Below, piece by piece: positions 1 to 64,000 of a stretch of DNA of 64,000 nucleotides (position 1 is the stretch's first letter; each line of letters starts with the position of its first letter). The translations under genes and the position numbers were made by a program. Source of the DNA: an uncultured SAR86 cluster bacterium. Lineage in GTDB: Bacteria > Pseudomonadota > Gammaproteobacteria > Magnimaribacterales > D2472. The stretch lies in assembly GCA_902541365.1 (NCBI GenBank), contig CACBQK010000003.1, positions 48,648 to 112,647 on the forward strand. The letters run 5' to 3'. The notes beneath the pieces are model-generated. The model saw only the letters and a list, made by a program, of their open reading frames with translations. It was not told where the DNA came from and did not search any database.

Positions 1-997
1 ATTTTATAGCTGTTGGATGATGCGCAAAGTCGTCTAATATTGTTATTCCATTAAAAGTCCCCTTCTCTTCAAGTCTGCGAAGTACACCACTAAAATCTTT
101 TAGCCCGTTATGAGCGACATTAAGATTTATTCCATAAGATGCAGCAGAAATGATTGCTGCAGCTGCATTAAGGTTGTTATGAGAACCATAAAAAGGTAAA
201 TCGTTTACACAGACTGACCTCCCATCAAATTTAATCATTGAAGAAGACGAATCAAAGCTAGCCCTGCTGGCATTTCCATTAATTTCAATAATATCTGCCC
301 AGCAACCCTCATTGATAACATCTAATGCATTTTTATCATGGTTAAATAGAATTATTTTTCCGCTACTCGGTATAATTTTTAATAAGTGATGGAATTGTTT
401 TTTTATCTCATCTAAATCATTAAAAATATCTGCATGATCAAACTCAATATTGTTTATCAAAAGAATATTTGGAGAGTAATGTATAAATTTTGATCTCTTA
501 TCAAAAAATGCAGAATCATATTCATCTGCCTCAATTACGAAGATTTCATCACTACCTATTTTTGCAGAGAATGTAAAATCAGGTGATATGCCTCCTATGA
601 GATAACCTATATCTTTACCCAAAGACTGAAATATCTTTGCAATCATGAAGGATGTTGTCGTTTTTCCATGAGTTCCGGAGACAGCTATCACAAATCTATC
701 TTTGATAATTTCACCAAGCATCTCGGGTCCAGATTTATAAGGGAGGTTTTTATTTAAAATTTCTTCCACGCATTTATTTCCTCTAGAAAGTGCATTTCCA
801 ATTACGTATAGATCAGCTTCAGGCATTGAAGATGGCTCAAATCCCTTTGTTAGTTCGATATCTAATTCTCTTAGTTGATCTGACATTGGAGGATAAAAAT
901 TATTATCTGATCCAGTAACCTTATGATCGGACTCAATTAAAATTCGAGCCAATCCTCCCATAAATGTTCCGCAGATTCCTAGGATATGAATTTTCAT
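1..997 (-). CDS. mpl: UDP-N-acetylmuramate:L-alanyl-gamma-D-glutamyl-meso-DAP ligase, N-terminal part (runs off the left edge)
   Basis: Manual reverse translation MKIHILGICGTFMGGLARILIESDHKVTGSDNNFYPPMSDQL...SGTHGKTTTSFMIAKIF; Mur ligase P-loop GTHGKTT; absent from the ORF track because it is truncated. Confidence 0.88.
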   Translation of the reverse strand, partial: MKIHILGICGTFMGGLARILIESDHKVTGSDNNFYPPMSDQLRELDIELTKGFEPSSMPEADLYVIGNALSRGNKCVEEILNKNLPYKSGPEMLGEIIKDRFVIAVSGTHGKTTTSFMIAKIFQSLGKDIGYLIGGISPDFTFSAKIGSDEIFVIEADEYDSAFFDKRSKFIHYSPNILLINNIEFDHADIFNDLDEIKKQFHHLLKIIPSSGKIILFNHDKNALDVINEGCWADIIEINGNASRASFDSSSSMIKFDGRSVCVNDLPFYGSHNNLNAAAAIISAASYGINLNVAHNGLKDFSGVLRRLEEKGTFNGITILDDFAHHPTAIK

Positions 998-1054
998 AAA
1001 TACTTTTAATAATTAGAACATTTTTGCTAGCATAGTTAAATCTTTACTTAAGCT

Positions 1055-2308
1055 ATGAAAAAAAATGCTTTTTATGCTCAATCAGGTGGTGTAACTTCTG
1101 TCATTAATGCTACTGCTGCTGCAGTAATTCAGGAAGCAAAGAAATTTCCAAATCAAATAAATAAAGTTTATGCAGGGCAAAATGGAATACTTGGAGCACT
1201 TCGAGAGAATCTAATTGATACCTCTAAAGAATCAAAAAAACTAATTCAATCCTTATATTACAGGCCAGGTGGTGTATTTGGATCATGCAGATATAAACTT
1301 AAAAGCTTAGGTGAAAATGCAAAAGAGTATAAAAGGCTCATAGAGGTTTTTAAAGCTCATGATATTGGTTACTTTTTTTACAATGGTGGGAATGATTCTG
1401 CAGATACTGCATATAAAGTATCTCAGATAAGTGAAAGTCTTGGCTATGATTTAACCTGTATTGCAATACCTAAAACAGTTGATAATGATTTAGCTGTTAC
1501 AGATACATGTCCAGGATTTGGGTCAGTTGCAAAATATGTTGCGATATCGACTCAAGAAGCAAGTCTTGATGTTCAATCGATGATGGAGAGTTCTACAAAA
1601 GTCTTCATTCTAGAGGTAATGGGGAGACATGCTGGGTGGATTGCTGGGTCTTCAGCTCTTGCCAAACAAGATAACTCTGATGCTCCTCACATAATTCTTC
1701 TTCCAGAAATTACTTTTAATCAAACTGCTTTTTTAAAAAAAGTAAAAGAGACTGTAAACAAATTAGGTTACTGTGTTGTTGTAGCTTCAGAGGGAATAAA
1801 AAATAATAAAAATAAGTTTCTTGCTGAAGCTGATACAAAAGATGCTTTTGGCCATGCTCAACTTGGTGGAGTTGCTCCTTTTTTAGCAAATCTTATCTCT
1901 CAAAAATTAAAACTTAAAAATCATTGGGCGGTGGCTGATTATCTTCAAAGAAGTGCGAGACATATTTCTTCAAAAGTTGATTTAGAACATGCTGAAGCGG
2001 TTGGAAGACATGCCATTAAATATGCAGTTAAGGGTATGAATGGTGTCATGCCAGTAATAAAAAGAAAAAAGACTTTGAAATATTCTTGGGAAATAGTTCC
2101 TGCGAAGCTCTCTAAAATAGCAAATGTAGAAAAAAAACTACCAAAAAGCTTTATTACAAAAGATGGCTTTGGCATAACTAAGAAAGGTATAGATTATTTT
2201 AGTCCTTTAGTTCAAGGTGAAGGGCCAGTAGATTATAAGAATGGTCTTCCAAAGCTAGAAAAACCAAAACTAATTCTTGCTAAGAAAAAACTACCTAATT
2301 GGAAGTAG
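1055..2308 (+). CDS. pfp: Pyrophosphate-dependent 6-phosphofructokinase
   Basis: ORF 417 aa; [29 protein letters not shown] and [11 protein letters not shown] motifs of PPi-type PFK. Confidence 0.88.
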
Positions 2309-4547
2309 ATTCAGGTCTTTCAACCGTTATCGATAAAACCCTTTTATAACCTTGTGGTAAAGATCGTCCTCTTTTTGCTCGCTCAAGTTTAAATCCTTCT
2401 AGTTCTCTTGAAGAAAACGCCCTAATATTTCCATTGTCTCTTTGAATATTTAATTTAGATCCTTCGCTAAATGGTTTTACAATGATTAGTCTTTCCTTCT
2501 TTTCAACAAACTGTTTTTTAGGAATATTTATTATCTTAGTACCTTTGCCTTTTGCTAGGACCGTCAGCTCATTTAAATTAAAAATTAATAACTTCCCAAA
2601 GTTAGTTACGGCAGCTACATATTTATCGTCTTGCATAATTTTCTCACAAGGAAGAATCTCAGCGCCATCTGGAACCTTCATAAAGGCTTTACCTGTTTTC
2701 TTATTGGAGATCATATCTTCAAAGTTTGCGAGGAATCCATATCCAGATGTATTAGCAATAAGAAACTTATCCTCGCTTTTTCCAATGGCAACACTCATAA
2801 ATTCAACTCCTGAGCTAGAAGTAACTCTTCCTGTTAAAGGCTCCCCCAGGCCTCTTGCAGAAGGGAGTGTGTGCGCAGGCAATGTATAAGCTTTGCCAAG
2901 AGCATCAATAAATACACAGGGTTGATTATTTCTTCCGCGACTAAAGTCCTTTAATTTATCCTCTCCTCTATAGGAAAGAGTTGAAGGATCTATTTCGTGA
3001 CCTTTGGCACTTCTAATCCAACCTGCATTTGAAAGAACAATTGTTACAGGATCAGATGTAATAGTATCTTCCTCAGAGAACATCTTTGCGCTTGAAGATT
3101 CAATAATGGGAGAGTTTCTTTCATCTCCAAAGTTTTCCTTTATTTCTTTTAATTCATTTTTAATAAAGGTTTTCAATCTTGCCTTTGAATTAAGAATCTT
3201 TTCAAGTTCTTTTTTCTCTTTTTTAAGAGCATCTCTTTCTTCTTCTAATTTAATTTGTTCAAGTTTTGCAAGCTGTCTGAGTTTTATCTCTAATATTGCA
3301 TTAGCCTGAATATCAGATATTTTAAATTTTTTAGTGAGTTCTTTTTTGGGATCATCTGATTGTCTTATTATCTTAATTACTTTATTTAGATCGAGATAGA
3401 CAATTAATAAGCCTTCTAATATATGCAATCTATCATCTACTTGATCGAGCCTATGTTCGAGCTTTCTGGTTACTGTTGTTTTCCTGAATGCTATCCAGTC
3501 GCTTAGAAGATCTTTTATTGAGTAAACCTTAGGTGACCCTTTTAAAGAAATTAAATTAAAGTTACCCCTGTAGTTTTTCTGCAAGTCTGTTGATGCATAT
3601 AAATGATTCATGAGATCTTCTGTATTAACTCTATTAGATTTTAAGCTTATTACTAATCTTGTTGGCTCCTCATGATCGCCCTCATCTCTTAGGTCAACAA
3701 TCATTGGAAGTTTTTTATTTATCATTTGATTTGAAATTTGCTCTAAAACTTTTGAGCCAGACGTTTGATGAGGAAGGTCAGTTACAATGATATCATTGCC
3801 CTCTTTTTTCCAAGCACACTTCATTTTAAAAGCACCTCTTCCAGTGCTATACATTTCATTTAACTCTTCTGGAGATGCAACAATTGAAGCCTTGTTAGAA
3901 AAATCTGGTCCCTTAATATATTTGAGAATTTGATCAACAGAAGTCTTAGGATTTTCTAAAACATGGATAGTTGCATCAATTACCTCTGTCATATTGTGTG
4001 ATGGAATATCTGTAGCCATACCAACTGCTATGCCTGTAGTCCCATTAAGTAAAATGGATGGAACTTTCGCTGGAAAGATTACTGGCTCAAGAAGTGATCC
4101 ATCAAAATTTGGCTGCCAATCAACTGTTCCTTGTTTTAACTCATCTATTAAAAGATCTGAAAATTTTGTTAGTTTAGATTCTGTATATCTCATTGCCGCA
4201 AAAGATTTAGGATCATCTTGCGATCCCCAATTTCCTTGACCATCTACAAATGGATACCTAAATGAAAAATCTTGTGCCATTAAAACCATCGCTTCATAAG
4301 CAGCACTATCACCATGCGGATGGAATTTACCTATTACATCCCCAACAGTTCTAGCAGATTTCTTGTACTTTGATGATGCATTTAGTCCAAGTTCTGACAT
4401 TGCATATAAAATCCTTCTTTGTACTGGCTTCAGTCCATCTCCAATATTGGGTAAAGCTCGATCCAAAATGACATACATCGAATAATTGAGATATGCATTT
4501 TCTGCATATTTTTTAATGCTTTGTTTATCTAAATTTTCTTTAGTCAT
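2295..4547 (-). CDS. parC: DNA topoisomerase IV subunit A
   Basis: ORF 750 aa; [23 protein letters not shown] and AAMRYTE motifs; directly downstream of parE. Confidence 0.92.
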
Positions 4548-6439
4548 TAAATCTCCGCTAAGTTACCTTTCTTTTCAAGCCATTCTTTTCTATCTGGGGC
4601 TCTCTTTTTAGAAAGCAGTAGATCAAATACTGAGTTTGCATTATCAGAACTACTTAAAGTTAGTTGAACTAGTCTTCTTGATTCAGGCTTCATAACCGTC
4701 TCTCTTAATTGAGACGGATTCATTTCTCCAAGCCCTTTAAATCTTTGAATATCTATCTTAATTTTCGAGTTCTGTTTTTTAATTTTCTTAACAATAGATT
4801 CTTTTTCACTCTCATCTAGGGCATAAAAAACTTCTCTTGCAGCATCAATCCTATATAACGGAGGCATGGAGACAAAAATTTTTCCTGAGGTTACTAAATT
4901 CTTATAGTGTCTGAGGAATAATGCACATAATAAAGTTGCTATGTGCAGTCCATCTGAGTCGGCATCAGCAAGAATACAAATCTTTCCATATCTTAGGTTT
5001 GAAATATCTGTATCTCCTGGTAAAGATCCAATAGCAGTCGCAAGATCTTTAATTTCTTGAGATTTTATTATGTCTGCACTTTCTAAATCCCAGGTATTAA
5101 GAATTTTTCCTCTTAAAGGCATTATTGCTTGAAACCTTCTATCTCGAGCTTGTTTTGCAGACCCTCCTGCTGAGTCTCCCTCAACTAAAAATAGCTCGCT
5201 TTCTTCGATATTATCGCAGTTACAGTCTGAAAGCTTTCCAGGAAGAGCCGGACCTTTAAATGTCTTCTTTCTATCAACTTTTGTTGAGCTTTTAATCCTC
5301 TTTTGAGCAGCGGCAATTGCAAGATCCGCAATCTTTTCACCCTGTTCGGTATGTTGGTTAAGCCAAATACTTAGAGAATCTTTTGTTGAAGATGAAACAA
5401 AGCTCATATGATCTTTAGAATCAAGCCTCTCTTTAGTTTGACCAGCAAACTGAGGATTTTTTAATTTTGAGGAAATAACAAAAATGCAGTTAGCAAGAAT
5501 GTCATCCGAGTTAATTTTTATACCTTTTGGAATCAAATTCCTGTAGTCGCAGAATTCTTTTATTGCCTCAAGAAGACCAGATTTAAACCCATTTAAATGA
5601 GAGCCACCTAATGCAGTAGGAATTAAGTTCACATAAGTTTCTTTGAGCAAATTATTTGAAGCCTCTTCAGTCCAATTCACTGCTACATCTAATGCTTGAT
5701 CATCAGAAGTCTTAGAAAGAATAATAGTTTCATCAAGAAGTTTCTCATTACAACCTGAAAACTCATCAAGGTAGTCACTCAGTCCCTCATCAAAAATCCA
5801 TTTAATTCTCTCATTCTTTTTTTCATCAAAGTAATCTATTTGAAGACCTGGGCAAAGAACTGCCTTAGCCTTTAGTAGATGTTTTAAGCTCTTTTTGTTT
5901 ATCTCTAGTGTTTCGAAGTATTGTTTGTCTGGATAAAATCTAATTGTGGTTCCTGAATTAGTAGCCCCAACATCACCAATTGATTTCAAATCATTGTCTT
6001 TGTCTCCGGCAGAGAAATTTATTTCATACTCTTTTGAATCACGTTTAATTTTTACATTAAGTTTGGTGGATAAAGCATTGACTACAGATACTCCAACTCC
6101 ATGAAGCCCTCCTGAAAAACCATAATCTTCTCCAGAGAACTTTGCCCCGGCATGAAGCTTACACATAATTAATTCAACGCCTGTTAGTTTATGCTCAGGA
6201 TGGACATCAACAGGCATACCTCGTCCATTATCTGAGACTTCAACGCTATTATCTTTATAAAGATTTACTTTAATGCGCTTACAATAACCTGATAATGCTT
6301 CATCTACAGAGTTATCCAGAACTTCTTGAATAAGATGATTTGGGCATGAAGTATCGGTATACATACCTGGTCTTTTTTTGACGGGATCGAGACCCGACAA
6401 AACCTCAATTGCTTTTGAATCGTAAGCCTTTTTTGACAA
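4547..6439 (-). CDS. parE: DNA topoisomerase IV subunit B
   Basis: ORF 630 aa; GHKL ATPase ([28 protein letters not shown]) and TOPRIM ([24 protein letters not shown]). Confidence 0.93.
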
Positions 6440-6524
6440 TGTTAGATACCTTTATAAGCGTTGGAACTATTTTACTCTAAGCTTAAGTAATATAAAGAAA
6501 ATAATTCCTTAATGTAAAGTTTAC

Positions 6525-6553
6525 TTGACACTTTATATTGACATAGATAGCAT
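6525..6553 (+). promoter_or_regulatory. Candidate sigma70 promoter upstream of tolC (TTGACA-N17-TAGCAT)
   Basis: TTGACA at 6525-6530, 17-nt spacer, TAGCAT at 6548-6553; a second TTGACA lies at 6538-6543. Confidence 0.4.
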
Positions 6554-6587
6554 AAAGGTTGTTTAATGCAATCCAATTATTATTGTT

Positions 6588-7904
6588 ATGTTTAAAAATC
6601 TGGTCTTAATATCATTCATTTCTTTGCCTTTAGCATCTGAAAACCTCTTAGATATTTATAACGAAGCTCTTGATAATGATCCTCAATATAAATCTTCAGA
6701 ATATTCGCTTTTAGCTGGTAAAGAATTTGTTGTGCAAGGAAGAGCAGGACTTCTGCCAAATGTTACTTTGAGCGGATCAACAAACTGGAACGAATATTAT
6801 CAATTTAATGAGTTGCAAAGCGCTTATAACAATAACTCAGTTACCGCTAGATTAACACAACCTCTTTTTAGACTTGATTCTTGGTTTAACTTTAGAAGAT
6901 CAAAAAAGCTTACAGATGCTTCCGAAGCTGACTTCGCTTATGCGCAACAAAATTTAATTATTAGAACAGTGGAAAAATATTTTGGAGTTTTAAGAGCCAT
7001 TGATAATCTTAATGCTGCTGTTTCAGAAGAAAAAGCGATTAAAAAGCAGCTTGACCAGATACAACAAAGGTTTGAAGTTGGGCTTTCTGCTATTACTGAA
7101 GTTCAAGAGGCGCAATTAGCATATGATTTGAGTATGGCAGCAAAGATTCGTTCTGAAGGTGTGCTTTTTAATGCAAGAGAAGAACTTAATTCTTTAATAG
7201 GGAGAGAAATATTCTCGATAGATTCTCTAAAGGCAGATATTGTTCCAGAAAATCCTAACCCTACAACTAAACAAGAGTGGGTTGATATTGCACTTAAAAA
7301 TAACTATAGACTTCAAGCATCAGTACTTCGAAGAGACGCATCAAAAGATTCAGCGAGAAGCTCAGCCTCTGAGCACTTACCAAAAATTAATATTGTCGGA
7401 ACAGAATCGGAATCAAATACCAATCAATATTCATACGAAGGTTTTGAAGACTTAGGTTTTCAAGCTCCCAGTGAGACACAAAGAAAGAACTATAGCCTAA
7501 GCCTTTCAATACCGATCTCTCAAGGTGGTGCTGTCAGCTCAAGAAGAAGACAGGCCTATGCGGAATACAATAGAGCTGTTGAAGAAACATTATTTGCTCA
7601 AAGAACAGTGATTCAAGAAGTTAGATCTGGGTTCTCAAATGTCATTACTCTTGGCGCCAATTTAAAAGCTCAAAAACAAGCTGTTGTTTCAGCAAATAGC
7701 GCACTAGAGGCAACAAGAGTTGGATATGAGGTTGGAACAAGAAACATTGTGGATCTTCTCCAGGCTGAAAAAAATCTTTATACCGCTGAAAAGAATCTAG
7801 CTAATGCAAAATATGACTATTTGCTATCTCAATTAAATCTTGAATTAGCAGCAGGGACTTTAAGCCCTCAGAGTATTAATGAGATCAACGGTTATCTCAA
7901 TTAA
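6588..7904 (+). CDS. tolC: TolC family outer membrane efflux protein
   Basis: ORF 438 aa; signal peptide, DIYNEALDNDPQYKSS, VGTRNIVDLLQAEKNLYTAEKNLANAKYDYL. Confidence 0.88.
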   Translation: MFKNLVLISFISLPLASENLLDIYNEALDNDPQYKSSEYSLLAGKEFVVQGRAGLLPNVTLSGSTNWNEYYQFNELQSAYNNNSVTARLTQPLFRLDSWFNFRRSKKLTDASEADFAYAQQNLIIRTVEKYFGVLRAIDNLNAAVSEEKAIKKQLDQIQQRFEVGLSAITEVQEAQLAYDLSMAAKIRSEGVLFNAREELNSLIGREIFSIDSLKADIVPENPNPTTKQEWVDIALKNNYRLQASVLRRDASKDSARSSASEHLPKINIVGTESESNTNQYSYEGFEDLGFQAPSETQRKNYSLSLSIPISQGGAVSSRRRQAYAEYNRAVEETLFAQRTVIQEVRSGFSNVITLGANLKAQKQAVVSANSALEATRVGYEVGTRNIVDLLQAEKNLYTAEKNLANAKYDYLLSQLNLELAAGTLSPQSINEINGYLN

Positions 7905-8713
7905 TGCCAGAACTCCCCGAAGTAGAAACCACTAAGAATGCCATCCTCCCTTTCAAGGGTAAAACTCTTAAACGAATAATTGTTAATAACCCGTCTTTGC
8001 GTTGGCCAGTTGATGAAAAAGCAATTAATAAAATAAAAGAGAAAAAAATTTTATCAATTACCAGAAGAGCAAAATATATTTTTTTACATCTAGATGAAAT
8101 GACAATAATAATTCATCTAGGTATGACGGGAACATTTAGAATACAAAAGCTTGGAAGCAACAAGACAAAAAAGCATGATCATGTTGTGTTTGAATTCTGT
8201 AAAGAAATCCTTATTTTTAATGATCCCAGAAGATTTGGGTCTCTCCACTTATCAACAGATCCCCAATATCATTTCTTGATAAAGCATCTCGGCCCAGAAC
8301 CACTTGAAGATGACTTCAATGCAGAATATCTCTTTAAAAAAATAAAGAAAGCAGGAGTATCCACAAAAAGCTTTTTAATGAATCAAAAGAATGTAGTAGG
8401 TATAGGAAATATTTATGCTTGCGAGATATTATTCAGTTCAGGAATTTCTCCTAGGAGAAAAATTAAGTATTTAAATAAAAGTCAATGCGAAGAAATAGTG
8501 AAAAATACAAAAAGGATTATCAAAGAAGCAATAACCAAAGGTGGAACTACTCTAAAAGACTTTTACTCTGCAGATGGTAATAAAGGTTATTTCAAGATTG
8601 AGTTAAACGTTTATGATCGAGAGAATGAAGAATGTAGAGTTTGTAATGAGAAGATTCTTAGGTTTGTCCAGAATCAGAGATCAACTTTTTATTGTAAGAG
8701 CTGCCAGAACTAA
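7904..8713 (+). CDS. mutM: Formamidopyrimidine-DNA glycosylase
   Basis: MPELPEVET N-terminus, GIGNIYACEILF, C-terminal CxxC...CxxC zinc finger. Confidence 0.95.
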   Translation: MPELPEVETTKNAILPFKGKTLKRIIVNNPSLRWPVDEKAINKIKEKKILSITRRAKYIFLHLDEMTIIIHLGMTGTFRIQKLGSNKTKKHDHVVFEFCKEILIFNDPRRFGSLHLSTDPQYHFLIKHLGPEPLEDDFNAEYLFKKIKKAGVSTKSFLMNQKNVVGIGNIYACEILFSSGISPRRKIKYLNKSQCEEIVKNTKRIIKEAITKGGTTLKDFYSADGNKGYFKIELNVYDRENEECRVCNEKILRFVQNQRSTFYCKSCQN

Positions 8714-9192
8714 TGATTTAATTTCGCTTTAAGAGCCATTTCTACATTTTCATGAACAAAATTTGAAATATCTCCTCCTAAACTAGCAATTTCCTTAACT
8801 AGACTTGATGATACATAAATGAGTGTGTCCTTAGGAGTCAAAAAAATGCTTTCTATGTCTGGAGCAAGTGCCCTATTCATTGTAGCTAGTTGAAACTCAT
8901 GCTCAAAATCAGATACTGCTCTCAAACCTCTTATGATGGCACATGCATTATTCTCTCTTGCAAGATCAACTGTAAGTTTCTTTTTAAATGCAACGACCTC
9001 AATCTTTTCATTATCGGCATAGATTGAGCTCACTAAGCCTAACCTTTCTTCAGAAGAAAAAAGTGGATTTTTCATATCCGTTTCAGCAACGCTAATAATA
9101 ACCTTATCAAAAAGTACAGTTGCTCTTTCAACAATATCCATATGTCCAACCGTAATTGGGTCGAATGAACCAGGGTAGATTGCTACTTTCAT
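8710..9192 (-). CDS. coaD: Pantetheine-phosphate adenylyltransferase
   Basis: YPGSFDPITVGHMDIVERA and IIRGLRAVSDFEHEFQLA. Confidence 0.95.
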   Translation of the reverse strand: MKVAIYPGSFDPITVGHMDIVERATVLFDKVIISVAETDMKNPLFSSEERLGLVSSIYADNEKIEVVAFKKKLTVDLARENNACAIIRGLRAVSDFEHEFQLATMNRALAPDIESIFLTPKDTLIYVSSSLVKEIASLGGDISNFVHENVEMALKAKLNH

Positions 9193-9230
9193 AGCAAAAT
9201 AATACCTAAATTATTATCTATTTGGAAATT

Positions 9231-9326
9231 CTAAAAAACTAGAAATCCAATTTCGCCTACTGCCTTAAAAACTATATAGAAATAGCAAAAACCTAATATG
9301 CCATAAATCAAAGATGGAAATGTCAC
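9231..9326 (-). CDS. Candidate ~31-aa hydrophobic small protein (GTG start)
   Basis: Reverse-strand translation (M/V)TFPSLIYGILGFCYFYIVFKAVGEIGFLVF*; preceded by GGAGGTAAAAGTG (Shine-Dalgarno plus GTG). Confidence 0.4.
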   Translation of the reverse strand: MTFPSLIYGILGFCYFYIVFKAVGEIGFLVF

Positions 9327-9409
9327 TTTTACCTCCGAATTTTGGTTCATTAAATGATAAATGTGAAAACTTTAATTTAAGGAATTGCAACAATTCTGTT
9401 AAAGAATAT

Positions 9410-10603
9410 CTAACTTAAGTTAAGAGATTTAAATATGATTCCTGAGTTTGATAATCTTTTTATTAATACTTCCCCTAGCCCGGAAGCACTAGTAAGGACA
9501 CCCCCATATTCGCATCCTCCCGGAAGCGTTTCAGGATCTTCAAGAAGTGATAATGCGCATTCAGCTGCAAACTTAGATGTAACTTTATAACCTGGATCGC
9601 CTTTACCAAACATTCTATAAAGAGACTTTTGACCATCCTCATTTTCAACTAAGAATTTACAATCAAACCAACCATTTTCTTGAACCTCTAAAGAGGGTCC
9701 CTCTCCTGGTTTTCTCAAGAATGATCTAACAATTTTTCTTAAAGGTGATACAAGAGTTAAGCCTAGCAGCCCTAGTCCCAGGGTTGAAAAAAGAGCTTTA
9801 CTCCAGCTTTTATGAAAGGCATATTCCTGATATGTGAAATTATTTCCGTAAGACTTCTGACGTTCGGTCAATAGAGCTTCACTTCTCCTTACTACTCTAG
9901 TATTAGCGCCTGCCATCACAAATGGGCCTGACCATGCATTTAAATCTTTCTGTTTAGAAATCTTAAATACATCAGAACTTAATTTCTTTTGCTCATTTGT
10001 ATATGACCCATCTGGATTAAGAAGAAAAGGATCCCGAATTTCTTTTCCAAGATCTAGATCTCCCATTGAAAACATTGTCTCTATAGTCCCACCAGAGGCT
10101 TCACCTTTCCATGAGTGGAATGATTCAACTCTTTTTACAGGCTTGCTTGAAGACCTTACGGCAAAGAAAGTTCCAATATCCGAAGGTATTGAATCAAATC
10201 CACAAGATGGAATTATTCTTATCCCCTTTCGTGCGGCTTTCTCATGATGTTTTTCAATCAATCCTTTAACCCAAAAATTTTCGCCTGTTATATCAACATA
10301 ATGCGACCCATTTTCAACACATGCTGCAACAAGTTTTGATCCATATCTGTGGAATGGTCCAGCAGTAGACAGAACAACTTTCGATCTTGAGCAAATATTT
10401 CTCAATCCTTCTTCATCATTAGAATCAGCAATTAAAATTTCTACATTTGCAGCGAGTTTGTTGGCAACATCCTGAAGTTTCTCAAGATTTCTTCCTGCTA
10501 TTGCCCAATTAATTTCTAGATTTAATGATTGGAAATACTTAACACAAAGTTGACCAGTAAAGCCAGTGGCTCCATATATAACTATGTCAATATCTTTTTG
10601 CAT
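9410..10603 (-). CDS. Saccharopine dehydrogenase NADP-binding domain family (trans-enoyl-reductase-like) oxidoreductase
   Basis: IVIYGATGFTGQLCVKY Rossmann start; STAGPFHRYGSKLVAACVENGSHYVDITGE. Confidence 0.8.
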   Translation of the reverse strand: MQKDIDIVIYGATGFTGQLCVKYFQSLNLEINWAIAGRNLEKLQDVANKLAANVEILIADSNDEEGLRNICSRSKVVLSTAGPFHRYGSKLVAACVENGSHYVDITGENFWVKGLIEKHHEKAARKGIRIIPSCGFDSIPSDIGTFFAVRSSSKPVKRVESFHSWKGEASGGTIETMFSMGDLDLGKEIRDPFLLNPDGSYTNEQKKLSSDVFKISKQKDLNAWSGPFVMAGANTRVVRRSEALLTERQKSYGNNFTYQEYAFHKSWSKALFSTLGLGLLGLTLVSPLRKIVRSFLRKPGEGPSLEVQENGWFDCKFLVENEDGQKSLYRMFGKGDPGYKVTSKFAAECALSLLEDPETLPGGCEYGGVLTSASGLGEVLIKRLSNSGIIFKSLNLS

Positions 10604-10655
10604 TAGAGAATTTTATCATGGTGAAAACTTTAAAGTTCTTGGTATGATAAAAACT

Positions 10656-12680
10656 ATGAATAAAACTTTTATATTTGTAGCCATGCTCCTAGCCTCTTCT
10701 TGGGTAGAGTCAAAAGAAAATATTAATTACTTCGATGCAATGGATGTTTTCGAGCTTGAATGGGCTTCCGACCCTCAAGTTTCATCTGATGGAGAAACAA
10801 TAGTTTATGTAAGAAAATCCAATGACATTATGAAAGATAGGGTGCGATCTAATCTTTGGAGAATAGCAAAAGATGGAAGAGATCATAGACCTTTGCACTC
10901 AGGACTAAAGAATTCATACTCTCCGCGATGGTCACCAGATAATAAAAGGATTGCTTTTGTTTCAAATAGCTCTGGGTCAACTCAGATTCACATGCATTGG
11001 GTAGATACAGGTGAAACTGCGGTGATTTCTCAACTGCAAGAATCGCCATCAAGTTTATCATGGTCGCCAGATGGAAAATGGTTGGCATTTACCATGAGAG
11101 TAAAAGCTGAAAGCGAATCCTTCGTTGATGAGAGAGATAAGCCTGATGGTGCCTCTTGGGCAAAAAAACCTATAACAGTTACCACTACAAGATACCAATA
11201 TGATGGTAGAGGAATTGTTGAACCCTCATATCAACATATATTTTTAGTTCCTGCTGAAGGAGGTTCAGCTCGCCAAATAACAACTGGAGATTTTAATCAT
11301 TATGGTTCGCTTTCATGGTCAAAGGATAGTAAGGATATTTTCTTCTCTGCATACAGATCAGATGATTGGGAGCTTGTTAGTAACGAAGCTGATATTTACT
11401 CTGTCTCTATTTCTAACAATGAATTGAAACAAATTACAAAACAATCAGGTGAGGAAAGATCTCCAGCCATATCACCTAATGGAAAAATGATTGCTTTTTA
11501 CGTAAAGGAAAGGCGTCCATTGGCATACACTCCAAGCAGAATAGCTGTAATGAATCTTCAAAGCAGGGAGATAAAAATAATTTCAAAAGATGTAGATGAT
11601 GATGCAGATAATTTATTTTGGTCTGAAGATAGTAAATCTATCTATTTTGCCTTTGATAATAGAGGAGAAAGAACTATTAAACAGATTTCCCTAAATGGAG
11701 ACTTGAATGAAATTGCATCAAATGTTGGCGGTACAACAATTGGAAGGCCATATATTTCAGGTGGATTTCATATAGCTAATGGGACTGCTGCTTATACCTA
11801 TGGAAAACCTCATAGGCCTGCTGATGTTGGTGTTGCTATAAAAGGTAAAACAAAAGTATTAACCCAATTAAATGAAGATATTCTTGGTTATAGGAAGCTA
11901 GGAAAGGTTAATGAAATCATATATAACTCTTCATTTGATAATGAAGAAATACATGGTTGGTATATTACACCTCCAAACTTTGATCCAACTAAAAAATATC
12001 CTCTAATACTTGAAATCCATGGTGGTCCACACCTAGCTTATGGACCTCACTTCTCAGCAGAGCTTCAAATGATGGCAGCCTCCGGATATATTGTTTTTTA
12101 TGACAACTACAGAGGTAGTTCATCTTATGGTGAAGATTTTGCATTATTACTTCAATACAAATATTCAAGTTCAGAAGATTTTGCAGATCATATGTCAGGT
12201 ATAGATGCCCTTATTGATAAAGGTATTGTTGATGAAAATAATCTTTTTATTGCTGGTGGAAGTGCTGGGGGTATAGCTACTGCTTATGCAATAGGTCTAA
12301 CAGACAGATTTAATGCAGCCGTATCAGCAAAGCCTGTAATTAATTGGTTAAGCAAGCCTTTAACAGCGGATTCAATGGTCGGACAGATATATCATCAATT
12401 CCCTGGACCTCCCTGGGAGCATCTTGAACATTATTGGGAGCGTTCTCCACTATCTCTAGTTGGTAATGTAACTACTCCAACAATGTTAATTACTGGAGAA
12501 GATGATAGAAGAACTCCAATTTCAGAAACAGAACAGTTCTATCAAGCATTGAGGTTGAGAGGAATTGATAGCGCAATGATCCGAATTCCCAATACATCGC
12601 ATGGCATTGCGAGTAGGCCATCAAATCTTATTACTAAGGTTGATCATATACTCGCTTGGTTTGAAAAATATAAGAATTAA
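10656..12680 (+). CDS. S9 family (prolyl oligopeptidase/acylaminoacyl-type) peptidase, probably exported
   Basis: WD40-like PD repeats; GGSAGG and GEDDRRTP/TSHGI catalytic regions; ORF opens at 10566 but the signal peptide MNKTFIFVAMLLASSWVES suggests a start near 10656. Confidence 0.88.
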   Translation: MNKTFIFVAMLLASSWVESKENINYFDAMDVFELEWASDPQVSSDGETIVYVRKSNDIMKDRVRSNLWRIAKDGRDHRPLHSGLKNSYSPRWSPDNKRIAFVSNSSGSTQIHMHWVDTGETAVISQLQESPSSLSWSPDGKWLAFTMRVKAESESFVDERDKPDGASWAKKPITVTTTRYQYDGRGIVEPSYQHIFLVPAEGGSARQITTGDFNHYGSLSWSKDSKDIFFSAYRSDDWELVSNEADIYSVSISNNELKQITKQSGEERSPAISPNGKMIAFYVKERRPLAYTPSRIAVMNLQSREIKIISKDVDDDADNLFWSEDSKSIYFAFDNRGERTIKQISLNGDLNEIASNVGGTTIGRPYISGGFHIANGTAAYTYGKPHRPADVGVAIKGKTKVLTQLNEDILGYRKLGKVNEIIYNSSFDNEEIHGWYITPPNFDPTKKYPLILEIHGGPHLAYGPHFSAELQMMAASGYIVFYDNYRGSSSYGEDFALLLQYKYSSSEDFADHMSGIDALIDKGIVDENNLFIAGGSAGGIATAYAIGLTDRFNAAVSAKPVINWLSKPLTADSMVGQIYHQFPGPPWEHLEHYWERSPLSLVGNVTTPTMLITGEDDRRTPISETEQFYQALRLRGIDSAMIRIPNTSHGIASRPSNLITKVDHILAWFEKYKN

Positions 12681-12697
12681 AAAAATAGTTGATGAAT

Positions 12698-12774
12698 TGG
12701 TGGGCCCGGGAGGACTCGAACCTCCGACCAATGGATTATGAGTCCACTGCTCTAACCAACTGAGCTACAGGCCC
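12698..12774 (-). tRNA. tRNA with CAU anticodon; probably tRNA-Ile2 (lysidine type), elongator Met not excluded
   Basis: Reverse complement GGGCCTGTAGCTCAGTTGGTTAGAGCAGTGGACTCATAATCCATTGGTCGGAGGTTCGAGTCCTCCCGGGCCCACCA; cloverleaf and CCA present; adjacent to rpoD as is E. coli ileX. Confidence 0.9.
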
Positions 12775-12828
12775 TATAGAATTAGGCTGATAATTATAAA
12801 GGTAAAATAAGTTAAATTCCTTAATTAA

Positions 12829-13194
12829 TTATTTTTTGCAATATGCATCATAGTTAACAGCATAGTTAGCTGCTAACTCAGCTAAAGCGAGAGCATCTAA
12901 ATACAGCTTATCAGCCATTTCTTGATGACCCATGCTTTCATGACCTTCACCTTCTTTCATAGCTTCACCAGCTGCATAAAGAAAAAAACCTGAGGCCTCG
13001 CTGACTTTTTTACAGTCTTCAGGTTTCCACCTTCCCCATCTTTCCATCTCTTTCTTCATTTGTGTTTCTTTTTTCTTCATCATTTCCATTTTTTTCATCT
13101 CTTTAGGGGACTTACCTTCTTTCTTACCATGATCATCTGCAAGAATCATCAGTGGAATTGATAAAAAAACTAATAGTGATATTTTCTTAAACAT
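12829..13194 (-). CDS. Small secreted Lys/Met/Glu-rich hypothetical protein
   Basis: ORF 121 aa; signal peptide MFKKISLLVFLSIPLMILA followed by a charged K/M/E-rich stretch. Confidence 0.6.
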   Translation of the reverse strand: MFKKISLLVFLSIPLMILADDHGKKEGKSPKEMKKMEMMKKKETQMKKEMERWGRWKPEDCKKVSEASGFFLYAAGEAMKEGEGHESMGHQEMADKLYLDALALAELAANYAVNYDAYCKK

Positions 13195-13262
13195 ATACCT
13201 CTCCGTAAAAATACTAGATATAGTTTAGACTAAAAATAATAAAGGTAGTTCAAAAAACTTTT

Positions 13263-15077
13263 TTAGTCGTCTAAAAAGCTTCTTAAGTGACTGGATCTCG
13301 CTGGGTGCCTAAGTTTTCTTAATGCTTTTGCCTCAATCTGCCTAATTCTTTCTCTGGTGACATCGAACTGTTTACCAACTTCTTCAAGAGTGTGATCAGT
13401 ATTCATACCTATACCAAACCTCATTCTAAGAACTTTTGCTTCTCTTGCAGTTAAAGATGATAGAACATCATCAGTAGCAAAATGAAGGCTTTCATCTGTT
13501 GCATTTTCAAGTGGAGACTCGATGACGGTATCTTCTATAAAATCTCCAAGGTTTGAATCTTCATCATCTCCAATTGGAGTTTCCATTGAAATAGGTTCTT
13601 TTGCAATCTTGAGTACTTTTCTCACTTTATCTTCAGGCATATCAAGCTCTTTACTGAGCTCTTCTGGTGTTGGCTCTCTTCCCATATCTTGCATCATCTG
13701 TCTCGAAACTCTATTTAATTTATTAATAGTTTCTATCATATGAACAGGTATTCTTATAGTTCTAGCTTGGTCAGCTATAGATCTTGTAATCGCCTGTCTT
13801 ATCCACCAAGTTGCATAAGTACTAAACTTGTAACCTCTTCTATATTCAAATTTATCAACAGCTTTCATTAGACCTATATTTCCTTCTTGAATAAGGTCCA
13901 AGAACTGTAAACCTCTATTGGTATATTTTTTAGCAATAGATATTACGAGTCTTAGGTTAGCCTCAACCATGTCTTTTTTTGCTCGCCTCATCTTGGTTTC
14001 GCCCATAGACATACTTCTATTAATCTCTTTAACTTCTTTTGAGGAAAGTCCGACCTTTTCTTCGAGAGCTTTGATCTCTTTTTGAGAAATCATTACATCT
14101 TGTTTGACTTTTTCTAACAAGTCCTTTTTATATTTCTTATTTTTAATAAATGACTGCATGGTTGTCATTTTTGTAAACCCATCTTTAAAAGCTTCTAGGA
14201 AGTCTTTTCTGGGAACTCTTGCGCTCTTCACGCATAAAGTCTGAATGATTCTTTCGTGGCTTCTTATTGTTTCAAGATCATGTCTAGCAATGATACAAAT
14301 TTCCTCAAACATTCTTGGACTGAATTTGAGGAACTTAAAAATATTTCCGAGTTTTTCAAACTCATCTTGAGTTTTTTTATGACTTCGGCCATTTTTATCC
14401 AGCACCTTCATTGTTTTGTTGTACTGTCTTTTTAAAGAAGTCATTCTTCTTTGAACTTCTTTAAAGTCTAACTCGCCATCATTTTCATCATCATCATCTT
14501 TTTTGTCTGCAAGCTGTTTTGCTTTTTCGCTTCCAGGTCCAGCTGATGGAACTTCTTCCATTTCTTCTAAGAATCCAGTTAAAAGATCATTGAGTTTTTT
14601 TTCTTCATCTTTGACAAGCTGAAAGTAGGATAAGACATATTCAACAGTTCTCGGGTATTGAGCGCTTGCAAGAAGAAGATCTCTCATTCCCTCTTCAATT
14701 CTTTTAGCGATCTCTATCTCACCTTCTCGAGTAAGTAAATCTACTGTACCCATTTCTCTCATGTACATTCTTACAGGATCGGTTGTTCTACCTGTTTCAT
14801 TTTCAACAGCAGCAAGAGCTTCTGCTGCTTGTTCAAGCGCTATGTCATCAGTATTTTCAGACTCTCGAAGCATAAGAGTATCTAAATCAGGTGCTTTTTC
14901 ATGAACTTGGAGACCAAGATCATTGATCATACCAATAATTTCTTCTACTTGATCTGGATCCGAAATATCATCAGGGAGATGATCATTTACATCATCGTAA
15001 GTAAGAAATCCTTGCTCTCTTCCCTTCTCTATAAGTTCGGCTATTCTTGAGCCTTCTTGTTTTGAAAATTTATCCAC
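13263..15077 (-). CDS. rpoD: RNA polymerase sigma factor RpoD (sigma70)
   Basis: [59 protein letters not shown]-terminal [19 protein letters not shown]. Confidence 0.97.
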
Positions 15078-15135
15078 TTATCCTCTTTTAAATTCCGAAA
15101 AAACTTCTCTTTATTTAGTGACTAATCACGTATTT

Positions 15136-16896
15136 TCAATCTTTTTTTAAAGACAGATTTTTTAATAGCATTTTGTCTTCATTATCAATTTCTGATTTCT
15201 TAAGAATAAGTTGTTGAAGCTCTCTTCTTTCGGTTTCAGAAATAGACCCGGTATTATACTTGGTTTTTAAAGATTCCTCTCTATCTGACTCGTCTTTTAA
15301 TAACGAGTTCATGCAATCGAAAAACATTTTTCTGGCATCTTCTTGTTCAATCTTAATTTCAGAAACCATTGCCTGACTAAATAGTTCTTTTAATGTTTTT
15401 GATTTGATGCTTTCAATGAGCTTTGAAACAAGAGTGTCAGATTCAACTTCTATAACCTCTTTTAACTCTTTCAAAAAGCTTATCGATGAATCATCCCTAA
15501 TCTCATCAAAAATTGGATCTTGTGCGAGTGATCTATCAGTAAGAACAGAATGAATTATTAAATAAATTGAAGCAATTTGTTTAGTATTGCTGCTTTGGTC
15601 TTCCTTTAATTCTGCTGACGGTAATTTTGGTTTTGGTTGATTAGGTTTTGATATAAGTTTTTCAACTGGTATTTCACATATTTTGCTTGTTTCAGAAATA
15701 AATGCCTCCCTTAGGGGGACATTATTAATGGTTCTTATCAATTCAGATGCATAGCTAGCTATTTTTGATCTTCCCTCAAGAGAATTAATATCATCTACTT
15801 TTTTAACCTTTGAAAAGAAAAATTCTGAGAGTGTTTGGCCATTATTTATAAGCTCAATAAAACCTTTTTCTCCATGCTTATTGACATAACTATCTGGGTC
15901 GTCACCTGCTTCAAAAAAAACAAACTTTATTCTTGTATCTTCCCGAATAATTGGAAGTACATTTTGAAGTGCTTTCCATGCAGCTTTTTCTCCAGCTAGA
16001 TCTCCATCAAAAGCAATGAAAATATTATTTGAATATCGCATCAACTTTGAGAGATGGTTAGATGTAACGGCAGTCCCTAAAGTTGCAACTGCATTCTTAA
16101 CTCCCTTTTCATGAAGTGCAATAACATCCATATAGCCCTCTACGACTATAATTGAATCCATTTTTTTTGTTTCTTTACGCGCCTCATAAAGCCCATAAAG
16201 CTCATTTGATTTGTTGAAGAGTTTCGTTTCTGGAGAGTTTAAGTATTTTGGTTCGTCATCGGGATCTATTACTCTTCCACCAAATGCAATATTCTGCCCT
16301 TTGATATTCCTAATAGGAAAGATAACTCTATTTCTAAACCTGTCATAATTCTTTTTATTTTTCTCAAGGAAAAGTCCTGACGAGGCCATAACCTTTTGTT
16401 CAAATCTCTTTTCAAATAAGGAATAGAGGCTATCCCATGAATCATCAGAAAAACCAAGTTGGAACTTTTTGGCTGTTATCCCAGATATATTTCGAGACTT
16501 TAAATAATTAATTGCCTTTTTGCTTTCTTTTAACTTCGCTTCAAATACTTTTACTGCCTCATCCAATATGGAGTAGTCGTTCTCATCTTGAATCTCAGTT
16601 TTTTCATATGGAATCTCTAAACCTAAAGAAGATGCTAATGTTTCTACTGCATCTGTGAAATCAAGATTTTCATAATCTCTTAAAAAGTTAATAGAGTTTC
16701 CCGATGCCTGACAAACGAAACAATAATAAAACTGTTTATCCTGATTAACAGCCATTGATGGTTTATGGTCATCATGAAATGGACAAACACCCCAGTAGTT
16801 CGAGCCTTTTTTATTCAATTGAACCCTTCTACCAACCACATCAACGATATCTGTTTGATCTAAGACTTGATCAATGAAGCTTTTAGGAATGCTCAT
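15136..16896 (-). CDS. dnaG: DNA primase
   Basis: CHC2 zinc finger CPFHDDHKPSM...YYCFVCQASG; TOPRIM VVEGYMDVIAL. Confidence 0.95.
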   Translation of the reverse strand: MSIPKSFIDQVLDQTDIVDVVGRRVQLNKKGSNYWGVCPFHDDHKPSMAVNQDKQFYYCFVCQASGNSINFLRDYENLDFTDAVETLASSLGLEIPYEKTEIQDENDYSILDEAVKVFEAKLKESKKAINYLKSRNISGITAKKFQLGFSDDSWDSLYSLFEKRFEQKVMASSGLFLEKNKKNYDRFRNRVIFPIRNIKGQNIAFGGRVIDPDDEPKYLNSPETKLFNKSNELYGLYEARKETKKMDSIIVVEGYMDVIALHEKGVKNAVATLGTAVTSNHLSKLMRYSNNIFIAFDGDLAGEKAAWKALQNVLPIIREDTRIKFVFFEAGDDPDSYVNKHGEKGFIELINNGQTLSEFFFSKVKKVDDINSLEGRSKIASYASELIRTINNVPLREAFISETSKICEIPVEKLISKPNQPKPKLPSAELKEDQSSNTKQIASIYLIIHSVLTDRSLAQDPIFDEIRDDSSISFLKELKEVIEVESDTLVSKLIESIKSKTLKELFSQAMVSEIKIEQEDARKMFFDCMNSLLKDESDREESLKTKYNTGSISETERRELQQLILKKSEIDNEDKMLLKNLSLKKD

Positions 16897-17272
16897 TATT
16901 CAACCAACTATCTAAAATTATCTTTGCAGCAACATCATCTATCATTTTAGAATCTTCATCTAATTGACGAGCTTCAAAAGACGTCAATCTTTCATCGAAG
17001 AATTCAATCTCAATATCTATTAAAGATCCAAGCTTTTTAGCAAATCTCTCTACCTTTTCCATAAAATCGCTTCTAGTACCATCCATATTAAGTGGTTTAC
17101 CAATAATAATTCTATTAGGCTCCCACTCCAAAATCTTTTCTTTTAACTCATTCCAATTGAATCCAGTCTTTGCTTTTTTGACAATTGAAATTGGTGATGA
17201 AGTCATTGTTTCGGTGTTACCTACAGCAAGACCTATCTTCTTTTCTCCGTAATCAATAGCAATAACTACCAT
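16883..17272 (-). CDS. ruvX: Holliday junction resolvase-like RuvX/YqgF
   Basis: AIDYGEKKIGLAVGN; FFDERLTSFEA. Confidence 0.92.
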   Translation of the reverse strand: MVVIAIDYGEKKIGLAVGNTETMTSSPISIVKKAKTGFNWNELKEKILEWEPNRIIIGKPLNMDGTRSDFMEKVERFAKKLGSLIDIEIEFFDERLTSFEARQLDEDSKMIDDVAAKIILDSWLNNEHS

Positions 17273-17275
17273 TGC

Positions 17276-17893
17276 TTATGACCCAAATTTCCAAATTCTA
17301 TCTACTTGCAAAACTTCATACTCACTTAACATTTCATCTGAAAAAGGTTCGAATGGCGATGCTAGTCTTACAATTTCTTTAGCTATTTTATCAATTTCTG
17401 AGTTTCCTGATGAGTCGATTATTTTTGTTTCAATTAAATTACCTAATGAATCTATGCTCACAACTAGTCTAAGCTGGGTTAAGTCTAATTGAGAATACTC
17501 TTTCTTTAGAACATTATGTCCTACTCTCTCAATTTTCCTTTGCCATGCATTCAAATACTTTGACTCAATAGTATTTTGATCTGAATTGGCATCTAACATT
17601 TTTACTTTAAGGGTTTTTTGTTTGATTTGATCATCAATTAATTCAGATGATTCGGCACTATTTCCATTCATTAGGTTATTTACTTTTGGTAATAAATCTG
17701 GGTCTTGATCTACGTCTGCATTTGCTAACTTTATATTCACTACTGGAGAAGAATCAAAAAGTGGTTGCTTATAAATAAAAATAAAGGAAACACCGAATAT
17801 TAAAAAAACGTGCATTAATGTCGATAGAAGAAATGATTTTTTAAGGTTAACCCTATTCTTAATGTTTTTGTTATAAAGAATGGGATGGCTCAT
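17276..17893 (-). CDS. TonB-like C-terminal domain protein
   Basis: N-terminal TM, C-terminal TonB-like KYLNAWQRKIERVGHNV...VVSIDSLGNLIETKIIDSSGNSEIDKIAKEIVRLASPFEPF. Confidence 0.75.
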   Translation of the reverse strand: MSHPILYNKNIKNRVNLKKSFLLSTLMHVFLIFGVSFIFIYKQPLFDSSPVVNIKLANADVDQDPDLLPKVNNLMNGNSAESSELIDDQIKQKTLKVKMLDANSDQNTIESKYLNAWQRKIERVGHNVLKKEYSQLDLTQLRLVVSIDSLGNLIETKIIDSSGNSEIDKIAKEIVRLASPFEPFSDEMLSEYEVLQVDRIWKFGS

Positions 17894-18810
17894 AAGGAAT
17901 CAAAAATTTTTGTTATTGGGTTTTCACCAGTTTGGTCGAAGATTTCAACTGCGCAGGTAGGACTAGTTATATTTATTTCAGTTAGTTTGTCATCAATTAT
18001 GTCGATACCAGCAAAAAGTATATTTTCACTTTTTAATCTTGCACCAACTTTTTTTCCAATTTCTCTTTGATTAGAAGTAATTTTCTTTGCAACTCCCTTA
18101 CCTCCTTGTGCTAAATTTCCAAGAAATGACCCATCCTTTGGTATTCTAGCCAAGCAATACTCAAATGGTTCTCCATCTATCACAAGGACCCTAAAGTCCC
18201 CTTCATTAATTTTTGGAAGAAATTTTTGACCAATAATCTGTGTTTTAGAGTCTTGCGTTAGGTCAAGTATTTTTCCCAAACTTTTTTGGTCATTAGTTGA
18301 AATTTTGTAAATATTATCACCGCCCATTCCATTAAGAGGCTTTATGACAATCTCTTCATGCATTTTTAAAAATTCTTCTATTTTTGTTGAGTCTGCTGAA
18401 ATAATTGTGGGAGGCATAAGATCTTTAAATTCCATAGCAAAAATCTTTTCATTAAAAATTTTTATGGCATTTGGATTGTTAATTATACTGGCTCCATCCT
18501 GCGATGCTATGTTTAATAAATGCAAACAGTTCATGTAGTCTTGGTCAACCGGCGGATCTTTCCTCATAAAACAAAATGAAAAACTTTCTAAATCAAATTC
18601 ATTCTTTTTTGCTGTCTCTAGAATGTCATTATTATTAATAATTTGTGAGCATTTTGATGATAATTTTTGCTTAAGCGTTAGATCGCTCATCTCACACTGA
18701 AAAACCTCAAAATCTCTTCTTAATGCCTCTTTCATAATAAATATAGAAGTATCTTTTTCTTGTTTTAAAGAATTAAAGGAGTCTGTTATGAATAAAATAG
18801 AGTTTTCCAT
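17890..18810 (-). CDS. gshB: Glutathione synthetase
   Basis: FMRKDPPVDQDYM, VIKPLNGMGGDNIYKIS, EINITSPTC; ORF opens at 18828, MENSILF start near 18810. Confidence 0.93.
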   Translation of the reverse strand: MENSILFITDSFNSLKQEKDTSIFIMKEALRRDFEVFQCEMSDLTLKQKLSSKCSQIINNNDILETAKKNEFDLESFSFCFMRKDPPVDQDYMNCLHLLNIASQDGASIINNPNAIKIFNEKIFAMEFKDLMPPTIISADSTKIEEFLKMHEEIVIKPLNGMGGDNIYKISTNDQKSLGKILDLTQDSKTQIIGQKFLPKINEGDFRVLVIDGEPFEYCLARIPKDGSFLGNLAQGGKGVAKKITSNQREIGKKVGARLKSENILFAGIDIIDDKLTEINITSPTCAVEIFDQTGENPITKIFDSL

Positions 18811-18814
18811 CAAT

Positions 18815-19537
18815 CTATAATAAACCAAGATTACTCTTTATCACTGATAACGCAGTTATAGGAGCGGTTTCTGCTCTTAATATATTTTTACCAAGAGAAA
18901 TATTGTGACTCGTTGCAGCATTGAGAAATTCTCTCTCTTTTTTGCTAAATCCAGATTCAGGCCCTGTAATTAAGGTAATGCTATCTTCAACGCTCCTGAT
19001 AGACTGGAAGTCATTAGTAGCACCCAAATCAAAAAAAATACTAAAGCTATCATGATCAATTGCAGATGACAGCGTCTCATATGTTTGAAAATCAGGAACT
19101 ATATTCGATCCATTTTGTTCACATGCCTGGGTAATGATTGATAGAGCTTTTTCATTAATTTTTGATAAGTCTTTCTTTTTAATGCTTTGATCAATGTTGT
19201 CCGGTCTGAACAAAGAGATATTACTAACACCAATTTCTGTTACTTTTTGGATAGCAAATAAAAGGTTTTCTTTTTTTATATAAGGCATTAAAACCGTTAC
19301 ATTAATTCTTTCTGGTTCCTGAAATTCAGTGTCGCCAATTTGCTCCAATACTATCTTTTTTTTCTCAAGCGATACTATCTTACAAATAGATGAATTACCC
19401 TCTCCATCAAATACATCTAATTTAGATCCCTCTTTAAGCCTAAGAACGTTTCTTAAATGATTAATTTTAGATTTATTATCAATTGAAATTTGATCTGTTG
19501 GACTAAATTCTTTGTAATATACTCTATGGAGCTTCAT
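18815..19537 (-). CDS. rsmE: 16S rRNA m3U1498 methyltransferase
   Basis: ITGPESGFSKKE, LGKNILRAETAPITAL; likely start MKLHRVYYKEF near 19537. Confidence 0.9.
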   Translation of the reverse strand: MKLHRVYYKEFSPTDQISIDNKSKINHLRNVLRLKEGSKLDVFDGEGNSSICKIVSLEKKKIVLEQIGDTEFQEPERINVTVLMPYIKKENLLFAIQKVTEIGVSNISLFRPDNIDQSIKKKDLSKINEKALSIITQACEQNGSNIVPDFQTYETLSSAIDHDSFSIFFDLGATNDFQSIRSVEDSITLITGPESGFSKKEREFLNAATSHNISLGKNILRAETAPITALSVIKSNLGLL

Positions 19538-19567
19538 TAAATAATTATAAATTGTTCTCAAACATTA

Positions 19568-20134
19568 ATGCATAAGAAAAAAATAATCCTTATCCGTCAT
19601 GGGGAAGCTGCTTCAACTTGGGATGGAGATGATAGAGATCCTGGTTTAAGCAAAAAAGGTATTGATCAAGCTAAATCAATTAATGATTTTACAAAAAGTA
19701 TTTTTTCAAAAGGATATGATTTCATTTCAAGTCCCAAAAAAAGAGCTATAGAAACTCTTAATTATGCCTCTGAGGATATTGATGTTGATTTTGATATAAA
19801 TGAAAGCTTTGTTGAGATACCCGCTGAAGATATTGATTCGGACATCAGATTTGAATGGCTCAAGGATATTAGCACAAGGAAAATAGAAACGCTTCCCGAT
19901 GGCATTAAAAGTTGGAGGGAAAGAATTATTACAGAGACCTTAGGCCTTAAAAATAATTCCATAATTTTTTGTCACTTCATGGTCATAAATGTTCTTATTG
20001 GCTATGCCATCAAAAAAGATAGGTTGTTACATTTCTATCCAGATAATGCATCAATAACCGAAATTGAAGTAGAAAATGAAAAAATCTCTGTTATCTCAAT
20101 GAAAGATGTTGAAAAAACCATCATAAATGTATGA
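19568..20134 (+). CDS. Histidine phosphatase (SixA/PGM-like) family protein
   Basis: ILIRHGEAASTWDGDDRDPGLSKKG. Confidence 0.78.
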   Translation: MHKKKIILIRHGEAASTWDGDDRDPGLSKKGIDQAKSINDFTKSIFSKGYDFISSPKKRAIETLNYASEDIDVDFDINESFVEIPAEDIDSDIRFEWLKDISTRKIETLPDGIKSWRERIITETLGLKNNSIIFCHFMVINVLIGYAIKKDRLLHFYPDNASITEIEVENEKISVISMKDVEKTIINV

Positions 20135-20196
20135 AGTAGTATTGATCATTTTTTAATCAATTGTAAACTACAAGATCAATCAATAATTTTTTACAT

Positions 20197-20460
20197 TTGA
20201 AAAAAAATAATAAAGTTTTAGTTAGCAAAAACAAAAGTCTTAATGAGGATGTAAAAAAGTCCCTAAAACTATATTTTAAAAGTTTAGACTCACAAGAACC
20301 CAGAGATTTATATGACTTAGTCATGCGTGAGGTTGAAACTCCGTTATTTAATTTTATTCTGCAGCATACAAATAACAATCAATCCAAAGCTGCAAAGATT
20401 CTCGGTATTAATAGAGGTACTTTTAGAACAAAACTAAAAAAATATGGGATCATAAAGTGA
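20197..20460 (+). CDS. fis: Fis-family DNA-binding protein (TTG start)
   Basis: C-terminal HTH NNQSKAAKILGINRGTFRTKLKKYGI; upstream of purH. Confidence 0.87.
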   Translation: MKKNNKVLVSKNKSLNEDVKKSLKLYFKSLDSQEPRDLYDLVMREVETPLFNFILQHTNNNQSKAAKILGINRGTFRTKLKKYGIIK

Positions 20461-21992
20461 AATTTATTGCGCCTAAGTCAGCCTTGGTAAGTCTCTCTGA
20501 TAAAACTAATTTAGATCTTTTAGTTTCATTTCTTCTAGAGAGAAATGTAGAAATAATTTCTACCGGGGGGACATTTAAAGCAATCAAAAAAATTACTGAT
20601 AAAGTAATAGAGGTCTCAGAGTATACAGGACATAAAGAAATGATGGATGGAAGAGTGAAAACACTTCATCCAAAAATACATGCTGGCATATTGGCTCGTC
20701 GTGGAGAAGATGCAGATGAATTGAAATCAATGGACTATAAAGAGATTGATATCGTTGTAGTTAATTTATACCCCTTCGAGGAAACAATAAAATCTAGATG
20801 TTCATTTGAAGAAGCAATTGAGCAAATTGATATCGGCGGTCCAACGATGATTAGGGCAGCAGCAAAAAACTTCAAAGATGTCTTGGTTTTGTCTGATCCA
20901 AATGACTATGAAGAAATGATAAGTGAGTGGAATTCAAAGAATGGTATAAGTTATGAATTCAGAAAAAAACAGGCTTCAAAAGTTTTTAAAAAAATGAGCC
21001 AATACAATAGATCAATTCATCAATATATAGATTCAGAAAATGATGAAAATGTAATTATGGATTTATCTAATCCCAAAGTTTTGAGATATGGAGAAAATCC
21101 CCATCAAAAAGCAAAACTATATTTAAAAGATTCTTCTCAAAAAAAGAATATAGCTAATGCGGACATACTTCAGGGAAAAGAACTCTCATATAACAATATT
21201 GCGGATTCAGATGCTGCTTGGGAATGTCTAAAGCAGTTCCAAAAGCCTGCATGCGTGATTGTAAAGCATGCTAATCCATGTGGAGTTAGTGAGGCTGAAG
21301 ATATTGAGACAGCCTATAGAAAAGCTTTCCAAACTGATCCAACTTCAGCTTTTGGTGGAATAATTGCAATCAATAGGACACTTGAATCAAGTTTGGCAGA
21401 AGAAATACTAGAAAATCAGTTCGTTGAAGTAATAATTGCACCTAAGTTTGATATAGGCGCTCTTAATGTCTTAAGGAAAAAAGAGAATATAAGAGTTCTA
21501 AGATGTGATCTTGATGGAGACGCAGTTGGTAATCAGTTTAAGGTTGTTTCAGGTGGTGTACTTGTGCAAGATGAAGACACAAAAATTATTTCTATAGATG
21601 ATCTAAAAGTAGTTTCTGATCTTAAACCTTCACAGGAGCAATTAAATGATTTTATGTTTGCTTGGAAGGTAGCTAAATTCGTAAAGTCAAACGCTATTGT
21701 ATTTGCAAAAGATGGGCAAACTATTGGTATTGGCGCAGGTCAAATGAGCAGAGTTGTTAGTGCAGAAATTGCAAGCTTAAAAGCCAAAGAAGAAGGCCTG
21801 AATGTTGAGGGGTCGTGCATGGCATCAGATGCATTTTTTCCTTTTAGAGATGGTATTGATAAAGCAGCTAGTAGTGGAATCAAATCAATAATCCAACCCG
21901 GTGGGTCTGTTAGAGATCAAGAAGTTATAGATGCTGCAAACGAACATAAAATGGTCATGGTGTTTACTGGCGTTAGACATTTTAGGCATTAA
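20457..21992 (+). CDS. purH: Bifunctional AICAR transformylase/IMP cyclohydrolase
   Basis: ALVSLSDKTNL, EMMDGRVKTLHPKIHAGIL, VKHANPCGV, SDAFFPFRDGID. Confidence 0.96.
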   Translation: MKFIAPKSALVSLSDKTNLDLLVSFLLERNVEIISTGGTFKAIKKITDKVIEVSEYTGHKEMMDGRVKTLHPKIHAGILARRGEDADELKSMDYKEIDIVVVNLYPFEETIKSRCSFEEAIEQIDIGGPTMIRAAAKNFKDVLVLSDPNDYEEMISEWNSKNGISYEFRKKQASKVFKKMSQYNRSIHQYIDSENDENVIMDLSNPKVLRYGENPHQKAKLYLKDSSQKKNIANADILQGKELSYNNIADSDAAWECLKQFQKPACVIVKHANPCGVSEAEDIETAYRKAFQTDPTSAFGGIIAINRTLESSLAEEILENQFVEVIIAPKFDIGALNVLRKKENIRVLRCDLDGDAVGNQFKVVSGGVLVQDEDTKIISIDDLKVVSDLKPSQEQLNDFMFAWKVAKFVKSNAIVFAKDGQTIGIGAGQMSRVVSAEIASLKAKEEGLNVEGSCMASDAFFPFRDGIDKAASSGIKSIIQPGGSVRDQEVIDAANEHKMVMVFTGVRHFRH

Positions 21993-21995
21993 CAA

Positions 21996-23271
21996 ATGAA
22001 AATCTTAGTAATTGGTTCAGGAGGAAGAGAGCATGCTTTGGCATGGAAGTGCTCTACTGATAAATTTGTTGAAAAAGTTTACGTTGCTCCAGGCAATGCA
22101 GGAACATTACTTGAAGAAAAAATAGAAAATATTTCCTTGGATATAAATAACAATGAGGATGTCTCTAGCTTCTGTATTTCAAATAATATTGAACTTGTAA
22201 TTATCGGTCCTGAAGATCCTCTAGTTAATGGTTTAGTTGACTTTCTTGAATCTAAAAATATAAAAGTGTTTGGGCCCAGAAAGGGAGCTGCTCAACTAGA
22301 GGGATCAAAAACCTTTGCGAAGGACTTTTTTATAAAATATGGCATACCTACAGCAAATTATAAGTCTTTTGATAATCATCATGATGCCCTGAAGTACCTC
22401 GACAAGATTGATTTCCCTTCGGTTGTAAAAGCTGATGGCCTTGCTGCTGGAAAGGGAGTTGTTATTTGTAATGATAGAGAGGCTGCAGAAAAAGCTCTTG
22501 AAGATATATTTGAATCAAATGCCTTTGGAGATGCTGGAAATAGAGTAGTAATTGAAGATTTCTTGAAGGGCGAGGAAGCAAGCTTTATTGCTGTTGTGAG
22601 TGATGATCAAATTATTCCTCTTGCAACAAGCCAAGATCATAAAGCTGTTGGAGATGGAGATGTTGGATTAAATACTGGAGGTATGGGTGCATACTCCCCT
22701 GCTCCAATTGTTACAGATGAGATTCACAAAAGAGTTATCGATGAGGTTATGCTTCCAACAATGAATGGATTAAAGGCTGAAGGATTTCCCTATCTTGGTT
22801 TTTTATATGCTGGCTTAATGATTGAAGGAGATGAGATAAAAGTCTTGGAATTTAATTGTAGGTTTGGCGATCCAGAAACGCAGCCAATTATGCTCAGATT
22901 AGAATCTAGCCTTACAAATTTATGTCTTGATGCAATTAATAAAAAACTTGATGTGCATCAAATTGAATGGTCATCATTGCACTCTTGTGGAGTAGTTTTA
23001 GCATCATCAGGTTATCCAGAAGATTATCAAACAGATATGGAAATAGATATAAAAAAACCATTTCAGTGGAAATGAGAAACTATTTCATGCAGGTACAAAG
23101 TTTGTAAATAATAAGATTCTCACATCAGGTGGTAGAGTTTTTTGTATGACGGCTTTAGGTGAAACCTTAGAAATTGCAATAGATAATGCGTATAATGCAA
23201 TCCCTAAAATTAACTTTGAGGGCATGTTCTTCAGAAGTGATATTGGTAAAAAAGGTTTGAACAATGATTAA
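21996..23271 (+). pseudogene. purD: Phosphoribosylamine-glycine ligase, apparent frameshift at an A7 tract (frame-0 stop at 23075; C-terminus continues in another frame to 23271)
   Basis: Frame 0 gives PurD to ...EIDIKKPFQWK*; the other frame reads KNHFSGNEKLFHAGTKFVNNKILTSGGRVFCMTALGETLEIAIDNAYNAIPKINFEGMFFRSDIGKKGLNND*, the canonical PurD C-terminus. Confidence 0.9.
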
Positions 23272-23890
23272 TAAATTTGTTAATGAATTAGACATAGCTT
23301 TGAAGACTCTTTCTTATAGGAAAAGTGGAACTGATAGGGATTATCCTGCAGATAGAGAATCCAATGATGTAAATCTATCAGAATCTGAAAGAAAACTTTC
23401 AGAAGCTCTTATGAGAGTAAATTTAGCAGGTGAAGTTGCTGCACAAGCTCTTTATAGAGGACAGGCAATGGTTTGCAAAGATCCTGAAATTAAAGAGCAT
23501 CTTATACATGCTGGCGATGAAGAGACTGATCATTTAATTTGGTGCAAAAAAAGATTGGATGAGCTTGATGGAAAACCTTCAGTTCTAAATCCCATTTGGT
23601 ATGCAGGCTCATTTGCAATTGGAGCAATTTTTGGATCTTTAGGAGAAAAAACTAGTTTGGGGTTTGTTGAAGAAACTGAGAAACAAGTGGTAAAACACCT
23701 CCAAAGACATTTAGATAAAATCTCTGAGAATGATAAAGAGACAATAGAAATATTAAAAACTATGCAAGAAGACGAAGATTTGCATGCTGGTCAAGCAAAT
23801 GAATCTGGAGCTGAAGAGTTACAAACTCCTACAAAGAAAGTAATGGAGTTCACAGCTAAAGTAATGACTTCTACAAGTCATTATATTTAA
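23264..23890 (+). CDS. coq7: 2-polyprenyl-3-methyl-6-methoxy-1,4-benzoquinone monooxygenase (Coq7 type)
   Basis: MRVNLAGEVAAQALYRGQ, HAGDEETDHLIWC, EDEDLHAGQA di-iron ligands. Confidence 0.92.
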   Translation: MINKFVNELDIALKTLSYRKSGTDRDYPADRESNDVNLSESERKLSEALMRVNLAGEVAAQALYRGQAMVCKDPEIKEHLIHAGDEETDHLIWCKKRLDELDGKPSVLNPIWYAGSFAIGAIFGSLGEKTSLGFVEETEKQVVKHLQRHLDKISENDKETIEILKTMQEDEDLHAGQANESGAEELQTPTKKVMEFTAKVMTSTSHYI

Positions 23891-25060
23891 CTATCTATCT
23901 TGTCTTTTCCAGGAAACTGGCACTCCCTCTTTATTATATCTTTTTGCTTCTTCCATGAGTTTATCAAATTCGGTCTTTGATGAATAAACTGTGACAATTA
24001 GAGCATTTGGTTTGTTCTCAGTGATTCTTAAAACTCTACCCATTCTTTGAACTCTTTGCCTTTTACTTGATGAGGCACTTAATATAAGCGCTCCATCTGC
24101 CTCTGGCATATCAAAGCCTTCATCTAGAGCGGTACAAGTAACCAATACATTAAGATCAGCTTTTTTAAACTTATTTAAGTTTTCTAATCTCTCTCCGCTG
24201 TCTAAGTCAGTATTGTAGAGAGCAGACTTAAAACCCTTTGTATTAATAATTTTGTTAAATTCCTTGGCCTGTTTTTTATTCTCAGTAAAAACAATCCAAC
24301 TCTCTCTTCTATATTTTTGAATTAAATCAACACCATATGGAATTCTGTTTTTTGAATTTTTAATTAGGCGTGCCCTATTAAAAACATGCATTTTGAGTGG
24401 GTAATCATCCATATTATGGCCACCAATTGTGGCAGCCCTTCTTCTAATAGATTTACTAAAGTTTTCATATTTCTTTTCTTCCTCTTTCAATAAAGGTGCA
24501 TAGGCGTAAAGAAGACTAAAATTTACAATTACTGCATCATCTCTTGCATCAATATAGTCGTATTCAAATATTATATCTCCAAGGATTTTTTTAATAATTA
24601 CATAGAAATTATCATCGTAATCTCTTTCTGGCGTTGCAGATAATCCAAGAGTTGCTGACCAGTTATTGTTCAGCATATCCCCTCTCTTTTCAGTTCCAAT
24701 CTTATGGCATTCATCAACAATAAGCAGGGAGTTTTCCGCATTGACTATGCTAAGAATATTTTTAAGGGAATCGATAGTGGTTACTATGATTTTTGCTGAC
24801 TTATCAACTTTTTCTCCACCACCATTGAGGACAATTTCTTGATTTATATTATTTTCTAAAAGAGCCTCGTTCCATTGATCAAGGAGAGCAATTGATGGAA
24901 CAACTATCAATATATCTTTTTTGGGAGAAGCCTTTAGATATTCTTTAATGCAGTGAATGGCAAAAAATGTTTTTCCTCCCCCGGTAACGACTTTAATGAT
25001 GCCTTGTTGTTTATCCCACCAAAGAGGAAATGCTTCGGCTTGCCATGATCTTAACTTCAA
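23891..25060 (-). CDS. DEAD/DEAH-box superfamily II (SSL2/XPB-like) helicase
   Basis: Walker A VTGGGKTFFA, DECHKIG box, LGLSATPERD, QRVQRMGRVLR motif VI. Confidence 0.85.
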   Translation of the reverse strand: MKLRSWQAEAFPLWWDKQQGIIKVVTGGGKTFFAIHCIKEYLKASPKKDILIVVPSIALLDQWNEALLENNINQEIVLNGGGEKVDKSAKIIVTTIDSLKNILSIVNAENSLLIVDECHKIGTEKRGDMLNNNWSATLGLSATPERDYDDNFYVIIKKILGDIIFEYDYIDARDDAVIVNFSLLYAYAPLLKEEEKKYENFSKSIRRRAATIGGHNMDDYPLKMHVFNRARLIKNSKNRIPYGVDLIQKYRRESWIVFTENKKQAKEFNKIINTKGFKSALYNTDLDSGERLENLNKFKKADLNVLVTCTALDEGFDMPEADGALILSASSSKRQRVQRMGRVLRITENKPNALIVTVYSSKTEFDKLMEEAKRYNKEGVPVSWKRQDR

Positions 25061-25806
25061 AAAAGATTACCCCTCATCAAGCTCTCACCAATTAAAAAAA
25101 CATTTATATCATTGGATACTAAATACTCTATATCAGCACTAGATTTTATTCCTGATTCCGCAATAAAAATCTGATTCCCATCATAATTTTTCCTTAACCT
25201 AACAGCATTCATAAGATCTACTTCAAAGGTTTTAAGATTCCTATTATTTACACCAATCAGCGCATTATGAAATTTTGAGACCCTTGCGAGCTCTTCCTCA
25301 TCATGCACTTCAATGAGAACATCTAAATTTATGGCTTCCGCTGTGGATACATACTCTTCAATTTGAGAGTCCGACAGTATACTTGTAATCAGTAAAATAC
25401 AATCGGCACCTATTAACTTAGATTCATATATTTGGTAATCATCAATGATAAAATCTTTTCTAAGGATAGGGAGATTAGTGACTTTCTTAACATCTTGAAG
25501 AACTTCATTACTTCCTTGAAAAAAGTCTTCCTCAGTCAATATAGATAATGCTCTTGCACCCATTTTCTCATATTCTTGCGCTTTTAAAATTGGATTAAAA
25601 TCTTCAGCAATAATTCCAGCACTTGGTGATGCCTTCTTAATCTCAGCAATTATCGCTTGTGTTTGATTTTCTAAGTTATTTTTAAAATTACTCTTTAGTG
25701 AAGATAATTTTTCCAATTGATTTTGAATATCTTCAATGGATACAATTGATTTTGCTTCATTAACTCTTATTCTTTTTTTTGAAACTATTTCATCAAGGAT
25801 ATTCAT
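25057..25806 (-). CDS. trpC: Indole-3-glycerol-phosphate synthase
   Basis: IAEIKKASPSAGIIAEDFNP, ILRKDFIIDDYQIYES, GVNNRNLKTFEVDL. Confidence 0.95.
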   Translation of the reverse strand: MNILDEIVSKKRIRVNEAKSIVSIEDIQNQLEKLSSLKSNFKNNLENQTQAIIAEIKKASPSAGIIAEDFNPILKAQEYEKMGARALSILTEEDFFQGSNEVLQDVKKVTNLPILRKDFIIDDYQIYESKLIGADCILLITSILSDSQIEEYVSTAEAINLDVLIEVHDEEELARVSKFHNALIGVNNRNLKTFEVDLMNAVRLRKNYDGNQIFIAESGIKSSADIEYLVSNDINVFLIGESLMRGNLF

Positions 25807-26816
25807 AAGTTTTTAGACATTTTTACATAGCTTTCGAGTTTTGATTGAGCTAGACCTTCATTCATGGCTGATTTGGAAAGCTCAACACCATCTTTGAGGG
25901 AATTAACAATGCCTGAAAGTTTTAATGCAGCTGCTGAATTTACAGCGATCATATTTTGGACAGAACCTTCTCTACCTGCAAATGCTAAAGATACTTTTTC
26001 AAAGCTTTCTTGGGGAGATGAAGCCTTAATGGATTCGAAATTTCCATAACTTAGTCCAAAATCTTTAGGTGATACCTGATAGTTTTTTATTTTTCCATCC
26101 TTAAGTTCGCTTATAAAAGAATCATCAGTGATTGAAATCTCATCTAATCCGTCATTCCCATGGACAACAATTACATGCTCCATTTCAAGTTCCTTAGCTA
26201 CGTTTGAGAAAGTTTCAACAAGTGATCTCTTGTAAACTCCGATTAGCTGTTTCTGGGCAGAGCAAGGATTAGTATGTGGTCCTAAAAGATTGAATATAGT
26301 TTTCTTTCCAATTTTTTGTCTCGCTGACATTACATATCGCATTGATGAGTGATGCAAAGGAGCAAAAAGGAATATAAAGCCAGTTTTTCTAAAAATACTC
26401 TCTAATAAACTTCTGTCATGAGAAATATCTGCTCCTGCTTCTAAAAGAAAGTCGGCGCTCCCAGTTTTACTTGAAATACTTTTATTGCCGTGTTTTGTGA
26501 CCTTTGCCCCACATGCAGCAGCAACAAAAGCCGATGCTGTTGAACAGTTGAAAATATGTAGTCCAGTTCCTCCTGTCCCACATGTATCGATATGAGCTCC
26601 ATCTCCAATATTAAATTTAAGAGACTTATCTCTCATCACTGAAGCTGCAGAAGATATTTCATTAATGGATGCACCCTTTTCATTCATGGCTATAAGAAAT
26701 TCTTCTATTTCATTATCCTGTAAGCTACCAGACATTATTAAATTCATCACATCGAGCATTTCTTGCCTGCTTAAATCAATTTTTTCTCTTAGTTTTTGTA
26801 ATTCGTTATTAATCAT
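25803..26816 (-). CDS. trpD: Anthranilate phosphoribosyltransferase
   Basis: DTCGTGGTGLHIFNCSTASAFVAAACG, KHGNKSISSKTGSADFLLEAG. Confidence 0.95.
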   Translation of the reverse strand: MINNELQKLREKIDLSRQEMLDVMNLIMSGSLQDNEIEEFLIAMNEKGASINEISSAASVMRDKSLKFNIGDGAHIDTCGTGGTGLHIFNCSTASAFVAAACGAKVTKHGNKSISSKTGSADFLLEAGADISHDRSLLESIFRKTGFIFLFAPLHHSSMRYVMSARQKIGKKTIFNLLGPHTNPCSAQKQLIGVYKRSLVETFSNVAKELEMEHVIVVHGNDGLDEISITDDSFISELKDGKIKNYQVSPKDFGLSYGNFESIKASSPQESFEKVSLAFAGREGSVQNMIAVNSAAALKLSGIVNSLKDGVELSKSAMNEGLAQSKLESYVKMSKNL

Positions 26817-27376
26817 GATTTAAGAAAGTTATTAATAAGTTTTTTACCAAACTTTGTATCAATAGATTCTGGATGAAATTGCACGCCAACTATAGGTTTT
26901 GTTTTATGAGATAGTCCCATGATCATATTTTCATCTTCAACTAAAGTCGCTGTTATCTCAAGCTCGTCAGGAAGATTTTCTGGATTAACAATCAGGCTAT
27001 GATATCTAACAACATTGTAGGGATTATCAATATCTTTGAAAACTCCTTTCTCACTATGATTAATTAATGAGAGCTTGCCATGAATTGGTTCATTCGCCTT
27101 AATTATTTCACCACCAAAAGCTAATCCAATGGCCTGATGGCCTAAGCAAACTCCCAAAATAGGTTTTTCAATTGCTTTAATAATTTCTACTGATATGCCT
27201 GCTTCTAAAGGCGTACACGGTCCAGGCGAAATAACTATTTTCTCTGGATTTAGTGCACTTGCTTCTTCACAAGTTATTTCATCATTCCTTTTAACTATTA
27301 CTTCGTATCCAAGCTCTCCAATATATTGAACTAAGTTATAAGTAAAACTGTCATAGTTATCTATTACTAAAATCAT
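26813..27376 (-). CDS. trpG: Anthranilate synthase glutamine amidotransferase component
   Basis: DNYDSFTYNLVQYIGELG, ISPGPCTPLEAG, GVCLGHQAIG, VQFHPESI. Confidence 0.95.
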   Translation of the reverse strand: MILVIDNYDSFTYNLVQYIGELGYEVIVKRNDEITCEEASALNPEKIVISPGPCTPLEAGISVEIIKAIEKPILGVCLGHQAIGLAFGGEIIKANEPIHGKLSLINHSEKGVFKDIDNPYNVVRYHSLIVNPENLPDELEITATLVEDENMIMGLSHKTKPIVGVQFHPESIDTKFGKKLINNFLKS

Positions 27377-28839
27377 TTAATCATCTCAATTGCATCTAAG
27401 AAAACATGAGCTTTTTGAAGACACTCATTCCATTCATTCTCCGGTATTGAGTCAGCTACAACCCCTGCTCCAGCTCCAATATGAATTTTATTATTTTTAA
27501 TGACCGCAGTTCTGATAGCTATTGCTGTATCAATGTCTCCATCCCAAGATATGTGACCAATTGCTCCTCCATATATGCCTCTTGAGCTTGGCTCTAATTC
27601 ATTAATAATTTCCATAGCTCTTATTTTTGGTGCTCCGGATAAAGTTCCTGCAGGAAGAGCAGATTTTAAAACATCAATAAAGCTCAAATTTTCTTTTTTA
27701 GTTCCTTCCACGTTAGAAACAATGTGCATAACATGAGAATATTTTTCTATTACCATTTTTTCAGAAACTTTCACTGTTCCAATTTTAGAAATCTTTCCGA
27801 CATCATTTCTTCCTAAGTCAATTAACATCAAATGCTCAGCTAACTCCTTAGGATCTGAAAGAAGATCTTTAGCATTTTCTTCATCTTCAATCTCGTTTGA
27901 GCCTCTTTTTCTTGTTCCTGCTATTGGCCTTAAGGTTATTTGATCCCCTTGAAGCCTTACTAAGATCTCTGGAGATGCTCCAACTACCTGACAAATTCCA
28001 AAGTTTAGAAAATACATGTAGGGTGATGGATTTAAAAATCTAAGCGCCTGATATAAATCAAAAGGCTCATGAGTGAACTTCTTTGAAAAGTCTTGAGCTA
28101 GAACAACTTGCATTACATCGCCATCAACAATGTAGTCTTTAGCTACAGATACAGCTTTTAAGAAATCTGCTTTAGAAAAATTTGAATCAAAAGCTTCCTC
28201 TGTTGCCTTTAATGAGTAATCTTTCGGTTCAAAGTTGTTTTCTTTTTTAAGTTCATCTTCAATGTAGACAATTTCTTCAATTGATTGATCATATGATTCA
28301 GTATCTAAAAAAGTATTAATTATTATTTTTATTTTGTTGCTAAAGTTATCGAAAACAACTAATTTTTTTGCCTTCACGAGGAAAATATCTGGCATATTCT
28401 CATCAAATTTTGATGGCTTTTCTTTCATGCTTTCAATCCTTTTCTCTGCATATTTAGAGCTCTCATATGCAAAGAAGCCAACATAACCTCCAAAAAATCT
28501 GGGCAAATCATCAAATTTTGCACAGTTATATTTTTCTATTTTCTTTTTTATAAGATCTAATGGGCTTTCAGAACGAAAAGTAGTTTGTTGATTGTTTTCA
28601 AAGCTAGTAACTTCATTTCCAGAAATCTTGAAATAATCATGACAGTCGATACCAATAATTGAGTATTGAGCCCACTTATTTCCTCCCTCAACTGATTCTA
28701 AGAGAAAAGAGTTTTTTGTTTTTAGAAAAGTATTAAAAATAGATAATGGTGAAGCATTTGTGAGAGATATTTCTTTCACAACTGGTATTACGTTAAAGCC
28801 TCTATCTTCTAGAGTATTGAATTCTTCTTTTGTAATCAT
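27373..28839 (-). CDS. trpE: Anthranilate synthase component I
   Basis: RPIAGTRKRG, DLGRNDVGKISKIGTV, PAGTLSGAPKIRAMEIINELEP. Confidence 0.95.
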   Translation of the reverse strand: MITKEEFNTLEDRGFNVIPVVKEISLTNASPLSIFNTFLKTKNSFLLESVEGGNKWAQYSIIGIDCHDYFKISGNEVTSFENNQQTTFRSESPLDLIKKKIEKYNCAKFDDLPRFFGGYVGFFAYESSKYAEKRIESMKEKPSKFDENMPDIFLVKAKKLVVFDNFSNKIKIIINTFLDTESYDQSIEEIVYIEDELKKENNFEPKDYSLKATEEAFDSNFSKADFLKAVSVAKDYIVDGDVMQVVLAQDFSKKFTHEPFDLYQALRFLNPSPYMYFLNFGICQVVGASPEILVRLQGDQITLRPIAGTRKRGSNEIEDEENAKDLLSDPKELAEHLMLIDLGRNDVGKISKIGTVKVSEKMVIEKYSHVMHIVSNVEGTKKENLSFIDVLKSALPAGTLSGAPKIRAMEIINELEPSSRGIYGGAIGHISWDGDIDTAIAIRTAVIKNNKIHIGAGAGVVADSIPENEWNECLQKAHVFLDAIEMIK

Positions 28840-29273
28840 TTTATTTGTGTGCTTATTAAAGTATCACCACGATTTATTGCTTTTTCTTTAAACCAACCCC
28901 TATTCACCTCTAGAGCATATTTAACTTTATCGGATGAGCAAACTGATAAAGTCGAAAATGGATAAAGATTATAAATGTCTAAGATTACTCCCTCTTCTTC
29001 GATAAATGCAATGCTTAAAGGTATGGAAGTATTTTTCATCCACATGCATTGTATTTCTTCTTTATCCCATATAAATAACATACCAAAATCTTTCTCAATA
29101 TTATCTCTATACATCAAACCTTTCTTACGTTTTGAATAGTTATCAGCAATCTCCATATTGGATAAAAGCTTTTCTATATTTACTTCTTTTGAAGCTGCTA
29201 CTTCAGTATTGAAAAAAAATAGTATTACAAAGCTAAGAAGCCAGCTTTCTAAATAAGGAGATTGTTTCTTCAT
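28836..29273 (-). CDS. DUF192 family secreted protein
   Basis: [43 protein letters not shown]. Confidence 0.85.
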
Positions 29274-29895
29274 AATTATTGCTGTTAAAAATAGCTGAGC
29301 CAGCTACAAATGTATCTGCTCCTGCGCTATATGCTGATGCAATAGTATCCTTATTAATGCCGCCATCAATTTCTAATTTAATGTCTTTACCAGATGAATC
29401 AATCATTTTCCTTACTTTTTCAACCTTTTTGAGCGATGACTCAATAAAAGACTGTCCACCAAATCCAGGATTAACACTCATTATTAAGACTAGATCTAAA
29501 TCTTCTAATACATCTTCTAATACATTTACTTGAGTTGCAGGATTAAGAACTAATCCAGCTTTGCAACCCCTATCTTTGATTGCTGATACTGACCTATGAA
29601 CATGTTTTGAAGCCTCAGGATGAAAACTTACAAGTGAAGCACCTGCATCAATAAAATCTTGGGCAAGCCTATCTACAGGATCAATCATTAGGTGGACATC
29701 TATAAAAGAATCAATACCATAATCGCGTAAACTTTTGCAAACCATTGGCCCAATGGTTAAATTTGGCACGTAATGATTATCCATAACATCAAAATGAACC
29801 CAGTCAGCACCTGCATTTAGTACTTCTTCAACCTCTTCACCAAGCCTAGCAAAATCTGCAGACAAGATTGATGGTGCAATAATTATTTCACTCAT
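29233..29895 (-). CDS. rpe: Ribulose-phosphate 3-epimerase
   Basis: [54 protein letters not shown]. Confidence 0.96.
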
Positions 29896-29898
29896 TTA

Positions 29899-30570
29899 TT
29901 AATTTTCTTCCTTTAATATTTTATTAGCATGCTCTAGTCTATCTTTTGTTCCAACATCTAACCAGATATCTGAGTAAATTTCTCCAGTTACTTTTTCCTT
30001 CTTAATTTGAGGTAAAACAATGCTTGACCAACTATCAAATGGAAAATTATTGTTATCAATCTTTGACAAGATATCTGTATTCAATAAAGAAATGCCTGAC
30101 CATGTTAGTTGATTTATGTCGTTACAAAATACTTTCCCATCTGGCCCAATATTAAAGTCACCGTCTATATTGTGATCAGGATTCTCTATGCCCACCAAAT
30201 GAATACATTCAGTTTCTCTATTAAGTTTTGATAAATCAAAAACATGAAAAATATCTGCATTGATGATTAATATAGTTTCATCTCCTAAATGATCTTTAGC
30301 ATTTACAAGAGCCCCTCCGGTTCCATATGGATATGGTTCTTCAACTAAAGTTATATTGTGGTCTTTATAATTTTTAATTAGATGTTCCTTTATCTTATCT
30401 CCGTGATGCGAGACATTGATTATTATTTCATCAAAACCATTTAATAGAACATGTTTAATATTTCTATCAAGCAGAGTCTCATTTCCTATCTTTAAAAGTG
30501 GTTTAGGAGTTTCTTTGGTTAATGGCATCATCCTCTTGCCATAACCTGCTGCAAGAATCATGCATTTCAT
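29899..30570 (-). CDS. murU: Nucleotidyltransferase, N-acetylmuramate-1-phosphate uridylyltransferase-like
   Basis: MILAAGYGKRMMPLTKETPKPLLKIG; paired with an AmgK-like kinase. Confidence 0.8.
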   Translation of the reverse strand: MKCMILAAGYGKRMMPLTKETPKPLLKIGNETLLDRNIKHVLLNGFDEIIINVSHHGDKIKEHLIKNYKDHNITLVEEPYPYGTGGALVNAKDHLGDETILIINADIFHVFDLSKLNRETECIHLVGIENPDHNIDGDFNIGPDGKVFCNDINQLTWSGISLLNTDILSKIDNNNFPFDSWSSIVLPQIKKEKVTGEIYSDIWLDVGTKDRLEHANKILKEEN

Positions 30571-31520
30571 AATGCCTCCAACCTTTCGTTTAATTTATTT
30601 TTAACTTTGTCTTCAAAGAAAGATTTTGAATTATTTTTGTCTGGTATGAGGCAAGTGAGATTTGAAAGGATATTTGGTAAGTCCTTTAATCTGAAATCTC
30701 GTCCTTCATCACAATATAGATTCGCTAATGTGCCTAATATTCTCATATTTCTTTGAATTCCAGACCATCTAAAGAATTCAAAAAGATCATCTTCAGATAA
30801 GGAAATATCTGAGTGATCAAGAAAATACTTAAGATCTTTTTTAATAATTGATCTATCAAAACTCATATAGTGATCTAATAAAATACCAGCAATATCTATT
30901 CCAATTGGCGCAATGCACATATCTTGAAAATCTATGACATTTACCTCATTACGATCGTCTAGAATAAGATTTCTTCGCTCAAAATCAAAATGGCAATTAT
31001 TTTTTGGGCATTCCTGTAAATTATCTAACGCATTCATTATTAAATCATTCACAAGTTCATCAGCAGAAATATCTAAAAATTTTTCACAGAATATATATTT
31101 AAATTTATTCATTTGATCTTTAAGATCGCTCGAACTTAGATGCACAAGCCCTTCAATATCTGCCTTATGAATATCTACTAAGAGATCGATACTTTTATTT
31201 ATAAGAAACTCCCTATTTTTATCATTCATTAATGAAATTAGGTCATCATCTCCGAGATCATTTTGAATAGTTACGCCGATTGTCGGATGATGAGAAATTA
31301 TTTTAGGGACATTGATATCATGATCTTTTAATTGCTCAGCCACTGAAATGAAACTTTCATGATCCCCAAGATTTGGATTTAAATAACATAAAACAAAGGA
31401 GTCTTTACCTCGTGAAACTCTCCAATAAGATCTTCCACTTGCTTCGTCTTTAAGTGGAGCTATGGAATCAAAACTTAAATCACACTTTTTGGCTATTTCT
31501 CGTATTTGTGATTCTTTCAA
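30567..31520 (-). CDS. amgK: APH-family sugar kinase, MurNAc/GlcNAc anomeric kinase-like
   Basis: HFDFERRNLILDDRNEVNVIDFQDMCIAPIGIDIAGIL; overlaps murU. Confidence 0.75.
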   Translation of the reverse strand: MKESQIREIAKKCDLSFDSIAPLKDEASGRSYWRVSRGKDSFVLCYLNPNLGDHESFISVAEQLKDHDINVPKIISHHPTIGVTIQNDLGDDDLISLMNDKNREFLINKSIDLLVDIHKADIEGLVHLSSSDLKDQMNKFKYIFCEKFLDISADELVNDLIMNALDNLQECPKNNCHFDFERRNLILDDRNEVNVIDFQDMCIAPIGIDIAGILLDHYMSFDRSIIKKDLKYFLDHSDISLSEDDLFEFFRWSGIQRNMRILGTLANLYCDEGRDFRLKDLPNILSNLTCLIPDKNNSKSFFEDKVKNKLNERLEAL

Positions 31521-32378
31521 TTAACTATTCTTTACGTCTTCCGGAAGTGGAGTATCGTCAGGTACAAAGAAATCTGGCATAAGCTCATTAAAAGGAACAG
31601 ATGCATATTTAGAGAAATCTTTTACTCCCGCTTCATGCAGAACAACATCATCGATACAGAAGTTTCCAGTAAACTCTTTAGAATCTTTAGTTAAAATCTC
31701 ATATGCTGCATCAGCCATAATTTCAGGTGTTCTTGAAAGACGCATTATTTCATCGCCTCCGAGATGGTTTTGAACCGCCGCTGTTGCGATAGCTGTTCTT
31801 GGCCATATAGCATTAACTGCAACTCCTCTATCTTTAAATTCTTCAGCCATACCAAGAACACACATACTCATATTATATTTCGCCATAGTATATGCAGTAT
31901 GGCCAGCAAACCATTTTGCTGACATATCAAGTGGTGGTGACAAATTTAAAATATGAGGATTTTCTGCTTTAAGCAAGTGTGGAAGACAATATCGACTAAC
32001 CATATAGGTACCCCTACCATTAATTTGATGCATTAAGTCATATCGCTTCATTTCTGTATCCATAGTATTGGTAAGTTGGATCGCAGATGCATTATTGATA
32101 CATATATCAATGCCACCAAAATGCTCAACTGTTTGATTCACAACCTCTCTGACGTTGTCTTCATCTCTAATATCACAGATTAGAGGTAAAGCTTCTCCCC
32201 CTGCTTTAGCAATTTCTTCTGCAGCAGTATAAATAGTGCCTGGAAGTTTTGGATGCGGATCAGCGGTTTTTGCTGCAAGAGCAAGTTTTGCTCCATCTTG
32301 AGCTGCTCTTTTTGCAATCGCTAACCCAATTCCTCGACTACCACCAGATACAAATATTACTTTATCTTTAAGGCTCAT
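31521..32378 (-). CDS. SDR family oxidoreductase (HSDL2-like)
   Basis: MSLKDKVIFVSGGSRGIGLAIAKRAAQDGAKLALAAKTADPHPKLPGTIYTAAEEI; AGGAGA SD supports a start near 32378, inside the ORF (which opens at 32435). Confidence 0.85.
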   Translation of the reverse strand: MSLKDKVIFVSGGSRGIGLAIAKRAAQDGAKLALAAKTADPHPKLPGTIYTAAEEIAKAGGEALPLICDIRDEDNVREVVNQTVEHFGGIDICINNASAIQLTNTMDTEMKRYDLMHQINGRGTYMVSRYCLPHLLKAENPHILNLSPPLDMSAKWFAGHTAYTMAKYNMSMCVLGMAEEFKDRGVAVNAIWPRTAIATAAVQNHLGGDEIMRLSRTPEIMADAAYEILTKDSKEFTGNFCIDDVVLHEAGVKDFSKYASVPFNELMPDFFVPDDTPLPEDVKNS

Positions 32379-32389
32379 AATTTCTCCTA

Positions 32390-33130
32390 TTAAAATTTTT
32401 CCATATATGGTCTTAGATCCATCTCTTGAGTCCAAGCTGAAGGATGCTGCTCATGAATATTCCAATATGCTTCAGCAATTTCCTTAGGTTGTAAGATACC
32501 ATCTTTTTCTTTCAAGGCGTATGTATCTGGGAAATTTTCCTTTATGAATGGAGTATCTATAGCACCATCAATAATAAAATGGGCAACATGAATGCCTTGC
32601 GGGCCAAGTTCTCTTGCCATGCTCTGAGAAAGAGACCTTAATGCAAACTTTGCTCCTGAAAATGCAGAAAATCCTGCACCTCCTCTTACAGATGCTGTAG
32701 CACCAGTAAAAAAAATAGATCCATGTCCTCTTTTCTTCATATATTTTGCAGCCTCTCTACCAGTTAAGAATCCTGCAAATGCTGCCATCTCCCAAACTTT
32801 TTTATAAACTCGTGCAGTTGTATCTTCAATTGAGAAAAAAACGTTTGCACCAGGATTAAATACTACGACATCAATTGGAGCAATATTCTCTTCAACCTCT
32901 CTAAATAATTTTGCTATTGCATCCTCATCTCTAGCATCAACACCATAGGGAGTGGCTTGATAACCAGCCTCTTGAATGCCTTTAGCTAATTTTTCTAATT
33001 CAGAAAAGTTTCTTTCTCTTCTTACTGGACATACGTGATATCCCATTTCAGCAAACTTTCGAGTAATGGCTGATCCAGTAGATACGCCTGCACCAATTAT
33101 GATGGCAGAAAATTTTGTAAAATCTCTCAT
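32390..33130 (-). CDS. SDR family oxidoreductase
   Basis: AIIIGAGVSTGSAITRKFAEMG; GAGFSAFSGAKFALRSLSQSMARELG. Confidence 0.85.
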   Translation of the reverse strand: MRDFTKFSAIIIGAGVSTGSAITRKFAEMGYHVCPVRRERNFSELEKLAKGIQEAGYQATPYGVDARDEDAIAKLFREVEENIAPIDVVVFNPGANVFFSIEDTTARVYKKVWEMAAFAGFLTGREAAKYMKKRGHGSIFFTGATASVRGGAGFSAFSGAKFALRSLSQSMARELGPQGIHVAHFIIDGAIDTPFIKENFPDTYALKEKDGILQPKEIAEAYWNIHEQHPSAWTQEMDLRPYMEKF

Positions 33131-33192
33131 TTAAAACTAATATTTACTAAGTGAAGTTTAACTAAGTAACTTTACCAAATATATATAGTGTT

Positions 33193-33795
33193 ATGAAAGT
33201 AGATTTTATTTTTGATTTTGCAAGTCCAAATGCCTATTGTTGTCATAAGGTTATTCCTGAAATAGAGAGTAGGACTGGTATTAAATTTAATTATATTCAT
33301 TGTCTTCTGGGTGGGATATTCAAACTAACTAATAATCAGGCACCAATGATCCAATTCTCCGAAATTAAGAATAAGCTTGATTATGAAGGAATTGAGATGG
33401 AAAGGTTTATGCAAAAACATAACCTCGATAAATTTAAAATGAACTCAAATTTTCCAATTACTACCGTAAGTCTTCAAAGAGGTGCTTTGGTAGCTGAAAA
33501 AATGAATTTTGTCGAAGAATATAGAGATAAGGTTTTGCAAGCAATGTGGGAAGATGACATTAACTTGGGTGATCAAGAAACTTTATTTAACTTTATAAAA
33601 GAGTTTGATGTTGATCATGATCATTTTTTTAGCGAAATTACTTCTGAAGGTATAAAACAACAATTATTTGATAATACTAATATGGCTGTTGAAAGAGGCT
33701 CTTTTGGGGTACCAACATTTTTTCTGAATGATCAAATTTTCTTTGGAAAAGATAAGCTTGTTGAGATTGAGGAATATTTATCAACTTTAAAATAA
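33193..33795 (+). CDS. 2-hydroxychromene-2-carboxylate isomerase-like (DsbA/GST-kappa fold)
   Basis: DFIFDFASPNAYCCHKVIPEI...NMAVERGSFGVPTFFLNDQIFFGKDKL. Confidence 0.8.
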   Translation: MKVDFIFDFASPNAYCCHKVIPEIESRTGIKFNYIHCLLGGIFKLTNNQAPMIQFSEIKNKLDYEGIEMERFMQKHNLDKFKMNSNFPITTVSLQRGALVAEKMNFVEEYRDKVLQAMWEDDINLGDQETLFNFIKEFDVDHDHFFSEITSEGIKQQLFDNTNMAVERGSFGVPTFFLNDQIFFGKDKLVEIEEYLSTLK

Positions 33796-33826
33796 ACTTT
33801 TTCATCCAAATCTTTTCAATATAAGT

Positions 33827-36145
33827 ATGCCGCTTAAAAGATTAGTTCTTGTTTCGTTTATCCTTTCAAGTTTTTTAGAAGCTAATGAAGAAATTCAAAA
33901 AAGTTTTTTTGAAGAAAGTAAATCTCTTTCTCAGTGCACTTTTTACTATCCAATCCTCTCAGAGCAGGAAAAAATAGATATTCAGTCAGAAAAGATTTCT
34001 ATTTCAAAAGAATCGATATTTTTAGAAGAGGATGTTGTGCTTAAGTTTGACGGTGGCATCTTCACCTCCTCTTCAGCTGACTTAAAAGAAAATAGCAATT
34101 TAATTAGTTTTTATAATAATGCTGATATTTTTCTTAATGATCTTTTTCTGCAAGCGCAAAGAGGTGAATTTGATAGAAGTAATAATACTTTTGAGCTGTA
34201 TTCTGGAAACTCTTATTGGAAAAGACCTAACATATTTATCAGCTTTGATATTGCGGATGGAACCGATGATACCGTAACTTTTAAGAATGCATCTCTTTCA
34301 TCATGTACGGATACCTCTTCAGGATGGGCATTAAAGGCAGATCAAATAAAAATTAATGATGATCTTGGAAGAGGATCAGCAAAGAAAATAAGGCTTGAAA
34401 TTTTTGATAGGACTGTTTTCAGGTTTCCATTTCTTCCAATCTATTTATCTGAAGATTTACAAAATAATCCAAAGAGGCACTCAAGATTTCTTGATCCATC
34501 AATATCATATTCCTCTGATGGTTTTGATTTTACATTGCCATATAAAAAGATTTTATCTGATAACTCTGATCTTATTATTGGTCCTAGGACAATTGCTAAA
34601 CGTGGAAATGGATTCGAGTTCCAACTAAGTTTAGATAATGATAAGAATATCTTTGGTGCTAATCTTATATATTTAAATAGTGATAAAGAGTTTGATAAAA
34701 GATATCCAAACCATAAAAATAATGGAGATCAAAGATGGGGATATGAAATAAAAAGTTCCTCAGATCTTCAATTTGGAGTATTAAATATTAATCTCTCCGA
34801 TTTTTCAGATTTACATTTTTTTAGAGATGTTCCTGGTGAATCAGTTAATTTAAATTTTCAAAGAGAAGAATATTTTGAGCAATCTATTTCTTTGAGAGGA
34901 AACTTTAGAAATCTATCCTATGAGTTAGGATCGATGGGATTTGAATCATCAAATCCGATACTTACAAATGGTTATGTTAAAAAACCTTTTATTAATCTTG
35001 GGTACAAAATTGATCTCAGGAGCGTTAAATTTGAGTCATCGCTTAACTATGCAGAGTTTTCTGCTGAAACTCTTCATGACTATATTGGGTATGAAGTTCA
35101 CGAAGGAAAATACTTATTGCTTATTGAGAATCCACCAGAGGGCTCTAGGCTTTTCATGAATAACATGTTAAAAGCTGAAAGAAGATACAAAAACTTTGAT
35201 ATTGACGCATCTGTCGGAATAAAGTCAGTTAGCTATGATCTTAAAAATACTGAAAATAATACTGAGGATATAAATGTTCCGAACATTCATATAAAAATCT
35301 CCAGCGATCTCTTCAAGAACTCTAATGATGGAGTTTCATTTTTAACTCCAATGTATGCATTCGGATATGCTAAGACACAGGATCAATCTGATAATCCGAT
35401 TTTTGATTCAGCTTTGATACCTGTGGGTGTTAATACTTTTATGAATCAGCAGTTCTCTGGTTATGATCGAATCGCAGATGAGAAGTTTCATGCCATTGGG
35501 CTGAATTTCTTAAGGTTTGAGGATAATCTTGAAAAAATTAACTTTACAATTAAGAAGAAGTTTTACTATAAAGACAGACGAGTCTACTTAAACAATCCTT
35601 TTGAGAGCAGAGATGATACTGGGCCAATTGCATCATCTTTTTTATGGAATCCTTCTAAAGAAATAAAATTTAATTCATATCTAAACTATTCTGATGAGCA
35701 ATCAAAAATAAATAATCTTGGATTAGGAGTGCTTTATACAAATGAAAATATCAATATTGGGATTGGTCAGAAGTTTAGAAGAATAAATTCATCTCTACAA
35801 GATGATCTTAATCTAACAGAGTTCTTCATGGATCTACCTCTTGAAAATGGTTATTCATTTTTTGCCTTAGGTCAAAGAGACAATGAAACAGATAAATTTA
35901 TTGAAACTAGATTCGGCCTCGGCTATGAAAACTGTTGTTTTGCAGCGTCTTTGAGTGCATCTAAAAGAACATTAATTCGATTCAATGACATTAATTTTTC
36001 AAATAATATGTTTTTAAATGAGTTATGGGACAATATAATAGAGACTGAAAATAAAAGTCGTATTAATATCTCTTTTCAGTTAAAAGGATTTAATAATGCT
36101 AAAAGAGGTTTTAAGAGATATATACAAAACTCAATTCTTAATTAA
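33827..36145 (+). CDS. lptD: LPS-assembly protein LptD
   Basis: OstA-like N-terminal region, beta-barrel, directly upstream of surA-pdxA-rsmA. Confidence 0.88.
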   Translation: MPLKRLVLVSFILSSFLEANEEIQKSFFEESKSLSQCTFYYPILSEQEKIDIQSEKISISKESIFLEEDVVLKFDGGIFTSSSADLKENSNLISFYNNADIFLNDLFLQAQRGEFDRSNNTFELYSGNSYWKRPNIFISFDIADGTDDTVTFKNASLSSCTDTSSGWALKADQIKINDDLGRGSAKKIRLEIFDRTVFRFPFLPIYLSEDLQNNPKRHSRFLDPSISYSSDGFDFTLPYKKILSDNSDLIIGPRTIAKRGNGFEFQLSLDNDKNIFGANLIYLNSDKEFDKRYPNHKNNGDQRWGYEIKSSSDLQFGVLNINLSDFSDLHFFRDVPGESVNLNFQREEYFEQSISLRGNFRNLSYELGSMGFESSNPILTNGYVKKPFINLGYKIDLRSVKFESSLNYAEFSAETLHDYIGYEVHEGKYLLLIENPPEGSRLFMNNMLKAERRYKNFDIDASVGIKSVSYDLKNTENNTEDINVPNIHIKISSDLFKNSNDGVSFLTPMYAFGYAKTQDQSDNPIFDSALIPVGVNTFMNQQFSGYDRIADEKFHAIGLNFLRFEDNLEKINFTIKKKFYYKDRRVYLNNPFESRDDTGPIASSFLWNPSKEIKFNSYLNYSDEQSKINNLGLGVLYTNENINIGIGQKFRRINSSLQDDLNLTEFFMDLPLENGYSFFALGQRDNETDKFIETRFGLGYENCCFAASLSASKRTLIRFNDINFSNNMFLNELWDNIIETENKSRINISFQLKGFNNAKRGFKRYIQNSILN

Positions 36146-37390
36146 ATGAAAAAATTATTACTTATACAAATCACAATACTTATCTCTACTTTTTCATTTT
36201 CAAAAATTGAGGTTCTTGATAGAGTGGCGATTATTGTAGATGAAGGAGTTGTGATGGAGTCACAGATCAATGAACTTCTTCTGTCAACAAAATTAAGATC
36301 TGCGGAACAAGGTATTCAACTACCGCCCGATGATGCCCTGCTTGATGAAATTAAAGAACAACTGATTATCCAAGAGCTTCAGTTGCAAAGAGGTCAAGAC
36401 TTTGGAGTAAGGATAAGTGATACAGAACTAAATCAAACATTTGCACAAATAGCATCAAGTAATGGTGTTGATATCGAAAAATTTATTGATGAATATGAGG
36501 CTTCGGGACAAGACTATGAAAAGCTCAGAGAAGAAGTAAGAAGAGATATGATCATTCAAAGAGTTCAAAGAGGAATAGTTGGTGGATTAATTAATATTAC
36601 AGACCAAGAAATAGACGGCTTTTTAGCCACTGAAGAGGCTATTGCTCAACTAACACCTGAACTACTAGTTAGGCAAATCCAAGTCAAAACAAAAGCTTTA
36701 GCTGAAGAAGTTCTAAAAAAAATTGATGAGGGCGAAAGTTTTGAAGACTTAGTTGAGAGTAACTCAATAAATCAAAATAGATCACAAGGTGGTCTTATGC
36801 CCTGGAGGAAAATCAATGAAATGCCCTCTATCTTTGCTAATGCAATAAAGGAACAGTCCTTAGGCTTTATCTCTGAACCAATTGAAACTGGATCAGGGTT
36901 TCATTTATTAAAACTTGAAGATAAGAGAGGTCCGCTTGTTAAGTTTGAAGAACAATGGGAAACAAGACATGTCTTATTAGTACCAAGCGCTATCCGAGAT
37001 GTTGATGCTACAAAAGCTGAAGCTGAAGTCTTGAGGGAAAAAGTTCTTGCTGGTGAGGACTTCGCTAAAATTGCAGAACAATACTCTGAAGATCCTGGCT
37101 CAGGTTCAAATGGAGGGAGTCTTGATTGGCTTCCAATGGGATCCACGGTGTCAGAATTTGAGAACGTTATGATCAATTCTGACCTCAATGTTGTATCAGA
37201 AGTTTTTGAATCTCAATTTGGGTTTCATTTCCTTGAGGTAACTGGTAAAAGATTAGAGGATATAACTGATTATCAAATTGAGGAAAGAGCCTACTCAATT
37301 CTTTTTTCAAGAAAATTCGATGAAGAGCTTGAGAATACTCTCAGATCAATGAGAGCTGAAGCTTTTGTTGAATTTAAAGATCTAGATTGA
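36146..37390 (+). CDS. surA: Periplasmic peptidyl-prolyl isomerase/chaperone SurA
   Basis: LDRVAIIVDEGVVMESQI, two parvulin domains (QGGLMPWRKINEMP; GSNGGSLDWLPMGS). Confidence 0.95.
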   Translation: MKKLLLIQITILISTFSFSKIEVLDRVAIIVDEGVVMESQINELLLSTKLRSAEQGIQLPPDDALLDEIKEQLIIQELQLQRGQDFGVRISDTELNQTFAQIASSNGVDIEKFIDEYEASGQDYEKLREEVRRDMIIQRVQRGIVGGLINITDQEIDGFLATEEAIAQLTPELLVRQIQVKTKALAEEVLKKIDEGESFEDLVESNSINQNRSQGGLMPWRKINEMPSIFANAIKEQSLGFISEPIETGSGFHLLKLEDKRGPLVKFEEQWETRHVLLVPSAIRDVDATKAEAEVLREKVLAGEDFAKIAEQYSEDPGSGSNGGSLDWLPMGSTVSEFENVMINSDLNVVSEVFESQFGFHFLEVTGKRLEDITDYQIEERAYSILFSRKFDEELENTLRSMRAEAFVEFKDLD

Positions 37391-38355
37391 AAACTATTAT
37401 TTATTCTCCCGGTGATCCTGCTGGTGTAGGGCCTGATCTCTTTATAAGTCTTGTTAATGAAGATTTTTTTAGATCTTTAAATGCAAATGTTGTCTGCCTT
37501 GGTGATAAATCACTTTTTGATTCAAGAGCTAAAGAATTAGAATATGCGTTTGAAATAAAATCATTCACGAGTCTTGATAGTGTTAATGAAAAAATTGCAC
37601 TCCTTGAAATTGCTAAATGTCCTGATATTTCGAGCGGAGAACTAAACTCAATTAACTCTGAGTATGTAATAAAAAATCTTGATTTTGGGATTGATGCCTG
37701 TTTAGAGAGAAAGGATTTAGGATTAGTGACAGGTCCAATCAGTAAGGAAAACATTATTGAGGGAGGATATACCTTCTCTGGCCATACTGAGAGAATTATG
37801 GAAAGGACTAATAGTGATGATGTATTGATGTTGCTTGCCTCTGAAAGATTGAAAGTAGCACTGGCAACAACACATATCCCATTGAGTATGGTTTCTGAAT
37901 CAATAACAACAGACCTTATAATCAATAAAGTAAAAATCTTAGATCAAGAGTTAAGATCAAAGTTTGGTATTGAAAAACCTAAGATTTCTCTTCTAGGGCT
38001 TAATCCACATGCAGGAGAGGGAGGAAAATTAGGAAAAGAAGAGATTGAAATAATAATACCTGCTGTAAAGGAGTTGAAAGCTTCTAATATTGATGTCTCT
38101 ATGCCTCTATCTGCAGATACAGCATTCAATAAAAATCTGCTTGATGAAACTGATGCATATTTTGCTATGTATCATGATCAAGGACTTCCAGTGCTAAAGG
38201 CTCTAAGTTTTGGAGATTCAATTAATATAACTTTAGGTGTGCCAATTATTAGAACTTCAGTTGATCATGGGGTTGCCTTAGACATTGCTGGAAAGGGTAT
38301 TGCAAATAATTCCTCCTTGAAGAATGCTTTCTATGCAGCTGATAATTTAATCTAA
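37387..38355 (+). CDS. pdxA: 4-hydroxythreonine-4-phosphate dehydrogenase (TTG start)
   Basis: SPGDPAGVGPDL, LVTGPISKENI, GHTERI, LNPHAGEGG, MYHDQGLPVLK. Confidence 0.95.
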   Translation: MKTIIYSPGDPAGVGPDLFISLVNEDFFRSLNANVVCLGDKSLFDSRAKELEYAFEIKSFTSLDSVNEKIALLEIAKCPDISSGELNSINSEYVIKNLDFGIDACLERKDLGLVTGPISKENIIEGGYTFSGHTERIMERTNSDDVLMLLASERLKVALATTHIPLSMVSESITTDLIINKVKILDQELRSKFGIEKPKISLLGLNPHAGEGGKLGKEEIEIIIPAVKELKASNIDVSMPLSADTAFNKNLLDETDAYFAMYHDQGLPVLKALSFGDSINITLGVPIIRTSVDHGVALDIAGKGIANNSSLKNAFYAADNLI

Positions 38356-39101
38356 TGATTGATAGATCATCCCGAAGGCGCTTTGGGCAAAATTACCTAA
38401 GAGATAAGTCTGTTATTTACCAAATAGTAGATAAAATTAATCCTAGAAAGGAAGATAGCTTCATCGAGATTGGTCCCGGTCAAGGAGCAATAACGGGAGG
38501 TATAAAAAATAATTCTAAAAATCTTACTCTTATAGAAGTTGATAAAGAAAATGTAGCTTATCTAAAGAACTCTCTTGGTAATGAAGTTCAGATTTTCGAA
38601 GAGGATGTTCTAAAAATTGATCTTAGTTTTATAAAGAATAATGATAGGATCATCGGTAACCTCCCCTACAACATAGCGTCGCAAATAATACTTAGATTTT
38701 TAGAATTAAATAAGAAGATTTCTGATATGCACTTTATGGTCCAAAAAGAAATGGCCGAAGTTCTTACCTCAAGTCCAGGAAATAAGAGTTGGAATAAATT
38801 TGCTGTGAAAGTAGCTTTTTTTTATGAAACTGAGATTTTGATGGACATATCTCCAGAAGCATTTGATATCAAGCCTAAAGTTGATTCTTCTCTTGTAAGG
38901 TTCAAGCCAATAAATAGCCAGGCTTTTGAAATAAAGAAACTATTCCAAATTATAGATTTATCCTTCCAGTCTAAAAGAAAAACCATATTCAATAATTTAA
39001 AAAAACATAATATAAATTGGGAAGAGTTGAAGTTTGACAAAAATTTACGAGCTGAACAGCTAAGCCTTGAGAATTTTCTAGAGATTTACAAAAATGCCTA
39101 G
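38355..39101 (+). CDS. rsmA: 16S rRNA dimethyladenosine transferase
   Basis: RRFGQNYLRD, FIEIGPGQGAIT, GNLPYNIASQII. Confidence 0.95.
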   Translation: MIDRSSRRRFGQNYLRDKSVIYQIVDKINPRKEDSFIEIGPGQGAITGGIKNNSKNLTLIEVDKENVAYLKNSLGNEVQIFEEDVLKIDLSFIKNNDRIIGNLPYNIASQIILRFLELNKKISDMHFMVQKEMAEVLTSSPGNKSWNKFAVKVAFFYETEILMDISPEAFDIKPKVDSSLVRFKPINSQAFEIKKLFQIIDLSFQSKRKTIFNNLKKHNINWEELKFDKNLRAEQLSLENFLEIYKNA

Positions 39102-39891
39102 CTATGTCATTGGTGATGTCCAGGGATGTTTCGATGAGTTAATGCTTCTTCTGGACAAAATAAATTTTGATCCAAAAAATGATGAATTAATTTTTGCAGG
39201 CGATCTTATAAATAGAGGCCCCAAATCTCTGGAGGTCCTTGAATTCTGCCTTGAAAACAAGAAGTCAATTGAGGTTGTGCTTGGAAATCATGATATTTAT
39301 CTTCTTTATCTTATTCATCAAAATAAAAAAAACTATCAGCTAGCCCCTATCCTTGAATCTAAGAATAAAAAGAAGTTTTTTAGCTGGCTAATTGAAAAAC
39401 CTCTTATGCTTGAGAGAAAAAATAATAAAAATGAGAAATTTATTATTTCACATGCTGGGATTCCTCATATTTGGGATTTAGGAGATGCTCGAAGACTTAA
39501 TGAGGAGTATTTAAAAGCGATCAAAAAGAATCCTGGTGGTGTTTTTAGAAATATGTGGGGAGATCATCCTGATATATGGTCAGAAAGCTTGAGAGGTTTT
39601 AGCAGAATAAGAGTAATAATTAATTACTTCACAAGAATGCGGTTAATAACTCAAGAAGGTCAGGTTGATCTTAAAACTAAGGTCTCTGCAAGAAATAGTA
39701 AATATAAAGCTTGGTTCAAATTTATCAAAAATGAAAAAGATAGCTATCAACTATTTGGTCATTGGGCAGCTTTGAAAGGCAAGACTAATAAAAGAAATGT
39801 AATCGGTCTTGATGCTGGTTGTGTTTGGGGTGGGCATTTAAAAGCTATAAGGATTAATGACAGAAAAATCTTTAAAATAAAGTCATTATGA
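39094..39891 (+). CDS. apaH: Symmetrical bis(5'-nucleosyl)-tetraphosphatase
   Basis: YVIGDVQGCFDEL, FAGDLINRGPKSLEVL, VLGNHDIYLL, LFGHWAALKG. Confidence 0.95.
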   Translation: MPSYVIGDVQGCFDELMLLLDKINFDPKNDELIFAGDLINRGPKSLEVLEFCLENKKSIEVVLGNHDIYLLYLIHQNKKNYQLAPILESKNKKKFFSWLIEKPLMLERKNNKNEKFIISHAGIPHIWDLGDARRLNEEYLKAIKKNPGGVFRNMWGDHPDIWSESLRGFSRIRVIINYFTRMRLITQEGQVDLKTKVSARNSKYKAWFKFIKNEKDSYQLFGHWAALKGKTNKRNVIGLDAGCVWGGHLKAIRINDRKIFKIKSL

Positions 39892-40907
39892 AAATATTTC
39901 AGGTTGGTGGATCCATTAGGGACGAGATTCTAGGCGTAGAGGCAAATGATAAGGATTGGGTTGTAGTTGGGTCATCACCAGAGAAAATGATTGCCGAAGG
40001 TTTCAAACCTATCGGAAAAGATTTCCCTGTCTTTCTGCATCCTGAGTCCAATGAAGAATATGCTCTTGCAAGAACTGAAAAAAAGTCGGGAAAGGGTTAT
40101 AAAGGTTTTACATTCTACTTCGATGAAACAGTGACTCTTGAGGAAGATCTTAAGAGACGCGACTTCACTATTAATTCTATAGCAAAAGATGAAAATGGAA
40201 GTCTAATAGACCCACATGGTGGTCTTGAAGATTTGAAAGATAAGATTTTCAGACAAACCTCGGAATCTTTTTCTGAGGATCCCCTTCGATCAATAAGATA
40301 TGCAAAATTTAAAACATATCCTCATTTGGCTGATTTTGCTCTGGACAAGACTACTGAGGAAAGTATAAGAAGTATCGGTAAATCGAATGAATTAAATCAT
40401 TTATCTGCTGACAGAATTTGGATGGAACTAAGAACTGCATTATCTTCACCAAGGTCTGCGAACTTTTTTTCATCCCTTGTTTCATTAGGCTTAACTGATC
40501 CATGGTTTTCTAAAATAAGCTCATTTGATGTAGATGAGAGTAATTCACCCCAATTAAAATGGGTCGAACTAGAGCTTCAAAACAATTTTTCACTGCACGA
40601 ATCTCTTGAGCTTCCTAAAGAATTTATTGATCTTACAAATTTATCTTTTCAGCTTGCTGCTGTTGATATTGAAGAAAATCAGGAAAATCTTATCGATAAG
40701 TTAGAAAAAATAAATTTTCATAGAAATCAAAAAGAAGTCGAAGAAATAATAAAACTCAAATTTTTTGAGGACAAAAGAGATTATTTAATAAAATTGAAAG
40801 ATAATATCCTATCTAAAGATTTTTCTATTTTAGGTGAAGCTCCTAAAGAAGATATGATGAAAATGAAAAAAGATCTCTATATAGAATCAATAAAGGAATC
40901 TAAATGA
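39888..40907 (+). CDS. cca: CCA tRNA nucleotidyltransferase
   Basis: VGGSIRDEILGVEANDKDWVVVG, RRDFTINSIA. Confidence 0.94.
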   Translation: MKIFQVGGSIRDEILGVEANDKDWVVVGSSPEKMIAEGFKPIGKDFPVFLHPESNEEYALARTEKKSGKGYKGFTFYFDETVTLEEDLKRRDFTINSIAKDENGSLIDPHGGLEDLKDKIFRQTSESFSEDPLRSIRYAKFKTYPHLADFALDKTTEESIRSIGKSNELNHLSADRIWMELRTALSSPRSANFFSSLVSLGLTDPWFSKISSFDVDESNSPQLKWVELELQNNFSLHESLELPKEFIDLTNLSFQLAAVDIEENQENLIDKLEKINFHRNQKEVEEIIKLKFFEDKRDYLIKLKDNILSKDFSILGEAPKEDMMKMKKDLYIESIKESK

Positions 40908-41632
40908 AAAAAACAATCTTAGTAACAGGTGCAGCGGTAAGAATTGGAAGAGAAATTGCATTAACTTTTGCTAAAGATGGTTGGAATATAATAATTCACT
41001 GCAATAGTTCTACTGAAAAAGCTGAAGCTTTAGCGAAAGAGATTGAGGAAAATTTTGATTCATCAGCAAAAGTTGTTCAAGCTAACCTGGATAAAGATGA
41101 TCATGTTGAAAGAATGATTGATGAGGTAAAAAGCTGTTTTGGGTCACTGGATGCAATTGTAAACAATGCTTCCTCTTTTTATCCAACTCCTATTGGAGAG
41201 CTAACCCTCAAAGACTGGGATCAACTTATTGGCAGTAACCTTAAAGGTCCCCTCTTTCTAATTAATGGATTAATTGATCTGCTAAAAGAATCAAAAGGCG
41301 TAATTATAAATATGACCGATATGAATGTTGGTAGAGGTTTAGCAAAGTTTTCAATCTATACAGCTGCAAAGGGAGGTCTTTTAGCGGCGACAAAGGTCTT
41401 AGCAAGAGAGCTAGCTCCTGATATAAGAGTAAATGCTGTTGCTCCCGGAGCAATCCTAGAACCGCCTGGATCTTCGTGGAGCGAAGAAGTTAAAAATAAA
41501 ATACTCTCTGCAATCCCGCTAGGAAGACTGGGAACTGAAAAAGATATTGCTGGAACTGTAAAGTTTCTTGTAGATTCTGAATATATTACTGGTCAAGCTA
41601 TTAACGTAGATGGCGGCAGATCTTTATTATGA
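40904..41632 (+). CDS. SDR, pteridine reductase-like
   Basis: VTGAAVRIGREIALTFAKDGWNIIIHCNSS, NNASSFYPTPIGELT; neighbour of folK/folB. Confidence 0.8.
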   Translation: MKKTILVTGAAVRIGREIALTFAKDGWNIIIHCNSSTEKAEALAKEIEENFDSSAKVVQANLDKDDHVERMIDEVKSCFGSLDAIVNNASSFYPTPIGELTLKDWDQLIGSNLKGPLFLINGLIDLLKESKGVIINMTDMNVGRGLAKFSIYTAAKGGLLAATKVLARELAPDIRVNAVAPGAILEPPGSSWSEEVKNKILSAIPLGRLGTEKDIAGTVKFLVDSEYITGQAINVDGGRSLL

Positions 41633-42687
41633 CAGAAGAGTTTCAGCTTAATGATGATACTTATACTGGAACAAAAGAAGTTTCTGAAAATCTAAAATTT
41701 GAGTCTAAGCTTCTGCAAGAGTGGATTAATGATAATGTTAAAGACTCAGGCAATATAGAAAAAATTGAGCAATTTAAAGGTGGGCAGTCAAATCCAACAT
41801 ATAAAATTTCGACTGAAAATAATGCTTATGTTTTAAGAAGAAAACCACCTGGCAAGCTTTTACCAAAAGCGCATGCAGTTGATAGAGAGTATAAGGTCAT
41901 AACTGCATTATATGAAACTGATGTGCCTGTTCCTAAAACTTATGGCCTTTGTGAGGATGATTCAGTTGTGGGAACTCCGTTTTTTTTAATGGAGTACGTT
42001 GATGGAACAGTTTATTGGGATCATATGCTGCCAAAATGCTCTCCTGAGAAAAGAGCACTAATTTATAAAAATAAAAATAAGGTTATAGCCAGCCTTCATA
42101 GTGTTGATTATAAAAAAGTTGGTCTTGAGGATTATGGGAAGTCCGGCAACTATGTTGCTCGACAGGTTAATACTTGGACAAGACAATATCTTGCCTCTGA
42201 AACTGAAAATATCGATGAAATGAATAAACTCATAGAGTGGTTACCTAAAAATATTCCAGAAGATGATGAAACATCAATCGTTCATGGTGACTTTAGATTG
42301 GATAATATGATTTATTCTAATTTTGATGTCGTCGGTGTTCTTGATTGGGAGCTCTCAACACTTGGACATCCAATTGCTGACTTTTGCTATCACTGTTTAA
42401 CATGGAGAACTCTGCCTAATTTTTATGATCATGCAAAGTTGAAAGATTTAGGAATACCAAATGAGATGCAATATAGAGATATGTACTCAGAACAAACCGG
42501 TAAAGATTTATCTCAAGACTGGGAGTTCTATATGGTTTACAGTCTCTTTAAAGTCGCTGCAATCTGTCAGGGTATTTTAGGCAGAGTAAGAGATGGAACT
42601 GCCGCCAGTAAACATGCTGAAGAAAGAGGCATGAATGTTTTCCCTCTATCAAAGGGTGCCTGGTCTATTGTTGAATCAAACTTTTAA
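41629..42687 (+). CDS. APH-family phosphotransferase (ACAD10/11-like kinase domain)
   Basis: FKGGQSNPTYKI, YVLRRKPPGKLLPKAHAVDREYKVI, VHGDFRLDNMIY. Confidence 0.85.
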   Translation: MTEEFQLNDDTYTGTKEVSENLKFESKLLQEWINDNVKDSGNIEKIEQFKGGQSNPTYKISTENNAYVLRRKPPGKLLPKAHAVDREYKVITALYETDVPVPKTYGLCEDDSVVGTPFFLMEYVDGTVYWDHMLPKCSPEKRALIYKNKNKVIASLHSVDYKKVGLEDYGKSGNYVARQVNTWTRQYLASETENIDEMNKLIEWLPKNIPEDDETSIVHGDFRLDNMIYSNFDVVGVLDWELSTLGHPIADFCYHCLTWRTLPNFYDHAKLKDLGIPNEMQYRDMYSEQTGKDLSQDWEFYMVYSLFKVAAICQGILGRVRDGTAASKHAEERGMNVFPLSKGAWSIVESNF

Positions 42688-42906
42688 TTAATCGTCTGAA
42701 TTCAATCTATTAATGTTCATCTTGTGAAGGTCATTAATAGTATCGCTCGCTATTGAAGTAAGAATAAATGGGAAAATTGCATGCAATATCGCACCTATAC
42801 CACCTATCAAAAGCCTAAATCCGTAATATAAGGCATCTTTTAGATGCTCAAAATACGATTTATTAATTGCACGAAGATGCTCAGTCAGAAAACTCCCTTT
42901 TTTCAT
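42688..42906 (-). CDS. Small putative membrane protein (possibly DUF6356-like)
   Basis: 72 aa; TEHLRAINKSYFEHLKDALYYGFRLLIGGIGAILHAIFPFI. Confidence 0.6.
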   Translation of the reverse strand: MKKGSFLTEHLRAINKSYFEHLKDALYYGFRLLIGGIGAILHAIFPFILTSIASDTINDLHKMNINRLNSDD

Positions 42907-42942
42907 AATTTAAGTATAGCAAGAAGTCTAGTTAACAAGTAT

Positions 42943-43317
42943 TCAAATTAATTCTTTGAGAGGCTCTGATACGAAAAGATATTTTTTAATTTCATCACTT
43001 TCAAAAACTATTTCGTCTCCATCTAATTGAAGAACAATATCTATATCAAGAGTTCTCGCTGAAAACTTTGGGACATCTCTTTTTCTACCTGAGCTATCTT
43101 CGATTGTTTTGAGTTCTTTGTTAAGCGAGTCAAAATCAATTTTTGAATCACCTGCTAAAACAAGATTTAGGAAATCATCTCCTTCAAAACCTTCTGCTTT
43201 AGTCCTGTGGGTTGATGAAATAATTACATTTGAAAGAATCTTATTAAGCTCTTCAATGGCAAAAGCTATATTCTCTTCTGCGTTAATATTGCTTCCAAGT
43301 GATAGGTAATATTTCAT
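42943..43317 (-). CDS. folK: 2-amino-4-hydroxy-6-hydroxymethyldihydropteridine diphosphokinase (short, ~124 aa)
   Basis: YLSLGSNINAEENI, FSARTLDIDIVLQ. Confidence 0.88.
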   Translation of the reverse strand: MKYYLSLGSNINAEENIAFAIEELNKILSNVIISSTHRTKAEGFEGDDFLNLVLAGDSKIDFDSLNKELKTIEDSSGRKRDVPKFSARTLDIDIVLQLDGDEIVFESDEIKKYLFVSEPLKELI

Positions 43318-43661
43318 CTATAGATAACAAGACCAACATCTTTAGCGCCACGAAGTGCACCTGGTTTAGATACTCTTAATTTAATTGATTTAACGCCGAA
43401 GTCTCTTTTAACCAATTCTGCAATATTTTCAGCCAGCGTTTCTTGGAGCTGGAATGATGATTCTTCAACAAATTTAATAACAGCTTTTGTAATTGCTTTA
43501 TAGTCTGTTGTATCTTCAATGGAGTCTGTCTCTGCAGCTTTTTTACAATCAAATGGAAACTCCATATCAATAGAAACTTCTTGTTTAACTTTTCGCTCCC
43601 AATCAAAAATGCCAATTATGGTTTTTATCCTAAGATCTTTTATATAAATAATATCTTCCAT
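43314..43661 (-). CDS. folB: Dihydroneopterin aldolase
   Basis: IYIKDLRIKTIIGIFDWERKVKQEVSIDME, TDYKAITKAVIKFVEE. Confidence 0.93.
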   Translation of the reverse strand: MEDIIYIKDLRIKTIIGIFDWERKVKQEVSIDMEFPFDCKKAAETDSIEDTTDYKAITKAVIKFVEESSFQLQETLAENIAELVKRDFGVKSIKLRVSKPGALRGAKDVGLVIYR

Positions 43662-44651
43662 TTAAATCTCACTCACCGGCCATCTGGCTCGAACATTAGA
43701 ATTATAAATGTTTTTGCTCTCTGTTTTGAGTGAACCAAGATATGCAATCATTGCTGCGTTATCAGTGCAATGCTTAATTGAAGGATAAAAAACTTTAAAT
43801 CCTTCCTTCTCTTCTAACATATCTAAAGCAGCTCTAATTTTTTTATTTGCAGCTACACCGCCAGCCATTACAAGAGACTTATTGCCTGTTTGTTTCATTG
43901 CCTTCTTGATTTTTGTGGAAAGAACATCAATAACTGCTTCTTGGAAGGAAGCTGATATGTTTGATCTTTCATCATTTATGTTTAGGTCTTTAGTTGCGTA
44001 TAAAACTGCTGTCTTTAGTCCGCTAAAACTTAAATTTAGATCATCTGAATGTTTCATAGGCCGCGGAAAATCATATTTCATAGGATCTCCATTTTTTGCT
44101 GCTTCTTCTATATGAGGACCTCCTGGATATGGCAACTGAAGTAGCTTTCCAACTTTATCAAATGCTTCTCCAACTGCATCATCTAGGGACTGACCAATAA
44201 TTTCATAATCCTCAAAATCTTTTACATCCACTATTAAGGAGTGCCCTCCTGAGACAAGCAAAGAAGTAAATGGATACTGAATCTCAGGAAAATCTAAAAA
44301 AGGTGACAAAAAGTGTGCCTCAAGATGATTCACAGGAATTAAAGGTTTATCCAAAGCAAATGCTAGGCCTTGCGCAAAAGATTCTCCAACTATTAGAGCG
44401 CCTAATAATCCTGGTCCAGCCGTATATGCAATTCTATCTATGTCGTGAAGATCAACTCCGCCTATTCCATCATTAAAAACATCGATAATTTTTTCACAAT
44501 GGTCTCTTGAAGCTAGCTCAGGCACCACACCACCATACTTTTTGTGCAAATCGATCTGGCTATAAACGGTCTCAGCAATAATTCCAGATGTAGAATCATA
44601 CAGCGCTACTGCCGTCTCATCACATGATGTTTCAATTCCTAAAGTTTTCAT
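43662..44651 (-). CDS. tsaD: tRNA N6-threonylcarbamoyladenosine synthase TsaD
   Basis: MKTLGIETSCDETAVALYD, VNHLEAHFLSPFL, LLVSGGHS; ORF opens at 44699, MKTLG near 44651. Confidence 0.95.
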   Translation of the reverse strand: MKTLGIETSCDETAVALYDSTSGIIAETVYSQIDLHKKYGGVVPELASRDHCEKIIDVFNDGIGGVDLHDIDRIAYTAGPGLLGALIVGESFAQGLAFALDKPLIPVNHLEAHFLSPFLDFPEIQYPFTSLLVSGGHSLIVDVKDFEDYEIIGQSLDDAVGEAFDKVGKLLQLPYPGGPHIEEAAKNGDPMKYDFPRPMKHSDDLNLSFSGLKTAVLYATKDLNINDERSNISASFQEAVIDVLSTKIKKAMKQTGNKSLVMAGGVAANKKIRAALDMLEEKEGFKVFYPSIKHCTDNAAMIAYLGSLKTESKNIYNSNVRARWPVSEI

Positions 44652-44702
44652 AAAAATTGTTTTGCAAATATCTCCAGAAAAGCATAAACTACGTTCCAAA
44701 TT

Positions 44703-44921
44703 ATGCCTTCAATAATAATAAAAGACACGGAACATTTCGATATTGGTCTTCGAAAATTTAAGCGTGCTTGCGAAAAAGCAGCGATTATTCCTGATATTAG
44801 AAAGAAAGAGTTTTATGAAAAACCTACTGAGATGAGAAAAAGGAAGATGGCAGCTGCCAAGAAAAGAGCAAGAAAGACCAATAGAATCAATAACTTCGGT
44901 AGGCAAAGATCCTACAGATAA
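44703..44921 (+). CDS. rpsU: 30S ribosomal protein S21
   Basis: [26 protein letters not shown]...[14 protein letters not shown]. Confidence 0.94.
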
Positions 44922-44924
44922 AGC

Positions 44925-45368
44925 TTGTCGACCCTAGATCAAATAAATTCAGACCTTAAAGCTGCAATGCTTGCTAAAGATAATGCAACGAGGGATACAC
45001 TTCGCATGCTGATATCTGAAATTAAAAGATATGAAATTGATAATAGAGTTGACGCTGATGACTCAGTGGTTCTTGCAACCCTAAAAAAAATGATCAAGCA
45101 AAGAAAGGATTCAATTGAGCAATTCGATAAAGGTGGTCGAGCTGATTTATCAGAGATTGAAAAAAATGAGCTTCTTGTTCTTGATAAATACATGCCCGAG
45201 ATGATGTCAGAAGAAGCTATCAACGAACTTGTTACAAAAACTATTTCTGAGCTTGGCGCTGCAGGCCCTCAGGATATGGGTAAAGTAATGGGTCATCTCA
45301 AGGGTTCAGTTGGTGATTCAGCTGATATGGGCCTTGTAAGTAAGATTGTTAAAGAAAAATTAATTTAA
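44925..45368 (+). CDS. yqeY: GatB/YqeY family protein (TTG start)
   Basis: LKAAMLAKDNATRDTLRMLISEIKRYEID, GKVMGHLKG. Confidence 0.92.
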   Translation: MSTLDQINSDLKAAMLAKDNATRDTLRMLISEIKRYEIDNRVDADDSVVLATLKKMIKQRKDSIEQFDKGGRADLSEIEKNELLVLDKYMPEMMSEEAINELVTKTISELGAAGPQDMGKVMGHLKGSVGDSADMGLVSKIVKEKLI

Positions 45369-45401
45369 TTCTTTTTTAATTCATAAAGATATAATTACTA
45401 A

Positions 45402-46106
45402 ATGTCTAGAGATAATAGAAAACCAACTCAAGCAAGAGAAATTTCCATTGAGACAAATGTAAATCTTCATGCTGAAGGTTCAGTACTGGTCAAGTTTGGT
45501 AATACACATGTAATTTGTACTGCAAGTATTGATAACAATGTCCCAAGATGGATGAAGGGATCAGACAAGGGCTGGGTAACTGCTGAATATGGAATGCTTC
45601 CGAGATCAACTAATGAGAGAATGGGCAGAGAAGCAGCAAGAGGAAAACAGTCAGGGAGAACTCAGGAAATACAAAGACTTATTGGAAGATCCCTTAGACA
45701 ATCTGTAAATCTTAAATATTTAAAAGATAAAACTATCCAAGTTGACTGCGATGTTATTCAAGCAGACGGAGGTACAAGAACTGCTTCAATTACTGGTGGA
45801 TGTGTTGCGCTTTTCCTTGCAATAAAGAATCACCATGATGATCAAAGAGCAATTGAACAATATGTGGCTGCAATCTCTTTAGGTGTTAAAGATGACGAAA
45901 TACTGGTTGATCTTGACTACCAAGAAGACAGTACTGCTGATGCAGATATTAATATTGTAATGACCCAGGATCTTGATTTGATTGAAATTCAGGGTACCGC
46001 TGAAGAGCGTCCTTTTTCGCAAGAACAACTCACTGAAATTGTAAGCAAGGCTAGTTCATCTATTAAGGAAATAGTTGCTATCCAAAAACAGGCTGTAGAA
46101 GGATAG
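45402..46106 (+). CDS. rph: Ribonuclease PH
   Basis: GSVLVKFGNTHVICTASID, GWVTAEYGMLPRSTNER, QADGGTRTASITGG. Confidence 0.96.
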   Translation: MSRDNRKPTQAREISIETNVNLHAEGSVLVKFGNTHVICTASIDNNVPRWMKGSDKGWVTAEYGMLPRSTNERMGREAARGKQSGRTQEIQRLIGRSLRQSVNLKYLKDKTIQVDCDVIQADGGTRTASITGGCVALFLAIKNHHDDQRAIEQYVAAISLGVKDDEILVDLDYQEDSTADADINIVMTQDLDLIEIQGTAEERPFSQEQLTEIVSKASSSIKEIVAIQKQAVEG

Positions 46107-46744
46107 TGAAGGATTATCAAGAGAAATTTATTAGACTTGCTTTAAATGCTGAGGCATTAATTTTTGGTGATTTCACTCTCAAATCAGGAAGAAATAGCCC
46201 ATACTTCTTTAATGCAGCAAAAATGTTAAATACTAAGTTTCTAGCTGACCTTTCGGAATGCTATACAAAAACTCTCCAAGATTTAGATGTTTCTTTCGAT
46301 AGTATTTATGGTCCTGCTTACAAAGGTATCTTTTTAGCATCAATTATTGGTGCAAGTATAGGAAAATCTGATCTTGATATTCCTGTGTCTTTCAACAGAA
46401 AAGAAGAGAAGGATCATGGTGAGGGTGGTGATATTATTGGCCAGCTTCCTTCAGGTAACGTTCTCATCATAGATGATGTTATTTCTGCTGGAACAGCAGC
46501 TAGAGAATCAATTGAGAAAATAAAGTCTATAGGTGCCAATCCAAAAATTATGCTAGTAGGTCTAGATCGACAAGAAAAAGGCTCATCAAATATCTCTGCA
46601 AAAGCTGAGCTAGAGAATGATTTCGGACTTATTGTTTCATCAATAGTAAACCTAGATCTTTTAATAAGCTTTGTTAGCGATGATCCAAACTTCAAGGAGT
46701 TCAAAAGTGATCTTGAAGAATATAGAAATAATTGGGGTGCCTAA
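46106..46744 (+). CDS. pyrE: Orotate phosphoribosyltransferase (GTG start)
   Basis: FTLKSGRNSPYFFNA, YGPAYKGIFLAS, VLIIDDVISAGTAARES. Confidence 0.95.
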   Translation: MKDYQEKFIRLALNAEALIFGDFTLKSGRNSPYFFNAAKMLNTKFLADLSECYTKTLQDLDVSFDSIYGPAYKGIFLASIIGASIGKSDLDIPVSFNRKEEKDHGEGGDIIGQLPSGNVLIIDDVISAGTAARESIEKIKSIGANPKIMLVGLDRQEKGSSNISAKAELENDFGLIVSSIVNLDLLISFVSDDPNFKEFKSDLEEYRNNWGA

Positions 46745-47352
46745 TGTTTTCAGGTATTGTCCAAGAAACTGGAAAAGTAATAGAGTTTGTAAAAGAAAAA
46801 GATATCTATAACCTTTCTATAGATTCTTCATCTGAGTTTATTTCTGGTCTTAAAAAAGGTGCAAGCGTATCTGTAAACGGAGTATGTTTAACTGTCAAAG
46901 ATACAAATCCAGAAGTATTGAGATTTGACCTTGTTGAGGAAACAATAAAGAGAACAAACTTTCAAAAGATAAATGCTGGCGACAACGTAAATCTTGAGAG
47001 ATCATTGAAGATGGGAGATGAGATAGGTGGCCATCTCGTATCGGGACATATTCATGGGACTTCAAAAGTTGTTTCTATAGATATGAGAGATGAAAGCTGG
47101 GATATTGAATTCTCTGTTGAGCCTTTCATGCAGGATTATATTCTGCACAAGGGTTATGTTGCTATTAATGGTTGTAGTCTAACTGTGGGAGAAGTTTCTA
47201 AAGAATCTTTTATGATTCATTTAATTCCTGAAACTCTTTCAATAACAAATCTTTTTCAGCTTCAAAAAAATAGCATTGTTAATGTTGAGCTTGATCAAAA
47301 CACAATAGTTATTGCTGATACAGTAAAAAAATATTTAGATGGTAAAAGTTAA
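46744..47352 (+). CDS. ribE: Riboflavin synthase alpha chain
   Basis: MFSGIVQETGKVIE, GASVSVNGVCLTV, GDEIGGHLVSGHIHG; ORF opens at 46732. Confidence 0.95.
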   Translation: MFSGIVQETGKVIEFVKEKDIYNLSIDSSSEFISGLKKGASVSVNGVCLTVKDTNPEVLRFDLVEETIKRTNFQKINAGDNVNLERSLKMGDEIGGHLVSGHIHGTSKVVSIDMRDESWDIEFSVEPFMQDYILHKGYVAINGCSLTVGEVSKESFMIHLIPETLSITNLFQLQKNSIVNVELDQNTIVIADTVKKYLDGKS

Positions 47353-47830
47353 AGAACTAGAAGCAACGAAATTTGAAATCCTTCTAAAACCTAACAGTTC
47401 TCTTACGGGAGCAGCAAGGGTTCTCTTTCTTGGAAGTATTTTCTTTATTTGTAGTGTAATTGGTATTGGTTTCTTTCTTGCTGGAGGGACAATGATTTTA
47501 CCTTTTGCAGGATTAGAAATTATTTTAGTATATTTAGCTTTTAGGCTTAGCTTCAATTGGAGTAACCAAAAACAAATAATTATCTTATCTAAGGAGCATG
47601 TGGAAGTTAGAGTTGATGGTTTAAAGGAATTTTTTACATGGAAAGAGTTTAGATCTTTTGCAACCTTCAATGTAACAAAGAATGGCACTAAAGATGATGA
47701 TTTAAGTTTTCGATCAAAAGGTAAAGAAATAATTGTTGGAGGTTTTTTAAATGAAGAAGATAAAACTATCTTAAAAGATGAAATCTCTAGGATTATTCAA
47801 AAACTTAATGCTATTGGGTTTGCAGGCTAA
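47339..47830 (+). CDS. DUF2244-like membrane protein
   Basis: Two TM segments then a beta-rich C-terminal region; LKPNSSLTGAARVLFLGSIF. Confidence 0.75.
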   Translation: MVKVKELEATKFEILLKPNSSLTGAARVLFLGSIFFICSVIGIGFFLAGGTMILPFAGLEIILVYLAFRLSFNWSNQKQIIILSKEHVEVRVDGLKEFFTWKEFRSFATFNVTKNGTKDDDLSFRSKGKEIIVGGFLNEEDKTILKDEISRIIQKLNAIGFAG

Positions 47831-48730
47831 CTACTGAGATAGATACTTTATTAAAATAGCCATTCTCATAGCGACGCCGTTAGCTACTTGATCTAATATT
47901 ACAGAGTTAGCAGAATTATAAACATCCTCTGAGATCTCAATACCTTGATTTACAGGTCCAGGATGCATGACTATGCAATCATCATTAGCAATCTGTAATT
48001 TTTCATTATTAATTTGATAGTTACTAAGATAGCTTTCCTTATCAAGGTTTTTCTTATCTTCAAATCTTTCATGCTGAATCCTAAGAGCCATAACAACATC
48101 CTGGCCTTTAAGTGCTTTGTTAAGATCTTCCTCATAATTAAGATTAGAGGAATCTTGAACTTCTTTGCACAGCTCTTTAGGCCCACATAAAGTAATTTTA
48201 GAATCAAAGTTAGCCATCCCATCAATGAAAGACTGGAAAACTCTAGAATGATCTAAGTCGCCAACAATCAAAATATTTGAATTATCTAGATCCTTCCTAT
48301 GCCTTACTGTCATAATGTCTAAAAGCCCCTGAGATGGATGGGAAATAGAACCTTCTCCTCCACTTACAAAGACCATAGAATCTGTTTGATCTATCAATTC
48401 ATGAATAACTGAGTCTTTATGCCTTAAGACACAAAGATTAATGTTCATCTTTGCTAAATTATCAATGGTATCTTTGAGTGTCTCACCTTTTTCTAGAGAG
48501 GAAGAGCTCAAATCAAAATCTATTATTTGGCACCCTAGATTAGATGCAGCTATCTCAAATGATATTTTGGTACGAGTGCTTGGCTCACAAAAAATATTTA
48601 CAACTTTCTTATCTGGAAAAAGTGGATCTCTTCTAATGAGGCCTTCTGAATCAATAAAATTATCTGCTAAGTCTAATAATTCAAGAATTTCACTTTTTGA
48701 TAGCTCCTTAAGTGATGTTAAGTGTCTCAT
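47831..48730 (-). CDS. pyrB: Aspartate carbamoyltransferase catalytic subunit
   Basis: FCEPSTRTKISFEIAASNLG, HPSQGLLDIMT, MHPGPVNQGIEI. Confidence 0.95.
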   Translation of the reverse strand: MRHLTSLKELSKSEILELLDLADNFIDSEGLIRRDPLFPDKKVVNIFCEPSTRTKISFEIAASNLGCQIIDFDLSSSSLEKGETLKDTIDNLAKMNINLCVLRHKDSVIHELIDQTDSMVFVSGGEGSISHPSQGLLDIMTVRHRKDLDNSNILIVGDLDHSRVFQSFIDGMANFDSKITLCGPKELCKEVQDSSNLNYEEDLNKALKGQDVVMALRIQHERFEDKKNLDKESYLSNYQINNEKLQIANDDCIVMHPGPVNQGIEISEDVYNSANSVILDQVANGVAMRMAILIKYLSQ

Positions 48731-49113
48731 TATTTAAGGCTGACTATAGCATCCATTTCAATCATTACATCTTTTGGTAATCCAGCAACCTCAACGGTTG
48801 CTCTTGCAGGAAATGGTTGAGAAAATTTTTCTTCCATAATCTTGTTCAGAGATGCAAAGTTTCCTAAATCTAAAAGATAAATATTTAGCTTAACAATATC
48901 ATCAAGACTTGCGCCTGCCTCTTTGCATATATTTTCTAAATTGGATATTACCCTTAAGGCGGATTCCTCAAATGAAGCATCTTCAACTTCCATTGTTTCG
49001 GGATTTAGAGGAATCTGGCCAGATATAAATAGTAAGTCTCCTGCCTTGATTGCTTGAGAATAAGCTCCAATTGCTTCAGGTGCTTTGTTAGTTTGAATAG
49101 GTTCTTTTGACAT
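48730..49113 (-). CDS. ridA: RidA family deaminase (a longer ORF with a signal-peptide-like N-terminus extends to 49227)
   Basis: TNKAPEAIGAYSQAIKAGDLLFISGQIPLNPET; GGAG SD before the internal ATG at 49113. Confidence 0.9.
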   Translation of the reverse strand: MSKEPIQTNKAPEAIGAYSQAIKAGDLLFISGQIPLNPETMEVEDASFEESALRVISNLENICKEAGASLDDIVKLNIYLLDLGNFASLNKIMEEKFSQPFPARATVEVAGLPKDVMIEMDAIVSLK

Positions 49114-49180
49114 AGTGGACTCCAAAGAATTTAAGCATTGTAAAGGAAGTATAAAACATATAAGAAAATAAATTTTTAGA

Positions 49181-51370
49181 TTATTTTTTCTTAGCTTCAT
49201 TAACATCTCGAACGCAGCTTGAAACAATTTTCATTGATCTTACTTTTTGCATTATCTTTTTAAGCTCATCTAGGTCAATTATTTCAATATCAAAACTAAA
49301 TTCTGTAAGCTTGCTTCCTGCTGACTTAGAAACAACTGAGATTATATTTATGTCAGATTTTGTAAAAGTTGATGCGATATCTGCTAGAACTCCCGGACCA
49401 CTCTCGCTAAGTACCTTGATGTGGCATGGTCTTATCTGTTTCTTATTAGTCTTTGACCAAAAAGTGGGTATGTACCTTTCTTTATCTTGTTTATAGGGAG
49501 TAATCTCATTACATCTTGAATGATGAATAACAATGCCCCTCTCTGTATCAGAATGGGCAACTATTGAATCACCCTCTATTGGCATACAACATTTCCCATA
49601 AGTTACGCTCAAGCCATCAATCTTATTATTTTTTAATTCAAAAGATTTCACTGTTTTGGTTTTATCTTTCCTGATTTGGAGACCATCAAAAAATCTTTCT
49701 GCAACGATAGTACTTGTTTTTCTTCCTAGTCCAATATCTGTAAGCAACTGATTCAATGACTTAACACCTGTTTTCCGCAAAATATTCGTAAGAATATTAC
49801 CTCTATACTCTTTTAATGCTTTACCCGATCTTTTCAACTCACTTTCTAGGAGCAGTTTTCCTGCTTTTCGTGCTGATGATGTCTTTTGGTGCCTTAGTTG
49901 GGCTCTTATTGCTGTCCTGGCTTTACTCGTAACAACAAAATTAAGCCATCCTGGATCTACAGTCGCTTTTTTATCTGTTTCTATTTCGACAGTTTGCCCA
50001 CTTTCCAGCTGAACATTTAAAGGTGCATACTTTCTGTTTATCTTGCAGCCAACTAGACTGTTACCAATATCAGTATGGACTTCATAAGCAAAATCTACAG
50101 GAGTTGAACCAGTCTTAAGATTAAAAATCTGTCCTTTAGGAGAAAAAACATAAACCTCATCTGAGAAAAGATCTGTTTTAATTGACTCAACAAAATCCTC
50201 TGTACTTGGTGATTTGTCATGTAAATCTTGTAAGCTTTCCATCCAGTTCCTAATATGAAAGGAACTGTCATTTATATCCTTATTCTTATAACTTGCATGT
50301 GCACAAATACCATTTTCTGCAATAAGCTCCATACTTTTAGTTTGTATTTGTACTTCGATGGGTATCGAATCAAGAGCTAATAATGTTGTATGCAGTGCCT
50401 GGTATCCATTTGATTTAGGAATAGCTATGTAATCTTTAAATCTTTGTTCGATTGGTTTGTAGTAATTATGAATCAAGCCAAGAGACTTATAACAATCCTC
50501 AACAGAATTAACAATAATCCTAAATCCATAGACATCTAACACCTCAGAAAATGGTTTATGTTTAGTTTTAATCTTTCTATAAATGCTAAATAGATTTTTT
50601 TCTCTACCTTTTACTGTTGACATGATTTGATTAGTCGTTAAATGACTTTTTATCTCTTTTCTAATCTTATAAACAATTTTTTTTCTTCCGCCACTAGATT
50701 TTTTTATTGCTGATCTGAGCATTTCTGCTCTGAGAGGATGCAAACAATCAAACGCTAGATCCTCTAGCTCAGCTCGGACTTTCTGCATACCAATTCGAAG
50801 TGCGACTGGTCCATATATTTCAAGAGTTTCCTTCGCAACTCTTATTTGTTTATTTCTTGGAAGAAAGTCAATTGTTCGCATGTTGTGCAATCTATCTGCA
50901 AGCTTGACTACAATAACGCGCACATCTTTTGCCATGGCAAGAGCCATTTTCTGGAAACTGTTTATATCTCTCTCAGCTTTAGACTGGAAATCTAGTTTTC
51001 CAATCTTGCTAACACCATCGACTATTTCTGATACGTCTTTACCAAAGATTTTATCAATATTTCTTTTTTCAATATTACAATCTTCTAGTACGTCATGCAT
51101 GAGACCTGCACAAATTGAATCAACATCCATATTCATCTCGACTAATATCCTTGCAACTTCTAGTGGGTGACTGATGTATGGTTTACCATCCATTCTTTCT
51201 TGGCCATCATGAGCATTGGAAGCAAAAGTATAAGCTTGCCTCATGAGATTAACTTGATTGCGAGAGAAGTCTTTCTTTAGTCTGGTGTATAAATCATTTG
51301 GGAAACGAAGAAGTTCCTTAGATTTAAAATTTGTATCTAAATGTTGACCTTGGAGAACTCTTTCACTCAA
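49181..51370 (-). CDS. spoT: Bifunctional (p)ppGpp synthetase/hydrolase
   Basis: HD domain (HPLEVARILVEM, GLMHDVLEDC), synthetase RFKDYIAIPKSNGYQALHTT, TGS and C-terminal ACT domains. Confidence 0.95.
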   Translation of the reverse strand: MSERVLQGQHLDTNFKSKELLRFPNDLYTRLKKDFSRNQVNLMRQAYTFASNAHDGQERMDGKPYISHPLEVARILVEMNMDVDSICAGLMHDVLEDCNIEKRNIDKIFGKDVSEIVDGVSKIGKLDFQSKAERDINSFQKMALAMAKDVRVIVVKLADRLHNMRTIDFLPRNKQIRVAKETLEIYGPVALRIGMQKVRAELEDLAFDCLHPLRAEMLRSAIKKSSGGRKKIVYKIRKEIKSHLTTNQIMSTVKGREKNLFSIYRKIKTKHKPFSEVLDVYGFRIIVNSVEDCYKSLGLIHNYYKPIEQRFKDYIAIPKSNGYQALHTTLLALDSIPIEVQIQTKSMELIAENGICAHASYKNKDINDSSFHIRNWMESLQDLHDKSPSTEDFVESIKTDLFSDEVYVFSPKGQIFNLKTGSTPVDFAYEVHTDIGNSLVGCKINRKYAPLNVQLESGQTVEIETDKKATVDPGWLNFVVTSKARTAIRAQLRHQKTSSARKAGKLLLESELKRSGKALKEYRGNILTNILRKTGVKSLNQLLTDIGLGRKTSTIVAERFFDGLQIRKDKTKTVKSFELKNNKIDGLSVTYGKCCMPIEGDSIVAHSDTERGIVIHHSRCNEITPYKQDKERYIPTFWSKTNKKQIRPCHIKVLSESGPGVLADIASTFTKSDINIISVVSKSAGSKLTEFSFDIEIIDLDELKKIMQKVRSMKIVSSCVRDVNEAKKK

Positions 51371-51388
51371 AATAGTTCTCCGAAAAGT

Positions 51389-51658
51389 TTATCCAATTAT
51401 GTCTGACTCTTTAGGCTTTGAAGTAGAAAATTGATCTAAGAGCACATCTTCTTCAAGTGTTTTCTCTAGGGTTTCGGCATCTATTAAGCCCTCTTCAATT
51501 TCCCTGAGAGCTATTAATGTGTTTTTATCATTATTTGTTTCAACCATTGGCTCTCTACTGGTAGTTGATAGCTGTCTAGCTCTTCCAGATGCCAAAAGGA
51601 TTAAATCAAACCTACTCGGTACGTGCTCTAAGCACTTTTCTACTGTTATTCTTGCCAT
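51389..51658 (-). CDS. rpoZ: RNA polymerase omega subunit
   Basis: [30 protein letters not shown]. Confidence 0.95.
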
Positions 51659-51698
51659 ATATTTCTCCTAGAAGCGTATTTTAATTGCAAATTACCTT

Positions 51699-52328
51699 TT
51701 AAGACAACAAATCTTGCAATATCTTTAGTTTTTTATCACGTGAGTAATCTATATAGTCATTATTTATAACCATTTCAAGCAATTCTTCAATGGCATGTTC
51801 AAATACATCATTTATAACAAAATAATCGTATTCCTCTGCTTCACCTAACTCTTTTAAAGCATTTTTCATCCTTTTTTCAATGACGCCTTTTGAGTCAAGA
51901 CCTCTTTTTTGGATTCGCCTTCTTAGTTCATCAATTGATGGCGGTAAGATAAACATTGACCTAAATTCAATATTTCTACTTCGTAGTTTTTGAAATCCTT
52001 GAACATCTATTTCTAAAAAGACATTTATTCCTTGATTTATATTCTTATCAATAAAGTCTTTTGATGTTCCGTATTTATAGTCATGAACCTCAGCAGTCTC
52101 AATAAAGTTTCCAGCTTCATAAAGCTCATCAAATATTTCATTTGATACAAAAAAATAATCGTTGCCATCTATATCACCTTCTCTTGGTAATCTGGTTGTA
52201 TGAGAAACAGAAAATGTTGACTTCATGTTCTTATCATTTAGTTTTTTTATAACATTCTTAATAATAGAAGTTTTTCCAGCTCCTGAGGGAGCTGAAATAA
52301 CTATAAGTTGGCCTTTTTCATTCGACAT
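51699..52328 (-). CDS. gmk: Guanylate kinase
   Basis: LIVISAPSGAGKTSIIKNVI, FSVSHTTRLPREGDIDGNDYFFV. Confidence 0.96.
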   Translation of the reverse strand: MSNEKGQLIVISAPSGAGKTSIIKNVIKKLNDKNMKSTFSVSHTTRLPREGDIDGNDYFFVSNEIFDELYEAGNFIETAEVHDYKYGTSKDFIDKNINQGINVFLEIDVQGFQKLRSRNIEFRSMFILPPSIDELRRRIQKRGLDSKGVIEKRMKNALKELGEAEEYDYFVINDVFEHAIEELLEMVINNDYIDYSRDKKLKILQDLLS

Positions 52329-53166
52329 TGCTTACCTGCTCTCTCATTTCTTCAATATATATCTTGATATCCAGGGCATACTCTTTCTCTTTACTAAAAG
52401 TTACTTTAGCAAGAATTGTGTTCACTTCACGAAGCATTTCTAAAAGAATAAAATCTATTTTCTTTCCTTTTGCTTGTTTAGATTCTAGCTCTGCTAATAA
52501 AGAGGATTTATGAAACCTTAATCTGTCGATCTCTTCTGAGATATCAGATTTGATAATTTGATTGACTACTTCATTTGAAATAGATTCATCCGATACAACA
52601 AAACTTGATAAATTTAGCTTGTTTAAAATACTTTTTTTTCTTTTATGTTTGTTCTTAGCTACACCATTAGCAAGGGATATTAGATTTTTATGAATCTTTT
52701 TTATTCTGTCGGTGAATGTTTTTTTTATTTTATTACCTTCAATTTCTTTATTTTCAATTAGGGCAATTAATGCCTCTTTAAAAACTTTTTTAATAATATT
52801 TTCTGAAAAAGCTGATTTCTCTTTATCTATAAAGATATCAGGGATATCTTTTATATCTGAGAAATTGAGATTCTTTATATCCAAATCAGATTTATTCAAT
52901 TCTTTTTTAATTTCTTTAATTAATGTTTTGTTTAGGACAAAAGAAGGCTGGCCAATAGTCTCAACATTAAAGTTAATTTCTAAATTACCTCTATGAACTT
53001 TTTTTGAAACTAAGTCTCTTATGACTAACTCAACTTTCGGCAATATAAAGTTTGATTTAAAATTTATGTCTAGAGATTTACCGTTAACCGACTTTATATC
53101 ACATGATATTGAATAGCCATTATGATTATGGTTAGTGGAAACATATGCGGTCATACTTCTAAGCAT
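52318..53166 (-). CDS. yicC: YicC family endoribonuclease-like protein
   Basis: MLRSMTAY start, SVNGKSLDINFK, C-terminal EEMREQVSNVE. Confidence 0.92.
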   Translation of the reverse strand: MLRSMTAYVSTNHNHNGYSISCDIKSVNGKSLDINFKSNFILPKVELVIRDLVSKKVHRGNLEINFNVETIGQPSFVLNKTLIKEIKKELNKSDLDIKNLNFSDIKDIPDIFIDKEKSAFSENIIKKVFKEALIALIENKEIEGNKIKKTFTDRIKKIHKNLISLANGVAKNKHKRKKSILNKLNLSSFVVSDESISNEVVNQIIKSDISEEIDRLRFHKSSLLAELESKQAKGKKIDFILLEMLREVNTILAKVTFSKEKEYALDIKIYIEEMREQVSNVE

Positions 53167-53192
53167 ACGTATATTGTATTTGTTTAGTGAGC

Positions 53193-55193
53193 CTAATTAA
53201 ATAAAGTAACTATTAGACCATCAACTGGCAGAAGACCAGCAATAACTAAACTTACAATTGCCATTACATTAATTAAGATATTCATCGCAGGTCCGGAAGT
53301 ATCTTTAAATGGGTCTCCAACTGTGTCGCCCACAACTGCAGCAGCATGGGTTTCTGAACCTTTTCCACCGAGATTTCCTTTCTCAATATATTTCTTAGCA
53401 TTATCCCAAGCTCCTCCAGCGTTAGCCATCATTAGAGCAAGAAGGACACAACCAAGTAATCCTCCGGCTAACATTCCGCCAAGGGCCTTTGCTCCTAATA
53501 AGAAACCAACTAGTGGAGGCATTGAAACTGCAATAACTCCTGGTAAAAGCATTCTTTGTAATGCTGCTCTTGTAGCAATCTCAACACATTTGTCAGTATC
53601 TGGCTCTCCTGTACCCTCTAATATTCCTGGAATCTCTCTAAACTGTCTTCTTATCTCATTGATCATCTCAAATGCTGCATCACCTACAGCAGTCATTGTT
53701 ATTGAGGAAACTAAAAATGGTATAGAGCCTCCGATAAACATTCCTACTAAAACAATTGGATCAGATAAAATCAACTGGAATCCATCATTATTTACGCCAA
53801 CTACTTGAACAAAAGCTGCGATTATAGCTAATGCAGCCAAGGCAGCTGCTCCTATCGCAAACCCCTTTCCAATGGCGGCAGTTGTATTCCCAAGCTCATC
53901 TAAAGAATCAGTAATTTCTCTAACATCTTCTCCCATCCCTGACATCTCAGCAATTCCACCAGCATTGTCAGCGACAGGACCATATGCATCAATTGCCATT
54001 GTTATGCCAACTGTAGCAAGCATTCCAACTGCTGCAATGCCTACTCCATATAAATCAAATAATGTTGTAGAGATAAAAATAATTGTTGCCAAAATTAAGA
54101 TAGGAATTACAACGGACTGCATTCCAACCGAAAGACCAGAAATCATGACAGTTGCAGATCCTGTCTCACCTGATTTTGCAATCTTCTCTACAGGTGTGCT
54201 ACCAGTATAATATTCAGTTATTAATCCAATTAATACTCCTCCAACTGCTCCTGTAAGAACACAAAACCAAACATTTAATGAAATATCCAAGTATGAAATT
54301 AATCCAAAAGCTAAGGCTATAAAAATAACTGGAGAGCCTATTGTTCCAGTCCTCAATGCTGCAGCAGGTGCTTTCGCAGATTGAGCCCTAACAATTAAGA
54401 TACCTAAAATTGATGATATTAAACCAATAGACGCTAGTGCTAGAGGTAAGCTCATCAAAGGACCATTATTTCCTTCTGTCATAGTGTATGCAATTGCTAT
54501 AGTTGCGATCATTGAGCCGCAATATGATTCAAAAATATCTGAGCCCATTCCTGCAACATCGCCAACATTGTCTCCAACATTATCTGCAATTACTCCTGGA
54601 TTTCGTGGATCATCTTCAGGTATTCCTGCTTCGACTTTTCCAACAAGGTCAGCTCCTACATCAGCGCTTTTGGTAAAGATTCCTCCGCCAACCCTTGAGA
54701 ATAGTGCTACAACTGAAGCTCCCATTCCAAATCCTTCAAGATAATGACCTTCTCCTAAAAAATAAAATAATCCTCCCAATCCAAGAAGACCCAAAGAGGC
54801 AACACAGAGACCCATTATTGATCCACCGTAAAACGAAATAGATAAAGCTGAAGCTGCTCCATTTTCTTGAGCTGCTGCAGCTGTTCTGGTATTAGCTTTA
54901 GTTGCGGCATACATTCCAATAAATCCAGCTAAAGCTGAACTTGAAGCGCCAACTAAGACTGCAGTTGCTGTTTCCCAACCCAGAGCAAGGAAAACTAAAA
55001 CAGCTAAAACAAGAACGAAAACAACCAAATAGGTATACTCAGTTTTCATAAAACTCATTGCACCTGAATGAATCATGTCACCGATTTTCTTTACTTCAGG
55101 ATTTCCTTCTGGATAGCTAAGAACAACTCTAAATAATCCTAGGGCTATAAGAAGACCTATGAGACCTAAAAGTGGTGGAATGAATGCTGACAT
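53193..55193 (-). CDS. hppA: Membrane-bound pyrophosphatase (apparently K+-dependent subtype; H+ or Na+ pumping)
   Basis: Multi-[58 protein letters not shown] signature. Confidence 0.95.
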
Positions 55194-55230
55194 ATTTTAC
55201 TCCGAAAAATTTAAACGAATTTTATCAAAT

Positions 55231-56487
55231 TTATGTTTTATTAAACACCATTTCGTCAAAAGAATTCTCTGACTTAGCAACCACACAGGCAACTGTTGCA
55301 TCACCTGTGACGTTCACAGATGTTCTAATCATATCTAGAATTCTATCAACAGCTAATATTATTCCAATTGCTTCTAGAGGAAGACCGAACTGTTGAAGGA
55401 TTATTACAAGAGTTATAGTTCCTGCAGAAGGCACTGCTGCAGTTCCTATCGATGTTACAACTGCCAATAGGACTATTTGAACATACTGTATTAAAGTTAA
55501 ATCAATCCCTGAAATCTGGGCGATAAAAACGGTTGCCATACCCTGCATAATTGCAGTTCCATCCATATTAATTGTTGCACCAACTGGAACAACGAAAGAA
55601 GCTATATCTTTTTTAACACCCATATCCTGGTTAACAGTCTTTAACGTCACCGGAATTGTTGCCGCACTTGAAGAAGTAGAAAAAGCGAATATTGCAGCAT
55701 CTTTCATTTTATAAAAGAAATGTAATGGATTTATGGAAGCAAAAAATCTTAAGATCAGCGAATAAGTAACAAATGCATGAAAAAGAAGAACTGATATTAA
55801 TAAAATTACATACATGAATACATCTTGGAAAATATTAAAACCGTCTGTAATGACAAACTTTCCAATTAAACAGAAGACACCAACTGGAGCAAATTTCATA
55901 ACCATTAATACCAATTGAAGAAAAACCGTATTAAGTTTTTCAAATGACTCTGACAAGTTTCCCGTTAAGTGATTTGTTTTATTTAAAGCTAGGCCAAAGA
56001 GAATACTAAAAAAGACAATTGCTAACATCTGATTTTTAGCCATTGCATCTATTATGTTTGCTGGAACTATATTAACAATTGTTTGATATATCCCCTGTCC
56101 TTCTGGCAAATCTTTCAACGCAACAGTATCTGCCATCAAATAACCAGAACCAGGCTGAAAAATCGATCCAACCATAAGAGAAATTGATACTGCTATTGCT
56201 GTAGTAAGCAAATATAAGGCAATAGTTTTTGAAGCAATATTTCCAAAGCTTTTCAAACTTGATAGGGAAGCAATACCGGATACTAGCGAGAAAAATACTA
56301 ACGGGACTACCATTAGTTTTAAAAGATTTATAAAGATTTCACCGCCAAGTTTAAAAATATATTCAAAAATAAAATCTTTGAGGTCATCTGAAAAAGAGCT
56401 CGAATAATATAAAATAGCGCCTATTAGAGCGCCTAAAAACATTGCAATTAATACGTTTCTAGTTAGATTTTTGGGTGCATCAAGCAT
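55231..56487 (-). CDS. Dicarboxylate/amino acid:cation (Na+/H+) symporter, DAACS family
   Basis: FAFSTSSSAATIPVTL, GATINMDGTAIMQG, VPSAGTITLVIILQQFGLP. Confidence 0.92.
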   Translation of the reverse strand: MLDAPKNLTRNVLIAMFLGALIGAILYYSSSFSDDLKDFIFEYIFKLGGEIFINLLKLMVVPLVFFSLVSGIASLSSLKSFGNIASKTIALYLLTTAIAVSISLMVGSIFQPGSGYLMADTVALKDLPEGQGIYQTIVNIVPANIIDAMAKNQMLAIVFFSILFGLALNKTNHLTGNLSESFEKLNTVFLQLVLMVMKFAPVGVFCLIGKFVITDGFNIFQDVFMYVILLISVLLFHAFVTYSLILRFFASINPLHFFYKMKDAAIFAFSTSSSAATIPVTLKTVNQDMGVKKDIASFVVPVGATINMDGTAIMQGMATVFIAQISGIDLTLIQYVQIVLLAVVTSIGTAAVPSAGTITLVIILQQFGLPLEAIGIILAVDRILDMIRTSVNVTGDATVACVVAKSENSFDEMVFNKT

Positions 56488-56660
56488 TATGATATCTCAA
56501 CCATATCAAAATCTTCCTTTCCAACACCACAGTCTGGACATATCCAATCTTCAGGAACATCTTCCCATTTAGTTCCAGGTTCAATGCCATCTTCAGGCCA
56601 GCCTTCAGCTTCATCATAGATTAACCCACAAACAATGCATTCCCATTTTTTATAGTCCAT
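56487..56660 (-). CDS. Rubredoxin (57 aa; below the ORF-track cutoff)
   Basis: Manual translation [57 protein letters not shown]; CxxCGxIY and CPxCGVGK. Confidence 0.95.
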
Positions 56661-56732
56661 ATTTCATTTCTTAGTGTGTAAAAATTATAAAAAAGATCAG
56701 CGTATAATACCAAAATTGAGATACTTAAATAT

Positions 56733-57224
56733 ATGAAATTCAATAAATTAACCTCATGGGTTTCTGAGACTAAATCCCTTGAAGTTCAGAATAAAGAAAT
56801 TCTTTCCTGGTTAAATGAGCCTGGATCAATAACATCTAGAATCAAATCATTTTCAGATTTTAGATTAAAGCTTCTTAGAGATGGTCCTGGAGAGCTAGAT
56901 GCTGCTGAAGATGACCTTATTATTTCAAACTATGAAGAAAATAATATTAGAGAAGTAGTTCTTTATTCTGATGATGAGCCATTTATTTTTGCAAAAAGCA
57001 TCATACCGCTTGAAACAATTAGACTTGGTCTGGGCATTCTTGGGAACCTCAAAGAAAACCCATTAGGAGATATCCTTTTTTCAAATCCTGAAATTAAAAA
57101 AAAATATATGCTATTTGCTGAGTTTGAATCAAATAAAAAAAAATTCTATGGGAGAAAAGGCATATATACAGTTAAAGGTTATCCTTTTAGTGTTTGTGAA
57201 ATCTTTTTAATAAATGATTGCTGA
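56733..57224 (+). CDS. ubiC: Chorismate pyruvate-lyase
   Basis: WLNEPGSITSRIKS, AKSIIPLETI, GNLKENPLGDILF; upstream of ubiA. Confidence 0.87.
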   Translation: MKFNKLTSWVSETKSLEVQNKEILSWLNEPGSITSRIKSFSDFRLKLLRDGPGELDAAEDDLIISNYEENNIREVVLYSDDEPFIFAKSIIPLETIRLGLGILGNLKENPLGDILFSNPEIKKKYMLFAEFESNKKKFYGRKGIYTVKGYPFSVCEIFLINDC

Positions 57225-58071
57225 AAAAATAAGTGGATTTATTGGAATAACTCGGCTTGATAAGCCTATTGGTATTTATCTCCTTTTATGGCCTGCCCTA
57301 ATTGCTCTATTAATCTCAACTGAAGCATCCATTAATTACTCATTCGTAATCATTATTGTAATTGGATCAATTTTAGTGAGATCAACTGGATGCGTGATCA
57401 ATGATATATTTGATATGGAGTTTGATAAGAAAGTTGTAAGAACTAAAGAAAGGCCATTAGCGTCGGGCCAACTTAATAAGCGTGAAGCCTATTTTATATT
57501 TTTTTTACTTTCACTGTTTTCTTTGTTGCTTGTTTCCAGTTTAGAAAGACAAGCGCAGCTGGTTTGTTTATTCTTTGCAGTTTTCATAGTTTCCTACCCC
57601 TTAACAAAAAGATTCTTAAAAATCCCACAAATTTTTTTAGGATTAACTTTTGGTTCAAGTGTTCCAATTGTTTTTTCAATGAATGAGAAGTTGCTTGATG
57701 CCTCAATGTGGGTCTTGTACTTAGCTAATTTCTTCTGGATAGTTGCTTACGACTCATTTTATGCAATGAGCGATTACGATGATGATAAAAAATTAGGAGT
57801 GAACTCTTCTATTACTTACTGGGAACAAAAATCTCAAAACTATATTGTTCTATTTCAAAGCTTCTCTATCCTGTCTTTCATTTCTCTTGGTTACTTAAAT
57901 GATTTGGGTTTTGTTTGGTATTTGGCTATATTTTTTGCTGTTCTTCTCTTTTATTATCAACATTTAATATCAAGAAATAATGAGCACCTAAAAGCTTTTA
58001 AAAATAATAATTTTATAGGTTTATTATTTTTATTAGCTTTGTTGATTGAAAAATATAATATTTTTATTTAA
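57214..58071 (+). CDS. ubiA: 4-hydroxybenzoate octaprenyltransferase
   Basis: RLDKPIGIYLLLWPALIAL, GCVINDIFDMEFDKKVVRTKERPLASG. Confidence 0.95.
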   Translation: MIAEKISGFIGITRLDKPIGIYLLLWPALIALLISTEASINYSFVIIIVIGSILVRSTGCVINDIFDMEFDKKVVRTKERPLASGQLNKREAYFIFFLLSLFSLLLVSSLERQAQLVCLFFAVFIVSYPLTKRFLKIPQIFLGLTFGSSVPIVFSMNEKLLDASMWVLYLANFFWIVAYDSFYAMSDYDDDKKLGVNSSITYWEQKSQNYIVLFQSFSILSFISLGYLNDLGFVWYLAIFFAVLLFYYQHLISRNNEHLKAFKNNNFIGLLFLLALLIEKYNIFI

Positions 58072-58080
58072 TTTATAGAA

Positions 58081-58497
58081 ATGAAAACTCTTCCTAAAAC
58101 TTCAACGCATTTGAATGTGTGCGGGAGTAATTTCTTTAAACTAGGAAAATTGCTGCAAGATTTTAAAGATCCTAGGAAAAGTTTTGAGAAGTCTGTCGGA
58201 AAAAATGAAAAAGTTATTATAAAGTTTAATTTATTATCAAAAACTAAGCACACCCTAACTTATGAGGTAAAGCATATTCATCCTGAAGATAGCCTTAATG
58301 ATTACATAATCAGATTCTGTGTCTTCATTGATGCAAAAATGGTTGAAGTAATTTCCTTTCAGGGAGAGAAGCCTTTCCCTTTTTATATAAAAAATAAATC
58401 TGTTCTTCAGTCATCTGACGAAAAACATCAACAAAATACTTTCTTTTTTGACCTACTTGAGAATTTACTTACTTTTGCAGAAGAAATAATTGAATAA
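58081..58497 (+). CDS. DUF1249 (YqiB-like) protein
   Basis: 138 aa; N-terminal FFKLGKLLQ..., DYIIRFCVFIDAKMVEVISFQG; next to a YqiA-like esterase as in E. coli. Confidence 0.7.
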   Translation: MKTLPKTSTHLNVCGSNFFKLGKLLQDFKDPRKSFEKSVGKNEKVIIKFNLLSKTKHTLTYEVKHIHPEDSLNDYIIRFCVFIDAKMVEVISFQGEKPFPFYIKNKSVLQSSDEKHQQNTFFFDLLENLLTFAEEIIE

Positions 58498-59062
58498 AAA
58501 TATATTTTATTTTCATGGCTTTGCATCATCTGCTGATTCAACGAAGGCTATAGTTTTTGATAATTTTATAAAAGAAAAATTTCCAAATGTTTATCTGCAT
58601 ATCCCAAATATTGATAACTCTATAGAAAAATCTTTTATTCAGTTAAAAAAATTAGTAGAAGAGAATACAGGCGATAGATTATTTATTGGAAGCTCACTTG
58701 GTGGTTTTTATGCATCTTATTTTGCAGAAAAATTTGATTCAAGAGCTGTTTTAATTAACCCTGCATCAAACCCATATTTAGGTATGGAAATGTATTTAGG
58801 AAAGAACACTAACTTTTCAACAAATGAAGAGTTTTATCTAACTAAAAAAGATCTTGAAATATTGAAGCTGAATAATGTCTCAAAAATAAAATCCCCATTG
58901 AACTATTTAGTGCTAATTGAAACTGGTGATGATGTTATTCCATTTAAGTACACTCTTGATTTCTATAAAGGTTGTAATTTTTGTATCGTTGATGGGGGAA
59001 GTCATTCTTTTGATTCTTTCAAAGAAAAGCTCGAAATAATCACCAAATTTATGAAACTTTAA
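58490..59062 (+). CDS. YqiA-like esterase (TTG start)
   Basis: FYFHGFASSADSTKA, FIGSSLGGFYASYFAEKF. Confidence 0.85.
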   Translation: MNKNIFYFHGFASSADSTKAIVFDNFIKEKFPNVYLHIPNIDNSIEKSFIQLKKLVEENTGDRLFIGSSLGGFYASYFAEKFDSRAVLINPASNPYLGMEMYLGKNTNFSTNEEFYLTKKDLEILKLNNVSKIKSPLNYLVLIETGDDVIPFKYTLDFYKGCNFCIVDGGSHSFDSFKEKLEIITKFMKL

Positions 59063-59213
59063 AAATTCTTGTAACAATTCTGAAAATATTGCCCTTAATA
59101 TTAATATGTCTATTGCTTAGTTATTTCATTTGAGTAAACTTTACTTAGCATTTTAATTTGCACCATTTCCATGGTTAAAAAGGAACTCAATTATTTGAGT
59201 GAAGAGTTAAAAT

Positions 59214-59260
59214 CGTTCAACTTCTTAGGAAGTCGGAAGTAGGTGAAAACCGAAGGAACG
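59214..59260 (+). promoter_or_regulatory. glnA-type glutamine riboswitch aptamer, copy 1
   Basis: CGTTCAACTTCTTAGGAAGTCGGAAGTAGGTGAAAACCGAAGGAACG: P1 CGTTC/GAACG, P2 ACTTC/GAAGT, P3 GGT-GAAA-ACC; GGAAGTAGG...CCGAAGGAACG core. Confidence 0.85.
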
Positions 59261-59285
59261 CGCCCGTTAACAGGATAACGTTAAT

Positions 59286-59331
59286 CGTTCAACTCTTTAA
59301 GAGTCGGAAGTAAGCGAAAGCTGAAGGAACG
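59286..59331 (+). promoter_or_regulatory. glnA-type glutamine riboswitch aptamer, copy 2
   Basis: CGTTCAACTCTTTAAGAGTCGGAAGTAAGCGAAAGCTGAAGGAACG: same architecture with compensatory changes in P2 and P3; begins exactly 72 nt after copy 1. Confidence 0.85.
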
Positions 59332-59336
59332 CAACC

Positions 59337-59358
59337 GTTAAACCCGATCGAGTTTAAC
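59337..59358 (+). promoter_or_regulatory. Hairpin GTTAAAC-ccgatcga-GTTTAAC immediately 3' of the second aptamer
   Basis: Perfect 7-bp inverted repeat; no U-tract. Confidence 0.45.
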
Positions 59359-59375
59359 TTCAAAAATCCTGCAGA

Positions 59376-59405
59376 CTAAAAAATGCATGAAAATTTATTT
59401 TTTAG
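59376..59405 (+). promoter_or_regulatory. Hairpin CTAAAAAAT...ATTTTTTAG abutting/partly covering the glnII Shine-Dalgarno
   Basis: Perfect 9-bp stem 59376-59384 / 59397-59405; SD AGGAG at 59404-59408; start codon at 59415. Confidence 0.4.
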
Positions 59406-59414
59406 GAGATATTT

Positions 59415-60386
59415 ATGAATACTTTTGAATATATATGGCTTGATGGGTATCAGCCAGAACCAATGATGCGAAGTAAAGTTAAAGCCACTGAGGACGATAC
59501 TCCTCCGGATTGGTCTTTTGATGGATCTTCAACTCAGCAAGCTGAAGGTGGTAGTTCAGACTGCTTACTTTTACCGGTGCAAACCTATGCAAATCCAAAT
59601 GGGCATGATTTAGTTATGACTCAGGTTCAAGCTGCTGATCATACAACTCACCCCTCAAACTTTAGAGCTGCAGCTGCTGAAGTTGTTACAGATGAGTGGT
59701 GGTTTGGCTTTGAGCAAGAATACTTCTTTACTGACCCACAAACAGGTGAACCTCTCGGATGGGAAGATGGAACACCAAGACCTCAAGGAGAATATTATTG
59801 TGGAGTTGGTGCAGGTAATGTCGTTGGAAGAGAAATATCAGATGCTCACTTAGAAGCTTGTTTAGATCTTGGTATAACTCTAACTGGAACAAATGCTGAG
59901 GTTGCTCTTGGTCAATGGGAATATCAATGTTTTGGTAAAGGCATTAAAGCCGCTGATGATCTTTGGGTATCGAGATATCTTCTTTATAAGATTGCTGAGG
60001 AATATGGTGTTGGTGTAAATATTCATCCAAAACCTAAAACAGGAGATTGGAATGGTTCAGGAATGCATTGTAATTTCTCAAATGAGGAAATGAGAACTGC
60101 TGGATCTGAAGAGTTATTTTCTTCAATCTGCGATAAGTTAGGCGAAGTTCATGCAGAAGGAATCGCCTCATATGGTTCTGATAATGATATGAGACTTACC
60201 GGTCTGCATGAAACACAAAGCATCGATAAGTTCTCTTATGGTGTGAGTGATCGTGGTGCTAGTATTAGAATTCCAGTCTACACAGTTGAGCATGACTGGA
60301 ACGGATATCTTGAAGACAGAAGACCAGCATCTAATGCTGATCCATATAAGATATTAGCTCATCTAGTAGGAACTCTTACTAAATAA
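59415..60386 (+). CDS. glnII: Glutamine synthetase, GSII (eukaryotic-type) family
   Basis: WLDGYQPEPMMRSK, PPDWSFDGSSTQQAEGGSSDCLLLPV, WWFGFEQEYFF, GSGMHCNFSNEEM. Confidence 0.92.
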   Translation: MNTFEYIWLDGYQPEPMMRSKVKATEDDTPPDWSFDGSSTQQAEGGSSDCLLLPVQTYANPNGHDLVMTQVQAADHTTHPSNFRAAAAEVVTDEWWFGFEQEYFFTDPQTGEPLGWEDGTPRPQGEYYCGVGAGNVVGREISDAHLEACLDLGITLTGTNAEVALGQWEYQCFGKGIKAADDLWVSRYLLYKIAEEYGVGVNIHPKPKTGDWNGSGMHCNFSNEEMRTAGSEELFSSICDKLGEVHAEGIASYGSDNDMRLTGLHETQSIDKFSYGVSDRGASIRIPVYTVEHDWNGYLEDRRPASNADPYKILAHLVGTLTK

Positions 60387-60400
60387 ATTTGTCTCTTTTT

Positions 60401-60428
60401 AATATGCGGGAATTCTATCCCGCATATT
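60401..60428. terminator. Bidirectional intrinsic terminator between convergent glnII and rhodanese genes
   Basis: AATATGCGGG-aattctat-CCCGCATATT perfect 10-bp stem; T-rich 3' flank (TATTTTT) and A-rich 5' flank. Confidence 0.75.
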
Positions 60429-60844
60429 TATTTTTGAATAACAGGAAGGTTTTCTTGCATCCAAGTCATCATTCCGCCGTTTAACCTAAATGTTTCTTTA
60501 AACTCGGCTTTTTTGAGCTTTTCTCCAATATTTGCTGAGTTCCTTCCCATATCACAAACTAAAATTATTGGACGTTCTTTAAATTTATCTAATTCATGCA
60601 TCTGATTATCAAATTCTTGATGAGGATAATTTAATGCAGTCATTATGTGCCCATTTTCATAATCTTCTTTTTTTCTAAGATCTATAAGAATTGCATTTTC
60701 CTTATTCACTAGTCGTGTAAGTTCATTGGGTTCAATTTTCTTACCGCCTTTATTCATTTCTGAATAAGCAAACAAAAATAAAAATAAAAATAGTGGTACT
60801 GAGAAATACCAATAATCAATTAAAAAAAGATTAAATTCCAACAT
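60428..60844 (-). CDS. Membrane-anchored rhodanese-like domain protein
   Basis: N-terminal [46 protein letters not shown]. Confidence 0.88.
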
Positions 60845-60888
60845 ATGAAGTCATATTATCTATTAAAATAGGATTTTATCTAATAAAA

Positions 60889-61503
60889 ATGAATCTAATT
60901 TTAATAAGGCATGGTCAAAGCGAGTGGAATGCCCTAAATCAATTTACAGGTTGGAAGGATCCTGATCTTACGGCTAAAGGTATTGAAGAGGCTCATAATG
61001 CAGGAAAGATAATAAGTAGCTTAAAAATTAATTTTGACCTGGTTTTCACATCTGCATTAATAAGAGCTCAGAACACAGCTCAAATAATCCTTAAAGAAAT
61101 AAATCAGCCTTTATCAACTATAAAAAATCAGGCTCTTAATGAAAGAAACTATGGAGACCTTGCAGGTCTCAATAAAGATGATGCAAGAAAAAGATGGGGT
61201 GATGAACAAGTTCATATTTGGAGAAGATCATATGATATACCTCCTCCTGGCGGAGAAAGTCTTAAAGATACAGGTGAAAGAGTGCTCCCATTTTTTATGA
61301 AAGAAATACTCCCACATGTTTGTGAAGGTAAGAATGTTTTAGTTGCAGCTCATGGGAACTCTCTTAGATCGTTAATTAAGTTTCTTGATAACATTTCGAA
61401 TGAAGACATTGTTAAGTTAGAAATCCCAACTGGGGCACCAATACATTATGTAATTAATGAGGATGGTTCAGTTAAGTCGAAACAAGACTTCTTCAATGAA
61501 TAG
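60889..61503 (+). CDS. gpmA: 2,3-bisphosphoglycerate-dependent phosphoglycerate mutase
   Basis: [57 protein letters not shown]. Confidence 0.95.
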
Positions 61504-62488
61504 TTTTAGTGACAATATTGTCTCCTGGTACAAAGAAAATGGCAGGCATGATCTGCCTTGGAGAAAAAATATATCTCCTTATTCCATATGGATATCAGAA
61601 ATCATGCTTCAGCAAACTCAAGTAAAAACTGTTATTCCCTACTTTAATAAATTCATTGAAAAGTATCCTAATCTTGATGCTTTGCTTAAAGCTTCAGAGG
61701 ATGAAATATTAGCTCAGTGGTCAGGATTGGGTTTCTATAGAAGAGCAAAGAATATTTATAAAGCTTGCAGAGTAATCAGTGAAGATTTTAATAGTAAACT
61801 GCCAACCAATATAAATGATTTAGAGTCCTTACCTGGCATTGGAAGATCTACTGCAGGTGCAATTATGTCTATAGCTTTCAATGAAGGTCATCCTATCCTC
61901 GATGCCAATGTAAAAAGAGTTCTTGGAAGATATAAAAAAATATCTTTTAAAACTGAAAATGAAAAACAGAAAAAGCTTTGGCTTATTTCTGAGGAGCTTA
62001 CTCCAAATAAAGAATCCTTTGAATATACCCAAGGAATTATGGATTTAGGAGCTACGCATTGTTCAAAATCAAGACCTAGTTGTGATTTATGTCCGGTCAG
62101 TAATGATTGCGCTAGTGCATTCGAAGAAGTTTCTAATAAAGTAAGTTTAAGAAAGGCTATTCAAAAACCTACTATAAAGCTTAATTTTATTTTGCCTCAT
62201 ACAAAAAATGAGATCCTTATGCATAAAAAACAGACCTCCGAATACTGGGAAAGTTTATGGATTCCAATTGATGGGAATGAGGTAAAAGTTAAAGGTGGCC
62301 AAAAGTATTCAAAGATTAAAGTTAATCATCCGCTAAGTCATCTTAATCTTGATATGAAGATTAAAACTTTCGAAATTGATAAAAAATATGATCTTAACTC
62401 TAATTTAGAGTATAAATGGATTAAGAAAAGTAAAGTAGATGAATATGCAATGCCAACTCCTATTAAAAAAGTTGTGAGTGCCCTATGA
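61499..62488 (+). CDS. mutY: A/G-specific adenine glycosylase
   Basis: [44 protein letters not shown], Fe-[21 protein letters not shown] opens at 61457. Confidence 0.95.
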
Positions 62489-62754
62489 CAAAAACAGTCT
62501 TTTGTAAGAAATATCAAGAAAATCTTCCATCGTTAGAAATTCCGCCAATGCCAGGAGAACTTGGTATTGAATTACAAAAAACAGTTTCTGCCAAAGCTTG
62601 GGAAGAATGGAAGTCTCATCAGGTAACACTTATCAATGAAAAGATGCTTGATATGTCTGATCAAAAGAACAGAAAATGGCTCATTGAGCAAATGCATCTA
62701 TTTTTTGATAATGCAGACTACGCAAAAGCTGAAGGTTTTAAGTCATTAGACTGA
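62485..62754 (+). CDS. yggX: YggX family Fe(2+)-trafficking protein
   Basis: TVFCKKYQENLPSLEIPPMPGELG, WEEWKSHQVTLINEK. Confidence 0.94.
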   Translation: MTKTVFCKKYQENLPSLEIPPMPGELGIELQKTVSAKAWEEWKSHQVTLINEKMLDMSDQKNRKWLIEQMHLFFDNADYAKAEGFKSLD

Positions 62755-62757
62755 TTA

Positions 62758-62786
62758 ATGACATTACCTTCATTCTTGCATATAAT
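62758..62786 (+). promoter_or_regulatory. Candidate tRNA-Phe promoter (ATGACA-N17-TATAAT)
   Basis: ATGACA 62758-62763, 17-nt spacer, TATAAT 62781-62786; tRNA begins at 62802. Confidence 0.6.
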
Positions 62787-62801
62787 CCTTTGATCTAATA
62801 T

Positions 62802-62877
62802 GCCCAGATAGCTCAGTTGGTAGAGCAAAGGACTGAAAATCCTTGTGTCGGTGGTTCGATCCCACCTCTGGGCACCA
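62802..62877 (+). tRNA. tRNA-Phe (GAA)
   Basis: GCCCAGATAGCTCAGTTGGTAGAGCAAAGGACTGAAAATCCTTGTGTCGGTGGTTCGATCCCACCTCTGGGCACCA; anticodon GAA, encoded CCA. Confidence 0.97.
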
Positions 62878-62906
62878 CTTAAAAAGTGACTTTATAGAAA
62901 GTCCTA

Positions 62907-63311
62907 TTACTTTTTATATAGGTTCTCAGAAAATGCTTGACCATCGCATCCAAGACACGTAAAAAAACCGTATAGGTTTCCATCCTTGACCTCATAGTGT
63001 GTTGTCCCGACATCATTAAATCCAGGATAAATATATGTTACTGCAAGATAATTGCTGCTCAGAACTCCAAGACCAATATATTCAATTTCATCATCTCTTA
63101 TATAGTGAATGTAATATACATCTTTGTATTTAAAAATTCTTGCACTTCCAGTTTCGCCAAAACTAGCTTCATACCGATATTCTCCACACAACAAATCATC
63201 GACACAGTCCTTTAATAATTTTTCTTGTTTGCCAAAGGGCGGGACGTTGTAAGGAAAATCCGCAACGACAAAGGATGATAAAAATAATACAGAAATTATG
63301 ATTTTTTTCAT
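62907..63311 (-). CDS. Hypothetical secreted protein
   Basis: 134 aa; signal peptide MKKIIISVLFLSSFVVA; several Cys (DCVDDLLCGEYRY, FFTCLGCDG). Confidence 0.65.
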   Translation of the reverse strand: MKKIIISVLFLSSFVVADFPYNVPPFGKQEKLLKDCVDDLLCGEYRYEASFGETGSARIFKYKDVYYIHYIRDDEIEYIGLGVLSSNYLAVTYIYPGFNDVGTTHYEVKDGNLYGFFTCLGCDGQAFSENLYKK

Positions 63312-63326
63312 ATAAAACGTTTGTCT

Positions 63327-63785
63327 TTACTCTAACATAGACTCAAGCAATTCAGGATTTTCTTGCAAAGCAATTGCTATACTTTGACCTAATTTCATAG
63401 CGTCATCGCTGATCATTATCATGGATTTTTCAATCACGAGAGATTGTTTCTTATTGATAGAAATTCCCTCCGCAGTTTTCATGAAATTGTAGAGTGCTAA
63501 TATTTCTTCTTCAGTATAAATATCTTTATACAAGGCAGGAACTTTTTTTTGTATGCCACTTAAATATTCTTTTATAAGAGGATCTAAAAAATCATCAAAT
63601 GTTTTGCTTTTAACTTTTAAACCCATTGTCTCCATCATGGTATACATTGAATCTCTCATTGTTTTTTCTTGTGTTGACAAAAATTGTTCTTGAACAATGA
63701 AGTCTATCATCTCATCAACAGATGTTTCATCCGCAATGATGCAAGTATTAAAAATTACTATTGCAGAGATATAAATTTTGTACAT
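63327..63785 (-). CDS. Secreted DUF2059-like helical protein
   Basis: 152 aa; signal peptide; IYTEEEILALYNFMKTAEGISINKK. Confidence 0.65.
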   Translation of the reverse strand: MYKIYISAIVIFNTCIIADETSVDEMIDFIVQEQFLSTQEKTMRDSMYTMMETMGLKVKSKTFDDFLDPLIKEYLSGIQKKVPALYKDIYTEEEILALYNFMKTAEGISINKKQSLVIEKSMIMISDDAMKLGQSIAIALQENPELLESMLE

Positions 63786-63915
63786 CCATAAACTTTATCA
63801 AAAAACTCAAGAAAATTTAAGAAAGGAATTCAAATTAGATTGGTAACTTTATGCAAAGCGGTATGCACAGTAACCTCTGAAACACTAATAGGTAAAAGAT
63901 TTATTAACTAGACAC

Positions 63916-63966
63916 AAGGACTGAAAATCCTTGTGTCGGTGGTTCGATCCCACCTCTGGACACCAC
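63916..63966 (+). repeat. Partial duplicate of the tRNA-Phe 3' half (att-like / tRNA pseudogene)
   Basis: 44 nt identical to 62828-62871 (AAGGACTGAAAATCC...CACCTCTGG), one G>A mismatch, then CACCAC identical: 50/51 nt. Confidence 0.95.
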
Positions 63967-64000
63967 CTTATAAATCAAATCTATAAATTCTATCCATTTG

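What the first reader, a model, noticed from the sequence alone, without database searches (positions are those of the whole stretch)
59211..59341. Tandem glutamine (glnA-type) riboswitch aptamers in the leader of a GSII glutamine synthetase in a probable gammaproteobacterium
Seen: two copies of CGTTCAACT[C/T]...[G/A]AGTCGGAAGTA[G/A]G[T/C]GAAA[A/G]C[C/T]GAAGGAACG start exactly 72 nt apart, both 3'-followed by CCGTTAA. P2 and P3 differ between copies but stay paired (ACTTC/GAAGT vs ACTC/GAGT; GGT/ACC vs AGC/GCT), which is covariation within one leader. Established: the glnA RNA motif is a glutamine-binding riboswitch class known mainly from cyanobacteria and marine metagenomes, often in tandem. 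Inference: here it controls a GSII enzyme, replacing the usual GSI/NtrC/GlnB logic, and the tandem copies could sharpen the response.
Basis: partly seen in the sequence, partly recalled or inferred. Interest (0 to 1): 0.85.

Follow-up and report, generated by a model that had tools for sequence, protein, structure and literature searches.

The report
Glutamine riboswitch leader replacing NtrC/PII control
In this ocean bacterium (SAR86 group) the gene for glutamine synthetase is preceded by two glutamine-sensing RNA switches inside a larger folded RNA leader, and this leader occurs in exactly the two related lineages where the usual protein-based nitrogen-control system is largely missing.

Summary
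Two RF01739 (glutamine riboswitch) aptamers lie at 59212-59264 (70.7 bits) and 59284-59335 (68.5 bits; cut-off 35), 72 nt apart, before a GSII glutamine synthetase of a SAR86-order gammaproteobacterium. They are part of a larger leader that Rfam does not cover: a compact pseudoknot plus hairpin upstream; a switching helix pair, anti-SD stretch and closing helix downstream. The upstream module is in all 18 searched genomes of two SAR86 lineages and none of 43 other relatives; among about 85,000 species genomes it lies beside glutamine aptamers, chance hits aside. In these lineages the aptamers precede GS and a TorF-porin(-glnK)-amtB operon, and in the window's genus also a TonB receptor beside purine genes. 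The same lineages lack sigma-54 (0/18) and mostly PII (2/18), while most sampled sister genera keep NtrC-like and/or sigma-54 sites before glnA. Likely function: glutamine turns GS and ammonium uptake off, probably at translation; it is the only glutamine sensor I found in this genus. The aptamer class is known. New here are the owner, the composite leader, the TonB target and the regulatory replacement. Ligand binding, direction and read-out are untested.

The parts
59148..59162 (+). 5' strand of long-range closing helix P0 (GCATTTTAATTTGCA)
   Evidence: Best duplex with the strand after the anti-SD linker, in the same register in nearly all of 31 glnA/TBDR/porin leaders; TBDR leaders differ on both sides but still pair.
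59162..59185 (+). Compact H-type pseudoknot candidate: S1 ACCAT/ATGGT, S2 TTCC/GGAA
   Evidence: 96.3% of cells paired in 24 distinct leaders against 23-45% when slid; S2 outer pair C-G to U-A on both sides; S2 becomes an extended hairpin in two leaders that lost S1; module found only beside glutamine aptamers.
59186..59199 (+). Hairpin Pb (CTCAA/TTGAG)
   Evidence: Predicted in nearly all leaders with different pairs: CTCAA/TTGAG, CCCAT/ATGGG, CCCT/AGGG, CCTT/AAGG.
59205..59215 (+). 5' strand of switching helix H_A (AGTTAAAATCG), running into P1 of aptamer 1
   Evidence: 6-8 core pairs plus UCG/CGA with 59349-59359 in all leaders scored.
59212..59264 (+). Glutamine riboswitch aptamer 1 (RF01739)
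   Evidence: 70.7 bits, full length 1-53.
59265..59280 (+). Linker hairpin CGTTA..TAACG between the aptamers
   Evidence: Stem varies but pairs in the tandems with about 70-nt spacing; absent from the 52-nt-spaced TBDR tandems.
59284..59335 (+). Glutamine riboswitch aptamer 2 (RF01739)
   Evidence: 68.5 bits, full length 1-53.
59337..59358 (+). Hairpin H_B GTTAAAC..GTTTAAC; its 3' strand is also the 3' strand of H_A (59349-59359)
   Evidence: 7 pairs in every leader scored; mutually exclusive with H_A.
59358..59370 (+). Linker with anti-Shine-Dalgarno stretches (CTTC.., TCCT)
   Evidence: Linkers fit their own SD region better than other leaders' (permutation p = 0.0024, 18 distinct leaders).
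59370..59386 (+). 3' strand of P0; alternative partner ATTTTTTAG at 59397-59405 touching the SD
   Evidence: the alternative is strong in g1 glnA, GSI and g1 porin leaders, weak elsewhere.
59404..59410 (+). Shine-Dalgarno AGGAG
   Evidence: Read from the sequence, just upstream of ATG 59415.
59415..60386 (+). glnA, GSII glutamine synthetase, 323 aa
   Evidence: NF041605 2.5e-107; PF03951, PF00120; PDB glutamine synthetase matches.

Best explanation
The region is the 5' leader of a GSII glutamine synthetase mRNA carrying two glutamine (glnA-type, RF01739) riboswitch aptamers in one closed RNA domain. Shown by sequence: the aptamers; conserved flanking helices, including two mutually exclusive ones (H_A and H_B); anti-SD stretches; and co-occurrence with loss of sigma-54 and PII. 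Inferred: when glutamine is low, H_A (59205-59215 with 59349-59359) holds the anti-SD strand and invades P1 of aptamer 1, so the SD is free and GS is made. When glutamine is high, both P1 helices form, H_B replaces H_A, and the freed CUUC/UCCU stretch covers the SD, shutting off translation. Related leaders put porin-amtB and a TonB receptor under the same signal, so in this genus the RNA takes over the job of PII-NtrBC-sigma-54.
For: Two full-length RF01739 hits. Four copies in two places of the own genome, the second tandem before a TonB receptor. RF01739 in 96 of 204 genomes of the order but only one non-SAR86 genome in a sample of 387 of the class. Targets across g1 and g13: GSII, GSI, TorF porin-glnK-amtB, TBDR. 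The leader module occurs in 18/18 g1+g13 genomes and 0/43 others. PII absent in 16/18 against 1/43, Fisher 1e-11; sigma-54 absent in 18/18 against 10/43. NtrC-like palindromes and/or sigma-54 sites before glnA in most sampled sister genera of the family, none in riboswitch leaders. H_A and H_B in every leader scored; linker fits own SD, p = 0.0024; no intrinsic terminator in the window leader.
Against: No experiment. Thermodynamic folding did not show a consistent change in SD accessibility between the H_A state and the aptamer+H_B state, so the read-out is not demonstrated. The characterised glutamine riboswitches activate expression (cyanobacteria, PMC6316151); OFF is inferred from the target genes. 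PII persists in two genus members. The genomes are incomplete, and the Fisher values count related genomes as independent: there are only two lineages.
Confidence: 0.78

Rival explanations
1. Glutamine turns glnA ON, as in cyanobacterial type 1 switches, or acts on transcription termination rather than translation.
For: Known glutamine riboswitches activate (PMC6316151). The g1 porin leaders have a strong late hairpin with a U-rich arm, and f4 porin leaders have AAGG..CCUU followed by a T-run, both terminator-like.
Against: The targets are GS, Amt and a receptor, which are needed when glutamine is low. No terminator-like site in the window leader. Anti-SD/SD fit across leaders.
Confidence: 0.25
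2. The upstream pseudoknot module is a second sensor (for example for 2-oxoglutarate or another N/C signal), so the leader is a two-input gate.
For: Strong sequence conservation of the module, own covariation, occurrence only with glutamine aptamers, two copies before one aptamer in porin leaders.
Against: Loops are very short, leaving little room for a pocket. Several leaders have lost it (L042, L047, L054, L040, L149). It sits inside P0, so a purely structural role is enough.
Confidence: 0.15
3. The conserved upstream block is a DNA site (operator or promoter element), not an RNA structure.
For: CCATnnnnnATGG is a palindrome and some columns never vary; no clear sigma-70 promoter was found upstream.
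Against: It lies downstream of the P0 5' strand, which pairs with the leader's 3' end with changes on both sides; Pb covaries in many forms; S2 covaries and survives loss of the palindrome in L014 and L145.
Confidence: 0.08

Closest known systems
Type 1 glutamine riboswitch (glnA RNA motif, RF01739; Weinberg 2010 PMC2864571)
   Same: Same aptamer over its full length. Tandem copies and links to GS, glutamate synthase, PII and ammonium transporters were already reported, from cyanobacteria and marine samples.
   Different: The review PMC6316151 says GS/PII/Amt links are restricted to environmental sequences of uncultured strains, and the class to cyanobacteria. Here an owner is identified (SAR86), with a composite leader, a TonB receptor target and loss of NtrC/PII/sigma-54.
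Cyanobacterial gifB (IF17) glutamine riboswitch
   Same: Same aptamer class, controls GS indirectly.
   Different: There it raises a GS inhibitor protein when glutamine is high; here it sits directly on glnA and should lower it.
Glutamine-II riboswitch (Downstream-peptide, RF01704)
   Same: Same ligand; partial motif similarity in P1/P2.
   Different: Only about 14 bits here against a threshold of 33: not a member.
NtrBC / sigma-54 / PII control of glnA
   Same: Same job: couple GS and AmtB synthesis to glutamine status.
   Different: Protein cascade acting at transcription; most sampled family relatives keep its DNA sites, this lineage has none.
Phage glutamine riboswitches (Melnitz, Mosig; PMC9004378)
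   Same: Same aptamer in a marine streamlined-bacteria setting.
   Different: Near a phage tmRNA, not N-assimilation genes; the authors found none in the OM43 host.

Membership tests
RF01739 glutamine riboswitch, type 1 | Covariance-model match over threshold, full length | tested here: met
   70.7 and 68.5 bits against 35, positions 1-53.
RF01739 glutamine riboswitch, type 1 | P1/P2/P3 pairing with conserved CGGAAGUA..GAAGGAACG core | tested here: met
   No non-standard pairs marked in either copy (alignment).
RF01739 glutamine riboswitch, type 1 | Leader of a nitrogen-metabolism gene | tested here: met
   About 80 nt before GSII glnA.
RF01739 glutamine riboswitch, type 1 | Selective L-glutamine binding | not testable with these tools
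   Needs in-line probing or ITC.
RF01739 glutamine riboswitch, type 1 | Glutamine-dependent control of expression | not testable with these tools
   Needs reporter fusions.
RF01704 Glutamine-II | Covariance-model match over threshold | tested here: not met
   14.6 and 13.9 bits, E 0.29 and 0.46, cut-off 33.
NtrC/sigma-54-controlled glnA | TGCAC-N7-GTGCA enhancer and TGGCAY-N5-TTGC promoter upstream | tested here: not met
   None within 300 nt in 8 riboswitch leaders; perfect sigma-54 sites in 9 of 20 relatives without the leader.
NtrC/sigma-54-controlled glnA | Genome encodes sigma-54, NtrC and PII | tested here: not met
   Own genome (about 91% complete): sigma-54 0, PII 0, NtrC none over cut-off.
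GSII glutamine synthetase | GlnII profile match | tested here: met
   NF041605 2.5e-107, 358.9 bits (below the 500-bit equivalog cut-off); Pfam GS domains over cut-off.

The most novel reading that the evidence does not exclude
The pseudoknot-hairpin module 5' of the aptamers is a new small sensor RNA, so the SAR86 leader is a two-input RNA gate that reads glutamine and a second nitrogen or carbon signal and by itself replaces the PII-NtrBC-sigma-54 cascade.
Probability: 0.12. Interest if true: 0.88.

Novelty: new variant of a known kind. Interest (0 to 1): 0.62.

Why it matters
GS- and Amt-linked glutamine aptamers were seen in 2010 in marine DNA without an owner; a 2018 review still assigns them to uncultured strains. 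This work places such leaders in SAR86, among the most abundant surface-ocean bacteria, and ties them to loss of sigma-54 and mostly of PII. It is a case in which an RNA switch appears to have taken over the job of a core protein signalling cascade during genome streamlining. It also predicts that glutamine controls an outer-membrane receptor for what may be purines, and it offers a small RNA module with no Rfam counterpart to test.

Tried and rejected
Rfam at permissive thresholds on three leaders found nothing for the upstream module. Thermodynamic switching simulations with enforced aptamers, H_A or H_B did not give consistent SD exposure changes; the H_B register was off by one, corrected. 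The P0/H_D competition is strong in some leaders and absent in TBDR and most f4 glnA leaders, so it is not a general read-out. A first sigma-54 scan used the wrong spacer, corrected. The MFE fold of the window leader pairs AAGAGUU with P2 of aptamer 2, probably a misfold of the unliganded model. Scans of viral contigs with the pseudoknot pattern failed twice. Klahn 2018 (PMC6212724) is not held. An open frame starting in the pseudoknot (ATGGTTAAA..) is not conserved and was dropped (read).

Full report
Observation. cmscan of the whole window gives only four hits over gathering score: two tRNAs and two RF01739 glutamine aptamers at 59212-59264 (70.7 bits) and 59284-59335 (68.5 bits). P1 starts are 72 nt apart. 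P2 and P3 differ between copies but stay paired. The gene about 80 nt downstream is a 323-aa GSII. The host is a SAR86-order gammaproteobacterium: the window is G000:C3:48648-112647, and contigs of same-genus genomes carry SAR86 titles (contig lengths).

Same genome, second leader. The 1.02-Mb assembly has four RF01739 hits in two tandems. The second, G000:C4:91086-91188, precedes a TonB-dependent receptor (PF00593, PF07715). In all TBDR loci examined with that side present, the receptor is divergent from a PF00860 permease that looks AzgA-like; where enough sequence is held, it is usually followed by a purine-type phosphoribosyltransferase (weak xanthine PRTase match). A role in purine scavenging is an inference from neighbours. 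In other genus members two to three aptamers precede TorF porin-(glnK)-amtB; in G000 amtB sits at a contig edge, so its leader is missing.

Distribution. RF01739 is in 96 of 204 genomes of the order but in a class sample of 387 only SAR86 members and one other 1.1-Mb genome, where it precedes gltB. Elsewhere in SAR86 single or tandem aptamers precede gltB, a CP_ATP-grasp gene and short ORFs, including DUF4278-like and DUF4177-like peptides.

The leader. Alignment of leaders from glnA, TBDR and porin genes shows conserved parts outside the aptamers. (i) A pseudoknot candidate, S1 CCAU/AUGG and S2 CUCC/GGAG: 96.3% of cells are paired against 23-45% when slid, but covariation is modest, with one pair changed on both sides. 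Two leaders that lost S1 keep S2 as a longer hairpin. (ii) Hairpin Pb with many alternative pair sets. (iii) P0, a closing helix between the 5' end and the strand after the anti-SD linker; it is the best duplex in nearly all of 31 leaders, with z mostly -1.4 to -4.7 (weaker in three), and TBDR leaders changed on both sides. (iv) H_A and H_B, mutually exclusive helices sharing GUUUAAC, present in every leader scored; H_A runs into P1 of aptamer 1. (v) Anti-SD stretches whose sequence follows the SD: CUUCUAUAG/CUAUAGGAG, CUUCUAAA/UUUAGGAG, or UCCU/CUCCU (p = 0.0024 by permutation). That test treats related leaders as independent.

The module is specific. The pattern CCATN{0,1}YTCCATGGNNNAAAAGGRRC occurs in 45 stretches of about 85,000 species genomes. 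All but five are SAR86 or marine MAGs, each 46-107 nt upstream of a glutamine aptamer (in L101 the stored stretch ends before the aptamer); the five others are in unrelated organisms without an aptamer. A covariance model finds it in 18/18 genomes of genera g1 and g13 and 0/43 other relatives, each match next to an aptamer.

Regulatory replacement. In these 18 genomes sigma-54 is absent (0/18; full-length in 33/43 others), and PII is absent in 16/18 (present in 42/43 others). GSI over cut-off occurs only in G039, behind a riboswitch tandem. No g1 genome has NtrC over cut-off. Before glnA, 9 of 20 relatives without the leader have a perfect TGGCAY-N5-TTGC site, and many have TGCAC-N7-GTGCA palindromes; riboswitch leaders have neither. 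Family f3 also lacks full-length sigma-54 and has no such sites; some of its members have the aptamer before gltB. The GSII tree does not group the riboswitch-led proteins (5 changes; starred branches force at least 2), so leader and enzyme have not travelled strictly together. How the leader came to be in two lineages (transfer or loss elsewhere) is open.

Mechanism. Proposed: glutamine forms P1, H_A gives way to H_B, anti-SD covers the SD, GS falls. The conserved pieces are shown; direction and read-out are inferred. ViennaRNA did not support a clear SD change, though it cannot treat the pseudoknot or ligand. Porin leaders may use termination instead.

Literature. Weinberg 2010 (PMC2864571) reported tandem glnA RNAs and links to PII, GS, GOGAT and Amt in cyanobacteria and marine DNA. 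A 2018 review (PMC6316151) says these links are restricted to environmental sequences and the class to cyanobacteria. I found no held paper on glutamine riboswitches in SAR86; the SAR86 isolate paper does not mention riboswitches (PMC11582366). The library holds only open-licence papers, so prior reports elsewhere are possible.

Noticed in passing
L056 (G010), L090 (G038), L091 (G043), L092 (G046): Glutamine aptamers with a long conserved insertion in P3 (GGAAGATAGGAAAACCTCTTTCTT..AAGAAAGGCAAGCAAGTACCG..CGGGAACGAGACCGAATATCT), scoring only 27-35 bits: a possible elaborated subtype that RF01739 under-detects.
   Followed up: no
L059, L063, L090, L091: Short YRG-repeat ORFs behind glutamine riboswitches in other SAR86 genera; two tested match DUF4278 just under cut-off. 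DUF4278 is the N-terminal part of the cyanobacterial GS inhibitor IF17.
   Followed up: partly
L057, L058, L067: Tandem glutamine aptamers followed by a hairpin over the SD and a roughly 52-54-aa peptide ending in FFPYYL, conserved across several SAR86 genera; no Pfam match over cut-off for the one tested.
   Followed up: partly
L060, L069: DUF4177-like small proteins (MTKWEYKIV...) directly behind a single glutamine aptamer in genus g9.
   Followed up: partly
L055, L061, L065: Glutamine aptamer about 75 nt before a circularly permuted ATP-grasp gene in genera g2 and g5 (Pfam tested on L055 only).
   Followed up: partly
L152, L155 (G504): A 1.1-Mb non-SAR86 gammaproteobacterium with two single glutamine aptamers, one before gltB, each followed by a hairpin starting in the aptamer tail.
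   Followed up: partly
window 55231-56487: Sodium:dicarboxylate/glutamate symporter gene (PF00375, closest to GltP) about 2.7 kb upstream of the glnA leader, opposite strand; no riboswitch found.
   Followed up: no
L133: A MAG titled Rickettsiales bacterium carries the SAR86-type double pseudoknot plus glutamine leader, probably a binning or naming error.
   Followed up: no
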